Shown here: one piece after another, positions 1-64,000 of the stretch | How the letters are laid out: the number at the start of each line of letters is the position of its first letter | Numbering within the stretch: the stretch's first letter is position 1 | Source: Basidiobolus meristosporus CBS 931.73 | Taxonomy: Eukaryota; Basidiobolomycota; Basidiobolomycetes; Basidiobolales; Basidiobolaceae | Direction: 5' to 3' | DNA length: 64,000 bases | NCBI GenBank assembly: GCA_002104905.1 | Contig: MCFE01000153.1 | Location: 88,523-152,522 of the forward strand | Notes under the pieces: model-generated | What the model saw: only the letters and a program-made list of their open reading frames with translations | What the model was told of the DNA's origin: nothing | The model's database searches: none | Made by a program: the position numbers and the translations under genes

Positions 1-2
1 TA

Positions 3-125
3 CTAGCTTTATAAGAGGACAATCTTATTGTGGCCACCAGTAACCTGGAAGCATTAGAAGAGACAAAGTCCAGCCCATTGAAGGTGTTCAAGATGTCCAT
101 TCTGGGAAAACTTGGTTACTACTAA
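3..125 (+). pseudogene. Copia reverse transcriptase fragment, opposite orientation
   Basis: Read on the plus strand, this stretch aligns with the YVDD region and following segment of the Copia reverse transcriptase found on the minus strand at 15489-15701 and 4938-5226. The key box is damaged: tyrosine is a stop codon and the second aspartate is asparagine. It continues to a conserved LEALEETKSS-like segment and then ends. It is an inverted, truncated Copia copy entering from the left window edge and is certainly inactive. Confidence 0.75.
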
Positions 126-474
126 AGAATGTTATTGCTAACTAAGGAAGACAAAGATGACCATTCTATATCATTTTTGTGGATCTGAATCCCTAAACAG
201 ATGTGGCTCAGGTGGGAGCAGGCCATCCCCGCTCAGAGTTGAGCAAAAACCTTTTTTTTGGCCATGTTTTATGTGTTGCAGTCACAGCAAATGAGGATAA
301 TCCCAACCAGGCATTAATAACAAAACTCTAACTTAGAGAGATCATTTCTTTTGCCGCATATAGAGTCTAAATAATGGTAGTAACTGTTACTGAGCCTAAT
401 ATGGACATACAGGGAAGTTGTCAAAGTGAATTAGACTGTTGTCCAGAATTACAAAACTCCAGATCTGCTTCAAA
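126..474. other. unassigned AT-rich sequence
   Basis: About 350 bases between the inverted Copia fragment and the left LTR of Copia A. I see no convincing ORF, LTR end or RNA gene. Confidence 0.5.
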
Positions 475-804
475 TATTTTACTAGTCTTGAAGATATTGG
501 AAGTGATTGGGAGAACAAGTAGATTATGTGGTTTTCACTTAATGACTTAATGAATGTAAAAGTAGTATATTTTCTTTTACATGGTCTTGGCATAACAACC
601 ATGTAGAATAGGCTTAAGAAGGTCCCAAGAGCATGTGTACAAAGTTTGGGGCTGTTTGAACAATGTTGGGGATTTTCATGTTCTGAGTACCTATTTTAAA
701 TAAATCCCAACAAGGTATTTGGTCAGTATTCTCTGAGATTTGAAGGTAACAATCTACATGACTAAGTTGGGTGAATAGCTTTGTGGAATTGCAAATTCTT
801 GCAA
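475..804 (-). repeat. Copia A 3' LTR (degraded)
   Basis: Matches the other Copia LTRs in this window along its length, but its outer end (tattttactagtc) has lost the canonical TGTTGTAAGAG start. It ends in ...TGCAACA at 804 and is followed directly by the RNase H end of the element. Confidence 0.75.
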
Positions 805-1222
805 CACTCCCATGTAACCAAATGCTCATACTGACTAGTCTTAATTTTGACCTAAGATATTCAAACTTGTCTCTAGCTAATGGTTGGGAAAATATGTCTG
901 CATCATTTCATTGGGAGGACAGTAAGCTACATTAACTATGTTATTCTCTATATCATCACATATAAAATGATGTCTAATATCCATGTGCTTAGTTCTAGCA
1001 TGAAAAGTTGAATTTCTACCTAATATAGGTCCTTAATTATCTTTAAATAAAGTAAAAGCCATTCTCAACATAAGCCTAAGTCCTTAAGGAGCTTCCTTAA
1101 CCACATTGCTTCTTTTGCAGCTTCACGGGCTGCCATATACTCTTCCACTATGGTAGAAAGTGCTATGGTTGGTTACTTTCTCCAATTCCATGAAATTGCT
1201 CCTTTACACTAAAGAAAAATGT
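805..1222 (-). pseudogene. Copia A RNase H, C-terminal part
   Basis: Minus-strand sequence homologous to the RNase H end at 55164-55487, with stops and small deletions. It stops at 1222 exactly where Copia B's LTR begins; the last five bases, AATGT, correspond to GGTGT at 15021-15025, the duplicated target of Copia B with two G-to-A changes. Confidence 0.75.
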
Positions 1223-1571
1223 TGTTGTAAGAGTCTTGGAGATATTGAAAGTGATTGGGAAAACAAGTAGATTATGTGGTTTTCACTTAATGATTTATTG
1301 AATGTAAAAGTAGTATTTGTACTTTTACCTGGTCTTGGCATAACAAACATGTAGGATAGGTTAAGGAAGGTCCCAAGAACATGTGTGCAAAGAATGGGGC
1401 TGTTTGGACAACTTTGAGAATTTTTATGTTCTGGGTACCTGGTATTTTGGTGAAAGTTTTCTAAGTAAATCCCAACAAGGAACTTGGTCAGTATTCTTTA
1501 GGATTTGAGGGTAATGATCTAAGTGACTAAGTTAGGTGAATATTTAGGTAGAATTACAAACTTTTACAACA
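1223..1571 (-). repeat. Copia B 3' LTR
   Basis: 349 bp, TGTTGTAAGAG...TTACAACA, matching 14672-15020 over its full length. On the minus strand it carries AATAAAT-type polyadenylation-like and TATA-like A/T-rich boxes. Confidence 0.85.
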
Positions 1572-2317
1572 GAATGTTCATCAAGAAATAGTAAAGCTTT
1601 TGCTTCAAGAGGGAGCAATTGTTGTGGTTCTAGCATGGGAAGTTGGATTCCTACCTAACACAATACATCCTTGATTATCTTGAAATAAGGTAATAGGCAT
1701 TTTTTGACATAGACCTAAATCTGTAAGAAGCTTTCTTAACAACATTGCTTCTTTTGTAGCTTCACAGGCTGCCATATATTCTGCCTCTTTGGTACAAAGT
1801 GCTACAGTTGGTTGCTTTCTTGAATTCCCTGAAATTGCCCCTTTACAGTAAAGAAAGGTGTATCCTGTGGTGCATCTTCTGTCTTCCAAATTTTGTCCCC
1901 AATCAGCATCAGAGTATCCCACAAGATCCTGTTCTGAATCCTTATAGGTGTATCCTAAGCAAATATCAGCAGTTCCTTTTAGGTATCTAAAGATTTGCTT
2001 AACTGCTGTAATATGATCAGATCCATAGTTCTAATTATGTTGGCTGACAACTCCCACTGAATATGAGATATCTGGACGTGATCCAAGCATGATAAACATC
2101 AGACTGCCAATTTTGGACTGATAAGGACAGTCAGGGATTTCAGATGGCACCAAGCTCTCTTGATTTAGTTGAGTTTTGACCAAGTCAAGGTTTGTCTCCA
2201 TTGGAGTAGTTGCTGGTTTACAGTCTTCCATTTAGTACTTCTTAGTATATCTTGAATATACTTGGATTGGCTTAAGGTAATAGTCTGGGTACTTCTGTCT
2301 ATGGACAACTTAATCAC
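1572..2317 (-). pseudogene. Copia B RNase H and RT C-terminus
   Basis: Two conserved pieces remain. At 1605-1922 is the RNase H start (YSDADWGQ, TGYTFLYCKGAISG and the KEAEYMA box) plus the following helix. At 2031-2231 is the RT thumb region with the typical ATTPMETNL and SLMFIMLGSRPDISYSV segments. They are separated by frameshifts. The first 30 bases next to the LTR do not match the intact relative at 55153, indicating a local deletion or replacement. Confidence 0.85.
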
Positions 2318-2328
2318 TAGACTTGTTC

Positions 2329-3135
2329 TGTTGTGGTAGGGTAAACATACCTCCCACAGACAAGTTTACTCATATAGTTGTTATGATATACTTATCCATA
2401 TTTTATCTTATCAGTATTATCCCATACTTCTATTGCCAATATTATCAGTATTATCCCCATATGATGTTTACCCTGATTAGTTATTAGCATTAGTTATCCC
2501 AGATGTTATTCAGCTTTGTGATCAGTATATGTATCTACATAAGGCAAGTACCCGCGTTAGCACCCGTGACACATGACCTAAGTCTGTGCTACCATCCCTA
2601 CCATTTCAATACCATATATGGTATTTTTATGTTGCACAGGTTTCAGACTACTGATTCTTGATTGGTTGAGAGTGCTGTGCCTTTTAGAACCTTCCAGGAG
2701 ATTCTTGGCATATTTTTAGCTCATAGTGATGTCATCAAGAATTCCACTGATACCTAGAATCTTCTAGAGCCTTGTCATTAGTAATCACTTGGCAATCAGG
2801 AAAAGTATTTAAGGGAAAGCAACCCCTCATCAATAAATCATCCCTTCTATCAGTAACACTTCTCCCTTATTGATTAGCAGTTGATCACTGCACCTGCCTT
2901 CAACAGTACATCTCAGACCTGCAATCAAGGAGCTTTTCAGGGTAGTGCCCAAGACACACAGAGGCTTTTGGAGACACTTGGAGCACCTAGGAAGCTAGAG
3001 AAGCAGGAGCTTTTACCATAGTGGCATATTGACAAAGACACCAGCAGTTTAAACACAGAGGTTATTGCACCCATCAGACACCTCACACACCTTGAGTTGT
3101 GTAGCTTCTCCCAGGAGTACCTCTACACCACCACA
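2329..3135 (+). repeat. LTR-like leader of the inserted element
   Basis: Begins TGTTGTGGTAG and ends CTACACCACCACA, an imperfect inverted-repeat pair as in LTR ends, and lies three bases before the primer-binding-like site. It contains GTATTTAAGG (TATA-like, near 2805) and TCAATAAAT (polyA-like, near 2829). No second copy is present in the window, so calling it an LTR rests on position and ends only. Confidence 0.55.
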
Positions 3136-3139
3136 TATT

Positions 3140-3157
3140 TGGCACCCAACGTGGGGC
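3140..3157 (+). promoter_or_regulatory. primer binding site, tRNA-Lys type
   Basis: TGGCACCCAACGTGGGGC differs by one base from the TGGCGCCC-type sites complementary to the 3' end of tRNA-Lys(1,2) used by several retroviruses and Ty3-like elements. It follows the LTR-like leader and precedes the gag start by about 50 nt. Confidence 0.7.
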
Positions 3158-3209
3158 GTTTGACTGAACTGCCCCTAGAAGACTTAAGAACAAACAAATT
3201 ATCAAGACC

Positions 3210-4364
3210 ATGGATCTACCTTTACCAGGAATGCAAGGAACCCCTTTCTTTGATGGAACTAAATTCAAAGCTTTCATCAAGAGGTGGGAGCTTTTCTGCA
3301 GAGCCCACAAAATACCTGAGGCCATTATGGCTGAAGAGATGCCCCCTTACAGCACTGATGAGATCATGCTCTCATTATATGAAAGAAATGATGTGCTGAC
3401 AAATTGGACCCTCTTGAAGAGCTACTTGATTGATGAATATGGAGGGAGACAAGTTGACTACACACTTCAAGACTTGGAGAACTTTGCTTACAGCAAGTTT
3501 AAGCTGCTACCATTGAAAGAATACTTGAGTGGCCTTGAGCAAATTGGAGAATCACTGAAAGCTCAAGGAGTTACCACTGATCTCACTTTATCTGCCTATC
3601 TTCTCAGAGCACTACCAGAAGACCTGGTGAGAAGGATTGAAAACAACCCTACTGTGAAAGCTATGAGTTCACTGCCTGCATTTCAGTTAGCTAAGCAGAT
3701 TCTACTTGCCCCTGAAGAAACCTCACCAATCAGAAAGCTTCTTTCAAGCTCAGCACAAAACCAAGATAGCCAAGACTTTTTTAATCCCAGTAATCAAAGC
3801 ACTCAAATTCAGGAGCTGACACAGCAACTAGAGAAACTCTCTTTGCTACTTGCCAGCAAAGCATATGGGCAGAAGCCAGTAGAGAAAGAAGTCATATATA
3901 CATGCATGTGGTGTGACTCTGCCAGCCATTCCAAGAGAAATTGCCAAGAGCTTCAGTCATTACTATCCACAGGTGATGTCCTATATAGTCCTCAGGGATA
4001 TATAGTCAGTAAGCATGGTGACAAATTATCCACAGCATTTGGACAAGGAGGAATGAGAGCTCACTACAAGCAAATCACCTCTCACACAAGAAAGGTGCAC
4101 CTCCATGAAGAAGAAGATCCTGACTACTTTGATCCAGCTGAAGTTCTGAACTTTGACTATGAGGACCCCAGAGAGGCCCAAGATCATATAGCTTCAATTT
4201 ATGCATCAAAGAGACACCATCCTATATATAGATTCATATACAGTGGATCTGAGATATGTGTGATGCCTCTGGAGGCTTGGAAACAACTACCTTGCAAAGA
4301 CCTATTGCCCATAGATACCAATATCAATTGGAGCATGAAGGATGCCAACTCAGGGCAATCATAG
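3210..4364 (+). CDS. Gag-like polyprotein (retroelement), ORF intact
   Basis: A 384-codon ORF from ATG. The N-terminal 200 residues form a helical retrotransposon Gag domain (WELFCRAHKIPE, YLLRALPEDLVRRI). A degenerate zinc knuckle follows (CMWCDSASHSKRNC, near residue 235), and the C-terminus runs into an aspartic protease whose active site D-S-G-S-E reads YSGSE, so the catalytic aspartate is lost. Past the stop the same protease continues in another frame to a LLGRPWE motif near 4455-4475, so a frameshift ends the ORF early. No polymerase follows. It is the least damaged coding sequence in the nest, which fits its being the latest insertion there. Confidence 0.7.
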   Translation: MDLPLPGMQGTPFFDGTKFKAFIKRWELFCRAHKIPEAIMAEEMPPYSTDEIMLSLYERNDVLTNWTLLKSYLIDEYGGRQVDYTLQDLENFAYSKFKLLPLKEYLSGLEQIGESLKAQGVTTDLTLSAYLLRALPEDLVRRIENNPTVKAMSSLPAFQLAKQILLAPEETSPIRKLLSSSAQNQDSQDFFNPSNQSTQIQELTQQLEKLSLLLASKAYGQKPVEKEVIYTCMWCDSASHSKRNCQELQSLLSTGDVLYSPQGYIVSKHGDKLSTAFGQGGMRAHYKQITSHTRKVHLHEEEDPDYFDPAEVLNFDYEDPREAQDHIASIYASKRHHPIYRFIYSGSEICVMPLEAWKQLPCKDLLPIDTNINWSMKDANSGQS

Positions 4365-4937
4365 CTTTTAGGAATTATTCACAGCTTCCCACTCATCATT
4401 GAAGGAATACCCCATGAGATCCCAGTATTCATTTGTGCAAAGGCTAACTTTGAATTACTTCTTGGAAGACCATGGGAGGTGAAAGCAAGACAACTGCAGT
4501 GAACTACCCAGATGGTTCAGCATGGTATACTATATACTCAGAGAGCCCAGGACTAACAGCAACCTTCTGTGGTGTGGACTCAAACAATATCCAATCAATG
4601 ACATCATGTAGATTTCTATCCCAAGAAAGGACAGGTGGCTTCATTGAGGAAGACTGAGAGAGCACTTTGTTCTCCAAACTTACAGTGGTAAGCTAAAAAG
4701 TTCCCTTAGTTCTTCTGTGCTCTTACACATCCTGCATAGCATTGATCCACAAAAAAACGTCAAAAAATGGATTTTCTCCTGCATCATAGGTGAAACACAG
4801 GGGCTGCTTTGCATGAAGATGCAGATCCATGTTTCACACTCTGTGGCCAAGTATAGGCTCACTTGGCCTCTCTGGCACACTATGGCATCATTTGGCACTC
4901 ATGGCTCAATGTGGCACTATCCAACAGAACAAGTCTA

Positions 4938-5884
4938 CCAAGTAGTAACTGAGTTCTCCTAGATTGGACATCTTGAACTCCTTAGAAAGGCTGAATTTAG
5001 TCTCTTCCAATGTTTCTAAGTTATTGGTGACTATAATAAGATCACCCACACAAGATTCAAAATAAGAATCTATCTTGCAATTCCCGGCTCTTGGTGATTG
5101 TTTGAGACCATATAGTGACTTTTTCAGCTTGCTGACCAAATGGGGGCTATCTTGGCCAATGAACCTATCAGGCTGGTCCATGTACATGTCCTCATCAAGT
5201 TCTCTATGCAAAAATGCGGTTTGCATCCATTTGATGAATAAAAAACTTATATTTTGCTGCAGTAGCCAATATTAATCTGATGGAGTTAAACTTGGCTACC
5301 GGTGCAAAGGTCTCAAGTCCTTTGTTTGAGAGTATCCTTGGCCACAAGCCTTGCTTTGAATCTTTCAATTGTATCATCAGCCTTGTAATTTGTCCCAAAG
5401 ACCCATCTACATCCAATTGATTTTTGGTTTATTGGTAATTTGACTAAGTCCCAAGTTTGATTTTCCATCTGGGCCTGATATTCCTCAGTCATTGCAGATC
5501 TCAAAAACTTTGTCTGAGGGCTATCTAGGGCCTCTTTTACAGTCTGGGGCTCATCAATATGGACTGAATAGGCATAGGCTAAGTTTGTACCCTCATTGAT
5601 ATAGTAATTTGGGCTATTTCTTGTCCAATTGGATCTCCAGACATTTGATACTGGAATGCTCACTTCTGGGATATTCCTAGGCACTGATTCTGGTTGAGCC
5701 ATGGTTGTAGAGTCCTCTGGAGTGAAAACATTTTCTTTGTTTTGCTCTGATTCAATCCTGATAATTGGTGGATTTGAGATCCAATATTGTCATCATCTCA
5801 TGTCATTTTTGGTGAAAACTTTGAACTTTCATCAAACAACACATCCCTGGACTTGATTAGCTTCTTTGCTTTGGTACTGTAGAG
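4938..5884 (-). pseudogene. Copia B reverse transcriptase
   Basis: Minus-strand RT in at least three frames: the upstream KEALDSPQTKFLRSAMTEEY and GCRWVFGTNYKADD segments, FKARLVAKD, IHQMDAN, then CVGDLIIV where active Copia elements have YVDD. It ends at the 2318-4937 insertion within the YYL(G)IK stretch. Several frameshifts and the mutated catalytic box make it non-functional. Confidence 0.88.
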
Positions 5885-6913
5885 TTAGTATGCTTTACAC
5901 TCATTGCAGTAGCCCAAAAATATGCATTTTACACTTTTTGGCTCAAATTTTGACTGATTTCTGGTCAGTTTCTTGGCATATGCTATATACCCAAGTATTT
6001 TCAGATGTTCTACACTTGGTCTGTATCCATACCATGCTTCTAAGGTAGTAGAATCACAAAGTATTCTGTTATAACTCCTATTTTTAAGACATACAGAAGT
6101 GGCAACTGATTCCACCCAACAATCATTGGATAATTTTTGATCATTAATCATAGATCTTGCCATATCAATTATTGATCTGTTAGCACATTCTGCTACTCCA
6201 TTTTGCTGTGTGGAGTATGGTACAGTAGTCCCTTGCCTTATCCCATGAATTTTGCAGAAGTGGATGAAGGGTTTTGAGGTATATTCACCACCATTGTGAG
6301 AGCATATTTTCTTGATTTTTTCACCAGTTTCTCTCTCCACCATGTTTTAAGCTCCCCGAACTTAGACAGAGCTTCTTCCTTTCTCTCCATGAAGTAGACC
6401 CATGTGCTTCTTTTACAATCATCAATAAGGGTGATGAAATACTTCATCCCACCTAAGGATAAATTTTGCACAGGTCTGCACAGATCTATGTGAGTCAGAT
6501 CTAATTTTTTCTTAGTTTTGATTAACCCAGAGCTCTTGAACGGTTGTCTGGCTTGTTTCCCATATATGCAGGCTTCACAGTGCTCCAAATTAACTAGTGG
6601 ATCAATTTTTACTACAGAAATTAGCTTATCTTTCATCATTTTGCACAAATAATCAATATTGATGCGTCCAAATTTCCAGTGACAATGTATTGATGTTTCT
6701 GCACTCACGTTACTTATATTGGCTTCCAGATATGATGGAATACAAGTCAACTTATACAGTTTCCTATTTCTGATACCCAAAGCAATATGAGAGCCATTTT
6801 GATCAGTGATCTTGCATCCAGAACTGTCAAAGCTGAAACTGAGCCCTTCTGGTGTGGCCTTGCTTACAGATAGTAGGTTCTTGGCTATTTCTGGTACATA
6901 GAATACTTTGTTA
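5885..6913 (-). pseudogene. Copia B integrase (C-terminal two thirds)
   Basis: Minus-strand pre-integrase zinc region (CEACIYGKQARQPF), catalytic core (the HIDLCRPVQ, THNGGEYTS-equivalent and QNGVAECANR segments) and the C-terminal FLGYCNECKAY segment, in two overlapping frames. The zinc-binding histidines are partly lost. The N-terminal part lies beyond the Gypsy insertion at 13638 onward. Confidence 0.87.
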
Positions 6914-6918
6914 AAGGT

Positions 6919-7291
6919 TGTGAGTAGTAAATGCAGTACCCACTCTTTGCCCAAGAGTTCTCCCCAGAGTCCTACCAAAAGTCCCCCAGTATCCTCCCAA
7001 TGATTCCCCCATGCACCCTCCCTCCTATCCTACCCTTATCTAGTTAGAACACCTACCATAACAGGAAGGTGTTCACACCCCTATTTTATAACACATTGAC
7101 TATTATCTAAGCCCCCCCCCAAGTGATATATATATGTACCCAATCAAACCAAGACAGAGAGATTTTGGTATGGCATAAACACAAGTCTTTATTACCTTGC
7201 TACCTTCTATTGGAAGCTATTCTGAACTAAGTGGTACTGACTTGACCTACAAGCTCTCCCACTCACCAAGTACAGTCAGTAATAACCCACA
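6919..7291 (+). repeat. Gypsy 5' LTR
   Basis: TGTGAGTA...AACCCACA, 373 bp, with a run of C's near 7110 and ATATATATGTACC just after it (TATA-like). Nearly identical to 13260-13632. Confidence 0.93.
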
Positions 7292-7329
7292 TATTTGGTG
7301 CTGTCTCTGCGGAAATAAGCACAAGTGAG

Positions 7330-8075
7330 GTAATGACTACTACAATCAAACTAAAACATACAAGGAAAGAGAGAGAAAGCCCTTGAGTGGTTTGATAAGT
7401 TTGAGAGAGTTAAGGTTAATGCAGGATGGGACAACAATAAGAAAGTAAGGGAGTTTGCAAGATATATGGATTGGAGGATGCAGTTAAAGACAACTGGGAT
7501 GCACTAGAAGAAGCCTACGAGGCACGCTTTCTATATGCCAAAGGATACCACTACAAAGCCCTTCTACTGTCCTCATGGAAGAAAATCAGAGAGAGCTATG
7601 AAGCCTACACTGAACTGTTTCTCCAACAAGTTTGATGTCTCCTAAAGGACAAAATTGCCAAACAACAGCTCATATGGTATTACATCATGGGCTTAGACAA
7701 CAAAATAAGACGTAGAGCATCAAAAGAACAACAGGGATGTAAAACACTGCAAGAGCTTATTGAACAAGTACAAGGGGCCATCTTGCCATGGGGGCTACCC
7801 TATAGTGATCCAAATGATTGAAGGACAGGTATCCCCTGTAAGAAAGGAAAAATTGCCTCCCTGAAAGACCGTGAGTTAGAGGAGTTACAGCAAAAGGTCC
7901 AAGAACTCTTGATCAACAATGTCCAAGAAGCCCCAAAGAAGGTGATAAACTCTGGGTAGCTGTTGTAGATCTAAAGGCCCAGGTACAAGCCCTGACCCAA
8001 CAGATGGAACAACCACGACAACAGTATCTGTGTTATGTGTGTGGAGAAGTAGGTCACCGGGCCCACAAATGTGAA
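7330..8075 (+). pseudogene. Gypsy Gag with CCHC knuckle
   Basis: Conceptual reading across frameshifts gives ALEWFDKFERVKVNAGWD and VREFARYMDW in the first part, a pattern common in fungal and plant Ty3/Gypsy Gag, and a canonical zinc knuckle CYVCGEVGHRAHKC near 8033-8075. Several stops interrupt it. Confidence 0.7.
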
Positions 8076-8077
8076 AA

Positions 8078-8995
8078 ATGGTATGGATGAGAAGCTGTAC
8101 TGGACACATAAGAGAAGAAGGCATCAAAAGACAGAGTCCCTTGCCAGGAGGCCAACAGGACTCAGTCAATCTAAGCTCTCTGGTCAGGACAGTCAAAGTG
8201 CGGAAGAAGAAGCGTCAACATAATTCTTCTAGAGAGGAGGCAAAGGAACCTGTAGTAGAGGTTCTGTCAAAAGGAAAGAGCACAGAATTAGGTGAAGAAG
8301 TACGGAATGAGCCTTGGGAAGAAGTGTTAAAGCAAACAAAGAATGCTAGCATGTCTTCCCATGGCCTATTCCCCATAATGAAGGTACTAGAGCAAACCAA
8401 GGAAACCCTCCCAATAACCAATTTACTGGGACTTGCCCCGGCTCTAGTCAAGGAACTGATAGAGGGATTGAAGGAGATAATAATCCTTCATGTCATCCAG
8501 ATGGACCTGCAAAAACCAAATAAAGGTACATACTTAAAGGTACGTATAGAGAATAAGGAGATTCTTGCCCTTATTGACACAGGATCCTCTACGTTGATCA
8601 TGTCAGAGTCATTAGCAAAACGTCTAAAATTAGACATAGTCCCCAACAACACCATTCAAGTACGGCTAGCAAATGACCAACTGGACACAATAGTAGGCAT
8701 GGTGCCTAATTGCCCCATCCAGCTAGGCAACTTGATAATACACCAAGATGTCATGGTTCTACCTGTTGCAGCCAACAACTTACTCATTGGCAAGAGTTGG
8801 TTTATCCAACATAAGATGGATATACTTTACAGTGCATCTAAACTCAGGTGGGATACCAAGAGTATCCCACTGATTTATATCACCAATGAGAGCAAGGTGC
8901 GTAGCAACAGTGTGATGATCAAAGAGGTGAAACCATTGCAGTCTCCAATCATCACACAAAATGTGATAAAAATACCACCTACTAGTAAACGGTGA
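8078..8995 (+). pseudogene. Gypsy aspartic protease region
   Basis: An open frame of 305 codons. Residues around 160-245 form a retropepsin-like domain: the active site ALIDTGSSTLIM is intact, followed by LLIGKSWF, equivalent to the second conserved ILG-type turn. It is cut off from the knuckle by a frameshift just upstream and from RT by stops downstream, so it is a fragment of a former Gag-Pol. Confidence 0.85.
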
Positions 8996-9432
8996 TCTCA
9001 TTAGAGACACCAATAGCTTATTCAACAAGCGGAAGAATGATAACCACAGCAAAGGCATCCCAGCAACTGGAAGGAATCTCAATCCCTAAGGTATGGTTTC
9101 CACCAAAATTTGAAACGCAAAGTGTGAGGTGCTTAGTGGTCAACAACAAGTGACACATGGTGACATTGCCTAGAGGAGTGTCATTGTTAAACCTAGAGGA
9201 AGTTGATGGAATCAACCAAGGACCACCTACAAACACGGAACCAGAAGAATAACTCCCTAAACTAGATGTGGACCCTGGTCTACCGCCTATGTTATGAGAC
9301 AAGTTCCTAGAAGGAATACGCCCACTTGCCCAAGTATTCTCTAAGAACTAAGTAATTAGTCATATACCTGGGGTATATCACCAAATCCACCTTACCAACA
9401 AATACCCCATCAAGCAAAAAGCCTATAGGAAC

Positions 9433-10767
9433 TTGGAAATTGACATGGACTATATCAAAGAGATGATTGAAACTTTATTGAAAGACAACAGCTTTACAGA
9501 GAGCCAGTCTTTGTGGGCCTCCCCCATAGTGATAGTCCCAAAGAAAGAGAGAAAGCAACGCTTTTGCATTGACTACCAAAAATTGAACGCCATCACCCAG
9601 AAGGATGTGTATCCACAACTGCAAATAGACAACCTGTTGGACAGATTAATTGGAGCTAAATATTTTAGTTCTCTTGACTTAATCTCTGGGTATTGGCAAG
9701 TAGAAGTAACCCCGGAAGATTGACCCAAAGCCACTTTTATATCACTGTTTGGATTATACAAATGGAACCAACTACCCTTTGGCTTGTGCAATGCCCCCGC
9801 TGTGTTCCAATAGATGATTGACAAAGTGATAGGAAATCTATAATGGGAATGTGCTCTTGTGTATCTGGACAACATCACAATATATTCCCCCAATGTAGAA
9901 GAACATATACACAACGTTCAATGTATCCAGACAGCCCTCCTTGAGAACCAACCCAAACTACATCCCATGAAGTGCCATTTCCTGTATACAAAATTGTTGT
10001 TCCTGGGCCACAAGATCTTGGCAGATGGAATATACCCCTCTACTTCACTCTTGAAAGCCATTCAAGATACACCCACACCAAAGGATATTAATGTAGTGTT
10101 GGGATTCCTAGGATTAGCCAGCTACTATTGCCGCTTTGTCAGAAACTTTGCAACAATAGCAGCCCCCCTATACAAATTGACGCAAAAAGATCAGTGTTTT
10201 ATATAGTCAGAGCCTCAAAAGAGAGCATTTGATCAGTTGAAACATTCCCTGACGTCACCGCCAGTGTTACGTTTTCCCAATTGGGATGCAAGATTTTTTA
10301 TTAACTGTGATAGAAGTCTCACTGGTGTAGGTGCTGTACTGGGACAATACCACCAACCCAGCAAATTCCACCCAATCGGTTATGTGAGCCGTTTGTTAAA
10401 CAAACACAGGCATCACTACCCTGTTACCAAGATAGAATGTCTGGCTGTTGTTTATTCAATTAAACAATTCCATACATACATACATGATTGCCAATTCACA
10501 ATAGTAACAGACCACAGCGCACTGGTCTGGCTGATGAATACTAAAGACTTTATGGGTCAACTAGCACATTGGGCCCTCCAACTACAAGAATACAACTTCA
10601 AAATAACTCACTGTGCTGGCAAGAAACACCAAGATGCAGACTTCCTCAGTTGCTATGCTGTTTGCCAAGTATGCGTCAGCAATGACTACAAAGACGTAAT
10701 CTGCTTTAAAAGAAGAGGGAAGTATCCCAAACATGTTGTTACAAACAAGCAGAAGCGAGACTTTTGA
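9433..10767 (+). pseudogene. Gypsy reverse transcriptase and RNase H
   Basis: One frame with in-frame stops near 9721, 9811, 9841 and 10204. RT landmarks are SPIVIVPKK, FCIDYQKLNAIT, YFSSLDLISGYWQV, LPFGLCNAPAVFQ and VYLDNITIYS, where the YxDD box reads YLDN (second aspartate lost, a G-to-A change). RNase H follows, with INCDRSLTGVGAVLGQ, the KIECLAVVYSI segment and FTIVTDHSALVWL. The stops and the D-to-N change are transitions. Confidence 0.92.
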
Positions 10768-10881
10768 AAGAAATGGTGTCAGTACAAAGTACAAGAAAAC
10801 CAATTAGGGCTCCTCCAAGGACAGTTCAGAGTTGAGGTACCCCCAATAACTGCCCACAAAGAAATCATACAAGAAAGACAT

Positions 10882-11900
10882 ATGTCATTAGGATACGCTA
10901 ACCCTCTAACAACATACAAGATGTTAAGAAAGATGTTTTATTGGAAAAAAATGATGACCACAGTTGTGAATACGCTACAAAGATGCTCCACCTGCAAAAG
11001 ATTTAACCAAAGTCAAAAGATAGGGACAACCGCACCAATACCGCTTGACCTACCCTTCTATTGGGTAGGGATTGACTTTGTTGGGCCCTTTTTGAAAACA
11101 AAGAAAGGAGAACAATACATAATAATTGCTACCAATTATTTCTCACAGTGGGTAGAAGCCCAAGCCATCCAAAATAAAGACCAGAAGACAACCGCCCAAT
11201 TCATTCTGGAACACCTCATCTGCTGGCATGGATATCCTCAGATACTCCTGTCCAACAATGGTGGCTCCTTCCTGAACAACACCGTGGCCCACTTGTGCAA
11301 AATGATGGGCGTGAAACAGGTCTTCACAGTCGCGTATCCCCCCCAGACCAATGGATTAACCAAGAGGATGGACCAGACGTGTTGCTGCATACTAGAGAAG
11401 CTCCACTGGGAACTACCCCAATCATGGGCCAATCTACTCCCACTGACACTCCTAGCAATGCGTACAATACCAAATAAAATGACAGGTTTCTCCCTGTACA
11501 AAGTGTTGTACGTACAAAGGCCCAAGTGGTGTAAAGAAGTTGAATTGGCAATGGAAGGTATTCCCTTGACAACACATAACAACTATGTAGAAAGGTTGAT
11601 ACACCATATTGCCCACCTATACATAAAAGTATTTGAAAATGTCAACAAGCACCTTCCCTCTCCACCCAAAAATGAGAAACTAATGGGACAAAAGTGGAAA
11701 CCAGGCGATAAAGTGTGGTACAATCAAACTGTTGCAGGCCTCAAGTTTTGCCCATGATATACACCCCAATGGATTGGCCCTTGCACTGTCATTAGCTTGG
11801 ACCATGGTCCAAAGTACACCAATACCCTGAACAACAGACAATCTGCAATGTAGCACCAGCCCATCTGAAACCATTTAATGATGATCCACCAATCATCACT
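10882..11900 (+). pseudogene. Gypsy integrase
   Basis: Zinc-binding remnant CSTCKRFN, then the core: VGIDFVGPF keeps the first catalytic aspartate, but the second (usually LSDNGG) is asparagine in LLSNNGG and the glutamate (usually NGLTERMNQ) is lysine in NGLTKRMDQ. Both are single G-to-A changes. A GDKVW motif near residue 277 marks the C-terminal domain, after which a stop breaks the frame. It cannot be catalytic. Confidence 0.92.
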
Positions 11901-12008
11901 GAAACCAAAGTGTGATTAAACAATTATCAGGACAAGGATAGAGGAAGACACAGGATACATACAAAGTTTATTAAAGGAGATTTTAGTTGATATAGGCACA
12001 TATGATAT

Positions 12009-13214
12009 GTGCAAGGAAGTTTGCCCAAAGGGAAGAATAAAAGAATGCATATGGAAAGCGCCAAAGGAAACAGTTCACCCAAAACTGGCAATACCCCTCC
12101 CACCAGCAAGAACCAAGAGGATATCAACAACAAAACTGACCTGCAAGTGTTGAAAGATATGGTACAAGTGTTATGTGCAACAAGAGCCACCTAGGAAGAG
12201 TTGTTTGCTGGAGCAGTCACGTTGATACAAGACACAATCAGAGAGGGACAAGACAAGCTACCCACACCAATACAAAGCATGGAGATACTACCTAAGAAGA
12301 CCGTGTACCACCTAAGAGGAGGTTCCTTGATCATTAAGGAGTAGGACGCCACACTGATTCCCATATCCATACTGGACACAGTCAGACAGAAGACACAAGG
12401 AATCAACTGTTGCGCCCTCACAAGACCTTGAGAGCCCCCCTGTTTTGTTGCATACTTGCCATTGATAGGTACCACGGTTGTTGAGGTATATGCAGACCTG
12501 GTACAAGCAGCAAGAGCACCAGAAGTAGAACTCCCAATCAAGGGACTCCTCCAAGAAATTTGCAAACATCTCAAACAGCATTTCCAAGAAGGAACCATCT
12601 TAGAGAAGATACGCCAACAGATTAAATACACGGGCCAGTTAACCCATGCAATCCACCAAGTTGCTGTGTTACAACTATTACAGTGGTTTACCATAGGACA
12701 ACTCAGGAACCAGTACAAAGTCCAACTCCAAGAAGCCAAAGAAACCACTGCAGACTCTGTAGAAACCATGAGGCAAGTACAAAAGCGCCTCAATTGTGCC
12801 ACAGTTTCTACAGAAGAACTACAATATGTCTCAGAAGAAGCAAAAACTTGTTACCAACAATGGGTGACTGCTAACCAAGTGTACACCCTCTTGAAAAGGT
12901 CCCCCACCATCATATTGAACACAAAAAGGACAAACCCCAACAACATTTGCAAGATAAAGAAGCAAGACTTTATCATGCTATTGCACCTTTTCTTGTTCTC
13001 TGACCCTCCCAAGGAACTTACCCAGAACCCTATGGTTTGCCAACTATTTGGCTCTGTGGAAAACATCCCTCAAGCAACGCAAGCCGCACCCCACTCTGCT
13101 GCCAAATGGTATCAGGTATTTGCCTGCAACCCCCTTGCAAGTGACAACCAGCAATGGTACTATGGTGACTCCCCATGCTCCGTGAACAAAATTGACCCTG
13201 TAGAAGCAAGTTAG
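12009..13214 (+). pseudogene. third ORF of the Gypsy element, downstream of integrase
   Basis: About 400 codons in one frame between integrase and the 3' LTR, broken by three stops (near 12192, 12342 and 12429) that transitions could explain. The longest open part is 12456-13214. The product would be glutamine-rich and helical (coiled-coil-like around 12560-12860), with a C-terminal part rich in W, Y and C. I recognise no domain: no signal peptide or transmembrane anchor typical of an envelope protein. It occupies the position where some Gypsy elements carry an extra ORF. Confidence 0.6.
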
Positions 13215-13259
13215 TCAAAAGAACTTCAAGGACAAAGCTCCCTCTTAACCCCTGGGATA

Positions 13260-13632
13260 TGTGAGTACTAAATGCAGTACCCACTCATTGCCCAACAGTT
13301 CTCCCCAGAGTCCTACCAAAAGTCCCCCAGTATCCTCCCAATGATTCCCCCATGCACCCTCCCTCCTATCCTACCCTTATCTAGTTAGAACACTTACCAT
13401 AACAGGAAGGTGTTCACACCCCTATTTTATAACACATTGACTATTATCTAAGCCCCCCCCCAAGTGATATATATATGTACCCAATTGAACCAAGACAGAG
13501 AGATTTTGGTATGGAATAAACACAAGTCTTTATTACCTTGCTACCTTCTATTGGAAGCTATTCTGAACTAAGTGGTACTGACTTGACCTACAAGCTCTCC
13601 CACTCACCAAGTACAGTCAGTAATAACCCACA
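13260..13632 (+). repeat. Gypsy 3' LTR
   Basis: Nearly identical to 6919-7291. It is followed immediately by the duplicated target AAGGT and then by Copia B sequence resuming in the protease/pre-integrase region. Confidence 0.93.
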
Positions 13633-13637
13633 AAGGT

Positions 13638-14669
13638 CAGTGTATGGCTTCCTTCACCGTTTCTTAGGTTTACTTAGATAGTTCCTTCTCCCACTGCATC
13701 AAGTGTTCTATTGTCACCCATGAAAACCTTCTTGATTTGAATTTCTTGATATTGGGTTAAAAGTTCTTTTTGTGTGTAAAGTGTTGCAATGCTCCAGAGT
13801 CAATATACCACATCTGAGAATCCTTGTTTGTGGTCAGATTTAGTGCAGATATGAATAGTCTATCCTCAGTTGTTGCAGCATTTCCATATTCAGGCTTTTT
13901 CTGCTGACTATCTTTCTTTTTGAAGCACTGGTCTGATGTGTGTCCTTTCCTTTTGCAGTAGTTGCAAGACAGGTTGCTGTGCCTTTGTAAGGTCTTGGGT
14001 ACCTCCGTTGTTGGTTATCATTGCTTATTAACGCATTTTCTTATTCCTTCTTATTGGTGCTTGATTTTCTTAATTGTTCATCCAGGGGCCTTCAATACAC
14101 AAAATTTAAGGTAAAATCTTCAGTTCTGGACTCTAGGGCTGATACAAGACCCAGCAACTCATCTGTCAGGCTATTCAGGATGGTAACTATCACATCCTCA
14201 TCAGTAGTTGGTATGCCCACAGATTCCATTTCATCTACCATCAGGGTAACTCTGTTAATTAGATTTTTCATTTCTTCTCCTGGCAGCATCTTTGTAGTAA
14301 AGAATTTTTGTCTCAGATACGTTTTCTTAGCAGCTGAACATGACTGGTAGGTGTCTTCTAATGCCTTCCAGGCATTCTTTGCCATTTTTGCTCTTCAGCA
14401 TTGAATTAGCAATTTGTCTTTAACATTAAGGCATATGCAGTTAAAGGCACTTTGTTCTTTCTACTGGTACTTTAAGGCTTCCTCTCCCACATCTTTAGGA
14501 GGGCATTCTTCTCCCATGACAATATCTCAAAGGCCTCCTTCTTGCAGCAGCATTTTCATCTTCACCTTCCACACTTGGTAGTTAGATCCATCCAACTTTT
14601 CAGCAGAGGGAGAAATTCCAGTAATAGCAGTAGTAGATATTGCAGAGAGTGACAGCTTGGGGCTCATAA
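13638..14669 (-). pseudogene. Copia B Gag, knuckle and protease start
   Basis: Reading from the right on the minus strand: Gag start MSPKLSLSAISTT, the LDGSNYQVWKVKM segment, then the UBN2-type Gag core at 14092-14385 (the MAKNAWKALEDTYQ and MLPGEEMKNLINRVTLM segments), a CCHC knuckle near 13920-13970 and the start of the protease, up to the Gypsy insertion. Stops and shifts break it. Confidence 0.85.
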
Positions 14670-14671
14670 CC
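14660..14671 (-). promoter_or_regulatory. Copia B primer binding site (half-tRNA iMet type) overlapping the gag start
   Basis: Directly inside the 5' LTR the minus strand reads GGTTATGAGCCC, complementary to the anticodon stem-loop typical of initiator tRNA-Met (GGGCTCATAACC). Drosophila copia is known to prime from an internally cleaved initiator tRNA-Met at a similar sequence. The ATGAGCCCC inside it is the apparent Gag start (MSP...). Confidence 0.75.
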
Positions 14672-15020
14672 TGTTGTAAGAGTCTTGGAGATATTGGATG
14701 TGATTGGGTGAACAAGTAGATTATGTGATTTTAACATAATGATTTATTGAATGTAAAAGTAGTATTTATTCCTTTACCTGGTCTTGGCATTACAAACATG
14801 TAGAATATGTTAAGGAAGGTCCCAAGAGCATGTATGCAAAGATTGGGGCTGTTTGGACAACTTTGAGAATTTTCATGTTCTGGGTACCTGGTATTTTGGT
14901 GAAAATATTCCAAGTAAATCCCAACAAGGAATTTGGTCAGTATTCTCTAGGATTTGAAGGTAATGATCTAAGTGACTAAGTTAGGTGAATATTTAGATGG
15001 AATTATGAATTTTTACAACA
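14672..15020 (-). repeat. Copia B 5' LTR
   Basis: 349 bp, TGTTGTAAGAG...TTTACAACA. GGTGT right after it (15021-15025) is the intact version of the duplicated target. Confidence 0.88.
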
Positions 15021-15885
15021 GGTGTAACCTGTGGTGGATCTTCAGTCTTCCAAGTTTTGCCCCCAATCAGCATCAGAGTATCCCACAAGATCCTGTTCTG
15101 AATTCCTATAGGTGTATCCTAAGCAGATATCAGCAGTTCCTTCTAGGTATCCAAAAATTCTCTTAATTGCTGCAATATGATCTTATCCATAGTTCTGAAT
15201 ATGCTGACTGACAACTCCCACTGAATATGAGATATCTGAACATTTTCTAAGCATGCTATACATCAGACTGCCAGCCATAGATTAATAAGGAAAGTCAGGG
15301 CTTTCAGATGGCACAAAGCTCTCTTGATTTGGTAGAGTTTTGACCAAGTTGAGATTTTTCTCCATTGGGGTAGTGGCCAGTTTACAGTCTTCCATTTGGT
15401 ACTTCTTTAGTATATCTTGAATATACTTGGATTGGCTTAGGGTGATAGTCTGGGTACTTCTGTCTATGGAGAACTTTATCCCTAAGTATTAACTGAGATT
15501 TCCTAGATTGGACATCTTGAACTCCTTAGATAGGCTGGATTTAGTCTCTTCCAATGTTTCCAAGTTATTGGTGGCTATAGTAAGATCATCCACATATAGA
15601 GCTAATAGAGCTGGATTTGCTAAATCTGGCCTATAGTATATACTATAGTCAGCATTACTCCTTTGAGGCTCAAGTATTTCAAATAAGAATCTATGATGCA
15701 ATTCAAGGCTCTTTGTGATTGTTTGAGTCTATATTCAAAAATGCAGTTTTTGCATCCATTTGATGAATAAAAAACTTATATTTGGCAGCAATAGCCAATA
15801 TTAATCTGATGGAGCTACACTTAGCTACCAGTGCAAAGGTCTCAGTATGGTCAAGTCCTTTTGTTTGCAAGTATCCTTTGGCCAC
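15021..15885 (-). pseudogene. Copia A RNase H start and reverse transcriptase
   Basis: Begins in mid RNase H where the left fragment stopped at 1222. RT at 15489-15701 retains an intact LYVDDLTIATNN box, and 15703-15885 contains KCSSIRLILAIAAKYKFF and IHQMDAKTAFLN. Frameshifts separate the pieces, and a stretch between TAFLN and the YVDD segment is deleted. Confidence 0.88.
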
Positions 15886-17747
15886 AAGTCTTGCTTTGTA
15901 TCTTTCAATTGTATCATCAGCCTTGTATTTTGTCTTAAAGACCCATCTGCATCCAATTGATTTTCAGTTGATTGGTAATTTGAACCAAGTCCCAAGTTTG
16001 CTTTGCCATTAGGGCCAGATATTCCTCAGTCATTGTAGATATCCAAAACCTTGCTGGAGGGCTATTTAGGGCTTCTTTTACAGTCTGGGGCTCAACATTA
16101 TGGACTGAATAGGCATAGGCTAAGTTTCTACCCTCATTGATGTAGTTATTTAGGCTATTTCTTGTCTGGTGGGACCTCTGAGCATTTGATTATGAAATGG
16201 TCACTACTGGGATATTTCTGGGCACTGATTTAGGCTTAACAACAATTGAAAAGTCCCCTGGAGTGACAAAACTCTCATTGTTTTGCTCTGATTCATTCCT
16301 GACAATTGGTAGACTTGAGAGTAGATTTTTGTCATCATCTGATGTCATTTTTTGTGAAAACTTGGAATATTCATCAAATAACACATCCATGGACTTTATC
16401 AGCTTCTTTGCTTTGGCATTATAGAGTCTGTATGCTTTACTCTCATTGCAGTAGCCTAAGAATATGCATTTTACACTTTTTGGCTGAAATCTTGACTGAT
16501 TTCCAGGCAGTCCTTGGCATATGCTGTACACCCAAATATTCTTAGATGCTCTGCACTTGCTCTGTATCCTTACCATGCTGCAAATGGAGTAGAGTCACAT
16601 AGTATACTGCTAGAATTCCTATTTTTAAGATATACAGCTGTGGCAGCTGATTATGCCCAAAAATTGTAGGATAATTTTTGATCATGGATCATAGATCTTG
16701 CCATATCAATTATTGATCTGTTTGCACATTCTGCTACTCTATTTTGCTGTGGGGAGTATGGTACAGTAGTCTCTTGCTTTATCCTATGAATTTTGCAGAA
16801 GTGGAAGAAGAGTTTTGAGGTATATTCTCCACCATTGTGAGGGTGTGTTTTCTTGATTATTTCACCAGTTTTTCTCTCCACCATGGCTTTAAGCTCTCTG
16901 AGCTTAGACAGAGCTTCTTCCTTTCTCTCCATGAGTTAGACCCATGTGCATCTTGTATAATCATCAATAAAAGAGACTAAATACTTCATCCTGCTTGAGG
17001 ATAATTTTGCATTGGTCCACACAGATCTGAGTAAATTAGTTCTATTTTTTTCTTAATTTTGATTAACCCAGAGCTCTTGGATGGTTGTCTGGCTTGTTTC
17101 CCATATATGCAGGCTTCAAAGTGCACCAAATTAGCTGAGGGATCAACTTTTATTCTGGAAATTAGCTGATATTTGATCATTGTGCAAACATTATCAAAAT
17201 TGATGTGTCCCAATCTCCTGTGCCAAAGCATTGGTGATTCTGCATTCAAGTTATTTATATTGGCTTCTGGATATGATGGAATACAAGTCAACTTATACAT
17301 ATTCTTATTTCTGATACGCAAAGCAATATGAGCACCATTTTGATCAGTGATCTTGCATCCAGAATTGTCAAAGCTGAAACTGAGTCCTTCTGTTGTGGCC
17401 TTGCTTACAGATAGTAGGTTCTTGGCTATTTCTGATACATAGAGCACTTCTTTGAAGGCCAGTGTATGGCTTCCTTTACTGCTTCTAAGGTTTACCTGGA
17501 GAGTTCCTTCTCCCACTGCATCAAGTGTTCTATTGTCACCCATGAAAGTCTTTTTAATTGGAATTTCTGGATATTTGGTAAAAAGCTCTTTTTGGTGTGT
17601 AAAGTGTTGAGATGCTCTAGAGTCAATATACCACATATAAGAATCCTTATCTGTGGTCATATTTAGTGCAGATATGAGTAGTCTACCTTCAGCTGTGGCA
17701 GCATTTCTATATTCAGGCTTTTTCTGCTGACTATCTCTCTTTTTCAA
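15886..17747 (-). pseudogene. Copia A integrase and protease
   Basis: From right to left on the minus strand: protease start with the active site altered (MWYIDSRASQHF, usually D-S-G/A-A), FMGDNRTLDAVGEGTL, pre-integrase HRRLGHINFDN and CIYGKQARQP, LIYSDLCGPMQ, then 16651-16932 with the HNGGEYTS and PQQNRVAECANRS core segments, and 16190-16576 with FLGYCNESKAYRL. Several stops and shifts break it. Confidence 0.88.
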
Positions 17748-18491
17748 GCACTGGTCTCATGTATGTCCTTTCATTTTGCAGTAGTTGCAAAACAGGTTGC
17801 TATTGCCTTTAGAAGGTCTTGAGCATCTTCTTTGTTGGCTATCATTACTTATTGAAGCATTTTCTTCTTTCTTCTTATAGGCTCTTGACTTTCTTAATTC
17901 TTCATCCAGAAGCCTACCATATATGTAATTTAAGGTCAAATCTTTAGTTCTAGACTCTAGGGCTGATACAAGGCCCTGAAACTTGTCTGTCAGGCTATTC
18001 AGGATAGTCACTATCACATCCTCACCAGCAGTTGGTACACCCACAGATTCCATCTCATCCTCCAGCAGGGTGATTCTGATAGTTAGATTTTTCATTTCTT
18101 CTTCTGGCAGCATCTTTGTAGTAAGGAATTTTTGTCTAAGATACATTTTCTTGGTAGCTGAAAATGACTGGTGGGTGTCTTCTAATGCCTTTCAGGCACT
18201 CTTTGCTGTTTTTGCTCTTGAGCACTGAATTAGCAATTTGACTTTAACATTAAGGCAAATGCAGTTAGAGGTACTGTGTTCTTTCTTCCGGTACTATAAG
18301 GATTCCTCTCCCACATTTTTAGGAGGGCATTATTCACTCATGACAATATCCCAAAGGCCTCTTTCTTGTAGCAGCATCTCCATCTTCACCTTCACACTTA
18401 ATAGTTAGATCCATCCAACTTTTCAGCAGAGGGAAAAATTCCAGTAATAGCAGTAGTAGACATTGCACAGAGTGACAGCTTGGGGCTCATA
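17748..18491 (-). pseudogene. Copia A Gag with CCHC knuckle
   Basis: Gag core at 17757-18146 (MLPEEEMKNLTIRITLL, VTILNSLTDKFQGLVSALES) followed by a zinc knuckle CNYCKMKGHT-stop-DQC near 17745-17790, interrupted by a TGA. The Gag start at 18490 again overlaps the primer binding site. Confidence 0.85.
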
Positions 18492-18494
18492 ACC
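18483..18494 (-). promoter_or_regulatory. Copia A primer binding site (half-tRNA iMet type)
   Basis: Same GGTTATGAGCCC sequence and placement as in Copia B, immediately inside the 5' LTR. Confidence 0.75.
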
Positions 18495-18841
18495 TGTTGT
18501 AAGAGTCTTGGAGATATTGGAAGTGATTGGGTGAGCAAGTAGATTATGTGGTTTTCACTAAATCATTTATTGAATGGAAAAGTAATATTTATACTTTTAC
18601 ATGGTATTGTCATAAACCATGTAAAATAGGTTTAGAAAGGTCCCAAGAACATGCGTGCAAAGTTTGGGGCTGTTTGAACAATGTTGAGAATTTTCATAAT
18701 CTGGGTAACTGATATTTTGATGAAAATACTCCGAGTAAATCCCAACAAGGATTTTGGTCGGTATTCTCTGAGATTTGAAGGTAATGATCAAAGTGACTAA
18801 GCTAGGTGAATACTTAGGTGGAATTACAAATGTTTACAACA
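18495..18841 (-). repeat. Copia A 5' LTR
   Basis: 347 bp, TGTTGTAAGAG...TTTACAACA, homologous to the other Copia LTRs. Confidence 0.88.
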
Positions 18842-19211
18842 GTAAATGACAAAACCTTGACTTGCCCAAATGTGGGTCAATTTTGCTCAAATGAGATGCA
18901 TTGGATAGCTCAGAGGCTATATATCACTACTACAATCTGACAATCAGACCCAGCTCATTAGTCAAGCCTGTACAACTGATTAAAGTCAATGATTAGTATT
19001 ACATCAGATGAATCAGATTTTTAGGCATACAATTAAGTAGATATGCACATTGAATTACAAGTTACTTCTTCAATTAAGTTAAACACAAATGTATACACTA
19101 TTGGACAATACATTAATCTGGTATGCAACACATTTAAATTTTATATGCTTATTCCACATTGCACACTCTCACTATGTATTTATTACCCATGAATATTTTG
19201 TTAAGTGGGAG
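18842..19211. other. AT-rich sequence without a recognisable gene
   Basis: Flank of Copia A. Short, stop-rich frames only; nothing assignable. Confidence 0.5.
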
Positions 19212-19564
19212 TGTTGCAATTAGTAAGTTGTCACCTAGATATTCATGCTAACTTAGTCACATAGATCTTACTCTTTGATTAGCACTCTGTCCTGACCAAA
19301 TTTCTTGTTGGGGTTTACTTGGAATTTTTTTCACCAAATTATCAAGTACCCAGATTATGATCTTTCTCAAAGTGGTCCAAAAGCCCCCAAACCTTGCACA
19401 CATATTCTTGAGACCTACCTTAACAAACTCTACATGTTTGTTTGCTCTACTTTATCAAAAGCATAAATACCATACTTTTGATAATCAATAAATCTTCAAG
19501 TGAATAACATGTAAATCCTCTAGTGCTCCACATCACTTCCAATACTCCTCAGAATATTGCAACA
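19212..19564 (+). repeat. solo or end LTR of a Copia relative, opposite orientation
   Basis: TGTTGCAATTAG...ATATTGCAACA. Read in reverse complement it aligns with the 349-bp Copia LTR, including the AAATCTTC..TGAATAACATG segment near its end. It is diverged and lies in plus orientation. The sequence following it (19565-19932) does not match the Copia gag start, so it is a solo LTR or belongs to a different subfamily. Confidence 0.75.
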
Positions 19565-19932
19565 GTTTTCCCTTAATAAGCTTGGGGCTTTATTCCCCTT
19601 CACACTAGAGTGGGGACAAAACCCACGCATTCCTAGTAAGCTTTTGCCAGTGGCTATAGATCCTAGTGAAAACCCCACACAAAAACACTTGAAATGAGTC
19701 AATCATATTTCTCCTAAAGACCAATATGCTGCAGATATTGTAACTACCACAAGGAAAAGAAATTATGAAAAGGCCAGCCAAATACCATTGTAATATCAGC
19801 TGAGCTCCAAGCTTCTCAAAACCAGCAATTCTTGGTATCTCAGGTACTAGCTGTTGGGCAGAGAAGCAGGCATATTTTCCAAGAGAAGACTGTTACCAAA
19901 AGATCAGGTATCTGCCACACAAGGAATACCAG
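19565..19932. other. unassigned sequence between antisense LTR pieces
   Basis: No clear ORF. The pairing with the partial LTR at 19933 suggests the remnant interior of a decayed element, but no domain is readable. Confidence 0.4.
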
Positions 19933-20113
19933 AGTTGTCCAAAGGCCTCCAGACTTTGCACACATGCACTTGGAGCCATGCTTCACATACTAAGCTTGTT
20001 TGGACTGCCAAGACCATGTAATAGTACACATACCGCTTTTACACAAAATAAGTGATTGGGTGAAAACCACATGATCTACTTGTTCTCCCAATATCTCCGA
20101 AACTCTTACAGCA
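19933..20113 (+). repeat. partial Copia LTR, opposite orientation
   Basis: Covers only the distal half of the LTR in plus orientation (GTTGTCCAAAGGCC...TTTGCACACATGC...ATCTACTTGTTCTCCCAA...CTCTTACAGCA). It marks the right edge of the repeat-rich block. Confidence 0.75.
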
Positions 20114-20654
20114 CCTAACAAACCTAAAGAGGCGAAGTTGAGCGGTCTATCATACGGAACTTGGTGGTGTTGGCAAATACAATTGAGTGATGTTCATGAT
20201 ACACCTCTCCCCCCCCCGCCGCCATAGTCTACACCATCAGGAGGTTGGCGATGGCGAGGTGATTACCGGTGCCGGGAATGGACATCTCCGCCAAGTTTGA
20301 TTGAGGGCTTCGTACTAGGGTACAACCAACCAGGCGATGCCCGGTGGCTGCGCCCAGTGGCCCATGACTAGCCGGGGATCAGGAAGAAGGTCGCAATGAA
20401 CCGCTCGTGCACAGTACCATCGGAACGGTGGATGCGGAGTGGATGGGCCGAAATTGGGTACCTGAATTTCCAGGAGGTTCCTACCCCATTGCGCCATTCG
20501 ATCTGGATGAGAATTAGCGAACTTTTTTCGAGAACCATCTGAAGTTGAAGGGTGGGGGGGAGTTGGATGGGATGATGTCACCCGATCGAGTGGGGGTGGC
20601 CGGGGGATATATCTACTGGTTGGTGGATCGAGGAAACGGGCGATATTTTTCAAC
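20114..20654 (+). other. upstream region of the FIT gene
   Basis: Composition changes here from AT-rich repeats to GC-richer unique DNA. No ORF of note and no clear TATA box; probably contains the promoter of the gene starting at 20655. Confidence 0.5.
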
Positions 20655-21518
20655 ATGAGTTCACCTTCGACCAACATGGACCTCCCGAAACCCGGCGCGC
20701 TGAAGGGGGAGGCCACCGCGGCCGGTGGGGAGGAGAAAGCCCCGGTGAAAGAGATGCAGCCCTCGGGTCCAAGCTGGTTGCGGGACGTATACCTTCGACC
20801 GGTACCCAAGATCGTGTTGGTTTACCTGGGCACGGCCTTGGTCGGGAGTCTGCTGCACCCGCTATTTCACCCCACCGAAACCTACTTCGCCGACAAGAGG
20901 AACGGGCTCAACCAGGTTTTCGTGAAGTATGGCTGGGGTTGGACCTCGGCCCTTTACCTTCTCTTCGTGACGTTCGTGTTTGCGAGGGGCGAACCGCAGA
21001 AGGCCGCCCCGTTCTGGACCCGTTGGTTCTTGGCCACCTCGTACTGGTACGTGTTGACGCAGTGGTTTTTGGGCCCCTCCGTGTCCGACCGAGTCTTCAC
21101 CCTCTCCGGAGGGGCGTGCACCGTGCCCGAGGTTTATGACTCGTTCACCTGTAAGCGGTTGGGAGGAGTGTGGGCTGGCGGGCACGACAGCTCGGGTCAC
21201 TGCATGCTTCTCATCCATGCGTCGCTGTTTCTGTGGGAGGAACTGCGAGCGGGCTGGTTCGACGCCAATTGGGACAAGCGGGTTAAAAGCAAGCCGACGT
21301 TCGTGGTGCTTCGTCTCGCGGTGCTAGGGCTGTTCGTGCTCTGGTGGTGGATGCTCCTCATGACGAACCTGTTTTTCCACAGCCTCCCCGAAAAGATAAG
21401 CGGGGTGACTCTGGGGGTGGCTTACTGGTACCTCGGCTACGGGTATCTCTTCCCGACGACCGCTTTCCCCGGTATCCCCCAGGCCAACCTGCACACGTTG
21501 GATGGGGAGAGCTGCTGA
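20655..21518 (+). CDS. SCS3: FIT-family (Scs3/FIT2-like) ER membrane acyl-CoA diphosphatase
   Basis: Single exon, 287 residues. After a polar N-terminus (1-48) come about six hydrophobic segments. The family signature is clear: GGHDSSGHCMLLIHASLFLWEEL around 176-197 in overlapping parts, and TNLFFHSLPEKISG around 237-250. Family knowledge: FIT proteins are ER enzymes needed for lipid-droplet formation and normal ER membranes; human FIT2 cleaves fatty acyl-CoA using two histidines, which correspond to H182 (SGH) and H242 (FFH) here, both present. A methionine at residue 8 is an alternative start. It is convergent with the phosphotransferase gene at 22040-23729, another ER phospholipid/neutral-lipid enzyme. 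The length fits the shorter fungal members. Confidence 0.9.
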   Translation: MSSPSTNMDLPKPGALKGEATAAGGEEKAPVKEMQPSGPSWLRDVYLRPVPKIVLVYLGTALVGSLLHPLFHPTETYFADKRNGLNQVFVKYGWGWTSALYLLFVTFVFARGEPQKAAPFWTRWFLATSYWYVLTQWFLGPSVSDRVFTLSGGACTVPEVYDSFTCKRLGGVWAGGHDSSGHCMLLIHASLFLWEELRAGWFDANWDKRVKSKPTFVVLRLAVLGLFVLWWWMLLMTNLFFHSLPEKISGVTLGVAYWYLGYGYLFPTTAFPGIPQANLHTLDGESC

Positions 21519-22039
21519 CCCAGCTCACTTCAGCCCTACATTGGAAGTCAGCCTGCATAGAGATCGCATCCCTAGAATTTGATCCACCCGAGGGTGGGGA
21601 TCGTTTTTGTCCACCACCACCGATACCAGAGGTGGCTCGTACTTCGTATCCATTAATATACCTTTCCCTATTTCCCTATACATCCCACCCCCCCCACTCA
21701 CCCCCTCCAAGCAACATAATAAATTCATTCGGGTTCGGCCATTCTTTACACACCATTTGAAAGGGGTGCGGAGGGGATTCCAAGGAAACAACTTTATTTG
21801 AATAGCTTCGTCTTGATGGGCTTGGCGACATCATCTATCCACCATGCTCGCGAGGAGAATGGTGGTCGAAGGGCGATAGATATAGTAAACGGTGCTGGGT
21901 ACGATGAGAGCTGGGTAGGAACGCGAGGGGGGATTCGTAGGGGGTGGGATTAAATACTTACGGGCCACTTGATGTCTCAGTGATTAAAGGGATTCAGACG
22001 TTGGCCGACTCGGGGAAGCGAGTGGTTGGGCGAGGAGGT
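21519..22039. other. intergenic region between two convergent lipid genes
   Basis: About 520 bp holding both 3' ends. CCCCTCCAAG...AATAAATTC near 21716-21724 is a plausible polyA signal for the FIT gene. No additional gene seen. Confidence 0.5.
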
Positions 22040-23729
22040 TTACTCGGTTTTCTTGGGGTGTTTGATCCGAAGGCACCAGATATCAAAGAACGCGCAAACA
22101 TCGGCGATCACCGCCAGTGCGAAATGGGCATAGGCGGCGATGGAGTAAACGAGGGCCACAATGATGTATGCGAATTCGTATTTCAGTGGGAGGATCGGCT
22201 CTCTGGAGAGGTGAGCGGGTGGGTTAGCAAGGTGATGGAGAGCACGGGGGATACGGCCACACCGTTACCTGTTGAAGTAGGCTGGCAGAGAGGCGTTGAG
22301 AGCTCCCAAGATCAATGGGATGAAGATACGATGGAAGTAGGGGAAGGGTGCCTTGGTCACATGGGCGAGGATCATTCGGCCAACCATATAACCAAAGGAG
22401 CAACCACAATAGATCATGAAGGGAGTCAAGTGCTCAGTAACGATGCTTGGGGAGGCATTGAGCCACGCGTACACCAATCCCACGCTTCCAGCAAATGGAA
22501 GAAGGCCAAGCAGGGCTTTGGCTGGAGACTGGTTATTCTTCTTGGAGGTCTTGATGACGGTCACGATACTAAAGACGGAGGAGCGGTCAGTAGATGGTCC
22601 ACCGATCGATCCAAGTGGTCAGCGGGTCAATCCCTACCTGCTAAGAACATTCGCGCCCAGTACGACCAGAGATAGTAGGTTGAAAGCCTGATTCGTGGGG
22701 AAATCGGGGATCCAAGTGAGCGAGCCAGGGGCAAGGCCAAGAAGTTGACGGAGGGAGCGCTTCCAGAAGGAGGAGCCGCCTTCTATTTGGTGTATCCACC
22801 ATTAGACCGGCGCTCTCGAATCAGCACAAGGGCAAAACTTACCAACGAAGCCGGTCAGTCCAAACAGCCCCACTAGCAATACAATCCCTTCGACCGGGCC
22901 GCTGAAATAGCCCAGATAGAGCGTTCCTGTGTGGTACTCTTCCCAAGTGGAGAGGTAGAAATTGCTGGTTGCTGCGTAAGGTGGGTTAGCAAGGGGAGGG
23001 AAGGGACCAGCATCCATGCGGCATCGACCTACCAGCGAGAAACGAGACCAGCGTCCACCATGATTGGCCAACGCCGAGTACAGACGAGCAGATGACAGTT
23101 CCAAACTACAGACAGAATGCGTTAGTTCTCGACAAATAGCGAGCGAGCGGGCATCCACCGATCGTCCATACCGCAGTATTCAGAGCGTCACATCCTGGAG
23201 AAAGGGACAGTCAGTAGGTGTCGATGAACAAGCTAGACCGATTCATAAAAATAACTACCGTGGTCGAACATCTCGCCCAATGGGCCAGAGGTGCCGGTCC
23301 GACGTGCCTGCTTCCCATCGATGGCGTCGAGAGACGCGTAAACCCACAGGCCCACGGCATAACTAGGGGCAAGTTAGAAAGGCTTCGTCGGGGGGGGGGG
23401 AGGGGTACAAGCACAAGCCCTACCTGACGTACACCCAACCAGGCACCGGTTCGCTCAACGTGGGATCCAGTATGATGACAGTAAAGAAATTCACCACAAC
23501 GCACAGAAAGCCAATCAGGGTGATGAGATTTGGCCTAGAGAATGCAGGTTGGATGAGGGCTCGCGGAAGAAAGATGGCTGCTTATCACTTACGCCATCCA
23601 CAGAGGGAAAAGCTTCACCAGCGCGCTCCAGTAGTGCTGCAAGACATATTTCGACAAGAGGGACTTGTCCACCCCGCTGTACTTGTATTTCGACAGGTTG
23701 CTCAGATACTTCTGCTGTATGTAGGTCAT
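22040..23729 (-). CDS. EPT1: CDP-alcohol phosphotransferase (choline/ethanolamine phosphotransferase)
   Basis: Nine exons by splice signals and frame: 23593-23729, 23424-23534, 23259-23362, 23172-23194, 23033-23105, 22843-22971, 22638-22782, 22269-22568, 22040-22202; 394 residues, total length divisible by three. The N-terminus ([32 protein letters not shown]) is typical of Ept1/Cpt1. The catalytic CDP-alcohol phosphatidyltransferase signature D-G-x2-A-R-x8-G-x3-D-x3-D is complete, starting at DGKQAR near residue 100 and finishing across the tiny 23-nt exon 4. Seven or more hydrophobic segments follow. The enzyme makes phosphatidylethanolamine or phosphatidylcholine from diacylglycerol and the CDP-alcohol at the ER. 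Choline versus ethanolamine preference cannot be read from sequence. Confidence 0.92.
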
Positions 23730-24562
23730 TTCAGGGGCACCAAGGGATTCTTGTGTGGGTTAATAAAACGTTTATGTTAGGTTAGTGGGGTTTTAGTGTG
23801 GGTGTGGCTAGGCAAGCGTGCGCAGCGGGATGTCTGAGCCAGCCGGCCTTAAAAGCAGAACCTCAGCCTCCCCTTGAGGTGAGTTTTCGTTGCCGTAAGG
23901 GGCAAAGAATGGCCAAAATTGCACCTGAAGGCCAGCACCCAATCAGGGCCCCAGGCTGAGGAGCGCGTGATACAATTAGATCATTCATTGTTCCAAGAAA
24001 GGAGTCATCTCATCAAGCACTCAACGTCTCCACTCCACTGAGCACCCAAAATGAAGTTGATCTTGGGATATTGCAAATTAATTTCGGACAGCCGATTGAC
24101 GTAGCATTTCCGAATGGTAACCGGCGATTCCATACAAGGAGAATTTCTGTACGCTGATGGAAATGATATCAAATGACTGCATGGACGGCAAGATTACTGG
24201 CATGCTGGCATGCTCCACCCCAATTCACCGGGATCATGCATGTGCTTCAACCAAAGGTGCATCCTCACCCAGATGCAACCCAAATCCACCGCCGAGCAGG
24301 CCTGAAGAAGCGGGCTTCTTATCCCGCGGCGGTGCTCAGCCGGTGAGATTGGCTGTTCCGCCGCAACCGACCAGCACGATCGTGGTGGATGCGTCGAGGG
24401 TCCATTGACTATCATTTATTTATTTGTATATTAGCGTGGACTGAACGGCAGAGATGAGTAAGGATAAGGTGGATTGAGCGGTATCACGGTTGTATTTACA
24501 CTAGCGAGCCATAGCCGACGAGTAAGCCGCGGGGTTAGACCCATGTGGGACTCGAGGAGTAG
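23730..24562. other. intergenic, no gene seen
   Basis: Upstream region of the phosphotransferase gene and 3' flank of the next minus-strand gene. ORFs here are short and lack codon or motif support. Confidence 0.5.
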
Positions 24563-25547
24563 CTAAATATGCAGTGCATTCATCGCCTCCCAGTCTTCGG
24601 CTGCGTTGGTGCCGTTTTTAGGGGAGGGGAGGGGGTCCATTTTCTCCAGCTCGCGGCATATCAGCGTATGTACAACCAAGTCCAGATCTCGGTTGATCAC
24701 GGCAAGGATTTTCTACAATGAAGCTTGGTTACTGCTGGATGCTACGTGCGGTCGCTGTCGCTGTCGCATTCGTTACCTTGAACTTCGTATCTATCTTGGA
24801 AACGACTTCCGCCAACGGGGATCTGTAAAACTCCGGAATCCCCTCCATCAGCTTCGTATAAACAACCACCATGATGTCGCAGAATGTGTGCAGGATCTGT
24901 AGGTAGTCGGGCTCGAAGGGCTAGAGGGAGCCACCCGGTTAACTCTTGACAGGCCAGCCGAGGAGGAACTTCACAGTGGCTTACCGTGGTTCTAACGTCG
25001 AGGTGGATATATTCACCCGTCTCCTGAAAGTTCGTGTTGAAAAACACCTGCTCCCCGGTGAACTTCGATTTCCGGAAAAAATTGCGCTAGAGGAAAGGAA
25101 AGGTCAGCCTAGTTGGGAGGGTTCGGCACGCCGCCGGGGCTAGAAACCTTTTTTGTTTTGCTCCCGTCGCTGACGAAGTGCTCGTACTCGTGTATTATTT
25201 GATGGAGCGCTTTGACGTAATCAGGAGTGGTTGTGATTTCAAGTATGGGCCCGAGGCTGGTGCCTAATATGAAGATCTTTTGGGACCTAGAGGGTGTACG
25301 TTTGGTGAGGTCCTTTGGTGGCTGTAGAATGCGACGGACAACACAGGTGTGGGTACCTCTTTCGAAGCCTTTTGTTGTTGTAGAAGCGACTGAGATCTTC
25401 CTCGGAGAGCAGGATAGTGTTGAAGTAGTGGGCCCCGCCGTTGTGAACCCTTTGCAGGTATGCGAACGTGGAGATTCGCTTGTGGATGAGATCTCTCAAA
25501 GCCTCGAGAGTGCTGGTTTCTTTTGGTGAAGAGGGCGAGGAATCCAT
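24563..25547 (-). CDS. conserved-looking protein of unknown function, five exons
   Basis: Exons 25357-25547, 25148-25286, 24985-25086, 24777-24920, 24563-24712 join in frame to 241 residues. All four introns have GT...CTAG or GTAG ends and are 60-70 nt. The N-terminus (LEALRDLIHKRISTFAYLQR) looks helical, with a hydrophobic FILGTSLGPILEI near 70, an aromatic FFRKSKFTGEQVFFNTNF near 112, and a long helical C-terminus (LQILHTFCDIMVVVYTKLM). No signal peptide or clear transmembrane span. I do not recognise the family. Clean exon structure in all five exons makes a real gene very likely. Confidence 0.8.
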
Positions 25548-26352
25548 AATGAACAGGCTGCAACGGAGGTATGTATGTCAATTGGTACCATTCCTCGAGA
25601 CACAATCCCTGCGGTTATAATCCAATTTAATTAAATGAGGTTTATCGTTTCCATTGGGTTAGCGCGTTCAAGGCGAGGCAATGGGATGTTGCACACGGTT
25701 GTTTCCCGATGTGAAAAACATCCTATTTCAGGCCACCAAGGCCGTTTCTGAGAAATGCCCACCAATTCCCCCAAGAATAGGCATTGGTCGCTGTTCAACT
25801 AGGTAATAGATGTTGGTGTAACATCAGTGATATTAAAAATCCATCATAAAGATGTTGCCTTGAGGCACTCGGTCACCGTGAACCTGATTGGCATCGAGCC
25901 CAGCATTGCTGAGCTCCAACGGCGCGCCCTCGTTTACTATGTATGCTCACCATGTAGAGTAGTATACCATCCGCGTGTCCAATAGCATGCAGCCTGGCGA
26001 GACTGAAGTCACCAAACCCTGCGCGGGATAGCCATCCCGGATATGTATGGGAAATTGAGCATCAGCTCGAGTGGCTTGTGTACCAGTTGGCTGCTTTTAC
26101 ATTGATCCCATTTATTTTGGAATGGACCTCTAAAACCAAATCCCGGTGGGTGACAAGCAAGATGGGCGCGCAAGAAGAATGGCAAATATTGAAACTTACA
26201 TTCAAACTGACATACATGGTATAAAGGATGTGAAGTAATTTATAAATGAAAGAAAAGAGCGAGCTGTACAATAAAAAAGCTGATTTTCGCTATCCAACAT
26301 GGAAGAGATGGGGATTTGATTTGTTCGGTTAACTGAAGGCCTCGCTGGGTAA
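25548..26352. other. intergenic, no gene seen
   Basis: Between the start of the unknown gene and the 3' end of CENP-C. A run AATTTAATTAAATGAG near 25625 is AT-rich; nothing else identifiable. Confidence 0.5.
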
Positions 26353-28479
26353 CTATTCTTCAGGCACGGTCTCTCGGGCTTGAGCGAAGAACAAGCGTAA
26401 TTCATTGGCGCCAATGTTTTCAAGCTGGTATTGGTTACCTGGTTCGGGGTCAATTGATGGATTCATGTTGCTTCGTACACATGTTTACTTCTTACCTCTG
26501 GGCACATGGAATTGTCCTCCGGTAGAGATGATAAAGCTTGATTCGTGGATGGTAACCCGGCACGAGCCGGATATCACGTAGAAAACCTGCCAGTTTGTGG
26601 TAAGAACTCACTGCAGCCACATGGCTCGTCGAATCTGGGGCTTACCATGGCGTTGTCGTAGGAGTTTCTTTTCGGCTTTTTGCCATTCACATGGATCTTG
26701 ATGATTCCGGAGGACATGAAGGCAGCTTCACCAAATGTCTTTTCGAACTCGAATGACTGGTTCTTCACTGGTTTGGTCGAAACCATATCTTTTGTCAAAC
26801 CAATAGCTAATTCACAGATATGGGAGTCAGTAAGAAGCCAAGCGCTATGTACGAACTAGGCTTACCTTGCTTGACGTCTTCGCCGGTATACCAATCACGG
26901 ACGGTGATCTCTTCGATTGGTTTGTCATCGTATATGTCGTCGTCGTCATCCTCCTCCACATCGATTCTCCGACCTTTCTTGGCCGCTGGCCTTCTTTTGG
27001 CCTTCTTCGGATGCAGGAATTGCTCCTCTGGGACAGTGACAATCTCCTTCACCACTGGCACGACATTTTGTCCTGGGACACCAACGATCAGTATGGGTGC
27101 CTATTTCCTTGTCCAAATCTGTAGTTACCTGATTTTCGGCGGCCGTAAACAATTCGTTCATTTCGCCAGTAATCAAGCGGCTTGACCCTGGTTCTTCCGC
27201 TGCGTCGAACACCCTCCTCTTCACTCAGGATCCTGGGGCTGACTTTCTTGATCACTAAATATTCAACATGCGCGTTAGAGGGATTTCATTGCTAAGTCGG
27301 GTGTAATCAAAGTACCCTGCTTGGGGGCAGCTTGCTTGGGAGCGGGTTTCTTCTTAGCGTCGCCCGAGGCTAGGTCATGAATTGAGTTAGGTTGTATCGC
27401 AGTAGGAATGGACTGGGGGATTACCTCTGCCTGAGCTGACGGCTTTCTTTGGGGATGGCTTTGAGTATAGGGGGGATGACTGCTCCAGGCTTTCGTTCAT
27501 ATCGTTTTCTGAGAGAACCTCGTCTACCTCTTCGTTCAGTTCTTGCGGAATACTTCTGGAACCTCGGTTTGACAGCGGACTGGCCGACAGCGATGAGTTG
27601 TCCAAAACGGAATCGAGTTCGGTGTCTCTATCCATTGGGCTTGGTTCCAGCATGGGCATAGAGTCGTCGGCGTCGGGGATAGTGGCTTCCTCCATCGAGT
27701 ATTCTTGTTCGGCCGGCGATTCTACGCGACGGCTTTGATACTTCGACCTCTGGTTATTCTTCCGGCTCGAGGAGTTCGGAGTGCTAGAGATCATAGGCTT
27801 TCTGATGGGTGAAGCGGTGATTTTGCTGGCGCTCTTCCTATTGATAGCACCGATATCTGGGGATTCCATGCTCTCCTCAAAGATATGTCGCGTTCTCTTA
27901 GCCGAGTAGACATTTCGGGTCACCGACTTTGGTACGGGGGTGTTCTCGGAACGATTGCTGTTGATGGAAATTACTAAAAGGGGAGGGGGTTACTTCTCAT
28001 GCATCGAAATGTTAGCCGAGCTTGGCGATTACCTGAAGATTGATCAAGGTAGGCAGCAGGACTGACTCCGCTTCCTATTTTGCTTGGAGATTAGTATCTG
28101 TCTCAAGAGGATCTACTCTATCAAAGAAGGCTACGCACCAACTGACAATTCCATATCCGCGGATTCTTCAAAGGTGGTCTCCAGTTCCGAGCGCTCCATA
28201 TCGATATTTTGACTCTGGGTGTTAAGCTTTGTGGGGAGTTGCTCATCCTCCGAAGAAGAGGCAAAGAAATCATCCACGTTGTCTAGCCCGTCTTCATCTT
28301 GTAAGATATTCTTTCTGATAAGAACTCCGGTTTTTCTGAGAGGTTGAGGAAGGGGGATTGGTTTCAGGGAATGGACGGACACGCTTAAACACGCTCGACA
28401 CTTACCTTCCGCGAACGCCGATGTCTGTGAACTGGTTGTCACGCTTATGACGCTTTTCCCTAGGCTTGACGGAGTTCAT
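26353..28479 (-). CDS. MIF2: CENP-C / Mif2 inner kinetochore protein
   Basis: Ten exons: 28406-28479, 28139-28335, 28033-28074, 27425-27973, 27316-27369, 27129-27254, 26866-27072, 26646-26806, 26496-26586, 26353-26438; total 1587 nt, 528 residues. The N-terminus (RDNQFTDIGVRGRKTGV, then an acidic FFASSSEDE) matches the Mif2 N-terminal domain that contacts outer-kinetochore partners. The CENP-C motif that binds the CENP-A nucleosome is complete around residues 318-343 (RRSGRTRVKPLDYWRNER). The C-terminus is the dimerising cupin fold (FEKTFGEAAFMSSGIIKI, NAMVFYVISGSCRV, GNQYQLENIGANELRLFF). The middle is low-complexity, serine-rich. One copy per genome is expected, so this marks conserved core DNA only about 36 kb from the telomere. 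Donor GTGCGT and donor GTACTT are mildly atypical. Confidence 0.95.
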
Positions 28480-29712
28480 GTCTCAACGAGGATTTGGACT
28501 GACAGAGTGTAGTAATTTGGAGGGATTACAGGCTAGAATAAAAAGGAATTGCACTGAACCAAGGAGTGAAGGAGGCAACAGTGTTGGGGGTGGTGGGGGA
28601 CAAAAATTGTTCTATGCTGAAAGCACAAGTTGTAATTCAAAACAAGACCAGGAAGTCACCGCGTCCAGGTGCGTCAGGAATTTGTAGTCACTTATTTTGA
28701 TCGTGATTGTATTGGACCAACTGGAGGAGAAAACATAATGTAAATAAAGCATACGATTGGTGAAGAGCCAGAGTCCTTTTCATAGGGATTGTTGGTGGTG
28801 AAATGAGGGGATTTTTTCCGACCATTTCGATTATCATCAGATTTCTCGGATTCATTTCGCGCTTGAGCTACTCACCGCTGCCGCTGGTACTTGCTTCGAC
28901 TGTCGCCCGCACAGCATTTCCCCTTGTGCGAATCGACGGCCGGATGACTCTGGTAACGATCCACCGAATTCTCACCCCACATGGAATGCGATTAACAGAT
29001 TCTCCCAAATTACCTGACAAACGGGTACGTGCTGGCGTAAGCCATCCCTGGAGTGGACACGCCTGCTTGGAATAGCTGCCCCATCACAAGGCCATGCATA
29101 GGAACAATGAATCATTGGTGTGTAAGGCAGCTACAGGTTTGGTGGGCTCACCATTGGTGAAGTTTCTGCTCTTTCACACCAATGCAATATTATTGTGGAT
29201 GGTATCGTCCACCTCCGCCTTTAAACAGGATATGGCGATGTGATGGAGGTTGTGCTAGGTGGAGGCAACATTGAAAGGATCACTCCATCTACAACACGGA
29301 GATTCGTGTATTATCCCTTTCGCTCGTTGAGATAAGGTGGCTGTGGCGACGCAAAATCAGACACAAAGCGTTCTTGATCGATTATTCGAAACAATCATAT
29401 CGCAAGGCGGGGTAGGGTTGCCTAATGAATCAATCAAAGAAGCGGTGCTAGCCAACATGATAACCAGTTCTGAACGAACAAACACCCGGTTCCTGCGATG
29501 CCAGAGATAGCTTCAATGGTTGGCGAGACCAGAGTTGTGCAGGAGAAAATGGCAGATTCTGGTTCCTGAAATGCATTGTCAAAATTTATTTTAGGATTGG
29601 GCAATGGAATTTATCACAAATGCACGGTGTGATGGGGAGGAATGGAATGTTGTTCGGATTCAATTGCAATGTTGATGCAATTGCAAGAATCTAAATGCGC
29701 TACACACTGGCT
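28480..29712. other. intergenic, no convincing gene
   Basis: About 1.2 kb between CENP-C's start and the peptidase's 3' end. A 90-codon plus-strand frame (28803-29075) lacks recognisable features and looks random. Confidence 0.45.
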
Positions 29713-31201
29713 TTATAACATCCACTTCTTGAACGCCTCGACCTCCCTTTGTCTAGCATCCTTGAGAGATTGAGTGTCCGTAGTGGCATTGGTGCCCAGA
29801 TCCGTACAGTGAGAACCTTTGGTGATGACTACCAGAGGGCTAGATGGTTTGTCGTGACGTTTAGGTGCATTGGGGGAGTTCACAGAAAGCTTCCTCCAGG
29901 GGTCGATTTGACCGTCGGTATAGAAAATTTTGGGAGTACGTACATGCCAGCCATGATGCTGTCGGTTAAACTTGGTGATCTCTGGGGTCATTTTTTTTCC
30001 GAATATCTTCTCACAAGCGTTGACCTGCTGTCTTAGATCACAATACTTGGAGCGAATTCTTGGGAGCGGCTCGCGGGGTGCGGTCTGGAAATACCCAAGC
30101 TCAATGCATGTTTGCCAGTACCAGCTCTTCGTGTCATCGTGTGACAGATTCTTGTTCATGCCTTCGTAATCGTAGAAGTGAAGGGAGTCCGGCCCCTCGA
30201 TTTGGTCTTTAATGTATTGAGCCCAGATATTAAGCTTATCTTGGACAGTCTTGGCGGTGTCAAAAGGCTGGCAAAAAGTGTCAATGGGGTCTACTTTGGC
30301 TGGCCTGTAGTATTGTACAAGCCCAGAGAGGATATCGGTGTAAGCAAAGGCAAAATCGGCATTGTCGGTAATGTTCTGAAGCCCAAAGGTAGTCTTAAGG
30401 TTAGCGATTTGCTCCTCGTCTCTCTCATCCAAGATTCCGTCTATATGCTTGGTAACCTCGTGAAGGTGCTTTGCACAGGGAAGCGCTTCGGTTAGCGCCA
30501 AGTCGTATTCGTAGAAGTCTGCTTTGGCTTGAACTGGGCCTGAGGATGCGAGTGCAGCATGAATTAGTTCTGGGTACTTTTGGCGGCCCCAAGAAGCTTG
30601 TGCTCCAGCGTAGGAGCCGCCAACAAGAGCCCATTTGGTCTTAGGGGAAACACCTTCGTGAGTGAACTTTCGAATGAAGTTGGCGAAATCAGCCAGGCCT
30701 TGGTCGACGGTAAGAAATCGCAAATCTTCCGGGGTGGACTGTGGGGTCGGAAGAGATTTCCCGTAGTAACGATGCTCCAGCCCTACAATCATACCGTTAG
30801 TGGCCTCGGCAAGGTTACGAAGCTGACCGCCGCCAACAGGTCTTGCAGCACCTTCTCCTGGGGAGTAAACTGAAACACCTAGTTAGTTAGGGTGCTGTGG
30901 ATTATGACTCAAGTGACTTACGAAATACTGGGCCCCCAGGCTTGAAGTAGGTGGTGTTCAAGAAATAGCGTTGCTGAAATACAGTTGTGTTTTTGCTGAA
31001 GTGGTCCACCTGTTGGTCGAACCAGTGCTCCGGTAGAGCGCTGGGGTCAGCCGCTAAAATGCCAGGGATGCTCTGAATCCAATCCTCACCCTCCAGTTGC
31101 GCGTGGTGTCTTTTGATATGCACAGCATTACCAACACTAAGCAAATGGAACGAGCCGAATACTGTCAGGCAAGCCTTCACCCACATTGATTTATATAGCA
31201 T
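29713..31201 (-). CDS. S28-family serine peptidase (prolyl carboxypeptidase-like), secreted
   Basis: Two exons, 30922-31201 and 29713-30869, give 478 residues. ATG at 31201, with a second in-frame ATG five codons on; either gives a signal-peptide-like start (KACLTVFGSFHLLSVGNA). Landmarks of family S28: DHF near residue 50, YFKPGGPVF, EHRYYGKSLP, the nucleophile elbow GGSYAG (serine near 180), FYTDGQIDPWR with the catalytic aspartate near 412, and TKGSHCTDLG with the histidine near 442. All three catalytic residues are present. S28 enzymes remove residues after proline or dipeptides; which activity applies here is open. Likely extracellular or vacuolar. Confidence 0.92.
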
Positions 31202-32614
31202 GAGTAGTTAGTTTGACAACGAGCGCGCATTCAGGGTACTTATACTTCACTCATCTGGCATTGCTTGCATCACCCAATATCAAATCCTCGTAACTAATCT
31301 TTGATCTCAATCAAGTACAACAGTCACCAACCAATGGCACATCACCTCCAATCCGGTCTAATCTATCGTGTAGGCAATCTCTCTGCATGCCGAAAATTAA
31401 AATACTGAGCAATTGAGAATACATACTATAACGTCCCTTGGGCGACGGCTGATTTTGGCTAAATTGGCCATATATCTCACGTCACAAGCCCAGCTCGATA
31501 TTCACGTGGTACACAGGTGTCTAACGTGTTGACTAATATAACTATGTCCTTGGACTAAATGACCAAGACCGCGGCTGTTCAGTGGGGTAATGTACGAATT
31601 GTATCTGAAGCTTGAGACAAGGGATAGCCAAGGTGTTGGTATGCGACACGGGCGACAGGATCATGGATTCCGGTCTTCTAGGAACCTTCCAGGATCACTT
31701 GGGTATGTCTGCGGGATACGCTTACAGGAAAACTGTGAACTCGTTTGAATACATGTGCCGTGTCTGGGATCTCTACTCCACTCCACACCACTCCATAGAC
31801 CCACGCATCGACCGATGCAATTGGAGTACTGATCCTAGCTTGACATGCAATGACGAATATGAATCAAACTCATTTCTCGGATTTTCCTGGTGGGTTTCCC
31901 GTTCTCTAGTGGTTCAGTTGCCCTTTGTAACGCATCCAGATCTCTTGGCAACCCCCGTATATAGGTTCTGTGCCGGTGATACGAGTCGACTGCGTGTTCT
32001 TTCTGTAGTTAGCCCCTACTTACTGGTGAACGCAACGTAGGACAGTTGAAGGGCGAGCATGCAAATCCATTTTCTTATTTGATTTGAAATTCGACAGGAG
32101 GCTATGGGGAAAGCCTAGCATATTGGGACATGGCGATCACGAAGCCTTTGTTAGCCTCGATTGTGCGTCAGTGAAATAGCTAGTTGGCATATCGGATGGG
32201 TTGTTCAAATTGCAGTTTATCATTTGTCATTAGATTTTTCTTCACTGAGTTTCGGTCAGACGTGGTAGGGCTAGTTCTTCTACGAGGAGGGCTATCTGCA
32301 GCTCTCACCTACCACATATCCATCGCAGCAACCACTAAGAACGACCTTGTGAGTTCTAGTGTAATGCCTTTGCGGCTCTGAGATCAGGAGTGCTTTCTTA
32401 GCGTACATACAGCAAGCGCAATCCAACTATGCGATTGGCTTTATCCTGGTCAAGCTAATTTGTGCCGATCTATCCCTATCCTGTGATTGAATGGTTGTTT
32501 GGCGCGACAAATCCAGGTCGTCCACATACGATTGTTCTACATTTACGAATACGTATTTGTTTATTTATTTACGAAGTTGCTTTCTAGGCAACACTTTCTT
32601 CCTGAAAAAAAAAA
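31202..32614. other. intergenic, no convincing gene
   Basis: Upstream of the peptidase and downstream of dihydroxyacetone kinase. A 142-codon plus-strand frame (31612-32040) begins with TTG and shows no domain. Confidence 0.45.
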
Positions 32615-34536
32615 TTAGGCGGATTTGGAAGAGTTGTAAAATCCTTGAAGGAGCTGGTAGAGGCCATAAGCTCCCGGGTCGGGTACGCGATACTTGGGAT
32701 CCTTATAAGGCTGTTCATCCTCGCCATGGCCAACATATGTGGCGCGGCCACGAAGTGGGATCATGTCAATGGTGGAGTCTACTGCGGAGCTAGCCTCCTT
32801 GACGGCGGCTTCGAAGGAGTTCTCCTGGGCGAATTTCTCTACGAAAGGAATCAGAACGTCCATGAGGGTACGGTGGCCAACTCTGGCAGTGGTGTACTTC
32901 TGTAAGCTGGCTAGGGCGGAGTTTAAATAAGTCCCCCATTGCTTAACGGCATAAAGATCGGCCGAGTTTGATGTTCTGAACGCGTTGGCCAGAGCATCCA
33001 AGAAGATGCAATACAAACCGCCAGAGGTACCGCCCATGGTTTGCTCGACGATCTCGCTGATCTTCATGATAGTAGCAGCGGGGTTTTGATCATCGAACGG
33101 AATCTGATCGGCTTCGATGGCTTTCTTGATAGCACTGGCACCTCCCTTCAGGGTCAAGCCGCAATCACCGTCACCCCAGATTGTGTCGTAAGCAGTGATC
33201 TTGGGCTCTTCTTTGATAGCGGCTTCGCAAGCGGCGATAATAGCCGGTTTCCAAGCTTTGACAAGATATCCGTCCTTGGTAGTAGTTGTTTCAGTCTTGT
33301 CCGATCCAGAGGCAGCCCTCTCAATGAAATCCTCGCTGACAGACCAAGGTTTGCCCTTGGAGCCCATCAGGTTGCTCCATCCAGCTACTTCAACTGGATA
33401 ATCCAACCATGTGAGGAGATCTTTCTCCGACTCGGTAGGAACAGCCAGGAGGGTGAGTGACACGCCTTGCATATCCAAAGCGGTCATGAAATGGCCGGAA
33501 TAAAGTCGAAGAACTTCGAAAGACTTGGATTCTGTTATTACAATGGTGGATTAGTGGCCATATCCTTGCCTTAGAAGTAAGCATAGAGCATTACCCAAAT
33601 ATTCAACAGCGTCTTTGCTGACAATGCCCATCTCTAGAGCAGTAGATCCACCAAGGTTGTTCACCAGCAAGATAACCTTCTTGTTGGCAAATTTCCCTTT
33701 CATTGGGTTAGACTCGAGGATTTTATCAATGATAAGCTTGACAAGATTCTTGGAGGTAGAGAGCTGGGCAGTCTGATAGCCGGGTTCTCCGTGGATACCT
33801 ACGAACCGACTTAATCAGGTCGTTACTCATAACAAAGGTTTACTCGAGTTGACTTACCCATTCCTAATTCAATCTCGTGGCCCTTAAATTGTCGAGCTTC
33901 GTTCGCGGTGCCAGGTACGGTGCAGGGTCTGAGCGCGACTCCGATGGTACCGACGTTGCTAACAACGGTTTCAGCGGCAGCCTTGACTTGCTCGAAAGTT
34001 CCGCCAAGAGCGGCAGCAGCACCTGCACATTTGTGAACCAAAACGGTGCCAGCCAAGCCACGTCTACCTACGGCCGAGTCTTCACCACCTCCGACGCCAA
34101 CATCGTCTCCTACTACAAGCAACTCAATTTTTTCGGCCAAACCTTCGGCACGAGCTCTCTCCAAGGCTCTGCCAAAGTTGATGATGTCACCAGTGTAGTT
34201 CTTCACTACGACCAGAGTGCCGTGTTTGGCGGAAGCAACATTACGCAAGCAGCTTAAAACCTGAGTGGCAGAGGGGGAGGCAAATACATTACCAGCCACA
34301 GCGGCGGTCAGCATTCCCTTGCCTACCAAGCCAGCATGAGAAGGTTCATGTCCAGAGCCACCGCCACAAATGACGGTTACCTGGGAATCGCGCAATTGAG
34401 CGGCTTGCTCGGAATAGACAACCTTGTGATCCAAATCCAAGCGAAGATGTGGGTGCACTTGGCAAAGGCCCTGGAGTGACTCGGCAACGAGCGAGTCGGC
34501 CTCGTTCATCAAGTGCTTAGAAGCGGGTGTGGTCAT
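32615..34536 (-). CDS. DAK1: dihydroxyacetone kinase (ATP-dependent, DhaK-DhaL)
   Basis: Exons 33858-34536, 33595-33798, 32615-33531; 599 residues in frame, the usual length for eukaryotic Dak. The ATG at 34536 starts MTTPASKHLMNE; the frame extends further upstream only to non-ATG codons. DhaK domain (1-330): VICGGGSGHEPSHAGLVGKG for substrate phosphates, VKNYTGD, and the histidine that binds dihydroxyacetone covalently in GHEIELGMGIHGEPG (about residue 218). DhaL domain (about 390-599): TIWGDGDCGLTLKGGA with the aspartates that hold Mg-ADP, and MGGTSGGLY. It phosphorylates dihydroxyacetone (and glyceraldehyde) in glycerol and methanol metabolism in the cytosol. Confidence 0.95.
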
Positions 34537-36830
34537 AACGTGAAGAAGTTTCGCAGCAACCTCATGCCAGTGCACGTATATATCTAGATCGTCGGCCCGA
34601 TCACCATCAAATCAGGTGGTTCACGAAACGTCCCTACCATTTCTGACATTCAGTGTATATTTGAATATTCTAGAGCCATTAAGGGCGGCCTAATCGTGCG
34701 TTGAATCCGATAGAAAATAGCGATTTGTAGTTCGTGGATAAATAGGTGATACTGTAACTCTATTCTGCATGCTTTTCCATAACCGAATTATCGATAAGTC
34801 TGGTCACAATGTCGACAAATAGGGCACCTTAATATATATTTCTGGAAAGCTTCCCATGGTTAAGACTTGACGGGAATATTATGCGCCCTTGAGGCAGAGA
34901 CATCACACCCCTCAGTGTCACCATGACCGTGAGATACACCCATCAAGAGCACTTCCCACTAGCCGCCAGCTCGCCGGTTAGCTACAGATACGCTTGACTA
35001 CTTGCGAATTGGTGGTCTCCAGCTGAGGATCTTCTCCAGCCTAGATCCAGGCTGATATCGAGTTTGATCTACCACGATTGTTGTGGGTTTGATCCAATCC
35101 GTACAGGAGTATTGGGCTAGATTCAATCTTTTATCGTCAGACACTTACGCAATGTATATCTGCTATGCTCGAATTTCCAGATGCTGCTTTCGGCACTTCT
35201 ATTGGTATGCTCCAGTCTCCCACGAAAATAAAAACATTCATGTAGCCCAGCATGTATCTTCATATGTGCTGTAGCACTGAGCCGATTGTTTTGGTGTCTT
35301 GCAGTTACTATATACGAATGCGGGCGGGTTTTGCGCATCGTCTACGTCAGATGGCCAAGGTAATTTGCGTGGGCTGGATTACAATTCTGAAAGCTGATTC
35401 AGCTAGTTTTGGGTTGACAGTTTCATGTGTTTCAGAGCGTTGGAATGTTACTATGCGGTCCGTGTGGCCAGATGGATGTGAGGTTCTGAAATGGCTAATA
35501 GAAACGGGCTCCAGTATGTGTTTCACCAGCGCCATTCCAATTTAGTACCAAGAGGGGTTCTGTCTCACTTCGAAGCAACCCAGACCCAACCGTGGCGTAG
35601 AAATACTTGACATAAAGCTAGAGGCCTATTGATAGGTTGAGGAGGATCGCTGAAATGTCGACACTTCCATAATCATGGTGCTTCCTGTGACAGGTGTTCC
35701 GCCTATTCATTTCAATTGTGTTGCAGAGCCTAGCTCCGCGCTTCAAATTCCGGGATTAGTAAGGGCTACCTGCATCATCCCAGCTCTGGTGATTTGTGGG
35801 GGACCGTATTCCCAAGGAATCAACAAATAGCTGCAAATGGGAGGGGTCTGTGCCAGAATCAGACCGAGAAAGAACGGATCAAATGCAGTGGCCACTGAAT
35901 CAAAAGATCCACATCGGTGTTAGACGTCCGTCTTAAAAGGAAACATCTGGATTTCACCGACTCCAACACAATGTGCTTTGCGAATAATTGTCCATGTAAC
36001 ATCATCACTTGGAATGGGTACCGTGTCCGTAATGAGCACGTTGCCTCAGAACTATGCTTTGCCCCGGAATCTTGCCAAACAACCAGTCATGTATCACTGA
36101 TGATATCATCGCCAGTTTTCCACACACACTCGTAGATCGAAACGTCTCCTTGGCTACAACAAATGATCGGCCACATCAATGCTCCTTTACTGCCCATTTT
36201 CAAGCTGAATCTACGCGATGCCGTGACCATAGTGTAATGTTCAGCCAGCGAGGGGGTTCGGGACATCTAAAGACAACGCCATCATGCTGTGCGAGAAGGC
36301 TGTATATACCGGATTTAGCCTGATATTGCTTGTTGCTCAATGCCACTCCCGTTGTGGGTCAGTGCTTCTGACCTGTCAGGTGACAAAGCAGTAGCAGATG
36401 CTGAGCACCAGCTCTCACAATGGCTTGCTAACATGGACCGTGGTCCCACGTCTGGCTCCTGCTCAGATGACCATTCTTGGATGATTTCAAACCGGGGTGA
36501 TCCGAGTTGAAGAACTGTTGGGTGTGGTATTGGTTGTATACAATTTTATCCAGCGATTGATAAAGTCAAGCAAGTAAATCAAATAGCAATGAGGCAATCG
36601 ATGAAATATCAAGATATTACATGTATAAGGGCGTGGTAAGCTGCCTATACTGGTTCATAAAAGTCAGAAAATATACATCAGCGGACGCTGGATGGGAGCT
36701 TCAGAAAGCGTTGATACGGCAGCTTTGCCAAAGTGTTCCTTGCCAGGTAGATTACACCTCTCAATAGAAAAACAGATCCTTCTCACCGCTCCTCAGAGCG
36801 TTAAACATGTGGGGCCATTATTACAAGTAG
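34537..36830. other. gene-poor stretch upstream of dihydroxyacetone kinase
   Basis: About 2.3 kb, lower GC than the preceding core. Only short frames; none shows motifs or plausible splicing. From here to the telomere genes are sparse. Confidence 0.45.
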
Positions 36831-37893
36831 TTAGTTTTTTCGGAAGCACTCCAACTCCGCATCATCCCAGCTAAAGAACTTCCCATGGTGCTGGCGCGGA
36901 ACCCCGTCAGTCCCAAGCTTGGCCAGAACAAAGCCCACTTCGTCTGGCCTCACCAAGATATTGTTCCGCTTCATGGATATAAATCCATTGAAATCATTTC
37001 GTGACATATGTTTGGATCCTGAAGAAATGCTTTAGTAAGGCTTCTGCGAAAGTAACGCATAATTATTGGCAATGTTTACCCGTCTCCCGAACCAATTTTT
37101 GGAAATCTGTATCAACTGCACCCGGATGTATCGCTGTGCATCGAACCTCGGGCTCTTCGATGGCTAACCCGTAGGTGAACATGTTAAGTGCAGCCTTGGA
37201 GCTGTTCGCAAGAATATTCAAAGATGCCTAGTGAGATTATGCTCTGCTGCTTTATGTGGTTATCACTCACCAGCAATATGCTCCCCAGCCAGGAAAAGCG
37301 ATCATGGCTGCTCCGGAGCTGACCATTATACAGCTCCCTCGAGATTTTCTCAGTTCTGGTAAGGCCTTTTGCACTAGACTGACGACAGAAAAGAAATTCA
37401 ACTCGAATAATCTGAGGAACGCTTCGCTGTCAGTATTGTTCCCATTCAACGTAAGGACACGGACATGTCTCGTTTCTTACCTTCTCCATTCCACCTCCTC
37501 GATGTCGCATAAAGTTTTGATAGGATCAATCATTCTACATCGGATAGAATACTACGTTAACATATGCTATATATATATATATGTATATATACGTTGGCCG
37601 TATGCGCTGCCGAAAAATACTAACCCAGCATTCAATATTATACTATTAATTTTGGTGTGCTTTTTCACGGCGTAGTTGACTACTTTCTCCACATCTTTTT
37701 CCAGTAGCAGATCAGCTACCACATAAGAGAAATGCTCGGACTGACTGGTTTCCTCTTTCAGGGTGGCTAATAGGTGTTCCGAACGCGCAACACCGACCAC
37801 GAAGGCCCCTTGTTCTAGGGCTTCCAAGGCCACTGCTCTCCCAATTCCACGAGAAGCCCCTGTAATGATGATTACTGGAGCCGGGGTTGACAT
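36831..37893 (-). CDS. short-chain dehydrogenase/reductase (Irc24/YIR035C-like)
   Basis: Five exons: 37625-37893, 37481-37534, 37271-37426, 37080-37201, 36831-37018, giving 262 residues in frame. Rossmann cofactor motif TGASRGIG at 11-18, NAG near 89, catalytic serine in MVSSGAAM, and Y-x3-K as YCCSK across an intron (about 157-161), then a PGAVDTD segment. Length and the TGASRGIG...HPGAVDTD pattern resemble fungal benzil-reductase-type SDRs. The cofactor is probably NADPH (arginine right after the first beta-alpha unit), the substrate unknown. Intron 1 uses donor GTTAGT and is rich in TA repeats; acceptor choice in intron 3 (GAACAG) is fixed by restoring the Y-x3-K motif. Confidence 0.88.
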
Positions 37894-40800
37894 GCTTAGA
37901 GGCGCCTGAATCAACTATCCCAAGACAATGTCGCAAACCAAAGCAGGGCCAGTAGAACGTAGGGCAATCTATGAAAGTATGATGTTGCAGTTGATACGAA
38001 GCTCGGCAAGCTTTAGAGGAGCTTGGATAGGTGTAGGCAGCTCAACTGAGTTGGTAAAAGAGCCTTCAAAGGCATTCTGCCTAGATAAATGAAATATGAT
38101 GGCTCCCCTACCCCACCTCGTCCTCTCTACCACCTCATAGTTTGCTTACCTGTGACACTTGCTAGCCATGAGCCGGTGCTGTGATTTGCACGATGTCCCA
38201 TCGAATACGAATGAATGATGTCATAGTTCCAGTTCGGCAATATCTAGTTGAGTATCCAGTCAAAAAGGAAACTTAAATTTGAGCGGTGGTGGAGGTAATA
38301 TGGACGAATGACTAATAGTTCAGCATTCGCTTCCAAATGGTAATCAGATCGACCAAGATAGATCTTATGGATATGCTGCCGTGCAGGTCTCAAACGAAAT
38401 CGAGATAATCCATGAACACATTTGTGTAGCATTTTACACAAGGTTTGACTACATCGCTGGATTCAAGACGCTCACCACGAATCAGAGCAGTCAAAGCGGT
38501 TCGTCTTGCCATGCATCCAGCATTCATCCAGTAGAGGGGGCTTACGTTAAAATATATAAGGAATCCTTGATGGATACCATGATGAAGACCGCAATAGCGT
38601 CATAGCGTCTTTTCGATTGACCAGGATTCAGTCACGGGTTGTTGCGGGCATTTGAGCGGTTGGAGAACTCAGGGCTCCGAATTGTAGATGGCTCGGGAGC
38701 ATACTTTAGCGGAGCTTCTGATGGAATTAGTGGCTATGTTGACGTAAATTGCATCACACTTACTGTCCACATCTTGCGCAACTGAGGTTAGAGTCGCTGG
38801 TGAATCTTGAAACACCCTTAACCCCAGGCAGATGAGAGAGCTGGGTCTATCAAACATGCTATTACTATATGTGATGTCAGTCAAGGGGTCAGCGTACAGT
38901 GGATGAGGGGAATGCTCGCTTATTAGACTCACGAAATGGCCCCTGGGTGGGCTTGCATACATCGTCGGTCAACCTTACTGGCTTTGTCTTCAACAGCCTA
39001 AAACGCGCACAACACGTGGTGAATACCACGCTTATTTATCCTCTCTGAATCTATGTCACAGTTGTAATAGTAACATTTATAAACCAGCCCTGGAAATTGG
39101 CTTAAATCTGCACAGCATGAATGGCTGCACCCAACTAGTAAATAAATGTATATATTTGTATACATAACAGTCGATAGATTGGAGGCAACACGACCAAATA
39201 AATAGAGCCTTTTCAAATGGTTTGGTGTAGGTAACTAAGCGAGTGTTCTGGACTCTGGCACATATGCATATCTAGTATTTGCGGTGGATACTGGCTCGGT
39301 TGAGACAAGGTTTGCAACAGCAACTATGGGCCTCTGGTCATGAAACGGAACGTGTTGATGGGTGTGTCTCTTAATCACACAATGGTGCTCTGATGAATCG
39401 TTGATATGTTAGAGTTCTTTCAAACCGTCGCAATGCCCCAGGCTTATTGTGTGTACCTTTCAGTCTCCTTGCTGATAACCTCTTTATTCACTTACAGATC
39501 GCTTATAGTTACTATGAAGTATTTTAAAGTCAAATCGCTCACGTGGACACTAGCCATTGGGTAATTTCCAAGCATCCTAACTGCTGTAGCAGTTTTGCAG
39601 CCTACTTGGCTAGAGTGTCATCGTATAGTGTTGAGCACCAAGCCTCCCTTTGTACTTAAGCCAAGGAAAATGAACACACAAGCCGTTCAAGAAGCTCCCA
39701 CGTTACGCATATAATACTTTCTCTGAACATTAATTATCTGGTAAGATCGTAACATGAACTTTGGCGAATATAGTATATCCTTGGTGTTAATTCCTAACAG
39801 TTATCAGCAGTGGCTTGAGGTAACGTCGGAAATCTTGTCATGCTAGATGCTATCTTATGTATACCCTCCAGGTGGGTTAACCTGAGAGTCTCAGTTAATT
39901 GAATGAGTTATCACCCTCGACGCACATATAGAGACACCAGGTCATAGAATATTCCGTTTGGGCATCAACACCATGCTTCATCATATTATCCTCATTGTGT
40001 GCGTGCTCATTTAGGGGGCATTATTGTGCGTTGAATTGGTCAAGAGGCAGCTACTGCTCCTCGTAATAGCACCAAGTACGGAGGTTCATGGTAGCGATGC
40101 TCAATAAATCTTGGAGGCTATTCTAGTTGAATGATGGGTTTGGATAGTAGGATCAAGAGTTGTCACTCTATATTCCAACTACTACATGCTCGCGACGAAG
40201 TGAAGTACAAACAGATCTTCAGGGAATCCTAGCTCGATCTTAGATGAGCATCAGGCTTTAGTTGTGTAGGTGTTGGTGAACTTCAAGATTTATTGATTCT
40301 TGTGACACGTTTCACGGCAATCGATGAATGCAAGATTATGGCAATATGCAGTTGCTACATGAGCTGTTTTTCTTTGACCGTGAGTTCACCGAAAAATCTA
40401 CCGGCAGTTGACTGTGAGGCACACAGTAGGCCAGCTCCAAAGGCACATACTTTACGCGTTACCCAATGTGGAGCCTGCGTGATAACCTCCTCAGAAATAC
40501 GCCTTTCATCGTTTGGGAAGGGTAATCTGGAGAGGCGTTCATAACTTATACAAAGGTACAAGATGTTATTAAATGAGCTGCAAGATGCACGCCGTTCAAC
40601 AGCAAGGGTTATAAGGGCTGGAATGGGGTAAAAATCGTGCAATATACAGCATCTTCATCCTCTGGCTTATAACTCCACCCAGAAAGTGATATAAGAATTA
40701 TGTCAGAAAATAATATGCGGGGAATCACACACATTGGTATATTGCTTTTCTCTTCCGATATGCATAGGGCCATGAACATCGAACATTCAATCGTGGTTCT

Positions 40801-41130
40801 GAGGATTAAACGAAACACCAGCACATATTACTACTACTATTTCTTGATCCTTAGTTCACGTGGTTGCCAGAGTAGTAGCCACCAACTCGCCAAATGAGCT
40901 CGGTCTTGGCTGTGCCTATCAACAGTAAATACGATCGATTTGTATGCAAGTACATGCAACGATACTAATCTGTTTGGCAATCCATCTGGATTGATGATCA
41001 CGGATTGTCGAGATTTAGGTTCTTGGCGTTAGACTATATATTCTGTCTTGCCTGTGCCGACTCCCATATCGAAACCGGTTATTTCTCTCAGGATTTGGCT
41101 GATCCATAATACCAAACTTGGTACATTTAC
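37894..41130. other. gene-poor AT-rich stretch
   Basis: About 3.2 kb. I find no ORF with a recognisable domain. The minus-strand frame 40355-40642 (95 codons) is the longest and contains no motif I know; it might be a gene relic. The right end holds the promoter of the synthetase. Confidence 0.45.
41035..41040 (+). promoter_or_regulatory. TATA box candidate for the NRPS-like gene
   Basis: TATATA about 95 bp before the first in-frame ATG (41131), within an otherwise non-repetitive segment. Supports transcription starting near 41065-41075. Confidence 0.4.
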
Positions 41131-44100
41131 ATGGTATGTTGGATTTATCTTGTCATTCATACTAGCCATGATTCCTTTGCTCATTCTATGTTTTGCAGAA
41201 ACAGAATGAGGCATATTTTGGCCCAGTCGGAGCAGAAATCGTTGCTAGAGGCTTTGGTTCCGTCCATTGACCGAGCCGATGAGCTCTCTGTGCTGCCCAT
41301 CATAATGGCCGCAAACATGTGTATCCTTGTATACCGATATACGAATACGCAGGATTTCACCCTTGATTTCTCGCATTCAGAGGCCCGAGATGAACCATTG
41401 CAAATCGTAATTTCTTTACGTCCCGATATGTCTGCTGCAGAACTGTTGCAATTGATTGAAGAGAGAGTGATGGTATCTCATCAAAGCAGGCTGCCTCCCA
41501 TCTCAGGTTTAGCCATCAGCCTGCATGCTGTGGATTCTGCCTACGACGAAAGCACAAACTCAGAGATACGGATGCATATCAGCTCACACAAGGATGCTCA
41601 TGAACAGGTGGTTAGTACTGTAGATGTGAGCAAGTCGTTATTAAGCAAGTGCAGTGGGGAGTCCAGCATTATAGGCCATTGGAGCACGCTACTGGAGCAT
41701 CTTGCGCTACAGCCTGATTTTCCTGTTTCACGGATTAGTATCCTCTCTCCTTCCGAAATGGAGCTTGTGACTTCGGCTGCTTGGTCATCTACCCCAGCAA
41801 TTACTGATTCACAGGTCCCGGCGCATCAGAATACCTCTGCAGATGAGATGTATCTTCATACCATATTTGAGAATACCGCTCACAAGTATCCAAATCACAC
41901 AGCAATACTATACGAAGACCAAACAGGCCAGGATAAAGCCTACACTTATCAGGAGATTGACAACGCTTCCTCTCGACTGGCCAAGCACATCAGCGATCAT
42001 TACATTACTGGACCTGGGAAGTTCATTGGCCTCTTGATGCCACAAGTACCAACAGCATATATAGCAATGCTTGCTATTCTCAAGACTGGATCGGCCTACG
42101 TTCCCATAGATCCTTCATATCCTTTAGAGCGCGTAGAATATATACTAAGAGATTCTAATGCTGAACTTCTTCTTTCTGAGAAAGCAACCGTTGAACGGCA
42201 ACTCGGCCAAGATTTAACCTGTCAAGTGTTATATGTAGACGGTTGGCTAGCCGACAAAGCCTCTCTCAACGAGTGCTTCAAACTACCATCTGGAGCGCTT
42301 CAAATGTCAGATGCTGCTTACATGATATACACTAGTGGAACTACTGGGCGGCCAAAAGGTCTGTCTTGTTACGCTTTACAGAGTTCGTCGAATTGCTGAC
42401 CATAGAGCCCTTGTACTGTAGGCGTTGTTATCGAGCATCGAAATGTGGTAAACCTCGTGAGGGCGGAGAGTGTCGTTTTCAATATGAAGACAGAAGATAG
42501 GGTGTATCAGCAGTTCTCTCTTGCATTCGATGCCTCTATCGAAGAGATATGGCTACCATTCATGGTCGGAGGTACACTTGTTCCAGCTGCACAGAAGCCA
42601 GGGCCAGGGCTCTCAGAGATTTTGGAATATAAAGGTGTGACAGTTTTGAGTTGCGTGCCTACTTTACTTGCTATGCTGTCAGAAGATGAGAAGCTGCAGA
42701 GTCTACGGTTACTAATTCTGGGGGGAGAAGCTTGTCCGAAATCATTGGTGCAACGATTTGGTGTTGGATGCCAAATCGTGAACAGCTATGGTCCGACTGA
42801 AACAACTGTAAGTGAACAATCTTGCATGAGTTAGTCTTGAGCTAATAAATAGCTTGTTATAGGTGGTCGCCACATGGAAAGTATGTAGTCCAACAGACGA
42901 CGTTGTTACAATTGGACATCCTATGCCTGGATATTCGGCATTCATTCTATCAGAATATGACCAGCTTCAACCCATAGGAGTCGCAGGAGAGCTGGTCATC
43001 GGAGGTTCCGGTGTCACGCGGGGATACCACAATCTACCCGAGTTTACAAAAAAGAAATTCATTCAACACAGTTTATTGTCCCCCGTAGGGCAACTATACA
43101 AAACGGGTGATCTTGCTCGCTATAACCAAGCCGGGGAAATTGAATATCTAGGTCGCATCGACACGCAAGTCAAGCTACGTGGTTACAGAATTGAGCTCTC
43201 TGAGGTGCATTGTTTTATTGTGTGAATCTAGTAACCCACTAACAATTATCTGTAGGTTGAATCCGCACTGCAACGCTGCAGTGGTGTAAAGGTTGCGGTG
43301 GTTGATATTCATGTAGATTCATACAATGTGGAGCATTTAATCGCCTATATCACCACAAGTACGAAAGAAAGCCTCGTCAATACCCAGGCTATAAAGGAGG
43401 AGCTTCTTAAAACTGTGCCAAACTTCATGGTTCCCTCAATCTTTCAGATTGTGCGAGATTTGCCAACACTGCCAAGCGGAAAGATAGATCGCAAACACTT
43501 ACCAAAAGTGATGGCTGGAACTCTAGTGACCGCAGAAGATGCATCAAAAAAGGTCGTTGCCCCTCGAACGCCCACCGAGACTAAACTCGTAGATATCTGG
43601 TCGCGCTTTTTCAAAAGCAACGCTATATCAGTCACGGATAACTTTTTCTCTCTTGGTGGACATTCTCTCTTGGCTGCTATGCTAGTCTCAGAATTGCGCA
43701 AAAGTGAAAATACCAAGGGTATCTCAATGGGGCACATCTATCAGTACTCTATACTCGAAAGTTTGGCCAACTTCATTGACACCTGTATCGGGCCAACGAG
43801 TGATCGGTCACCAACAGCCCACAGATCACCCATGAACAGTGGGACCGACCCGGGAAATGGAGATATTGAGAAGCTAAATAACTTGGATAGGGCGAAGTTC
43901 CCTCCTATACTTGGCTATGTTCAATCCTTTGCTCTATTACTTTGCCAGTTCGTTGCCATCTTTAGCGTGCTTCTCATTACTACACTGCCAGTATCAGTGT
44001 TATACTTGTTATACAAGTTTACCAATGTGCCAATAATAGTCGTGGTTTTCGTCTTTGCCTTGGACTTTTGCTGGATGCCCTTAATCGCAGTAATCGTGAA

Positions 44101-46417
44101 ATGGCTACTGATTGGCAAGTATCGCCCTGGGAAGTGGCCTCTTTGGGGATGCTACTACTGGCGCTGGTGGGTTGTCCAGAGTGTTGTGAGGGTGCTCAAA
44201 TTATACCTTCTCGAAGGGTCTCCGCTCCTGAATATCTTCTACAATCTTATGGGCGCCAAGGTTCACATGACGGCTTATGTTGGAACACGACACATAGGCT
44301 GTTATGATCTCCTTACTATCGAAGCCGGAGCGTCAGTGGGCTTGAATGCATACATGTACGGATACAAGGTTGAGAATGGGTGGCTTATCATAGGATCCGG
44401 GATTCGTGTGGGTTCTGGTGCACGGGTAGGGAACAAGTCGAATCTAGGCCTTAGTTCCGAGCTCCAAGATGGCGCTGATCTTGATGATTTATCTGTACTT
44501 CAAGACAAGCAAGTAATCAAAAAAAACGAAAGATGGGCTGGGTCCCCGGCTAAATTCATATCAAACGTGGAGGAGAGTGAACAGGCCACCACGTCTCATG
44601 TTGCCACATGGCTTTTTTGTTTTCTGTATTTCATCATTGCTCTGGTAGTGAACACTACTTTTGGGCTGTTGGCATCCTTGACTGGTTGGTGGCCTCGGCA
44701 TTTTATCTAATCGTCAATATGTCTGACAAGGTTTTAATCAGGTATCCTGGTGTTGGAAGTGGTCCCTATTCTACTGCCTACATTCAATCCTTATATTAGT
44801 GTGATTGTAGCTACTCCGTTTGTGACTACGGTGGCGATGATGCTTTTCTGTCTTGGGATAGTCATACTGAAGCTGATCATTCTTCCAAAGATATCTCCAG
44901 GAGAATATAAGCTGCAGAGCTTCTTCTATCTACGCAAATGGTAATCGGCTGGTGTCCTTGAGGTGGTGCTTTGCCATTTTTAAACATATTTCAATTTCAG
45001 GTGCTTGGATATATTGATGCAGATCTCTCTTGAAGTCGTGAATTCCGTCTATGGAACACTGTACGCACCTCACTGGCTACGCGCCCTCGGAGCCAAAATC
45101 GGTAAAACTTCGGAAGTCTCCACAGTTACATATATCTCCCCGAACCTTCTCAGGGTAGGGAGTGGATGCTTCCTCGCGGATTCTGTCGTGGTTGGTCCTC
45201 CACGGATCCGCTATGGAAAGATAACGCTTGACTATTCCACGATAGATGAGAGGTCTTTTGTTGGGAACGGAGCGCTGTTTCCTGCAGGCATTGTGATGGG
45301 TAAAGGCCGTATACCTCAATGCTATTGATTTTGAGTTAAACTGGATCTACATTTAGGAAGGGATTGCCTTCTTGGTGTGCTATCAACTCCTGATCATGAT
45401 GTGAGAGCTCTGGCTGATAATACCTCATGGCTTGGGTCGCCAGCCATGTTTCTCCCAAATCGGCAAGTGGCTACTACAAGCTGGCCCAAAGAACGTACTT
45501 ATGCACCCACAAACGGTTTGTATGTTGCCCGCTATCTAATAGAGTTATGGAGGGTATTCCTGCCGAACATGGTCAATATCACAACATTTGTGGTCCTGGT
45601 AGTGGTACTAGAGATTATATATGAGGGAACTTCTGATCGGGATGTTTTACCAGTCCCAGATGAGTTCTTGATGACAGACGGGTTGCTTCTCAACTTATCG
45701 CATGGTGCCTTGGTCGGCTCTTTCGTACTTGTATTTTTGATTGTGAACGGGCTTTTAGCAATAGGGGCCTGCTGCTTTGTTTTGCTTGCGAAATGGATAC
45801 TGATAGGTACTTACGCTGCTCGTGAGGCACCGCTTTGGAGTTCTTTCGTGTGGAGGTACAGCCTAGCCAGATTCGCACATTTGACACTGCTTTTTCCATG
45901 AACGATGCTTTAATGTCGGCTACATAGGACAGAGCTAGTGACCGCCTTACATGAGGGGATCGCTAGTAGACAACTCCTTCAAAGTTTGCGCGGCACCCCC
46001 TTTGTGAGCTTTTGGTTCAGGTTGCTTGGATGTCATATTGGGAAGCGTGTATGGATGGACACTCTGCAAATTACGGAGCATGATTTGATTCATATCGAGG
46101 ATGATGTCAGTATCGGTGCGGATACTATACTGCAGGTAAGTTGTTATCATCACTTCACCCATAAACGCGTCTTTCCCCATTCACTCCACCCCCTTGATCC
46201 TTAGACGCATTTATTTGAAGATCGTATTATGAAGATGGACCATTTGGTGATTGGCCGCCGATCCAATATTGGTGCCTCCTCTGTCATATTGTATGGAACA
46301 ACTTTGGAGGAGGATGTTTCCATAGGTTCTCTCTCCCTTGTAATGAAGGGGGAAACTTTGCCAACACATACCACATGGAATGGAATCCCATTGCAACACG
46401 CAAGGGATGGCTCGTAA
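41131..46417 (+). CDS. Pls-type NRPS-like membrane synthetase (homopoly-amino-acid synthetase candidate)
   Basis: Nine exons (41131-42358, 42422-42807, 42863-43204, 43256-44684, 44742-44940, 45001-45299, 45357-45855, 45928-46135, 46205-46417) join in frame to 1,600 residues. Order: about 235 residues resembling the C-terminal half of a condensation domain; adenylation domain (YTSGTTGRPKG, NSYGPTETT, YKTGDLARY, VKLRGYRIEL, LPSGKIDRKHL); carrier domain with phosphopantetheine serine in FFSLGGHSLLAA (about 788); then three repeats, each a hydrophobic membrane segment pair followed by a left-handed-helix-like hexapeptide domain ending in (W)AGSPAKF, WLGSPAMF and WNGIPLQ. This A-T-TM architecture is that of epsilon-poly-L-lysine synthetase (Pls) of Streptomyces and its fungal counterpart in Epichloe. 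Start uncertain: ATG 41206 has better context, and 41132-41195 resembles an intron, so an upstream exon is possible. The amino acid used is not deducible by eye. Confidence 0.9.
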
Positions 46418-46756
46418 AAATTCATCAGCATTGGATGTATACCACATGGACGCCCACCATAGGCACTTCTAGAGCATATTTATCATATCATTGCATTACC
46501 TATCAAATATAAAGCCTATCTTTGCATTATTCGAGGTTTCCGCCCTTTTCTGCTTCACCCTAACGGAAAGCTAACTAGAAATAGATGGCAAAGTGCAGCC
46601 AATGCACCTGGGGGTATGTGGCCCTACATAGTATTCTTTCCACCATAGAGGACGAGCAATCTTTTAAATGCTCATAAATAATATAGTGTAATGTCGGTTT
46701 AATTCGATGTAGTTTATCAAAATTTCAGCAAAAATACGAAACCATCACCCAAAAAA
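46418..46756. other. 3' flank of the synthetase, no gene
   Basis: AT-rich, with AATATAAAG near 46506 as a possible polyA signal. Confidence 0.45.
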
Positions 46757-47268
46757 TTAATTAAAATTGGCCATCAGCTCAATCACCATATCTATCTGCG
46801 CTTGATCGTGGCAGCTCCAGCTGGAATCCACAATGGCTGATATGGAATCAATTCCACAATCCATCCTCTGGAATAGGCCGCTTCCGTCACAGACATCCCC
46901 CAAGAGATCGCCTTCGTCACAGTCCATTGCCTCCCACTCTGAGATCAGGGCATTCAATGAGTCGAAGAGTGCATCCTGCGCATGGCCTAGCTCTGCAACA
47001 ACGAACGTTATCAAACAATCGCAAATACAAGCGAGAATAGGTGAGCCGTACCATCAATCATATGAAGGAGACTCTCCTCCTTACTGCTGGTTGCCAGAAT
47101 CAAGATATATCGGTAGTCATCCTCGTGAATGGCCCCGCAAAAGCTAGAATCCATCCCTGAAGAGGCACTGATCAGATTGGACACTGTTCTGATCAAGCGC
47201 AGGCTAACAGCGAAGCGACGCTTAGTAGTGCGAGTGAAGGGCATGATTGTTGATGCTGTCCCAAACAT
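46757..47268 (-). CDS. unknown 150-aa protein, left copy of an inverted pair
   Basis: Two exons, 47052-47268 and 46757-46992, separated by a 59-nt GT-AG intron; 150 residues. Basic N-terminus (TRTTKRRFAVSLRLIR), then an acidic helical C-terminal half (ISEWEAMDCDEGDLLGDVCDG, six cysteines in all). No signal peptide, no known domain. It is nearly identical to the copy at 48126-48637; the last two codons differ because the repeat arm ends there (ends NFN instead of NFD). Preservation of frame and splice sites in both copies supports a real or very recently duplicated gene. Confidence 0.6.
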
Positions 47269-47440
47269 CAGACAGAGGGTATTTATGGCCCTTCGACAGC
47301 AACTGCGTAGGCGTTGAAGACAGGTTTGTGATAGTATCCTACCATGACATTATTATGCCTGGGGGGGGGGGACAAAAACATAACCAAGTCGACGTGAAAT
47401 CAGGAGAGATGTGTGGTCACCTGGTTAAGCAAGGGGTAAA
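46764..47440. repeat. left arm of a large inverted repeat
   Basis: About 677 bp, inverted and roughly 99% identical to 47958-48632. Includes the whole gene copy and its upstream region to a G tract (11 G at 47361-47371). Confidence 0.9.
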
Positions 47441-47957
47441 TATCCAGATACAATAGCGTTATCATATTATTTGCTGTGTATCCTGGGGTTAGGGTTCAGC
47501 TCAGCATCAAGCAAGTGTAATTGGGCGTTTTACAGTAGTAAGAGCAGAGTTAGGTTGAGCTTGGGTTACTATCCTCATGCACCCACGAGATATTATGGCG
47601 ATTAATTGTCGCATAAACAACTTGGAGTTCTCCTCTGGCTATTTTCACGTTCTTCACCTTCAGTAATTATTAGTTGAAGAAAATATCTTTCCCAGCATCT
47701 CTGGTATGATAGTATGCGTAGACACTCGCTAATTTGTAGTTTCCTAGTTATGTGAAGCACCTCGAGCATCAGTTGATTGCTTAAAATAATAATAATTATT
47801 ATGCTCTAAGTATCCGATTATCATAGTAGGGCTTACTAGTCTCCACTTCTTTCCTCGAAGTACACCAATTTATTGGTAGTTACTGGATTAGTTGATATAG
47901 GCCGGCTGTATAACAATGGATCACAAACAACAATAGGATCGAACTGCGTCTAGATTT
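47441..47957. other. spacer of the inverted repeat
   Basis: About 517 bp of AT-rich unique sequence between the head-to-head gene copies. Holds a short telomere-like GGGGTTAGGGTT at 47485-47496. No ORF of note. Confidence 0.7.
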
Positions 47958-48632
47958 TAACCTCTTGCTTAACCAGGTGACCACACATCTCTCCTGATTT
48001 CACGTCGACTTGGTTATGTTTTTGTCCCCCCCCAGGCATAATAATGTCATGGTAGGATACTATCACAAACCTGTCTTCAACGCCTACGCAGTTGCTGTCG
48101 AAGGGCCATAAATACCCTCTGTCTGATGTTTGGGACAGCATCAACAACCATGCCCTTCACTCGCACTACTAAGCGTCGCTTCGCTGTAAGCCTGCGCTTG
48201 ATCAGAACAGTGTCCAATCTGATCAGTGCCTCTTCAGGGATGGATTCTAGCTTTTGCGGGGCCATTCACGAGGATGACTACCGATATATCTTGATTCTGG
48301 CAACCAGCAGTAAGGAGGAGAGTCTCCTTCATATGATTGATGGTACGGCTCACCTATTCTCGCTTGTATTTGCGATTGTTTGATAACGTTCGTTGTTGCA
48401 GAGCTAGGCCATGCGCAGGATGCACTCTTCGACTCATTGAATGCCCTGATCTCAGAGTGGGAGGCAATGGACTGTGACGAAGGCGATCTCTTGGGGGATG
48501 TCTGTGACGGAAGCGGCCTATTCCAGAGGATGGATTGTGGAATTGATTCCATATCAGCCATTGTGGATTCCAGCTGGAGCTGCCACGATCAAGCGCAGAT
48601 AGATATGGTGATCGAACTGATGGCCAATTTTG
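47958..48632. repeat. right arm of a large inverted repeat
   Basis: Partner of 46764-47440. The homopolymer is shorter here (8 C at 48026-48033). The outer boundary is sharp: arms diverge at the final codons of the gene. Confidence 0.9.
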
Positions 48633-48637
48633 ACTGA
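48126..48637 (+). CDS. unknown 150-aa protein, right copy of an inverted pair
   Basis: Exons 48126-48342 and 48402-48637, 150 residues, ending MANFD. Same basic N-terminus and acidic C-terminal half as the left copy, with one substitution near the start (TTM for TIM). ATG at 48126 is used; a second in-frame ATG lies eight codons later (MPFTRTT). The two copies are divergent, with promoters facing across the spacer. Function unknown. Confidence 0.6.
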
Positions 48638-51600
48638 ATCTGCGATGAGTAATTTTGTATAATTTTTGACATTTATATACTCGCCAATAAATCCACCTAC
48701 AAACAATTGCGAAATTGGGTTATTGTCGACTAAATCACCCAAGCCACCATTTCAAGTTGCTTTTGTTTACTACTTCCACCATGGTTATTTTGTATCGAAC
48801 CAAGATGCAAACACTTCACGAACTTGTTTTGTCATACTTGCTTGCGTGATATGAGCCTAGGTCCTGATAACTCGAAAATCCGACTCTTGGTCCGTCTAAG
48901 GCTATCCATAAGAAGAAAACTGTTAAGCAGTTAGCAAGGGCCCTTGCCACACGTTACACACAAAAAGCTAATGAGCAACCACATTCTTTGAAGCACAATC
49001 CCTACGCACTAATACTTAGCCGGTTAGTTGAAAAATTGCTTCTTTCGGGGAAACGAATCCATATGAAATGAAAGATACTGCTCAGTATAATGCTTACTTG
49101 AGCGGAATAGATTGTTAGCATCTACTGCTGAATCTGGATGTTATTGCTACTATATATGATGGGATAGCTGATTTGGAAAACATGAACTAAGAGGCTTGTT
49201 GGTTTTTTGTCAATCGGACTATTCAGTTGACTTGTCTACACTTTGGACTGCAAGACGACTTCCTTTGGGTTACCAAGTGGTATTCAGCATGTTTTATTGA
49301 CAATACTTGAATCGACCTGCTTCCACATAAGGAAGCTACGTGCTCTGCAATTTCCTTGGCTAATCTTGGTACTGGATGAGAGAGCACAATCAGCAGTTGT
49401 CATAGTTGTACTAGCCTTGGAACTTGTGTTGCAAATTCAGGTTGCTGCAATAGACCGTGGCTCCTGAAGGTGCGCATCTTCTGGTCCTGACCGAAATAGT
49501 CTTCACACATTTTTACTCGGAAGCATAAGCAGCCATCCTACAGAGGGCAATTATAAGTGTAGCAGTTCGGAAAAGCATCGGTAGAGTTCTGATATTCTTT
49601 GTGAAGTAACGAGGGTAAAATTCACTCTTATATTCCAACTGACATGACCAGGATTCTAGATAGAAATGGGGTCCAGTGGAATGAATATTGCGCAGCAATG
49701 TGTTCGTCTGTCTGCCATATTATACAAAGCCATGGAACTTCCCTTCCATATGTAACAAGACCACGGGTTAAGTGGCACAGGCTGGACCGTATAGTCTTTG
49801 TAAGAAGCCAAGAGTACATCAGTTGATGGTAAAGGTATAATGTATTAGGCCAATATTTAATTCTAATGGGAGCTCAAATAGCCACTGTAAATTCCACTGC
49901 CATTTGCATTGGTGCGTTGTAGTTACTGGTTATAGCAGAGGAGCTACTCTAAGCATACTGGAAGTACTAGGCAACACTTGATCACATATCTGCTCGCATC
50001 AATGGGTAAAGATTTGACCTTATTTCTTCAGAGAGCTTTCATTCTTGATGTCAAGGTCATCAATTATGTGATCTTATTTGGCAAATTTCATGTACACCAG
50101 CTAATGACTTCGGACAATTTTTAAAGACTTGATCTCCATAAGTTGCTCTACAAGGAAAATCCTTTATTTTGACTCTATTTCAAGCAATGAGTGTCAAGCA
50201 AGTAGTGCAGCTGATTCATAGTGACAATTACGGAGCTGTCCAAGCTGAGAAAGCCTGACTTTTGATATGATTCTGGAGTAGTCTATGAATTTAGCTAGAT
50301 TGGCAATGCCTGTGAAAAAGCCCAAAGAGACTTGATGAATAATTAATTTTGTTGAGTCATACACTAAACAATGGGTTCAGCACATTATTTCCATATTTCT
50401 CAGACCAAAATCAAGAGTAAGCACCAGTCCGTTGGACTACAAACACAAACTGATCAGGGAAGTGATATGCTTGATGATATTAATAAACAAATTTGGGACA
50501 TTGAAATAATAGGTACTTTGGTAACTCAGCAATCAGCGGACGCTTCCAGGGGCCAATACTACCTAATTACTTGACAGATAGGGACCTAGGTGATTTGTCC
50601 CACAAGCTCAATGCCAAGCTAAGGGCATGTTTTGACCACATCGACGTTTGCTCACTGAAAACAGTACCACAGACCCGAACTTTTTCTCTAAGAAATCTCA
50701 ACAATCGATGGTGACAAGCCATCATACATGTCCAAAAGTACAGCTAAAATCCAGAATCAAACTCTTGAATCGGCCAACATGGGTCAAAATACAAGCCTAC
50801 CGGGGTACTTCCATTGTCAACACTAATTTTCTAATAGTAATACTTTCCCCTGACTTGGGATTATCGCGTTGTTTGTACATTACGCTATTATTAGATATGG
50901 CTAACCCGGATGAAAGGTTGTAGCTAAGAGTTCTTGATCCAATCCACGAGCAAACTGGAAAGGCTATGGTAGTCCGCACTCAGGACGTTAGTGTTTTCCT
51001 GAGCCTGCCTGATACATTAACAGGTAGTTGACCAACTTCAGGCTTAAAAAAGCTAAATACTCACAAGGTGGTTATGTTCTGGCACTCACTTGCAGGAGAA
51101 GTCTTAGTATCTGCCATCTTGACTAGCAGTTGTGTTGTTGGTGGGGCTGATCGACCCTTTCTTATGATATGTGGTTTGCGAATTGAAAGTCATCCTGCAA
51201 ATGCCCGGGCGAGATTGTTTTCGAAGCTGCGCCAGCTAGCGGACTTTGAACATACGACATTTTCAAATTGGCCAGTATTGGCTGCCGTATTCAACTTGAC
51301 CAAGAGTCCTTGCAAAAACTAACTCGTTTGTAAATGCAGCCGTTCATTATTTGGTCGTAGCGCTCTCATTGATAATATCGGTGCAGTGGAGGGTAACTAG
51401 CATTGATTAGCCTTGTTCAAAGTCGATGCAATGTTTGTGGCTTGGAATAATGCGGCTTATCAACATGAATTAGGTTTGGAATATAAATAGCTCGAAGGAT
51501 GAATATTTACCGACCAATCAATGGAGTTAAACGTCTATCCCTTTATAGTATAGGCCTATTTGCCATGGGATGCATTTGGAAGAACTTTGTTGCGAGAGCT

Positions 51601-51696
51601 ATGACCTAAAAGTGAGTCCCAACATTCAGCTGTAAGGGAGTTCTATAAGAGTGCCTTGCCTCTTAGTAGGTCGCCTCGTTTTTCCCTGCACGCACT
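48638..51696. other. gene-poor AT-rich subtelomeric stretch
   Basis: About 3.1 kb. Scattered frames of 60-90 codons on both strands, none with recognisable motifs or consistent splicing. Some pieces read like old retroelement pol (for example near 50040-50560), but too weakly to call. Confidence 0.45.
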
Positions 51697-52936
51697 ATGG
51701 CCTTCATGAAGGTATGGCATTTTCTGGTCTTTTCTTGGATTCCGACTAATCTTCTTGATCTAGATTGGTGTGCTATTGCTGATGATCTATTCCGGCAGCC
51801 AGATCACTGCCGCCAGCAAAATGTGTACCTCAAAGTACTCTCCATGCTATTTCAGAGGCGTTGGCTGTGGCTCTGGTGAGTACTGCTTTGCCATCAATTG
51901 TTTATCGGACAAAAGTCTTCCAAACACCTGTTATCCTGCACCTTCGTGTGTCAGCTTCAAAGACAACTTCACAAACGCTACCGATCTTGTCATGGCATCC
52001 ACGTTCGATGGCAACCCGAATTCAGGCCCTAGATGGATGAGCCAATGGAAGAAAAACTATGCTTCCATTGAGGACGGCCAACTCGTATTAGGAATGAAAT
52101 CTTCGGGTAAAAAACACAACGGCAATTTAGTTGGCTTTGGTAGCACTGTGGTTTCCGTTAGATGGATGTTATACGGGAACGTTACTGCTCGAGTTAAATC
52201 AGCTTCTGTCACTGGTGGTGTTGTGTCGTCATTCATCATCAAGAATCCCGAAGGGGATGAGATTGACTTCGAATGGGTTGGTGGAAACCCCAATATGGTT
52301 CAAACTGACTACTACTACGATGGTATTAAGAAGTATATGCACGACGGAAGAGAAGTCTATGGACACGCCAAGAATGCGTCAGTTGGGAGCGATACTTCTG
52401 CTGGCTTCAACGAATATATGATTCAATGGGAAGAAGAACTTATCAACTTCTGGGTCAACAAGAAGATAGTCAGAACTGTTCTTAAGAAAGATACTTACAA
52501 CCATACGACCAAAACTTTTCAATATCCTGCGAGGCCAGCGCCTGTTCAACTTTCAATTTGGGACTCTAATGAGCAAGGTAAATACACTATTGATTGGGCT
52601 GGTGGGCCTACTGATTGGAGCAAACCGAATACCGAGTATAAAGTCTACTTCGAATCTATTGATATGCAATGTAAGCACAGTGAGAATCTTCCTTGGGATC
52701 CGCCCAAGATCCCTACCCTGACTTCTACTTCTATGCCAGCATCAAAATCCCCCACTTCTACAGTTGAAGCTTCTCTTATGTCCTCTTCAACTTATTCTAC
52801 TATATACAGCCCTCCTACCCATATCTCCAATTCTAAGACACATCCTACAGCTGATAAGAGCGTCGGTTCTGCACAAAAATTCAACTCTATCTTCATGTGT
52901 GCTACATTGTTGTTCACATATAATGCACTTAGCTGA
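51697..52936 (+). CDS. CRH1: GH16 (GH16_18/Crh-like) cell-wall transglycosylase, GPI-type
   Basis: Exon 51697-51711 and exon 51764-52936 give 395 residues. The intron after codon 5 restores a good signal peptide (MAFMKIGVLLLMIYSGSQITAA). A cysteine-rich CBM18-like segment (25-61) precedes the GH16 domain; the catalytic box E-I-D-F-E lies at E171, D173, E175 (GDEIDFEWVG), complete. SIWDSNEQGKYTIDWAGGPTDW is typical of Crh proteins. A Ser/Thr-rich stalk (about 320-370) and a hydrophobic C-terminus (FMCATLLFTYNALS) suggest a GPI anchor. Crh enzymes transfer chitin chains to beta-glucan in the fungal wall. It is the last intact gene before the telomere. Confidence 0.92.
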
Positions 52937-54110
52937 ATCCCATTCTTAACATTATTCGGCGGTTTAATTCAAATAAAATCGCTTTTCGCTATAGAATAGT
53001 ATACCAGTATTATCTATCATGTTGTAGAAGATATGCACGCCCTATTGGACAACTATTGCTAGAATATTCATAACGAAATGGGCAAAATTTCTGCTATACT
53101 ACCGTACCCAAGGCTGTCGTTGTTGTAGAAGCCGATCCCCAACTTATTTCATCGGTGACAAAGATTCCACAGTACAGATAGCTGATGCTTACCATCATCA
53201 AGATCACCCATGGTAAGGTCCAAGTGACTTCGCTGCACAAATGCGCAGTATTCGACTCGGAGTTCTATTTCAACCAATACTGATGATTCTGCACTGATAT
53301 TTGTATCAATTTATTCCTAGGTATCCGAAAGTCCCAAGATTACGTCCAATCTCCATCTCCACTTAGGGTACCTCTATTGACTGGGAACTACTAGAAGACT
53401 AGTATGAATCCGAGGCCATACGCCCATTTTCTGATATTTTTATTCATTTCTAATGAAAGAGGCTACACACTAAGCGGAAAAGCCTCAAGACTCATCATTT
53501 TCTTGGATGTCACAAATGCAATATGGCTGATACTATTCAGGCTAGCAAACAGATAAGGACAACTAGATTAGGCTTATCCACCAAAAAAACCTTGAGACAG
53601 ATTAAAAAGTCCTGGGTTATAAATACTCCCTAAATTTTTGGTAAACCTAATCGCGATTTATGATGAACCCCTGACTTATTATTATCACCGTATAGTGTTC
53701 CAATCTATTTTTGGCAGCATTCCATTTTCAAAAACCATTTAACAGCATGTATCAATCTCGAGATAATAGAATCAATATGGCATTAAAGGGCATTTGTTAT
53801 GGTTGCCGAGAACACGGACTGGGACTATCTGATTGCATGATTGGCTATTTGGATAGAATGTAAATATGTAGAGTTGATTGATGTAATACTCGTTCTTTTT
53901 TGCTGTAACAAAGTTCGATAGGCCAATAGAATATGCATTGCAGAGCATGAATCATGCACCTAGATTTTCGATGGTTTTTTTGTCTAATCCAAATCAATAT
54001 CTGACTTGGTAATCAATGGAAATAATGCGTTGAAACAATTATCCATATGTAATAGCTAAAGCTTCATTGCCTAAAATGAAGCCCTGCGAGACATCTAGAT
54101 ATTGATTCGG
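52937..54110. other. AT-rich sequence without genes
   Basis: About 1.2 kb after the GH16 gene, with TATTTTTATTCATTTC-like runs; no ORF of interest. Confidence 0.5.
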
Positions 54111-54340
54111 TTGTAAGAGTTCTGGAGATATCGGATGTAACTGGGAGAACAAGTAGATAAAGTTGTTTTCACTTGATATTGCCAGCATATAGAAATGGAA
54201 ATTCTATTTTTACATGCCCTTGGTAAAAAAAACCGGTAGAATATATTTATAAAGGTCCCAAAAACAGTTGTGCAAAGGTTGAGGGCCTTCGGACAAAATA
54301 TTCTTAGTAAAACCTAATAAGGAGTGTAGGTAAATATGTT
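54111..54340 (-). repeat. degraded Copia LTR fragment
   Basis: Starts GGTTGTAAGAGTTCTGGAG and follows the Copia LTR with many changes, then breaks off near 54340. Confidence 0.7.
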
Positions 54341-54349
54341 ATAAATTTC

Positions 54350-54433
54350 GTAATTACACCTAAGTATTCACCTAGCTTAGTCACTTAGATAATTGCCTAC
54401 AAATCTTAGAGAATTCTGACCAAATTTCTTTGC
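54350..54433 (+). repeat. inverted Copia LTR fragment
   Basis: Reverse complement of the LTR's distal third (AATTACACCTAAGTATTCACC...CTGACCAAATTTC). With 54111-54340 it forms an inverted junction of two LTR pieces. Confidence 0.65.
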
Positions 54434-54593
54434 GAAATGAGTCCTTCTGCTGTGGACTTGCTTACAGATAGCAGGTTCTTGGCTATTTCTAGTACATAGA
54501 GTATTTCTTGAAAGGCCAGTGTATGGCTTCTACACTGCTTCTAAGGTTTACTTGGATAGTTCTGTCTCCAACTGCTTCAAGTGCTCTATTGGT
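54434..54593 (-). pseudogene. Copia protease/pre-integrase fragment
   Basis: About 160 bp homologous to 17385-17540 of Copia A (the GDNRTLDAVGEGTL to LLSVSKAT coding part). It ends where an LTR begins. Confidence 0.7.
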
Positions 54594-54803
54594 TATAAGA
54601 GTCTTGGAGATATTGGAAGTGATTGGGAGAACAAGTAGATTATGTTGTTTTCACTTATTGATTTATTGAATATAAAAGTAGTATCAATACTTTTACCCAC
54701 TCTTAGCAGAGCAAGCACATAGAGCATATTTAGTGAGGTCCCTAGAGCATGTCTGCAAAGTTTGGGGCTGCCTGGACAGTCTTAAGAGATTTGATGTTCT
54801 GGG
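54594..54803 (-). repeat. Copia LTR, left part only
   Basis: Runs from TTATAAGAGTCTTGG to GATGTTCTGGGT and is cut by the next LTR, which starts anew at 54804. Confidence 0.75.
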
Positions 54804-55152
54804 TGTTGTAAGAGTCTTGGAGATATTGGAAGTGATTTGGAGAACAAGTAGATTATGTGGTTTTCACTTAATGATTTATTGAATGTAAAAGTAGTATTTA
54901 TACTTTTACCTGGTCTTAGCATTACAAACACGTAGAATAGGTTAAAGAAGGTCCCAAGAACATGTGTGCAAAGTTTGGGTCTGTTTGGACAACTTTGAGA
55001 ATTTTCATATTCTGGGTACCTGGTATTTTGGTGAAAATATTCCAAGTAAATCCCAACAAGGAATTTGGTCAGTATTCTCTAGGATTTGAGGGTAATGATC
55101 AAAGTGACTAAGTTAGGTGAATATTTAGGTGGAATTACAAATTTTTACAACA
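54804..55152 (-). repeat. Copia LTR, complete (element C 3' LTR)
   Basis: 349 bp, TGTTGTAAGAG...TTTACAACA, followed by the 3' end of an internal region. Confidence 0.85.
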
Positions 55153-55880
55153 CTCCCACCAAGCTAAATGTTCATACTGACTAGTCCTAATTTTGGCCTA
55201 AGATATTCAAACTTGTCTCTAGCTAATGGTTTGGGAAATATGTCTGCAATCATTTCATCTGTAGGACAGTAAACTAAGCTAACTAAGTTATTCTCTATAC
55301 CTTCATGTATGAAATGATGGCTAATATCTATGTGCTTAGTTCTGGCATGAAAAGTTGGATTTCTACCTAATTGTATACGTCCTTGATTATCTTGAAATAA
55401 AGTAATAGGCATTGTTTGACATAGGCCTAAATCTGTAAAAAGCTTTCTTAACCACATTGCTTCTTTTGTAGCTTCACAGGCTGCCATATACTCTGCCTCT
55501 GTGGTGGAAAGTACTACAGTTGGTTGCTTTCTTGAATTCCATCAAATTGCTCCTTTACAGTAAAGAAAGGTGTATCCTGTGGTGGATCTTCTGTCTTCCA
55601 AATTTTGTCCCCAATCAGCATCAGAGTATCCCACAAGATCCTGTTCTGAATCATTATAAGTATATCTTAAGCAGATATCAGCAGTTCCTTTTAGGTATCT
55701 AAAAATCTGCTTAACTGCTGCAATATGATCAGATCCATAGTTCTGATTATGTTGGCTGACAACTCCCACTGAATATGAGATATCTGGACGTGTTCCAAGC
55801 ATGATATACATCAGACTGCCAACCATAGATTGATAAGGAAAGTCAGGGCTTTCAGATGGCACCAAGCTCTCTAGATTTAG
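55153..55880 (-). pseudogene. Copia C RNase H and RT C-terminus, cut by telomere sequence
   Basis: The best-preserved Copia 3' region in the window: 55164-55487 (MAACEATKEAMWLRKL, FQDNQGRIQLGRNP, HFIHEGIENNLVSL) and 55542-55865 (YQSMVGSLMYIMLGTRPDISY, YSDADWGQNLEDRR). The homology stops within the segment equivalent to 2149-2170, at GATTTAG, where telomere-like AGTTAGGGG begins. Confidence 0.85.
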
Positions 55881-55881
55881 A

Positions 55882-55932
55882 GTTAGGGGAGGGGGAGACA
55901 GTCACCAACAGGTGAAATCTTTATTTCAGTTT
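55882..55932 (-). repeat. T1 LINE 3' tail, 5'-truncated to about 45 bp
   Basis: GTTAGGGGAGG followed by GGGAGACAGTCACC AACA GGTGAAATC and TTTATTTCAG: only the extreme 3' end of a T1 element, then a new GGGTTAGGG seam. Confidence 0.85.
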
Positions 55933-56312
55933 GGGTTAGGGGGGGAGACAGTCACCAACAGGTGGAATCTTTATTTCAGTTGAGACAAAGAAGCCAGCAC
56001 TACTGTTGTAGCTTTGATACAAGAGTGTGTAGCTGAGGGGAATTTGTAGGTAAGTCAATAAGAAGTGATGATAGCACTTCAGTGCTCAAGACACTGTTCA
56101 GTGGGAAGGGAGGCAGCAAGAGAGGTAAGTATGACTTGTGAACAACATTAATGAGTGGAATGTGATAAGGATTGATATTCATCATAAAGCAAGTGTGCTG
56201 CTGCAGATATTGCTGCCAAAGGTCTGTCAAGTACTTCAGGTAGGCCAGCTTGGGTTTTTCTGACTGCAGAATATAGTGAGTAAACTTCTTGACTTCAGGA
56301 TCTCCAAGTATA
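55933..56312 (-). mobile_element. T1 LINE copy, 5'-truncated (about 370 bp)
   Basis: 3' tail plus the end of ORF2 (56000-56230, ending THTLVSKLQQ-like). Homology breaks after CTCCAAGTATA, where GTTAGGG and the next T1 tail begin. Confidence 0.88.
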
Positions 56313-56377
56313 GTTAGGGGGGGAGACAGTCACCAACAGGTGAAATCTTTATTTCAGTTGAAACAAAGAAGCCAGCG

Positions 56378-59146
56378 CTACTGTTGTAGCTTTGATACAA
56401 GAGTGTGTAGCTGTGGGGAATTTGTAGGTAAGTTAATAAGAAGTGATGATAGCTCTTCAGTGCTCAAGACACTGTTCAGTGGGAAGGGGGGTAGCAAGAG
56501 AGGTAAGAATGACTTGTGAACAACATTAATGAGGGGAATGTGATAAGGATTGATATTCATCATAAAGGGAGTGTGCTGCTGCAGATATTGCTGGCAAAGG
56601 TCTGTCAAGTACTTCAGGTAGGCCAGCTTGGGTTTTTCTGACTGTAGAATATAGTGAGCAAACTTCTTGACTTCAGGATCTCCAAGTATAGTTCTCCAGC
56701 AGGAGCCAGGTGTTGTGTGGTGTGTTCTCTTCCAGGCCTTAATCAGTGGGTTGTTGCAGTTGTGAAGTCTGAGGTATAATCTGGTTCTAAGGTAGAGAAG
56801 TCTGATCTTATAGGGCATAAACCCAAAAGCACCAAGAATAGCATGTCTGTAGGGGCATTCAGGCAAATGAGGCACCAAGGAGGTAATGCACCATACTGCA
56901 AACTTGTCAAGCTTAGTGCAGTCTCTAGAAGTAAGAGAGAGAAGTGGTAAGCCAAATTCCAGGACAGGGAAGACAAACTGCTTGAGTAGAAGGAGGCAGC
57001 TGGGAGCTGAAGTTGTAGGAGAAGTAACAGCCAGTAGCTTGTGGAGTGCCTGTCTTGCCAGGAGAATTCTCTTCTTCAGGTGTGCTCCAGAGTCTATTCC
57101 AGTAGGAAGGAAAGGAAAGCCAAGATATGTAGCAGAAACCTGAGCAGGTAGAGTGGTGTTCTCCAAGGTGATGGGAGAGCCCAAAGGTACTGACTTTGCA
57201 ATGGAAAGCTGGAGATTATTCTTCTGCAGATACTGGTGGATGGTCTGGGAGTCCTGTTGCACATTGGAGGAGGATATTCTGATGTCATCAGCAAAGAGAG
57301 TAACCAGGCAGTCAGCTGAGAGTCTTGGGAAATCATTCAGAAAGATGGCAAACAGTATAGGACCAAGCACAGAGCCTAGAACAACTCCATTAGGAACTGA
57401 GAACACTGGTGATTGCTCACTTGGGTGCAGAATTCTTGCTTGTGGATCCAGAAACAGAGACCTGACAAGCAGGGTGAGAGAGGTACTGGAGAAGCATTGC
57501 AACTTGGACCAAAGCAGATTTCTGTCAACTGAATCAAAGGCCTTAGTAATATCAAACAGAACAGAGGGATACTTGCACTGGAGAGAGTGATCTTGGCTAA
57601 GTATGACTGCATATTACAAGGAGAGGCCAGGAGCAAAGCCAAACTGTGCTGGGTGAAACTTGAGGGAGTCAGAGTAGAGCTCTTGAGCAAGCAGAAGCTC
57701 AAACACCTTTCTGCAGGTGGGCAGCAGAGATATTGGCCTGTAGGAGCTAGGATCCAGGTGCTTTCCTTTACCCTTGTACAATGGCAGAAAATTTGCAAAG
57801 GACCATTCCTCAGGAGTAGAAAGCTGGGCTGAGCATTGCTGAAACAGTGGAAGCAGAAGTGCAGACATGGCCTTGGTACTAGTCTTCAGAAGCTCATAAG
57901 AGATTGTGTCCACACCTGGAGCAGTAGAGTTGGGAAGCCTCTTGAGCACATTATGGATTCTCCTTTGATCAAGTGCAAGTGGGATGGGCAGAGTCTTGAA
58001 GTCAGGATGAAAGCCAGGAGTTGAGTACTGCTTTGTAGAGAAGAAGATGTTAGCCAGCTGTTTTGTTGAAGGTAACTTCCTGGAAGAGGGCCTCATTGCC
58101 CTGTAGAGTCTTGATACTGTTCTTGTTATAGAGTTGGAAGATTGCAGAGGCAAAGAACTCATAATATGATCTCAGAGCTGAGTATGCAGAGTGTGGTGAA
58201 TTGCCTTGGAGTGGTGTATTGCTGTCAGGAGGAGTTTCTCTGTTTTTGGGTTAGGGAAACTCAGGTAGCTTTGTTGCATGGCTGAAACAATGGATTCCCA
58301 TTTTCTTGAGGTAACAGCAGTAGTCTTGCATGGCAGTGAGAGGGAGGCAGACACCAGAATCAGATGCTTCACAAAGAGCCAGGCATAGTTGAGATCATCT
58401 GGCAGAGAAAGTAGCAAACTGGCAAGCTTCAAGTAGTTCCCAAAGTATTTCTTCTGATTCTTGGTAGCTTTGTGGGTGAGCACAGTAAGTTTTGGCAGCT
58501 TCTTCTTCACAACTGGTAGCATAGAAAGGGACCAGGCTGGGTGGTCAGAGGCTCTCAAGGATCCTAGCTCAGCTCCAGAGAATTGCTGGACTTCATTCAC
58601 AAAGTAGAGGGCAGCAGCAGAAGGGCAGATCCAGTCAACACATCTTTTCTCAGATTGAGCACCTAGTGCTAGCAGATGGCTTTCTCTCAGGAAGTTCAGT
58701 AGGAATGTAGACCTTGGCTTCATTCTTGCAGTCAGAGTAGTCTTGTTCTCAGGATGGTGAATGTTGAGATCTCCAAGCAAGATAACAGGTGTTGATATAG
58801 ATTGCTGGTATTGCTGAACTTTCTGGCATATAACTTGCACTTCCTGAAGGGCAAGACTTGGAGGCAGATAGCAGAGCACCAGACTGATAGTTGGCAACTG
58901 GAGAGCAGCACAGTAAGGGGAGTAAAGAGGAACACAGAGCTGAGGAGTATTGATGGTAGAAGAGATGAAGCAGATAGAGGAGGTATTCTTTGTTCTAGGA
59001 GTAGAAAAGCAATATAGATTAGTCAAAAGTATAGAGGGTAGCTGGACATCAATCAAACACAGGAGGGAAAATCTTGAAAGAAGTCTCTCTAGAGTTGGTC
59101 TTGATGGCTGTATGCTGTTGCAGTTAAGCAACAGAACTTCAGGTAG
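56378..59146 (-). pseudogene. T1 ORF2: APE-type endonuclease and reverse transcriptase
   Basis: One frame of about 920 codons, directly after the ORF1 TGA. Endonuclease (58172-59131): LNCNS start, LLGDLNIHHPEN, and RASDHPAWS, equivalent to the conserved SDH of APE nucleases. An in-frame TGA follows at 58172-58174. RT: NSTAPGVDTISYELLK, FLPLYKGKGK, SYRPISLLP, FGFAPGLSL then TAA (57614-57616), DITKAFDSVDR, GSVLGPILFAIFLND and the catalytic FADDIRI. A C-terminal region of about 300 residues follows (CPYRHAILGAFGFMPY), with no CCHC cysteines seen. Both stops could come from C-to-T or G-to-A changes. Confidence 0.9.
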
Positions 59147-60654
59147 TCAGGCAGAGGTTGTAGCTTCTTCAGAGGCAGCATTGACAATGTGACCTGCAGA
59201 GTCCCAGAGCTCTTCAAATGGTGCCTCACTTAAGTCAGCAAGGAGGGAAATGGCATTATTCTTGAGGAAGTATGCCACATCATAGGAGGGGGCTTGTCTC
59301 TTGATGGCAGCAAAGAAAGACAGAATGGCAACATGAGCTGGAGGCTTGTTGAACAGTAGAGAGTCAGAGGAATCAGATTCTTCAGGCACTATCTTGAAGT
59401 CAGTTTTCAGCCAGTTAAGGTTCTTCTCCACAAAGGCAACAAATGGGTCAGCAATGTTTTGGTCTAGGATAACCTCCAGAATCTTCCCTTTTCTCCAGGC
59501 CAGGTTAACAATTCTTGAGAGCTGAATATTGCATGCCTTGAGTGCTTTCCTGATGTTGGAAATGGGAGTCCAGGGAACTTGCTTCAAGTACACCACAGTC
59601 CGGGTAGAAGCTGGTGGTAGGTTTGCTGGGGGCTTGTAAGTCCTTCTGTGTGGCAATGGAGCTGCAGTAGTCAGATTGGAGTCCACATTCTCAGTAGAGG
59701 GTTTTCTTGATGTATCTTGCTGAATGGTACTGGAGCTGGATGTGCTGATAATTCTTGCTAGAACCTTGCCTGCTTAAGTCTGAGGTATAGCTGAGGTGAC
59801 TGTAGAGGTGGTGGCAGCTGGTGCAGGTGGAGAGGCAGAAACTGAAGCAGGAACTGAGGTCACCTGGGAGAAGGCTGTAGAAGCAGGTTTTCCGGGAGGA
59901 ACAGAGTTCACTATCCAGTTGTTCTGTAAAACACTGGAGTAGCTTTTCTGTGGAACAGAATCTTGCTCTTGAACAGGAACAGAAGCAGGAGGCTGGGGCT
60001 GAGCAGTAGTGGTAAGGCAGTGGCACTCCAAGGAAGCTTTTTGCAAGGCATCTCTGGCAGTTTTCAGGGCAGTATTGGCTTCATTCTTGAGCTTCTTGCA
60101 TTGGGCATCCAGTCTTTTGTTTTCAATAGCCAGGGCAGTATTGGCAGCCTCTAAATCACAATTCTCTTCTCAATTGCAAGGAATCTCTGAAGAAATGCAT
60201 CAGTAGAAGTGCTGGCATCTGGGAGAGCAGTGGCAGGAATAGACTCCATTGACAGTGGGCTTCTTGGAGGCAAGGAAAGTGGACTGGCAGATTCAGGCAC
60301 AAAAGGAGATATTCTGGAAGGAGGAGAAGGAGTATCCAAGGCAGTAACAGAGGCAATTCTTGTTGGTGAAGCAGCAGCAGGGGAGGCAAGTCTGTTGAGA
60401 AACTGGGCAGGAGAGAGTGCTTGAGGAGAGGGAGTCTTCAGCTTGCCAAGCATGTCTTCCATCAGAGTGATACCAATATTCCTGGTGCATTTGCAGAGAA
60501 AAGTAAGCTTCCTGAGTCTGCCAGCTCTTCCATTCCTTCTGATAGTTCCTTTGTTTCCACAGTTGGGGCAAGAAATCTTCTTGACAGACTTGTCAAAGCA
60601 ATCAAGAACCTTCCTTTCAGGTGTAGTGGGCTCCTGTTGAGGTTTTGGTGGCAT
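59147..60654 (-). pseudogene. T1 ORF1 (RNA-binding/coiled-coil protein)
   Basis: ATG at 60654 (MPPKPQQEP). Zinc-finger-like cysteines near residue 25 (CPNCGNKGTIRR ... FLCKC), a Ser/Pro-rich linker, a coiled-coil segment (ALAIENKRLDAQCKKLKNEA, after a one-base deletion near 60165), a second Ser/Pro/Ala-rich stretch interrupted by TAA at 59774, and a C-terminal domain at 59147-59686 (LEVILDQNIADPF, FEELWDSAGHIV). The layout recalls ORF1 chaperone proteins of L1-like elements, without a clear RRM. The C-terminal domain is shared with element T3. Confidence 0.8.
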
Positions 60655-60723
60655 ATCCAGAGTTTCAGCTTCAAATTTCAATTTTTGAGATTTTTGGGTG
60701 ATTTTTGATGGGCGGGATCCAAA

Positions 60724-60736
60724 TTAGGGTTAGGGT
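60724..60736 (+). repeat. interstitial telomeric repeats
   Basis: TTAGGGTTAGGGT between the T1 5' end and the tandem-repeat segment. Confidence 0.85.
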
Positions 60737-61030
60737 TGCGCGCTGTGACTGCTTTTTATGATCGCAAGGTCAGAACCTAGGAAAAAATAAAAATAGTTAG
60801 TAAAGGTGATTTAATGGATGGATGGATGGATTTGGAGTCATATTCAATCAAAAAATCAAATTGTTGACTAATTTAAAGAGGGGAAAAAATAAAAATAGTT
60901 AGTAAAGGTGATTTAATGGATGGATGGATGGATTCGGAGTCAGATTCAATCAAAAAATCAAATCGTTGACTAATTTAAAGAGGGAAAAAATAAAAATAGT
61001 TAGTAAAGGTGATTTAATGGATGGATGGAT
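60737..61030. repeat. 2.5 tandem repeats of about 102 bp with a GGAT microsatellite
   Basis: Units start at 60781, 60883 and 60984, beginning GAAAAAATAAAAATAG and containing (GGAT)n, each about 102 bp and nearly identical. The last is cut at GGATGGAT by GGGTTAGGG. Lies where the 5' leader of T1 would be expected, so it may be a monomeric promoter, or a separate subtelomeric satellite. No ORF. Confidence 0.8.
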
Positions 61031-61568
61031 GGGTTAGGGTAGGGGGGGAGGAAAGTCACCAAGTGGTGAAATCTTTATTTACTTATGACAAGTATCTAAA
61101 GAAGCCAAGTTAATCTGAAGTTATTCCTAGAAAGCTAGGTCTGAGAGATATCTTCCTGGTAAGCCAGGTCTGAGAGTTGAGAAGCTGAGTGGTACTATAA
61201 TTCCTAGTTAGCTAGGTCTGAGAGAGGTTTCCTGGAAAGCCAGGCCTGAGAAGTGAGAATCTGAATATATCTGAGCTAAGTTATACTGGTTTGCGGTAGC
61301 TGAATTGTGGCCGGAACGGCCAGTAGACTGGGGGAACTGAAATGAATTTCTGGGCGATCACTGGCCAAATTTACTAGGCAAATCTGGCCAATTAGCATTT
61401 CAAGGATTTCAGCCAATCAGAGCCTTTACTTTGCCCGATGGTTGATCAAGCCATCTCCCAATGAGCACACATCAATTTATTAATCAAATTTCTGCTGGAT
61501 CCAGGATTTGAACCCACAACCATGGGTATGGAAGGGTTAGGGATAACCACAAGGCTAAGTGTTCTTGG
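61031..61568 (-). mobile_element. T2: tRNA-headed SINE at telomere seam, copy 1
   Basis: About 530 bp on the minus strand. The head (61501-61568) has an A-box-like TAGCCTTGTGGTTA and a B-box-like GGTTCAAATCC about 36 nt apart, as in tRNA-derived Pol III promoters. The body holds four tandem hairpins (61126-61244) and the 3' end shares the LINE tail: AAATAAAGATTTCACC ACTT GGTGAC then a C-run. No ORF. Flanked by telomeric GGGTTAGGGT (left) and TTAGGGGGG (right). Confidence 0.82.
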
Positions 61569-62030
61569 TTAGGGGGGATGATCATCACCAAAGGGTGAAA
61601 TCTTTATTCAAATAATAAATAAAGAAGCCAAGTTTGCATATGAATATCTGAGATGCAGGAAGCCTACAAGATAAACTTGGACTTTGCTGTATCCCAAATA
61701 TCCTCAATATCAAAGTCTAGAGGAGAGTGTAGCAAGACTGCTTGTTCACTGTAGTATTTCTTGAGGAAGTTTGTGACTTGAAGGGAAGGAGAGTTTTTCA
61801 ACAAGCTGGTAAATCTTTTGAGGAGTTCTTTTTCCAGAGAGAATGGCACAAAGAGTGGAATGTCCAAATGATGTCTGAATATATGCTCTGAGAGCTCCCA
61901 ATCCAGCATATTTTTGACTTCTTCTGTAAAATCTTCAACAATATCTTTGTCAAGAATAACTTCCAAGAGATCCATGGCAATGTACTGAATGTTAATAATC
62001 TTAGGCATATAAATACCTAGGTCCTTGAGG
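61569..62030 (-). mobile_element. T3: ORF1-only relative of the telomeric LINE, 5'-truncated
   Basis: Tail TTAGGGGGGATGATCATCACC AAAG GGTGAAATC at the left, then 95 bp after the stop of an ORF1-like reading frame. No RT or endonuclease lies between that ORF and the 3' tail, so the element appears to lack ORF2. It breaks at GTCCTTGAGG, where TAGGGGGGG starts the next unit. Confidence 0.8.
61664..62030 (-). pseudogene. T3 ORF1, C-terminal part
   Basis: About 120 codons, open to the stop at 61664 (the frame runs on upstream into the T1 tail, which is not part of it). LLEVILDKDIVEDFTEEVKN and DIEDIWDTAKSKF match the C-terminal domain of T1 ORF1 (ILEVILDQNIADPF, FEELWDSAGHIV) at clearly lower identity than between T1 copies. 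It has no stops within the piece, suggesting it was functional when it inserted. Confidence 0.78.
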
Positions 62031-62911
62031 TAGGGGGGGAGACAGTCACCAACAGGTGAAATCTTTATTTCAATTGAAACAAAGAAGCCAGCGCTACTGT
62101 TGTAGCTTTGATACAAGAGTGTGTAGCTGAGGGGAATTAGTAGGTAAGTTAATAAGAAGTGATGATAGTTCTTCAGTGCTCAAGACACTGTTCAGTGGGA
62201 AGGGGGGTAGCAAGAGAGGTAAGAATGACTTGTGAACAACATTAATCAGGGGAATGTGATAAGGATTGATATTCATCATAAAGGGAGTGTGCTGCTGCAG
62301 ATATTGCTGCCAAAGGTCTGTCAAGTACTTCAGGTAGGCCAGCTTGGGTTTTTCTGACTGCAGAATAAATTCAGCAAACTTCTTGACTTCAGGATCTCCA
62401 AGTATAGTTCTCCAGCAGGAACCAGGTGTTGTGTGGTGTGTTCTCTTCCAGGCCTTAATCAGTGGGTTGTTGCAGTTGTGAAGTCTGAGGTATAATCTGG
62501 TTCTAAGGTAGAGAAGTCTGATCTCATAGGGCATAAACCCAAAAGCACCAAGAATAGCATGTCTGTAGGGGCATTCAGGCAAATGAGGCACCAAGGAGGT
62601 AATGCACCATACTGCAAACTTGTCAAGCTTAGTGCAGTCTCTAGAAGTAAGAGAGAGAAGTGGTAAGCCAAATTCCAGGACAGGGAAGACAAACTGCTTG
62701 AGTAGAAGAAGGCAGCTGGGAGCTGAAGTTGTAGGAGGAGTAACAGCCAGTAGCTTGTGGAGTGCCTGTCTTGCTAGGATGATTCTCTTCTTCAGGTGTG
62801 CTCCAGAGTCTAGTCCAGTAGGAAGGAAAGGAAAACCAAGATATGTAGCAGAAACCTGAGCAGGTAGAGTGGAGTTCTCCAAGTTGATGGGAGAGCCCAA
62901 AGGTACTGTCT
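62031..62911 (-). mobile_element. T1 LINE copy, 5'-truncated (about 880 bp)
   Basis: 3' tail and the last 265 codons of ORF2 (62094-62900), open throughout and differing from the full-length copy at only a few residues (for example MPYEIR versus MPYKIR). Breaks after GGTACTGTCTTTAG into telomere repeats. Confidence 0.9.
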
Positions 62912-62940
62912 TTAGGGGTTAGGGTTAGGGTTAGGGGTTA
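62912..62940 (+). repeat. interstitial telomeric repeats
   Basis: About 29 bp of TTAGGG units with two GGGG variants, between T1 and the second SINE: the longest internal seam. Confidence 0.9.
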
Positions 62941-63465
62941 GGGGGGAGGAAAGTCACCAAGTGGTGAAATCTTTATTTACTTATGACAAGTATCTAAAGA
63001 AGCCAAGTTAATCTGAAGTAATTCATAGAAAGCTAGGTCTGAGAGATATCTTCCTGGTAAGCCAGGTCTGAGGGTTGAGAAGCTGAGTGGTACTATATTT
63101 CCTAGTTAGCTAGGTCTGAGAGAGGTTTCCTGGAAAGCCAGGCCTGAGAAGTGAGAATCTGAATATATCTGAGCTAAGTTATACTGGTTTGCGGTAACTG
63201 GATTGTGGCCAGAAAGGCCAGTAGACTGGGGGAACTGAGAGGAATTTCTGGGCAATCACTGGCCAAATTTACTAGGCAAATCTGGCCAAATAGCATTTCA
63301 AGGATTTCAGCCAATCAGAGCCTTTACTTTGCCCGATGGTTGATCAGGCCATCTCCCAATGAGCACACATCAATTTATTAATCAAATTTTGCTGGATCCA
63401 GGATTTGAACCCACAACCATGGGTATGGAAGGGTTAGGGATAACCACAAGGCTAAGTGTTCTTGG
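62941..63465 (-). mobile_element. T2 SINE, copy 2
   Basis: Nearly identical to 61031-61568 from tail to tRNA-like head, including the B-box-like GGTTCAAATCC and all four hairpins. Both copies end at the same 5' base (CCAAGAACAC on the minus strand), showing that this is the true 5' end. Confidence 0.85.
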
Positions 63466-63717
63466 TTAGGGGGGAGACAGTCACCAATAGGTGAAATCTT
63501 TATTTCAGTTGAAACAAAGAAGCCAGCGCTACTGTTGTAGCTTTGATACAAGAGTGTGCAGCTGAGGGGAATTTGTAGGTAAGTTAATAAGAAGTGATGA
63601 TAGTTCTTCAGTGCTCAAGACACTGTTCAGTGGGAAGGGGGGTAGCAAGAGAGGTAAGAATGACTTGTGAACAACATTGATGAGGGGAATGTGATAAGGA
63701 TTGATATTCATCATAAA
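63466..63717 (-). mobile_element. T1 LINE copy, 5'-truncated (about 250 bp)
   Basis: 3' tail plus the last 60 codons of ORF2 (63529-63714), broken at CATCATAAA|GGGTTAGGG. Confidence 0.9.
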
Positions 63718-63762
63718 GGGTTAGGGGGAGGAACGTCACCAAGTGGTGAAATCTTTATTTAC
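63718..63762 (-). repeat. T2 SINE 3' tail, 5'-truncated
   Basis: GGGTTAGGGGGAGGAACGTCACC AAGT GGTGAAATC and TTTATTTAC, joined directly to the terminal telomere. The most distal, hence probably the last, element addition. Confidence 0.88.
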
Positions 63763-64000
63763 TTAGGGTTAGGGTTAGGGTTAGGGTTAGGGTTAGGGTT
63801 AGGGTTAGGGTTAGGGTTAGGGTTAGGGTTAGGGTTAGGGTTAGGGTTAGGGTTAGGGTTAGGGTTAGGGTTAGGGTTAGGGTTAGGGTTAGGGTTAGGG
63901 TTAGGGTTAGGGTTAGGGTTAGGGTTAGGGTTAGGGTTAGGGTTAGGGTTAGGGTTAGGGTTAGGGTTAGGGTTAGGGTTAGGGTTAGGGTTAGGGTTAG
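63763..64000 (+). repeat. telomere, (TTAGGG)n
   Basis: 238 bases, close to 40 perfect TTAGGG repeats reading to the window edge. The G-rich strand runs 5' to 3' outward, so this is the right-hand chromosome end. Confidence 0.98.

Follow-up and report, generated by a model that had tools for sequence, protein, structure and literature searches.

In Drosophila, HeT-A, TART and TAHRE attach to chromosome ends with their 3' end centromere-side, and gag-only HeT-A coexists there with autonomous members. Endonuclease-deficient Penelope-like elements (Athena, Coprina), which have another class of reverse transcriptase (RT), are linked to telomeres in animals and fungi. In stringent LINE/SINE pairs the SINE shares the 3' tail of the LINE, and this tail is recognised by the LINE RT. 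The MoTeR elements of Magnaporthe lie head to tail; their seams span anything from half a repeat to over 20 repeats, and MoTeR2 has the same two ends as MoTeR1 (PMC7367193). FoTeR of Fusarium has upstream tandem repeats (PMC12810828, PMC12857005) and groups, together with Cnl1 of Cryptococcus, with MoTeR in one CRE/R2-type group (PMC12857005, PMC12810828); the endonuclease of MoTeR and FoTeR is restriction-like. SART1 requires at least three repeats and has a 3' junction with poly(A) (PMC7265360). Among open-access literature titles, none named a community of APE-type LINE, SINE and gag-only elements at fungal chromosome ends, and the open-access paper that joins Basidiobolus, retrotransposon and telomere has, by its title, DNA methylation as its subject. 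Here we describe five related families that seem to add their copies straight to chromosome ends by means of a telomere-like template at their own RNA end.

The window, that is the whole stretch of DNA analysed, is the last 64 kb (64,000 nucleotides) of a contig (label C373) that closes in a perfect TTAGGG array of 238 bp (63763..64000, plus strand), running to the contig end. Genome-wide counts were drawn from the 89.0-Mb assembly of 1311 contigs. The close RT matches bear the name Basidiobolus meristosporus CBS 931.73, with identities of 96% and 90% across 44% and 53% of the query, and we take this as the most likely organism. The host of T1 is an early-diverging fungus.

Nine element units with a common 3' tail occupy positions 55896-63762 (five T1, three T2 and one T3), every one of them on the minus strand and with its 3' end toward the centromere, and the 238-bp array follows them. 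The most proximal is a T1 tail fragment (55896..55932) joined to a Copia-like element. Next comes a 5'-truncated T1 (55946..56312), with a GTT microhomology where its 5' end meets the next seam; the tail of this second unit has one variant base and was identified by eye. A full-length T1 with its 5' tandem repeat (56324..61032) has broken frames in this copy and is followed by a full-length SINE-like T2 (61049..61568), a 5'-truncated ORF1-only T3 (61578..62030) and another 5'-truncated T1 (62040..62912). The longest seam of the window (62913-62946) then precedes a second full-length T2 (62947..63465), beyond which lie a last 5'-truncated T1 (63475..63717) and a T2 represented by its tail only (63729..63762). 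An earlier, sequence-only reading of this DNA had counted eight units; the array of T1, T2 and T3 was confirmed, the count is nine by that reading's own list, and the single minus-strand orientation with the 3' end proximal was borne out for every unit. The window seams are short, mostly of at most two repeats and often of one, and a chance origin of the TTAGGG stretches was ruled out by a shuffle test (TTAGGGTTAGGG in 0 of 100 shuffles). The accompanying claim that every seam is a short TTAGGG stretch stands for the seams themselves, but three TTAGGG stretches are internal to elements: TTAGGGTTAGGG between the leader and the 5' tandem repeat of T1 (60724..60735, minus strand), a TTAGGG inside T1 at 58251-58256, which is also present in the T1 copies of interior arrays, and one inside T2 at 61537-61542.

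T1 is an autonomous LINE. On the minus strand, its ORF1 region (59147..60654) comprises a Cys-rich ribbon, a coiled-coil-like stretch and a C-terminal domain common to T3 and T4, and terminates with UGA CUA in frame with ORF2 (56378..59146), which comprises an APE-type endonuclease and a reverse transcriptase. The N-terminus of ORF2 has an APE-like endonuclease fold, in agreement with the APE endonuclease proposed earlier, with Asp where the catalytic Glu is usual, and the RT has an RVT_1 domain with a LINE-like fold, both as in an APE-type LINE. A phmmer search of the endonuclease against the PDB gave no match; a fold search did find the APE fold and matched the TRAS1 and R1 endonucleases equally well. 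Since this fold is kept and the endonuclease is like those of its relatives (44-55% identical), it may nick some DNA. The ORF2 frames are open in 8 of 15 copies. At the 5' side lies a minisatellite (60736..61032, minus strand) with a unit of ~102 bp and variable copy number. When the positions of 40 T1 5' ends were compared with those of repeat matches (the best 40 of 52 candidates), this repeat directly followed the 5' end in 33 of 40, and we therefore regard it as T1's own 5' repeat.

At least five families carry the common tail, whereas their bodies are not shared: the LINEs T1 and T5, the latter a second LINE observed in part, the ORF1-only T3 and T4, so that the postulated ORF1-only satellites are real, and the SINE-like T2, which carries the tail of a LINE as in stringent LINE/SINE pairs. 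Near its 5' end T2 has an exact B box, GGTTCAAATCC; an A box was placed by eye only, at a site where the pattern search had no match, and ARAGORN and Rfam returned no tRNA, the single sub-threshold Rfam match being taken as chance. A tRNA origin of T2 is thus only weakly suggested. Every family has UGGCUUCUUU, AAUAAAGAUUUCACC-loop-GGUGA and a C-run in its tail. For one representative per family, with the telomere-complement end appended by hand, the predicted fold consists of two hairpins followed by the unpaired C-run and the telomere complement (z-scores -2.4 to -4.2); in the T2 tail the first stem is interrupted. Pair 10 of hairpin 1 varies over 26 distinct tails (C-G 9, A-U 9, G-C 6, U-G 1, unpaired 1); its types follow the families and so represent few events, not 26, and pairs 7 and 8 each fail in 6 of the 26.

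A search of the assembly with the tail pattern TCACCAANNGGTGAAATCTTTATT gave 1095 matches forward and 84 reverse, against zero for its reversed control. Telomere array starts are similarly biased (108 forward, 3 reverse), which indicates that the contigs are mostly oriented telomere-right, and the strand counts are therefore read jointly with the distance to the contig end. The first 100 tail places listed include 97 forward ones. Of these 100, 36 lie on 14 contigs longer than 100 kb; all 36 are at most 18.4 kb from the end faced by their 5' side, 33 of them at most 10 kb. A single orientation with the 3' end centromere-side, as in HeT-A and TART, is thus seen. A telomere array is absent at some of the contig ends that elements face. 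Element BLAST lists were scored on the best 40 candidates: one of 40 endonuclease matches is minus, at a left end, and none of 40 T1 5' end matches. With the T1 tail, 5 of 42 matches are minus, near the left ends of C1257 and C679, on the 13.8-kb contig C217, and in the interior of C558 and C726. First-look candidates numbered 473 for the 3' end, 370 for the endonuclease and 60 for the 5' end, a drop that 5' truncation would predict. A Copia control gave 21 plus and 19 minus matches (best 40 of 3005 candidates); it addresses strand only, and contig breakage in repeats could enrich repeats at contig ends. A mostly interstitial distribution in both orientations, which the sequence-only reading had named as telling against it, is by strand and by distance to the faced end the minority pattern, but two interior arrays do exist.

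Perfect terminal TTAGGG arrays of 119, 144 and 238 bp are found on three contigs. A TERT RNA-binding domain is located at contig C880, split over two stretches, in one of which an in-frame TAG may belong to an intron. Telomerase has therefore not been replaced as in HeT-A/TART-type systems, the TERT domain and the TTAGGG arrays both being present.

The locus resembles HeT-A/TART/TAHRE in its end-attached elements with the 3' end centromere-side and in its community of gag-only and autonomous members; it differs in having a TERT gene, TTAGGG telomeres, a SINE-like member and a telomere-like tail where theirs is oligo(A). With MoTeR, FoTeR and Cnl1 it has in common that fungal elements sit at chromosome ends with short telomeric seams, but T1 ORF2 opens with an APE fold and not with the restriction-like endonuclease of MoTeR and FoTeR. 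The APE endonuclease fold, the association with telomeres and the presence of ORF1 and ORF2 recall TRAS/SART (Bombyx, R1 clade), whereas those elements insert inside (TTAGG)n and the T1 seams are mostly of at most two repeats without poly(A). Athena and Coprina are likewise retroelements linked to telomeres, from which T1 differs by its APE domain and L1-like RT. The sharing of a LINE 3' tail by SINE-like T2 is that of a stringent pair, but here the tail borders on a telomere-complement stretch as well, and ORF1-only elements use it too.

Junctions at the 3' side were collected for 168 tails, of which 167 were parsed (T1 98, T2 53, T4 8, T3 7, T5 1); the sample mixes best-scoring and first-listed places and was not selected by seam. 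A G-run of at least three adjoins the tail in 167 of 167, which leaves no poly(A) between them (0 of 167); the G-runs may carry long-read errors. With n defined as the number of telomere-matching bases left of the G-run, n is at most 9 in 158 of 167 junctions and 11 to 39 in the other nine. The drop after n=9 is sharp, as 9 of the 28 junctions reaching position 9 also reach position 10. Up to that point n is spread over 3 (29 junctions), 5 (24), 7 (19), 9 (19), 2 (18), 6 (17), 4 (11), 1 (10), 8 (10) and 0 (1), so that apart from the drop no single template end stands out. A reading in which junctions peak at n=3 and n=9 through blunt joins at UAA was dropped, since n=5 and n=7 are equally common and the excess of blunt junctions (9/20 at n=3 or 9 against 7/32 elsewhere; Fisher p 0.12) is not significant.

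Upstream of the junctions there can be single-copy host sequence, Copia or truncated elements. The search for an empty allele of the host flank on C591 gave just two matches, one full and one partial (69%), and no informative allele was found for the proximal flank of the window. Of the 145 distinct junctions with n up to 9, 62 were without known native continuation, 31 were excluded because they were T2 5' ends or telomeric, and 52 were scored for overlap with the telomeric seam against a null of random joins. Overlaps of at least two bases occur in 28/52 (null 15.8%, p 3e-10) and of at least three bases in 15/52 (null 4.3%); 6-base overlaps at junctions are T2 ends.

Seams from a span of ~1.5 to 2 repeats together with this microhomology favour end-primed copying of an RNA template, and telomerase likewise anneals its primer along a short RNA template. 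We consider it probable that these chromosome ends are home to a guild of non-LTR elements that propagate there by chromosome-end-primed reverse transcription. The enzyme would come from T1 and probably also from T5, and ORF1-only T3 and T4 and SINE-like T2 would borrow it through the common RNA 3' end with its two hairpins, unpaired C-run and telomere-complement stretch near CUAACCCUAA. A chromosome that has eroded or broken would offer its 3' end as the primer, whether or not telomere repeats are present there; pairing with that stretch over a few bases would let it start cDNA synthesis, and there are also blunt junctions. The copied element RNA would end near CCCUAACCCUAA. Synthesis left incomplete would produce the 5'-truncated units, and the new end would then be extended by another element or capped by telomerase. 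What is read from the sequence here is the shared tail, the predicted hairpins, the orientation toward ends, the seam cut-off, the microhomology, the APE fold and the TERT gene; from these we infer the RNA 3' end, as deduced from DNA, a priming step free of a nick and the use of the RT in trans. Against this model stand the retained APE fold, the spread of n below the cut-off, the failing pairs 7 and 8 of hairpin 1, the two interior arrays and the chance that T2-T1 pairs are read-through composites. The end-priming geometry suggested by the sequence-only reading is strengthened by the microhomology and the seam-length cut-off. Its additional step, in which telomere repeats are added before the next element lands, fared less well as a separate act of telomerase, as most seams could equally have been copied from the 3' end of the RNA itself.

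Telomerase might nevertheless act first, healing a broken end with a few TTAGGG bases onto which the element RNA is then primed, the seam being a telomerase product. The TERT domain and the longer arrays in 9/167 seams agree with this, and homology of a few bases is also expected when telomerase heals ends. Such a course predicts longer, open-ended seams, yet n is at most 9 in 158/167 despite terminal arrays of 119 to 238 bp, and 20 of 25 T2 5' ends gain exactly one repeat, with one TTAGGG linking them directly to the tail that follows; we regard telomerase acting first as unlikely. The same seam lengths weigh on TRAS/SART-like insertion, in which the APE endonuclease would nick TTAGGG within an array and prime from the target there. 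Elements located at TTAGGG and an endonuclease fold tied between TRAS1 and R1 speak for it, but insertion within arrays of 100-240 bp would be expected to leave long seams on the proximal side, and n exceeds 9 in only 9/167. SART1 needs at least three repeats and has a poly(A) junction, whereas here a G-run adjoins every tail. Truncated elements fused with microhomology to the tail that comes next also speak against it. Because of the seam lengths, insertion of the TRAS kind into a long array is ruled out as the main mode, and this explanation as a whole seems to us very unlikely.

Finally, recombination of existing end arrays, through segmental duplication or break-induced replication, could be the main way in which the arrays spread, in place of new reverse transcription. 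Repeated units do exist, for example on C324 and C2, the copies resemble one another closely (99% in the best 40), and MoTeR arrays rearrange in this way (PMC7367193). However, 154/167 junctions are distinct and, among the 13 that coincide, 12 represent the recurrent T2 5' end, so that segmental duplication of one array, the other explanation that the sequence-only reading had wanted excluded, was not borne out. Microhomology to a telomere template is likewise unexpected from recombination, as are five families with a common tail and different bodies, and we hold this to be very improbable.

If end-primed reverse transcription does operate here, a bolder version can be put forward, to which we give somewhat less than even credence. 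The common RNA 3' end would mimic telomerase RNA, with two hairpins for docking and a template of 1.5-2 repeats (~CCCUAACCCUAA), and the LINE RT would heal broken or eroded ends with up to kilobases of DNA; LINEs, gag-only elements and SINE would together form a second end-maintenance system beside telomerase, and the interior arrays would be scars of this reaction where ends had fused or internal breaks had occurred. The elements may thus help to cap or repair ends alongside telomerase, a host benefit that we infer. Telomerase and retroelement RTs that primed from DNA ends are presumed to have a common origin, and a LINE with a telomere-complement template beside telomerase in an early-diverging fungus would, if confirmed, provide a present-day intermediate that experiments could address. 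Telomere residence in fungi without a restriction-like endonuclease would be a further consequence, as would SINE and gag-only elements specialised for chromosome ends.

The two interior arrays are each in one orientation. That on C558 reads T4-T1-T3-T2, and that on C726 reads T2-T1 beyond another T1 fragment, its distal T1 meeting Copia-like DNA without a clear TTAGGG seam. The interior arrays may be fused ends or patched breaks.

Across the whole assembly, 108 telomere repeat arrays start in the forward direction versus 3 in the reverse, so that nearly all contigs with such arrays carry the telomere at their right end; this bias is probably an effect of the assembler. The forward count of (TTAGGG)3 in the same assembly was 8002 and, because of this number, a very large number of chromosome ends is suggested. 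Two arrays with telomere-type 3' seams were located in contig interiors, at C558:93000-99477 and C726:54200-60787 (covered by the sequence stretches L145, L027, L146 and L023), and these possibly represent fused ends or patched breaks. A further tail, the 3' end common to the element families, lies in minus orientation at C27:10370 (L061), about the midpoint of that 19.9-kb contig.

Single-base losses, located at doublets, were frequent in the reverse complements of L037 (~895-1290) and L145 (~180-1000), as in uncorrected long reads, and such losses may have altered the G-run lengths at the seams.

In the LINE T1, ORF1 and ORF2 share one reading frame and are separated by UGA CUA (window 59144-59149, minus strand), a readthrough context; it was present in 19/19 records, representing 17 different copies.

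Directly under the telomere array, a Copia-like element was identified by eye (window 55190-55881), whose family is highly abundant, with 3005 first-look candidates in a search of the assembly. A glycosyl hydrolase family 16 gene (window 51770-52936; PF00722, 3e-33) is situated ~3 kb from the array. ORFs lying next to one another at window 41131-44710 have AMP-binding and phosphopantetheine domains, which suggest an adenylating reductase or synthetase-like gene.
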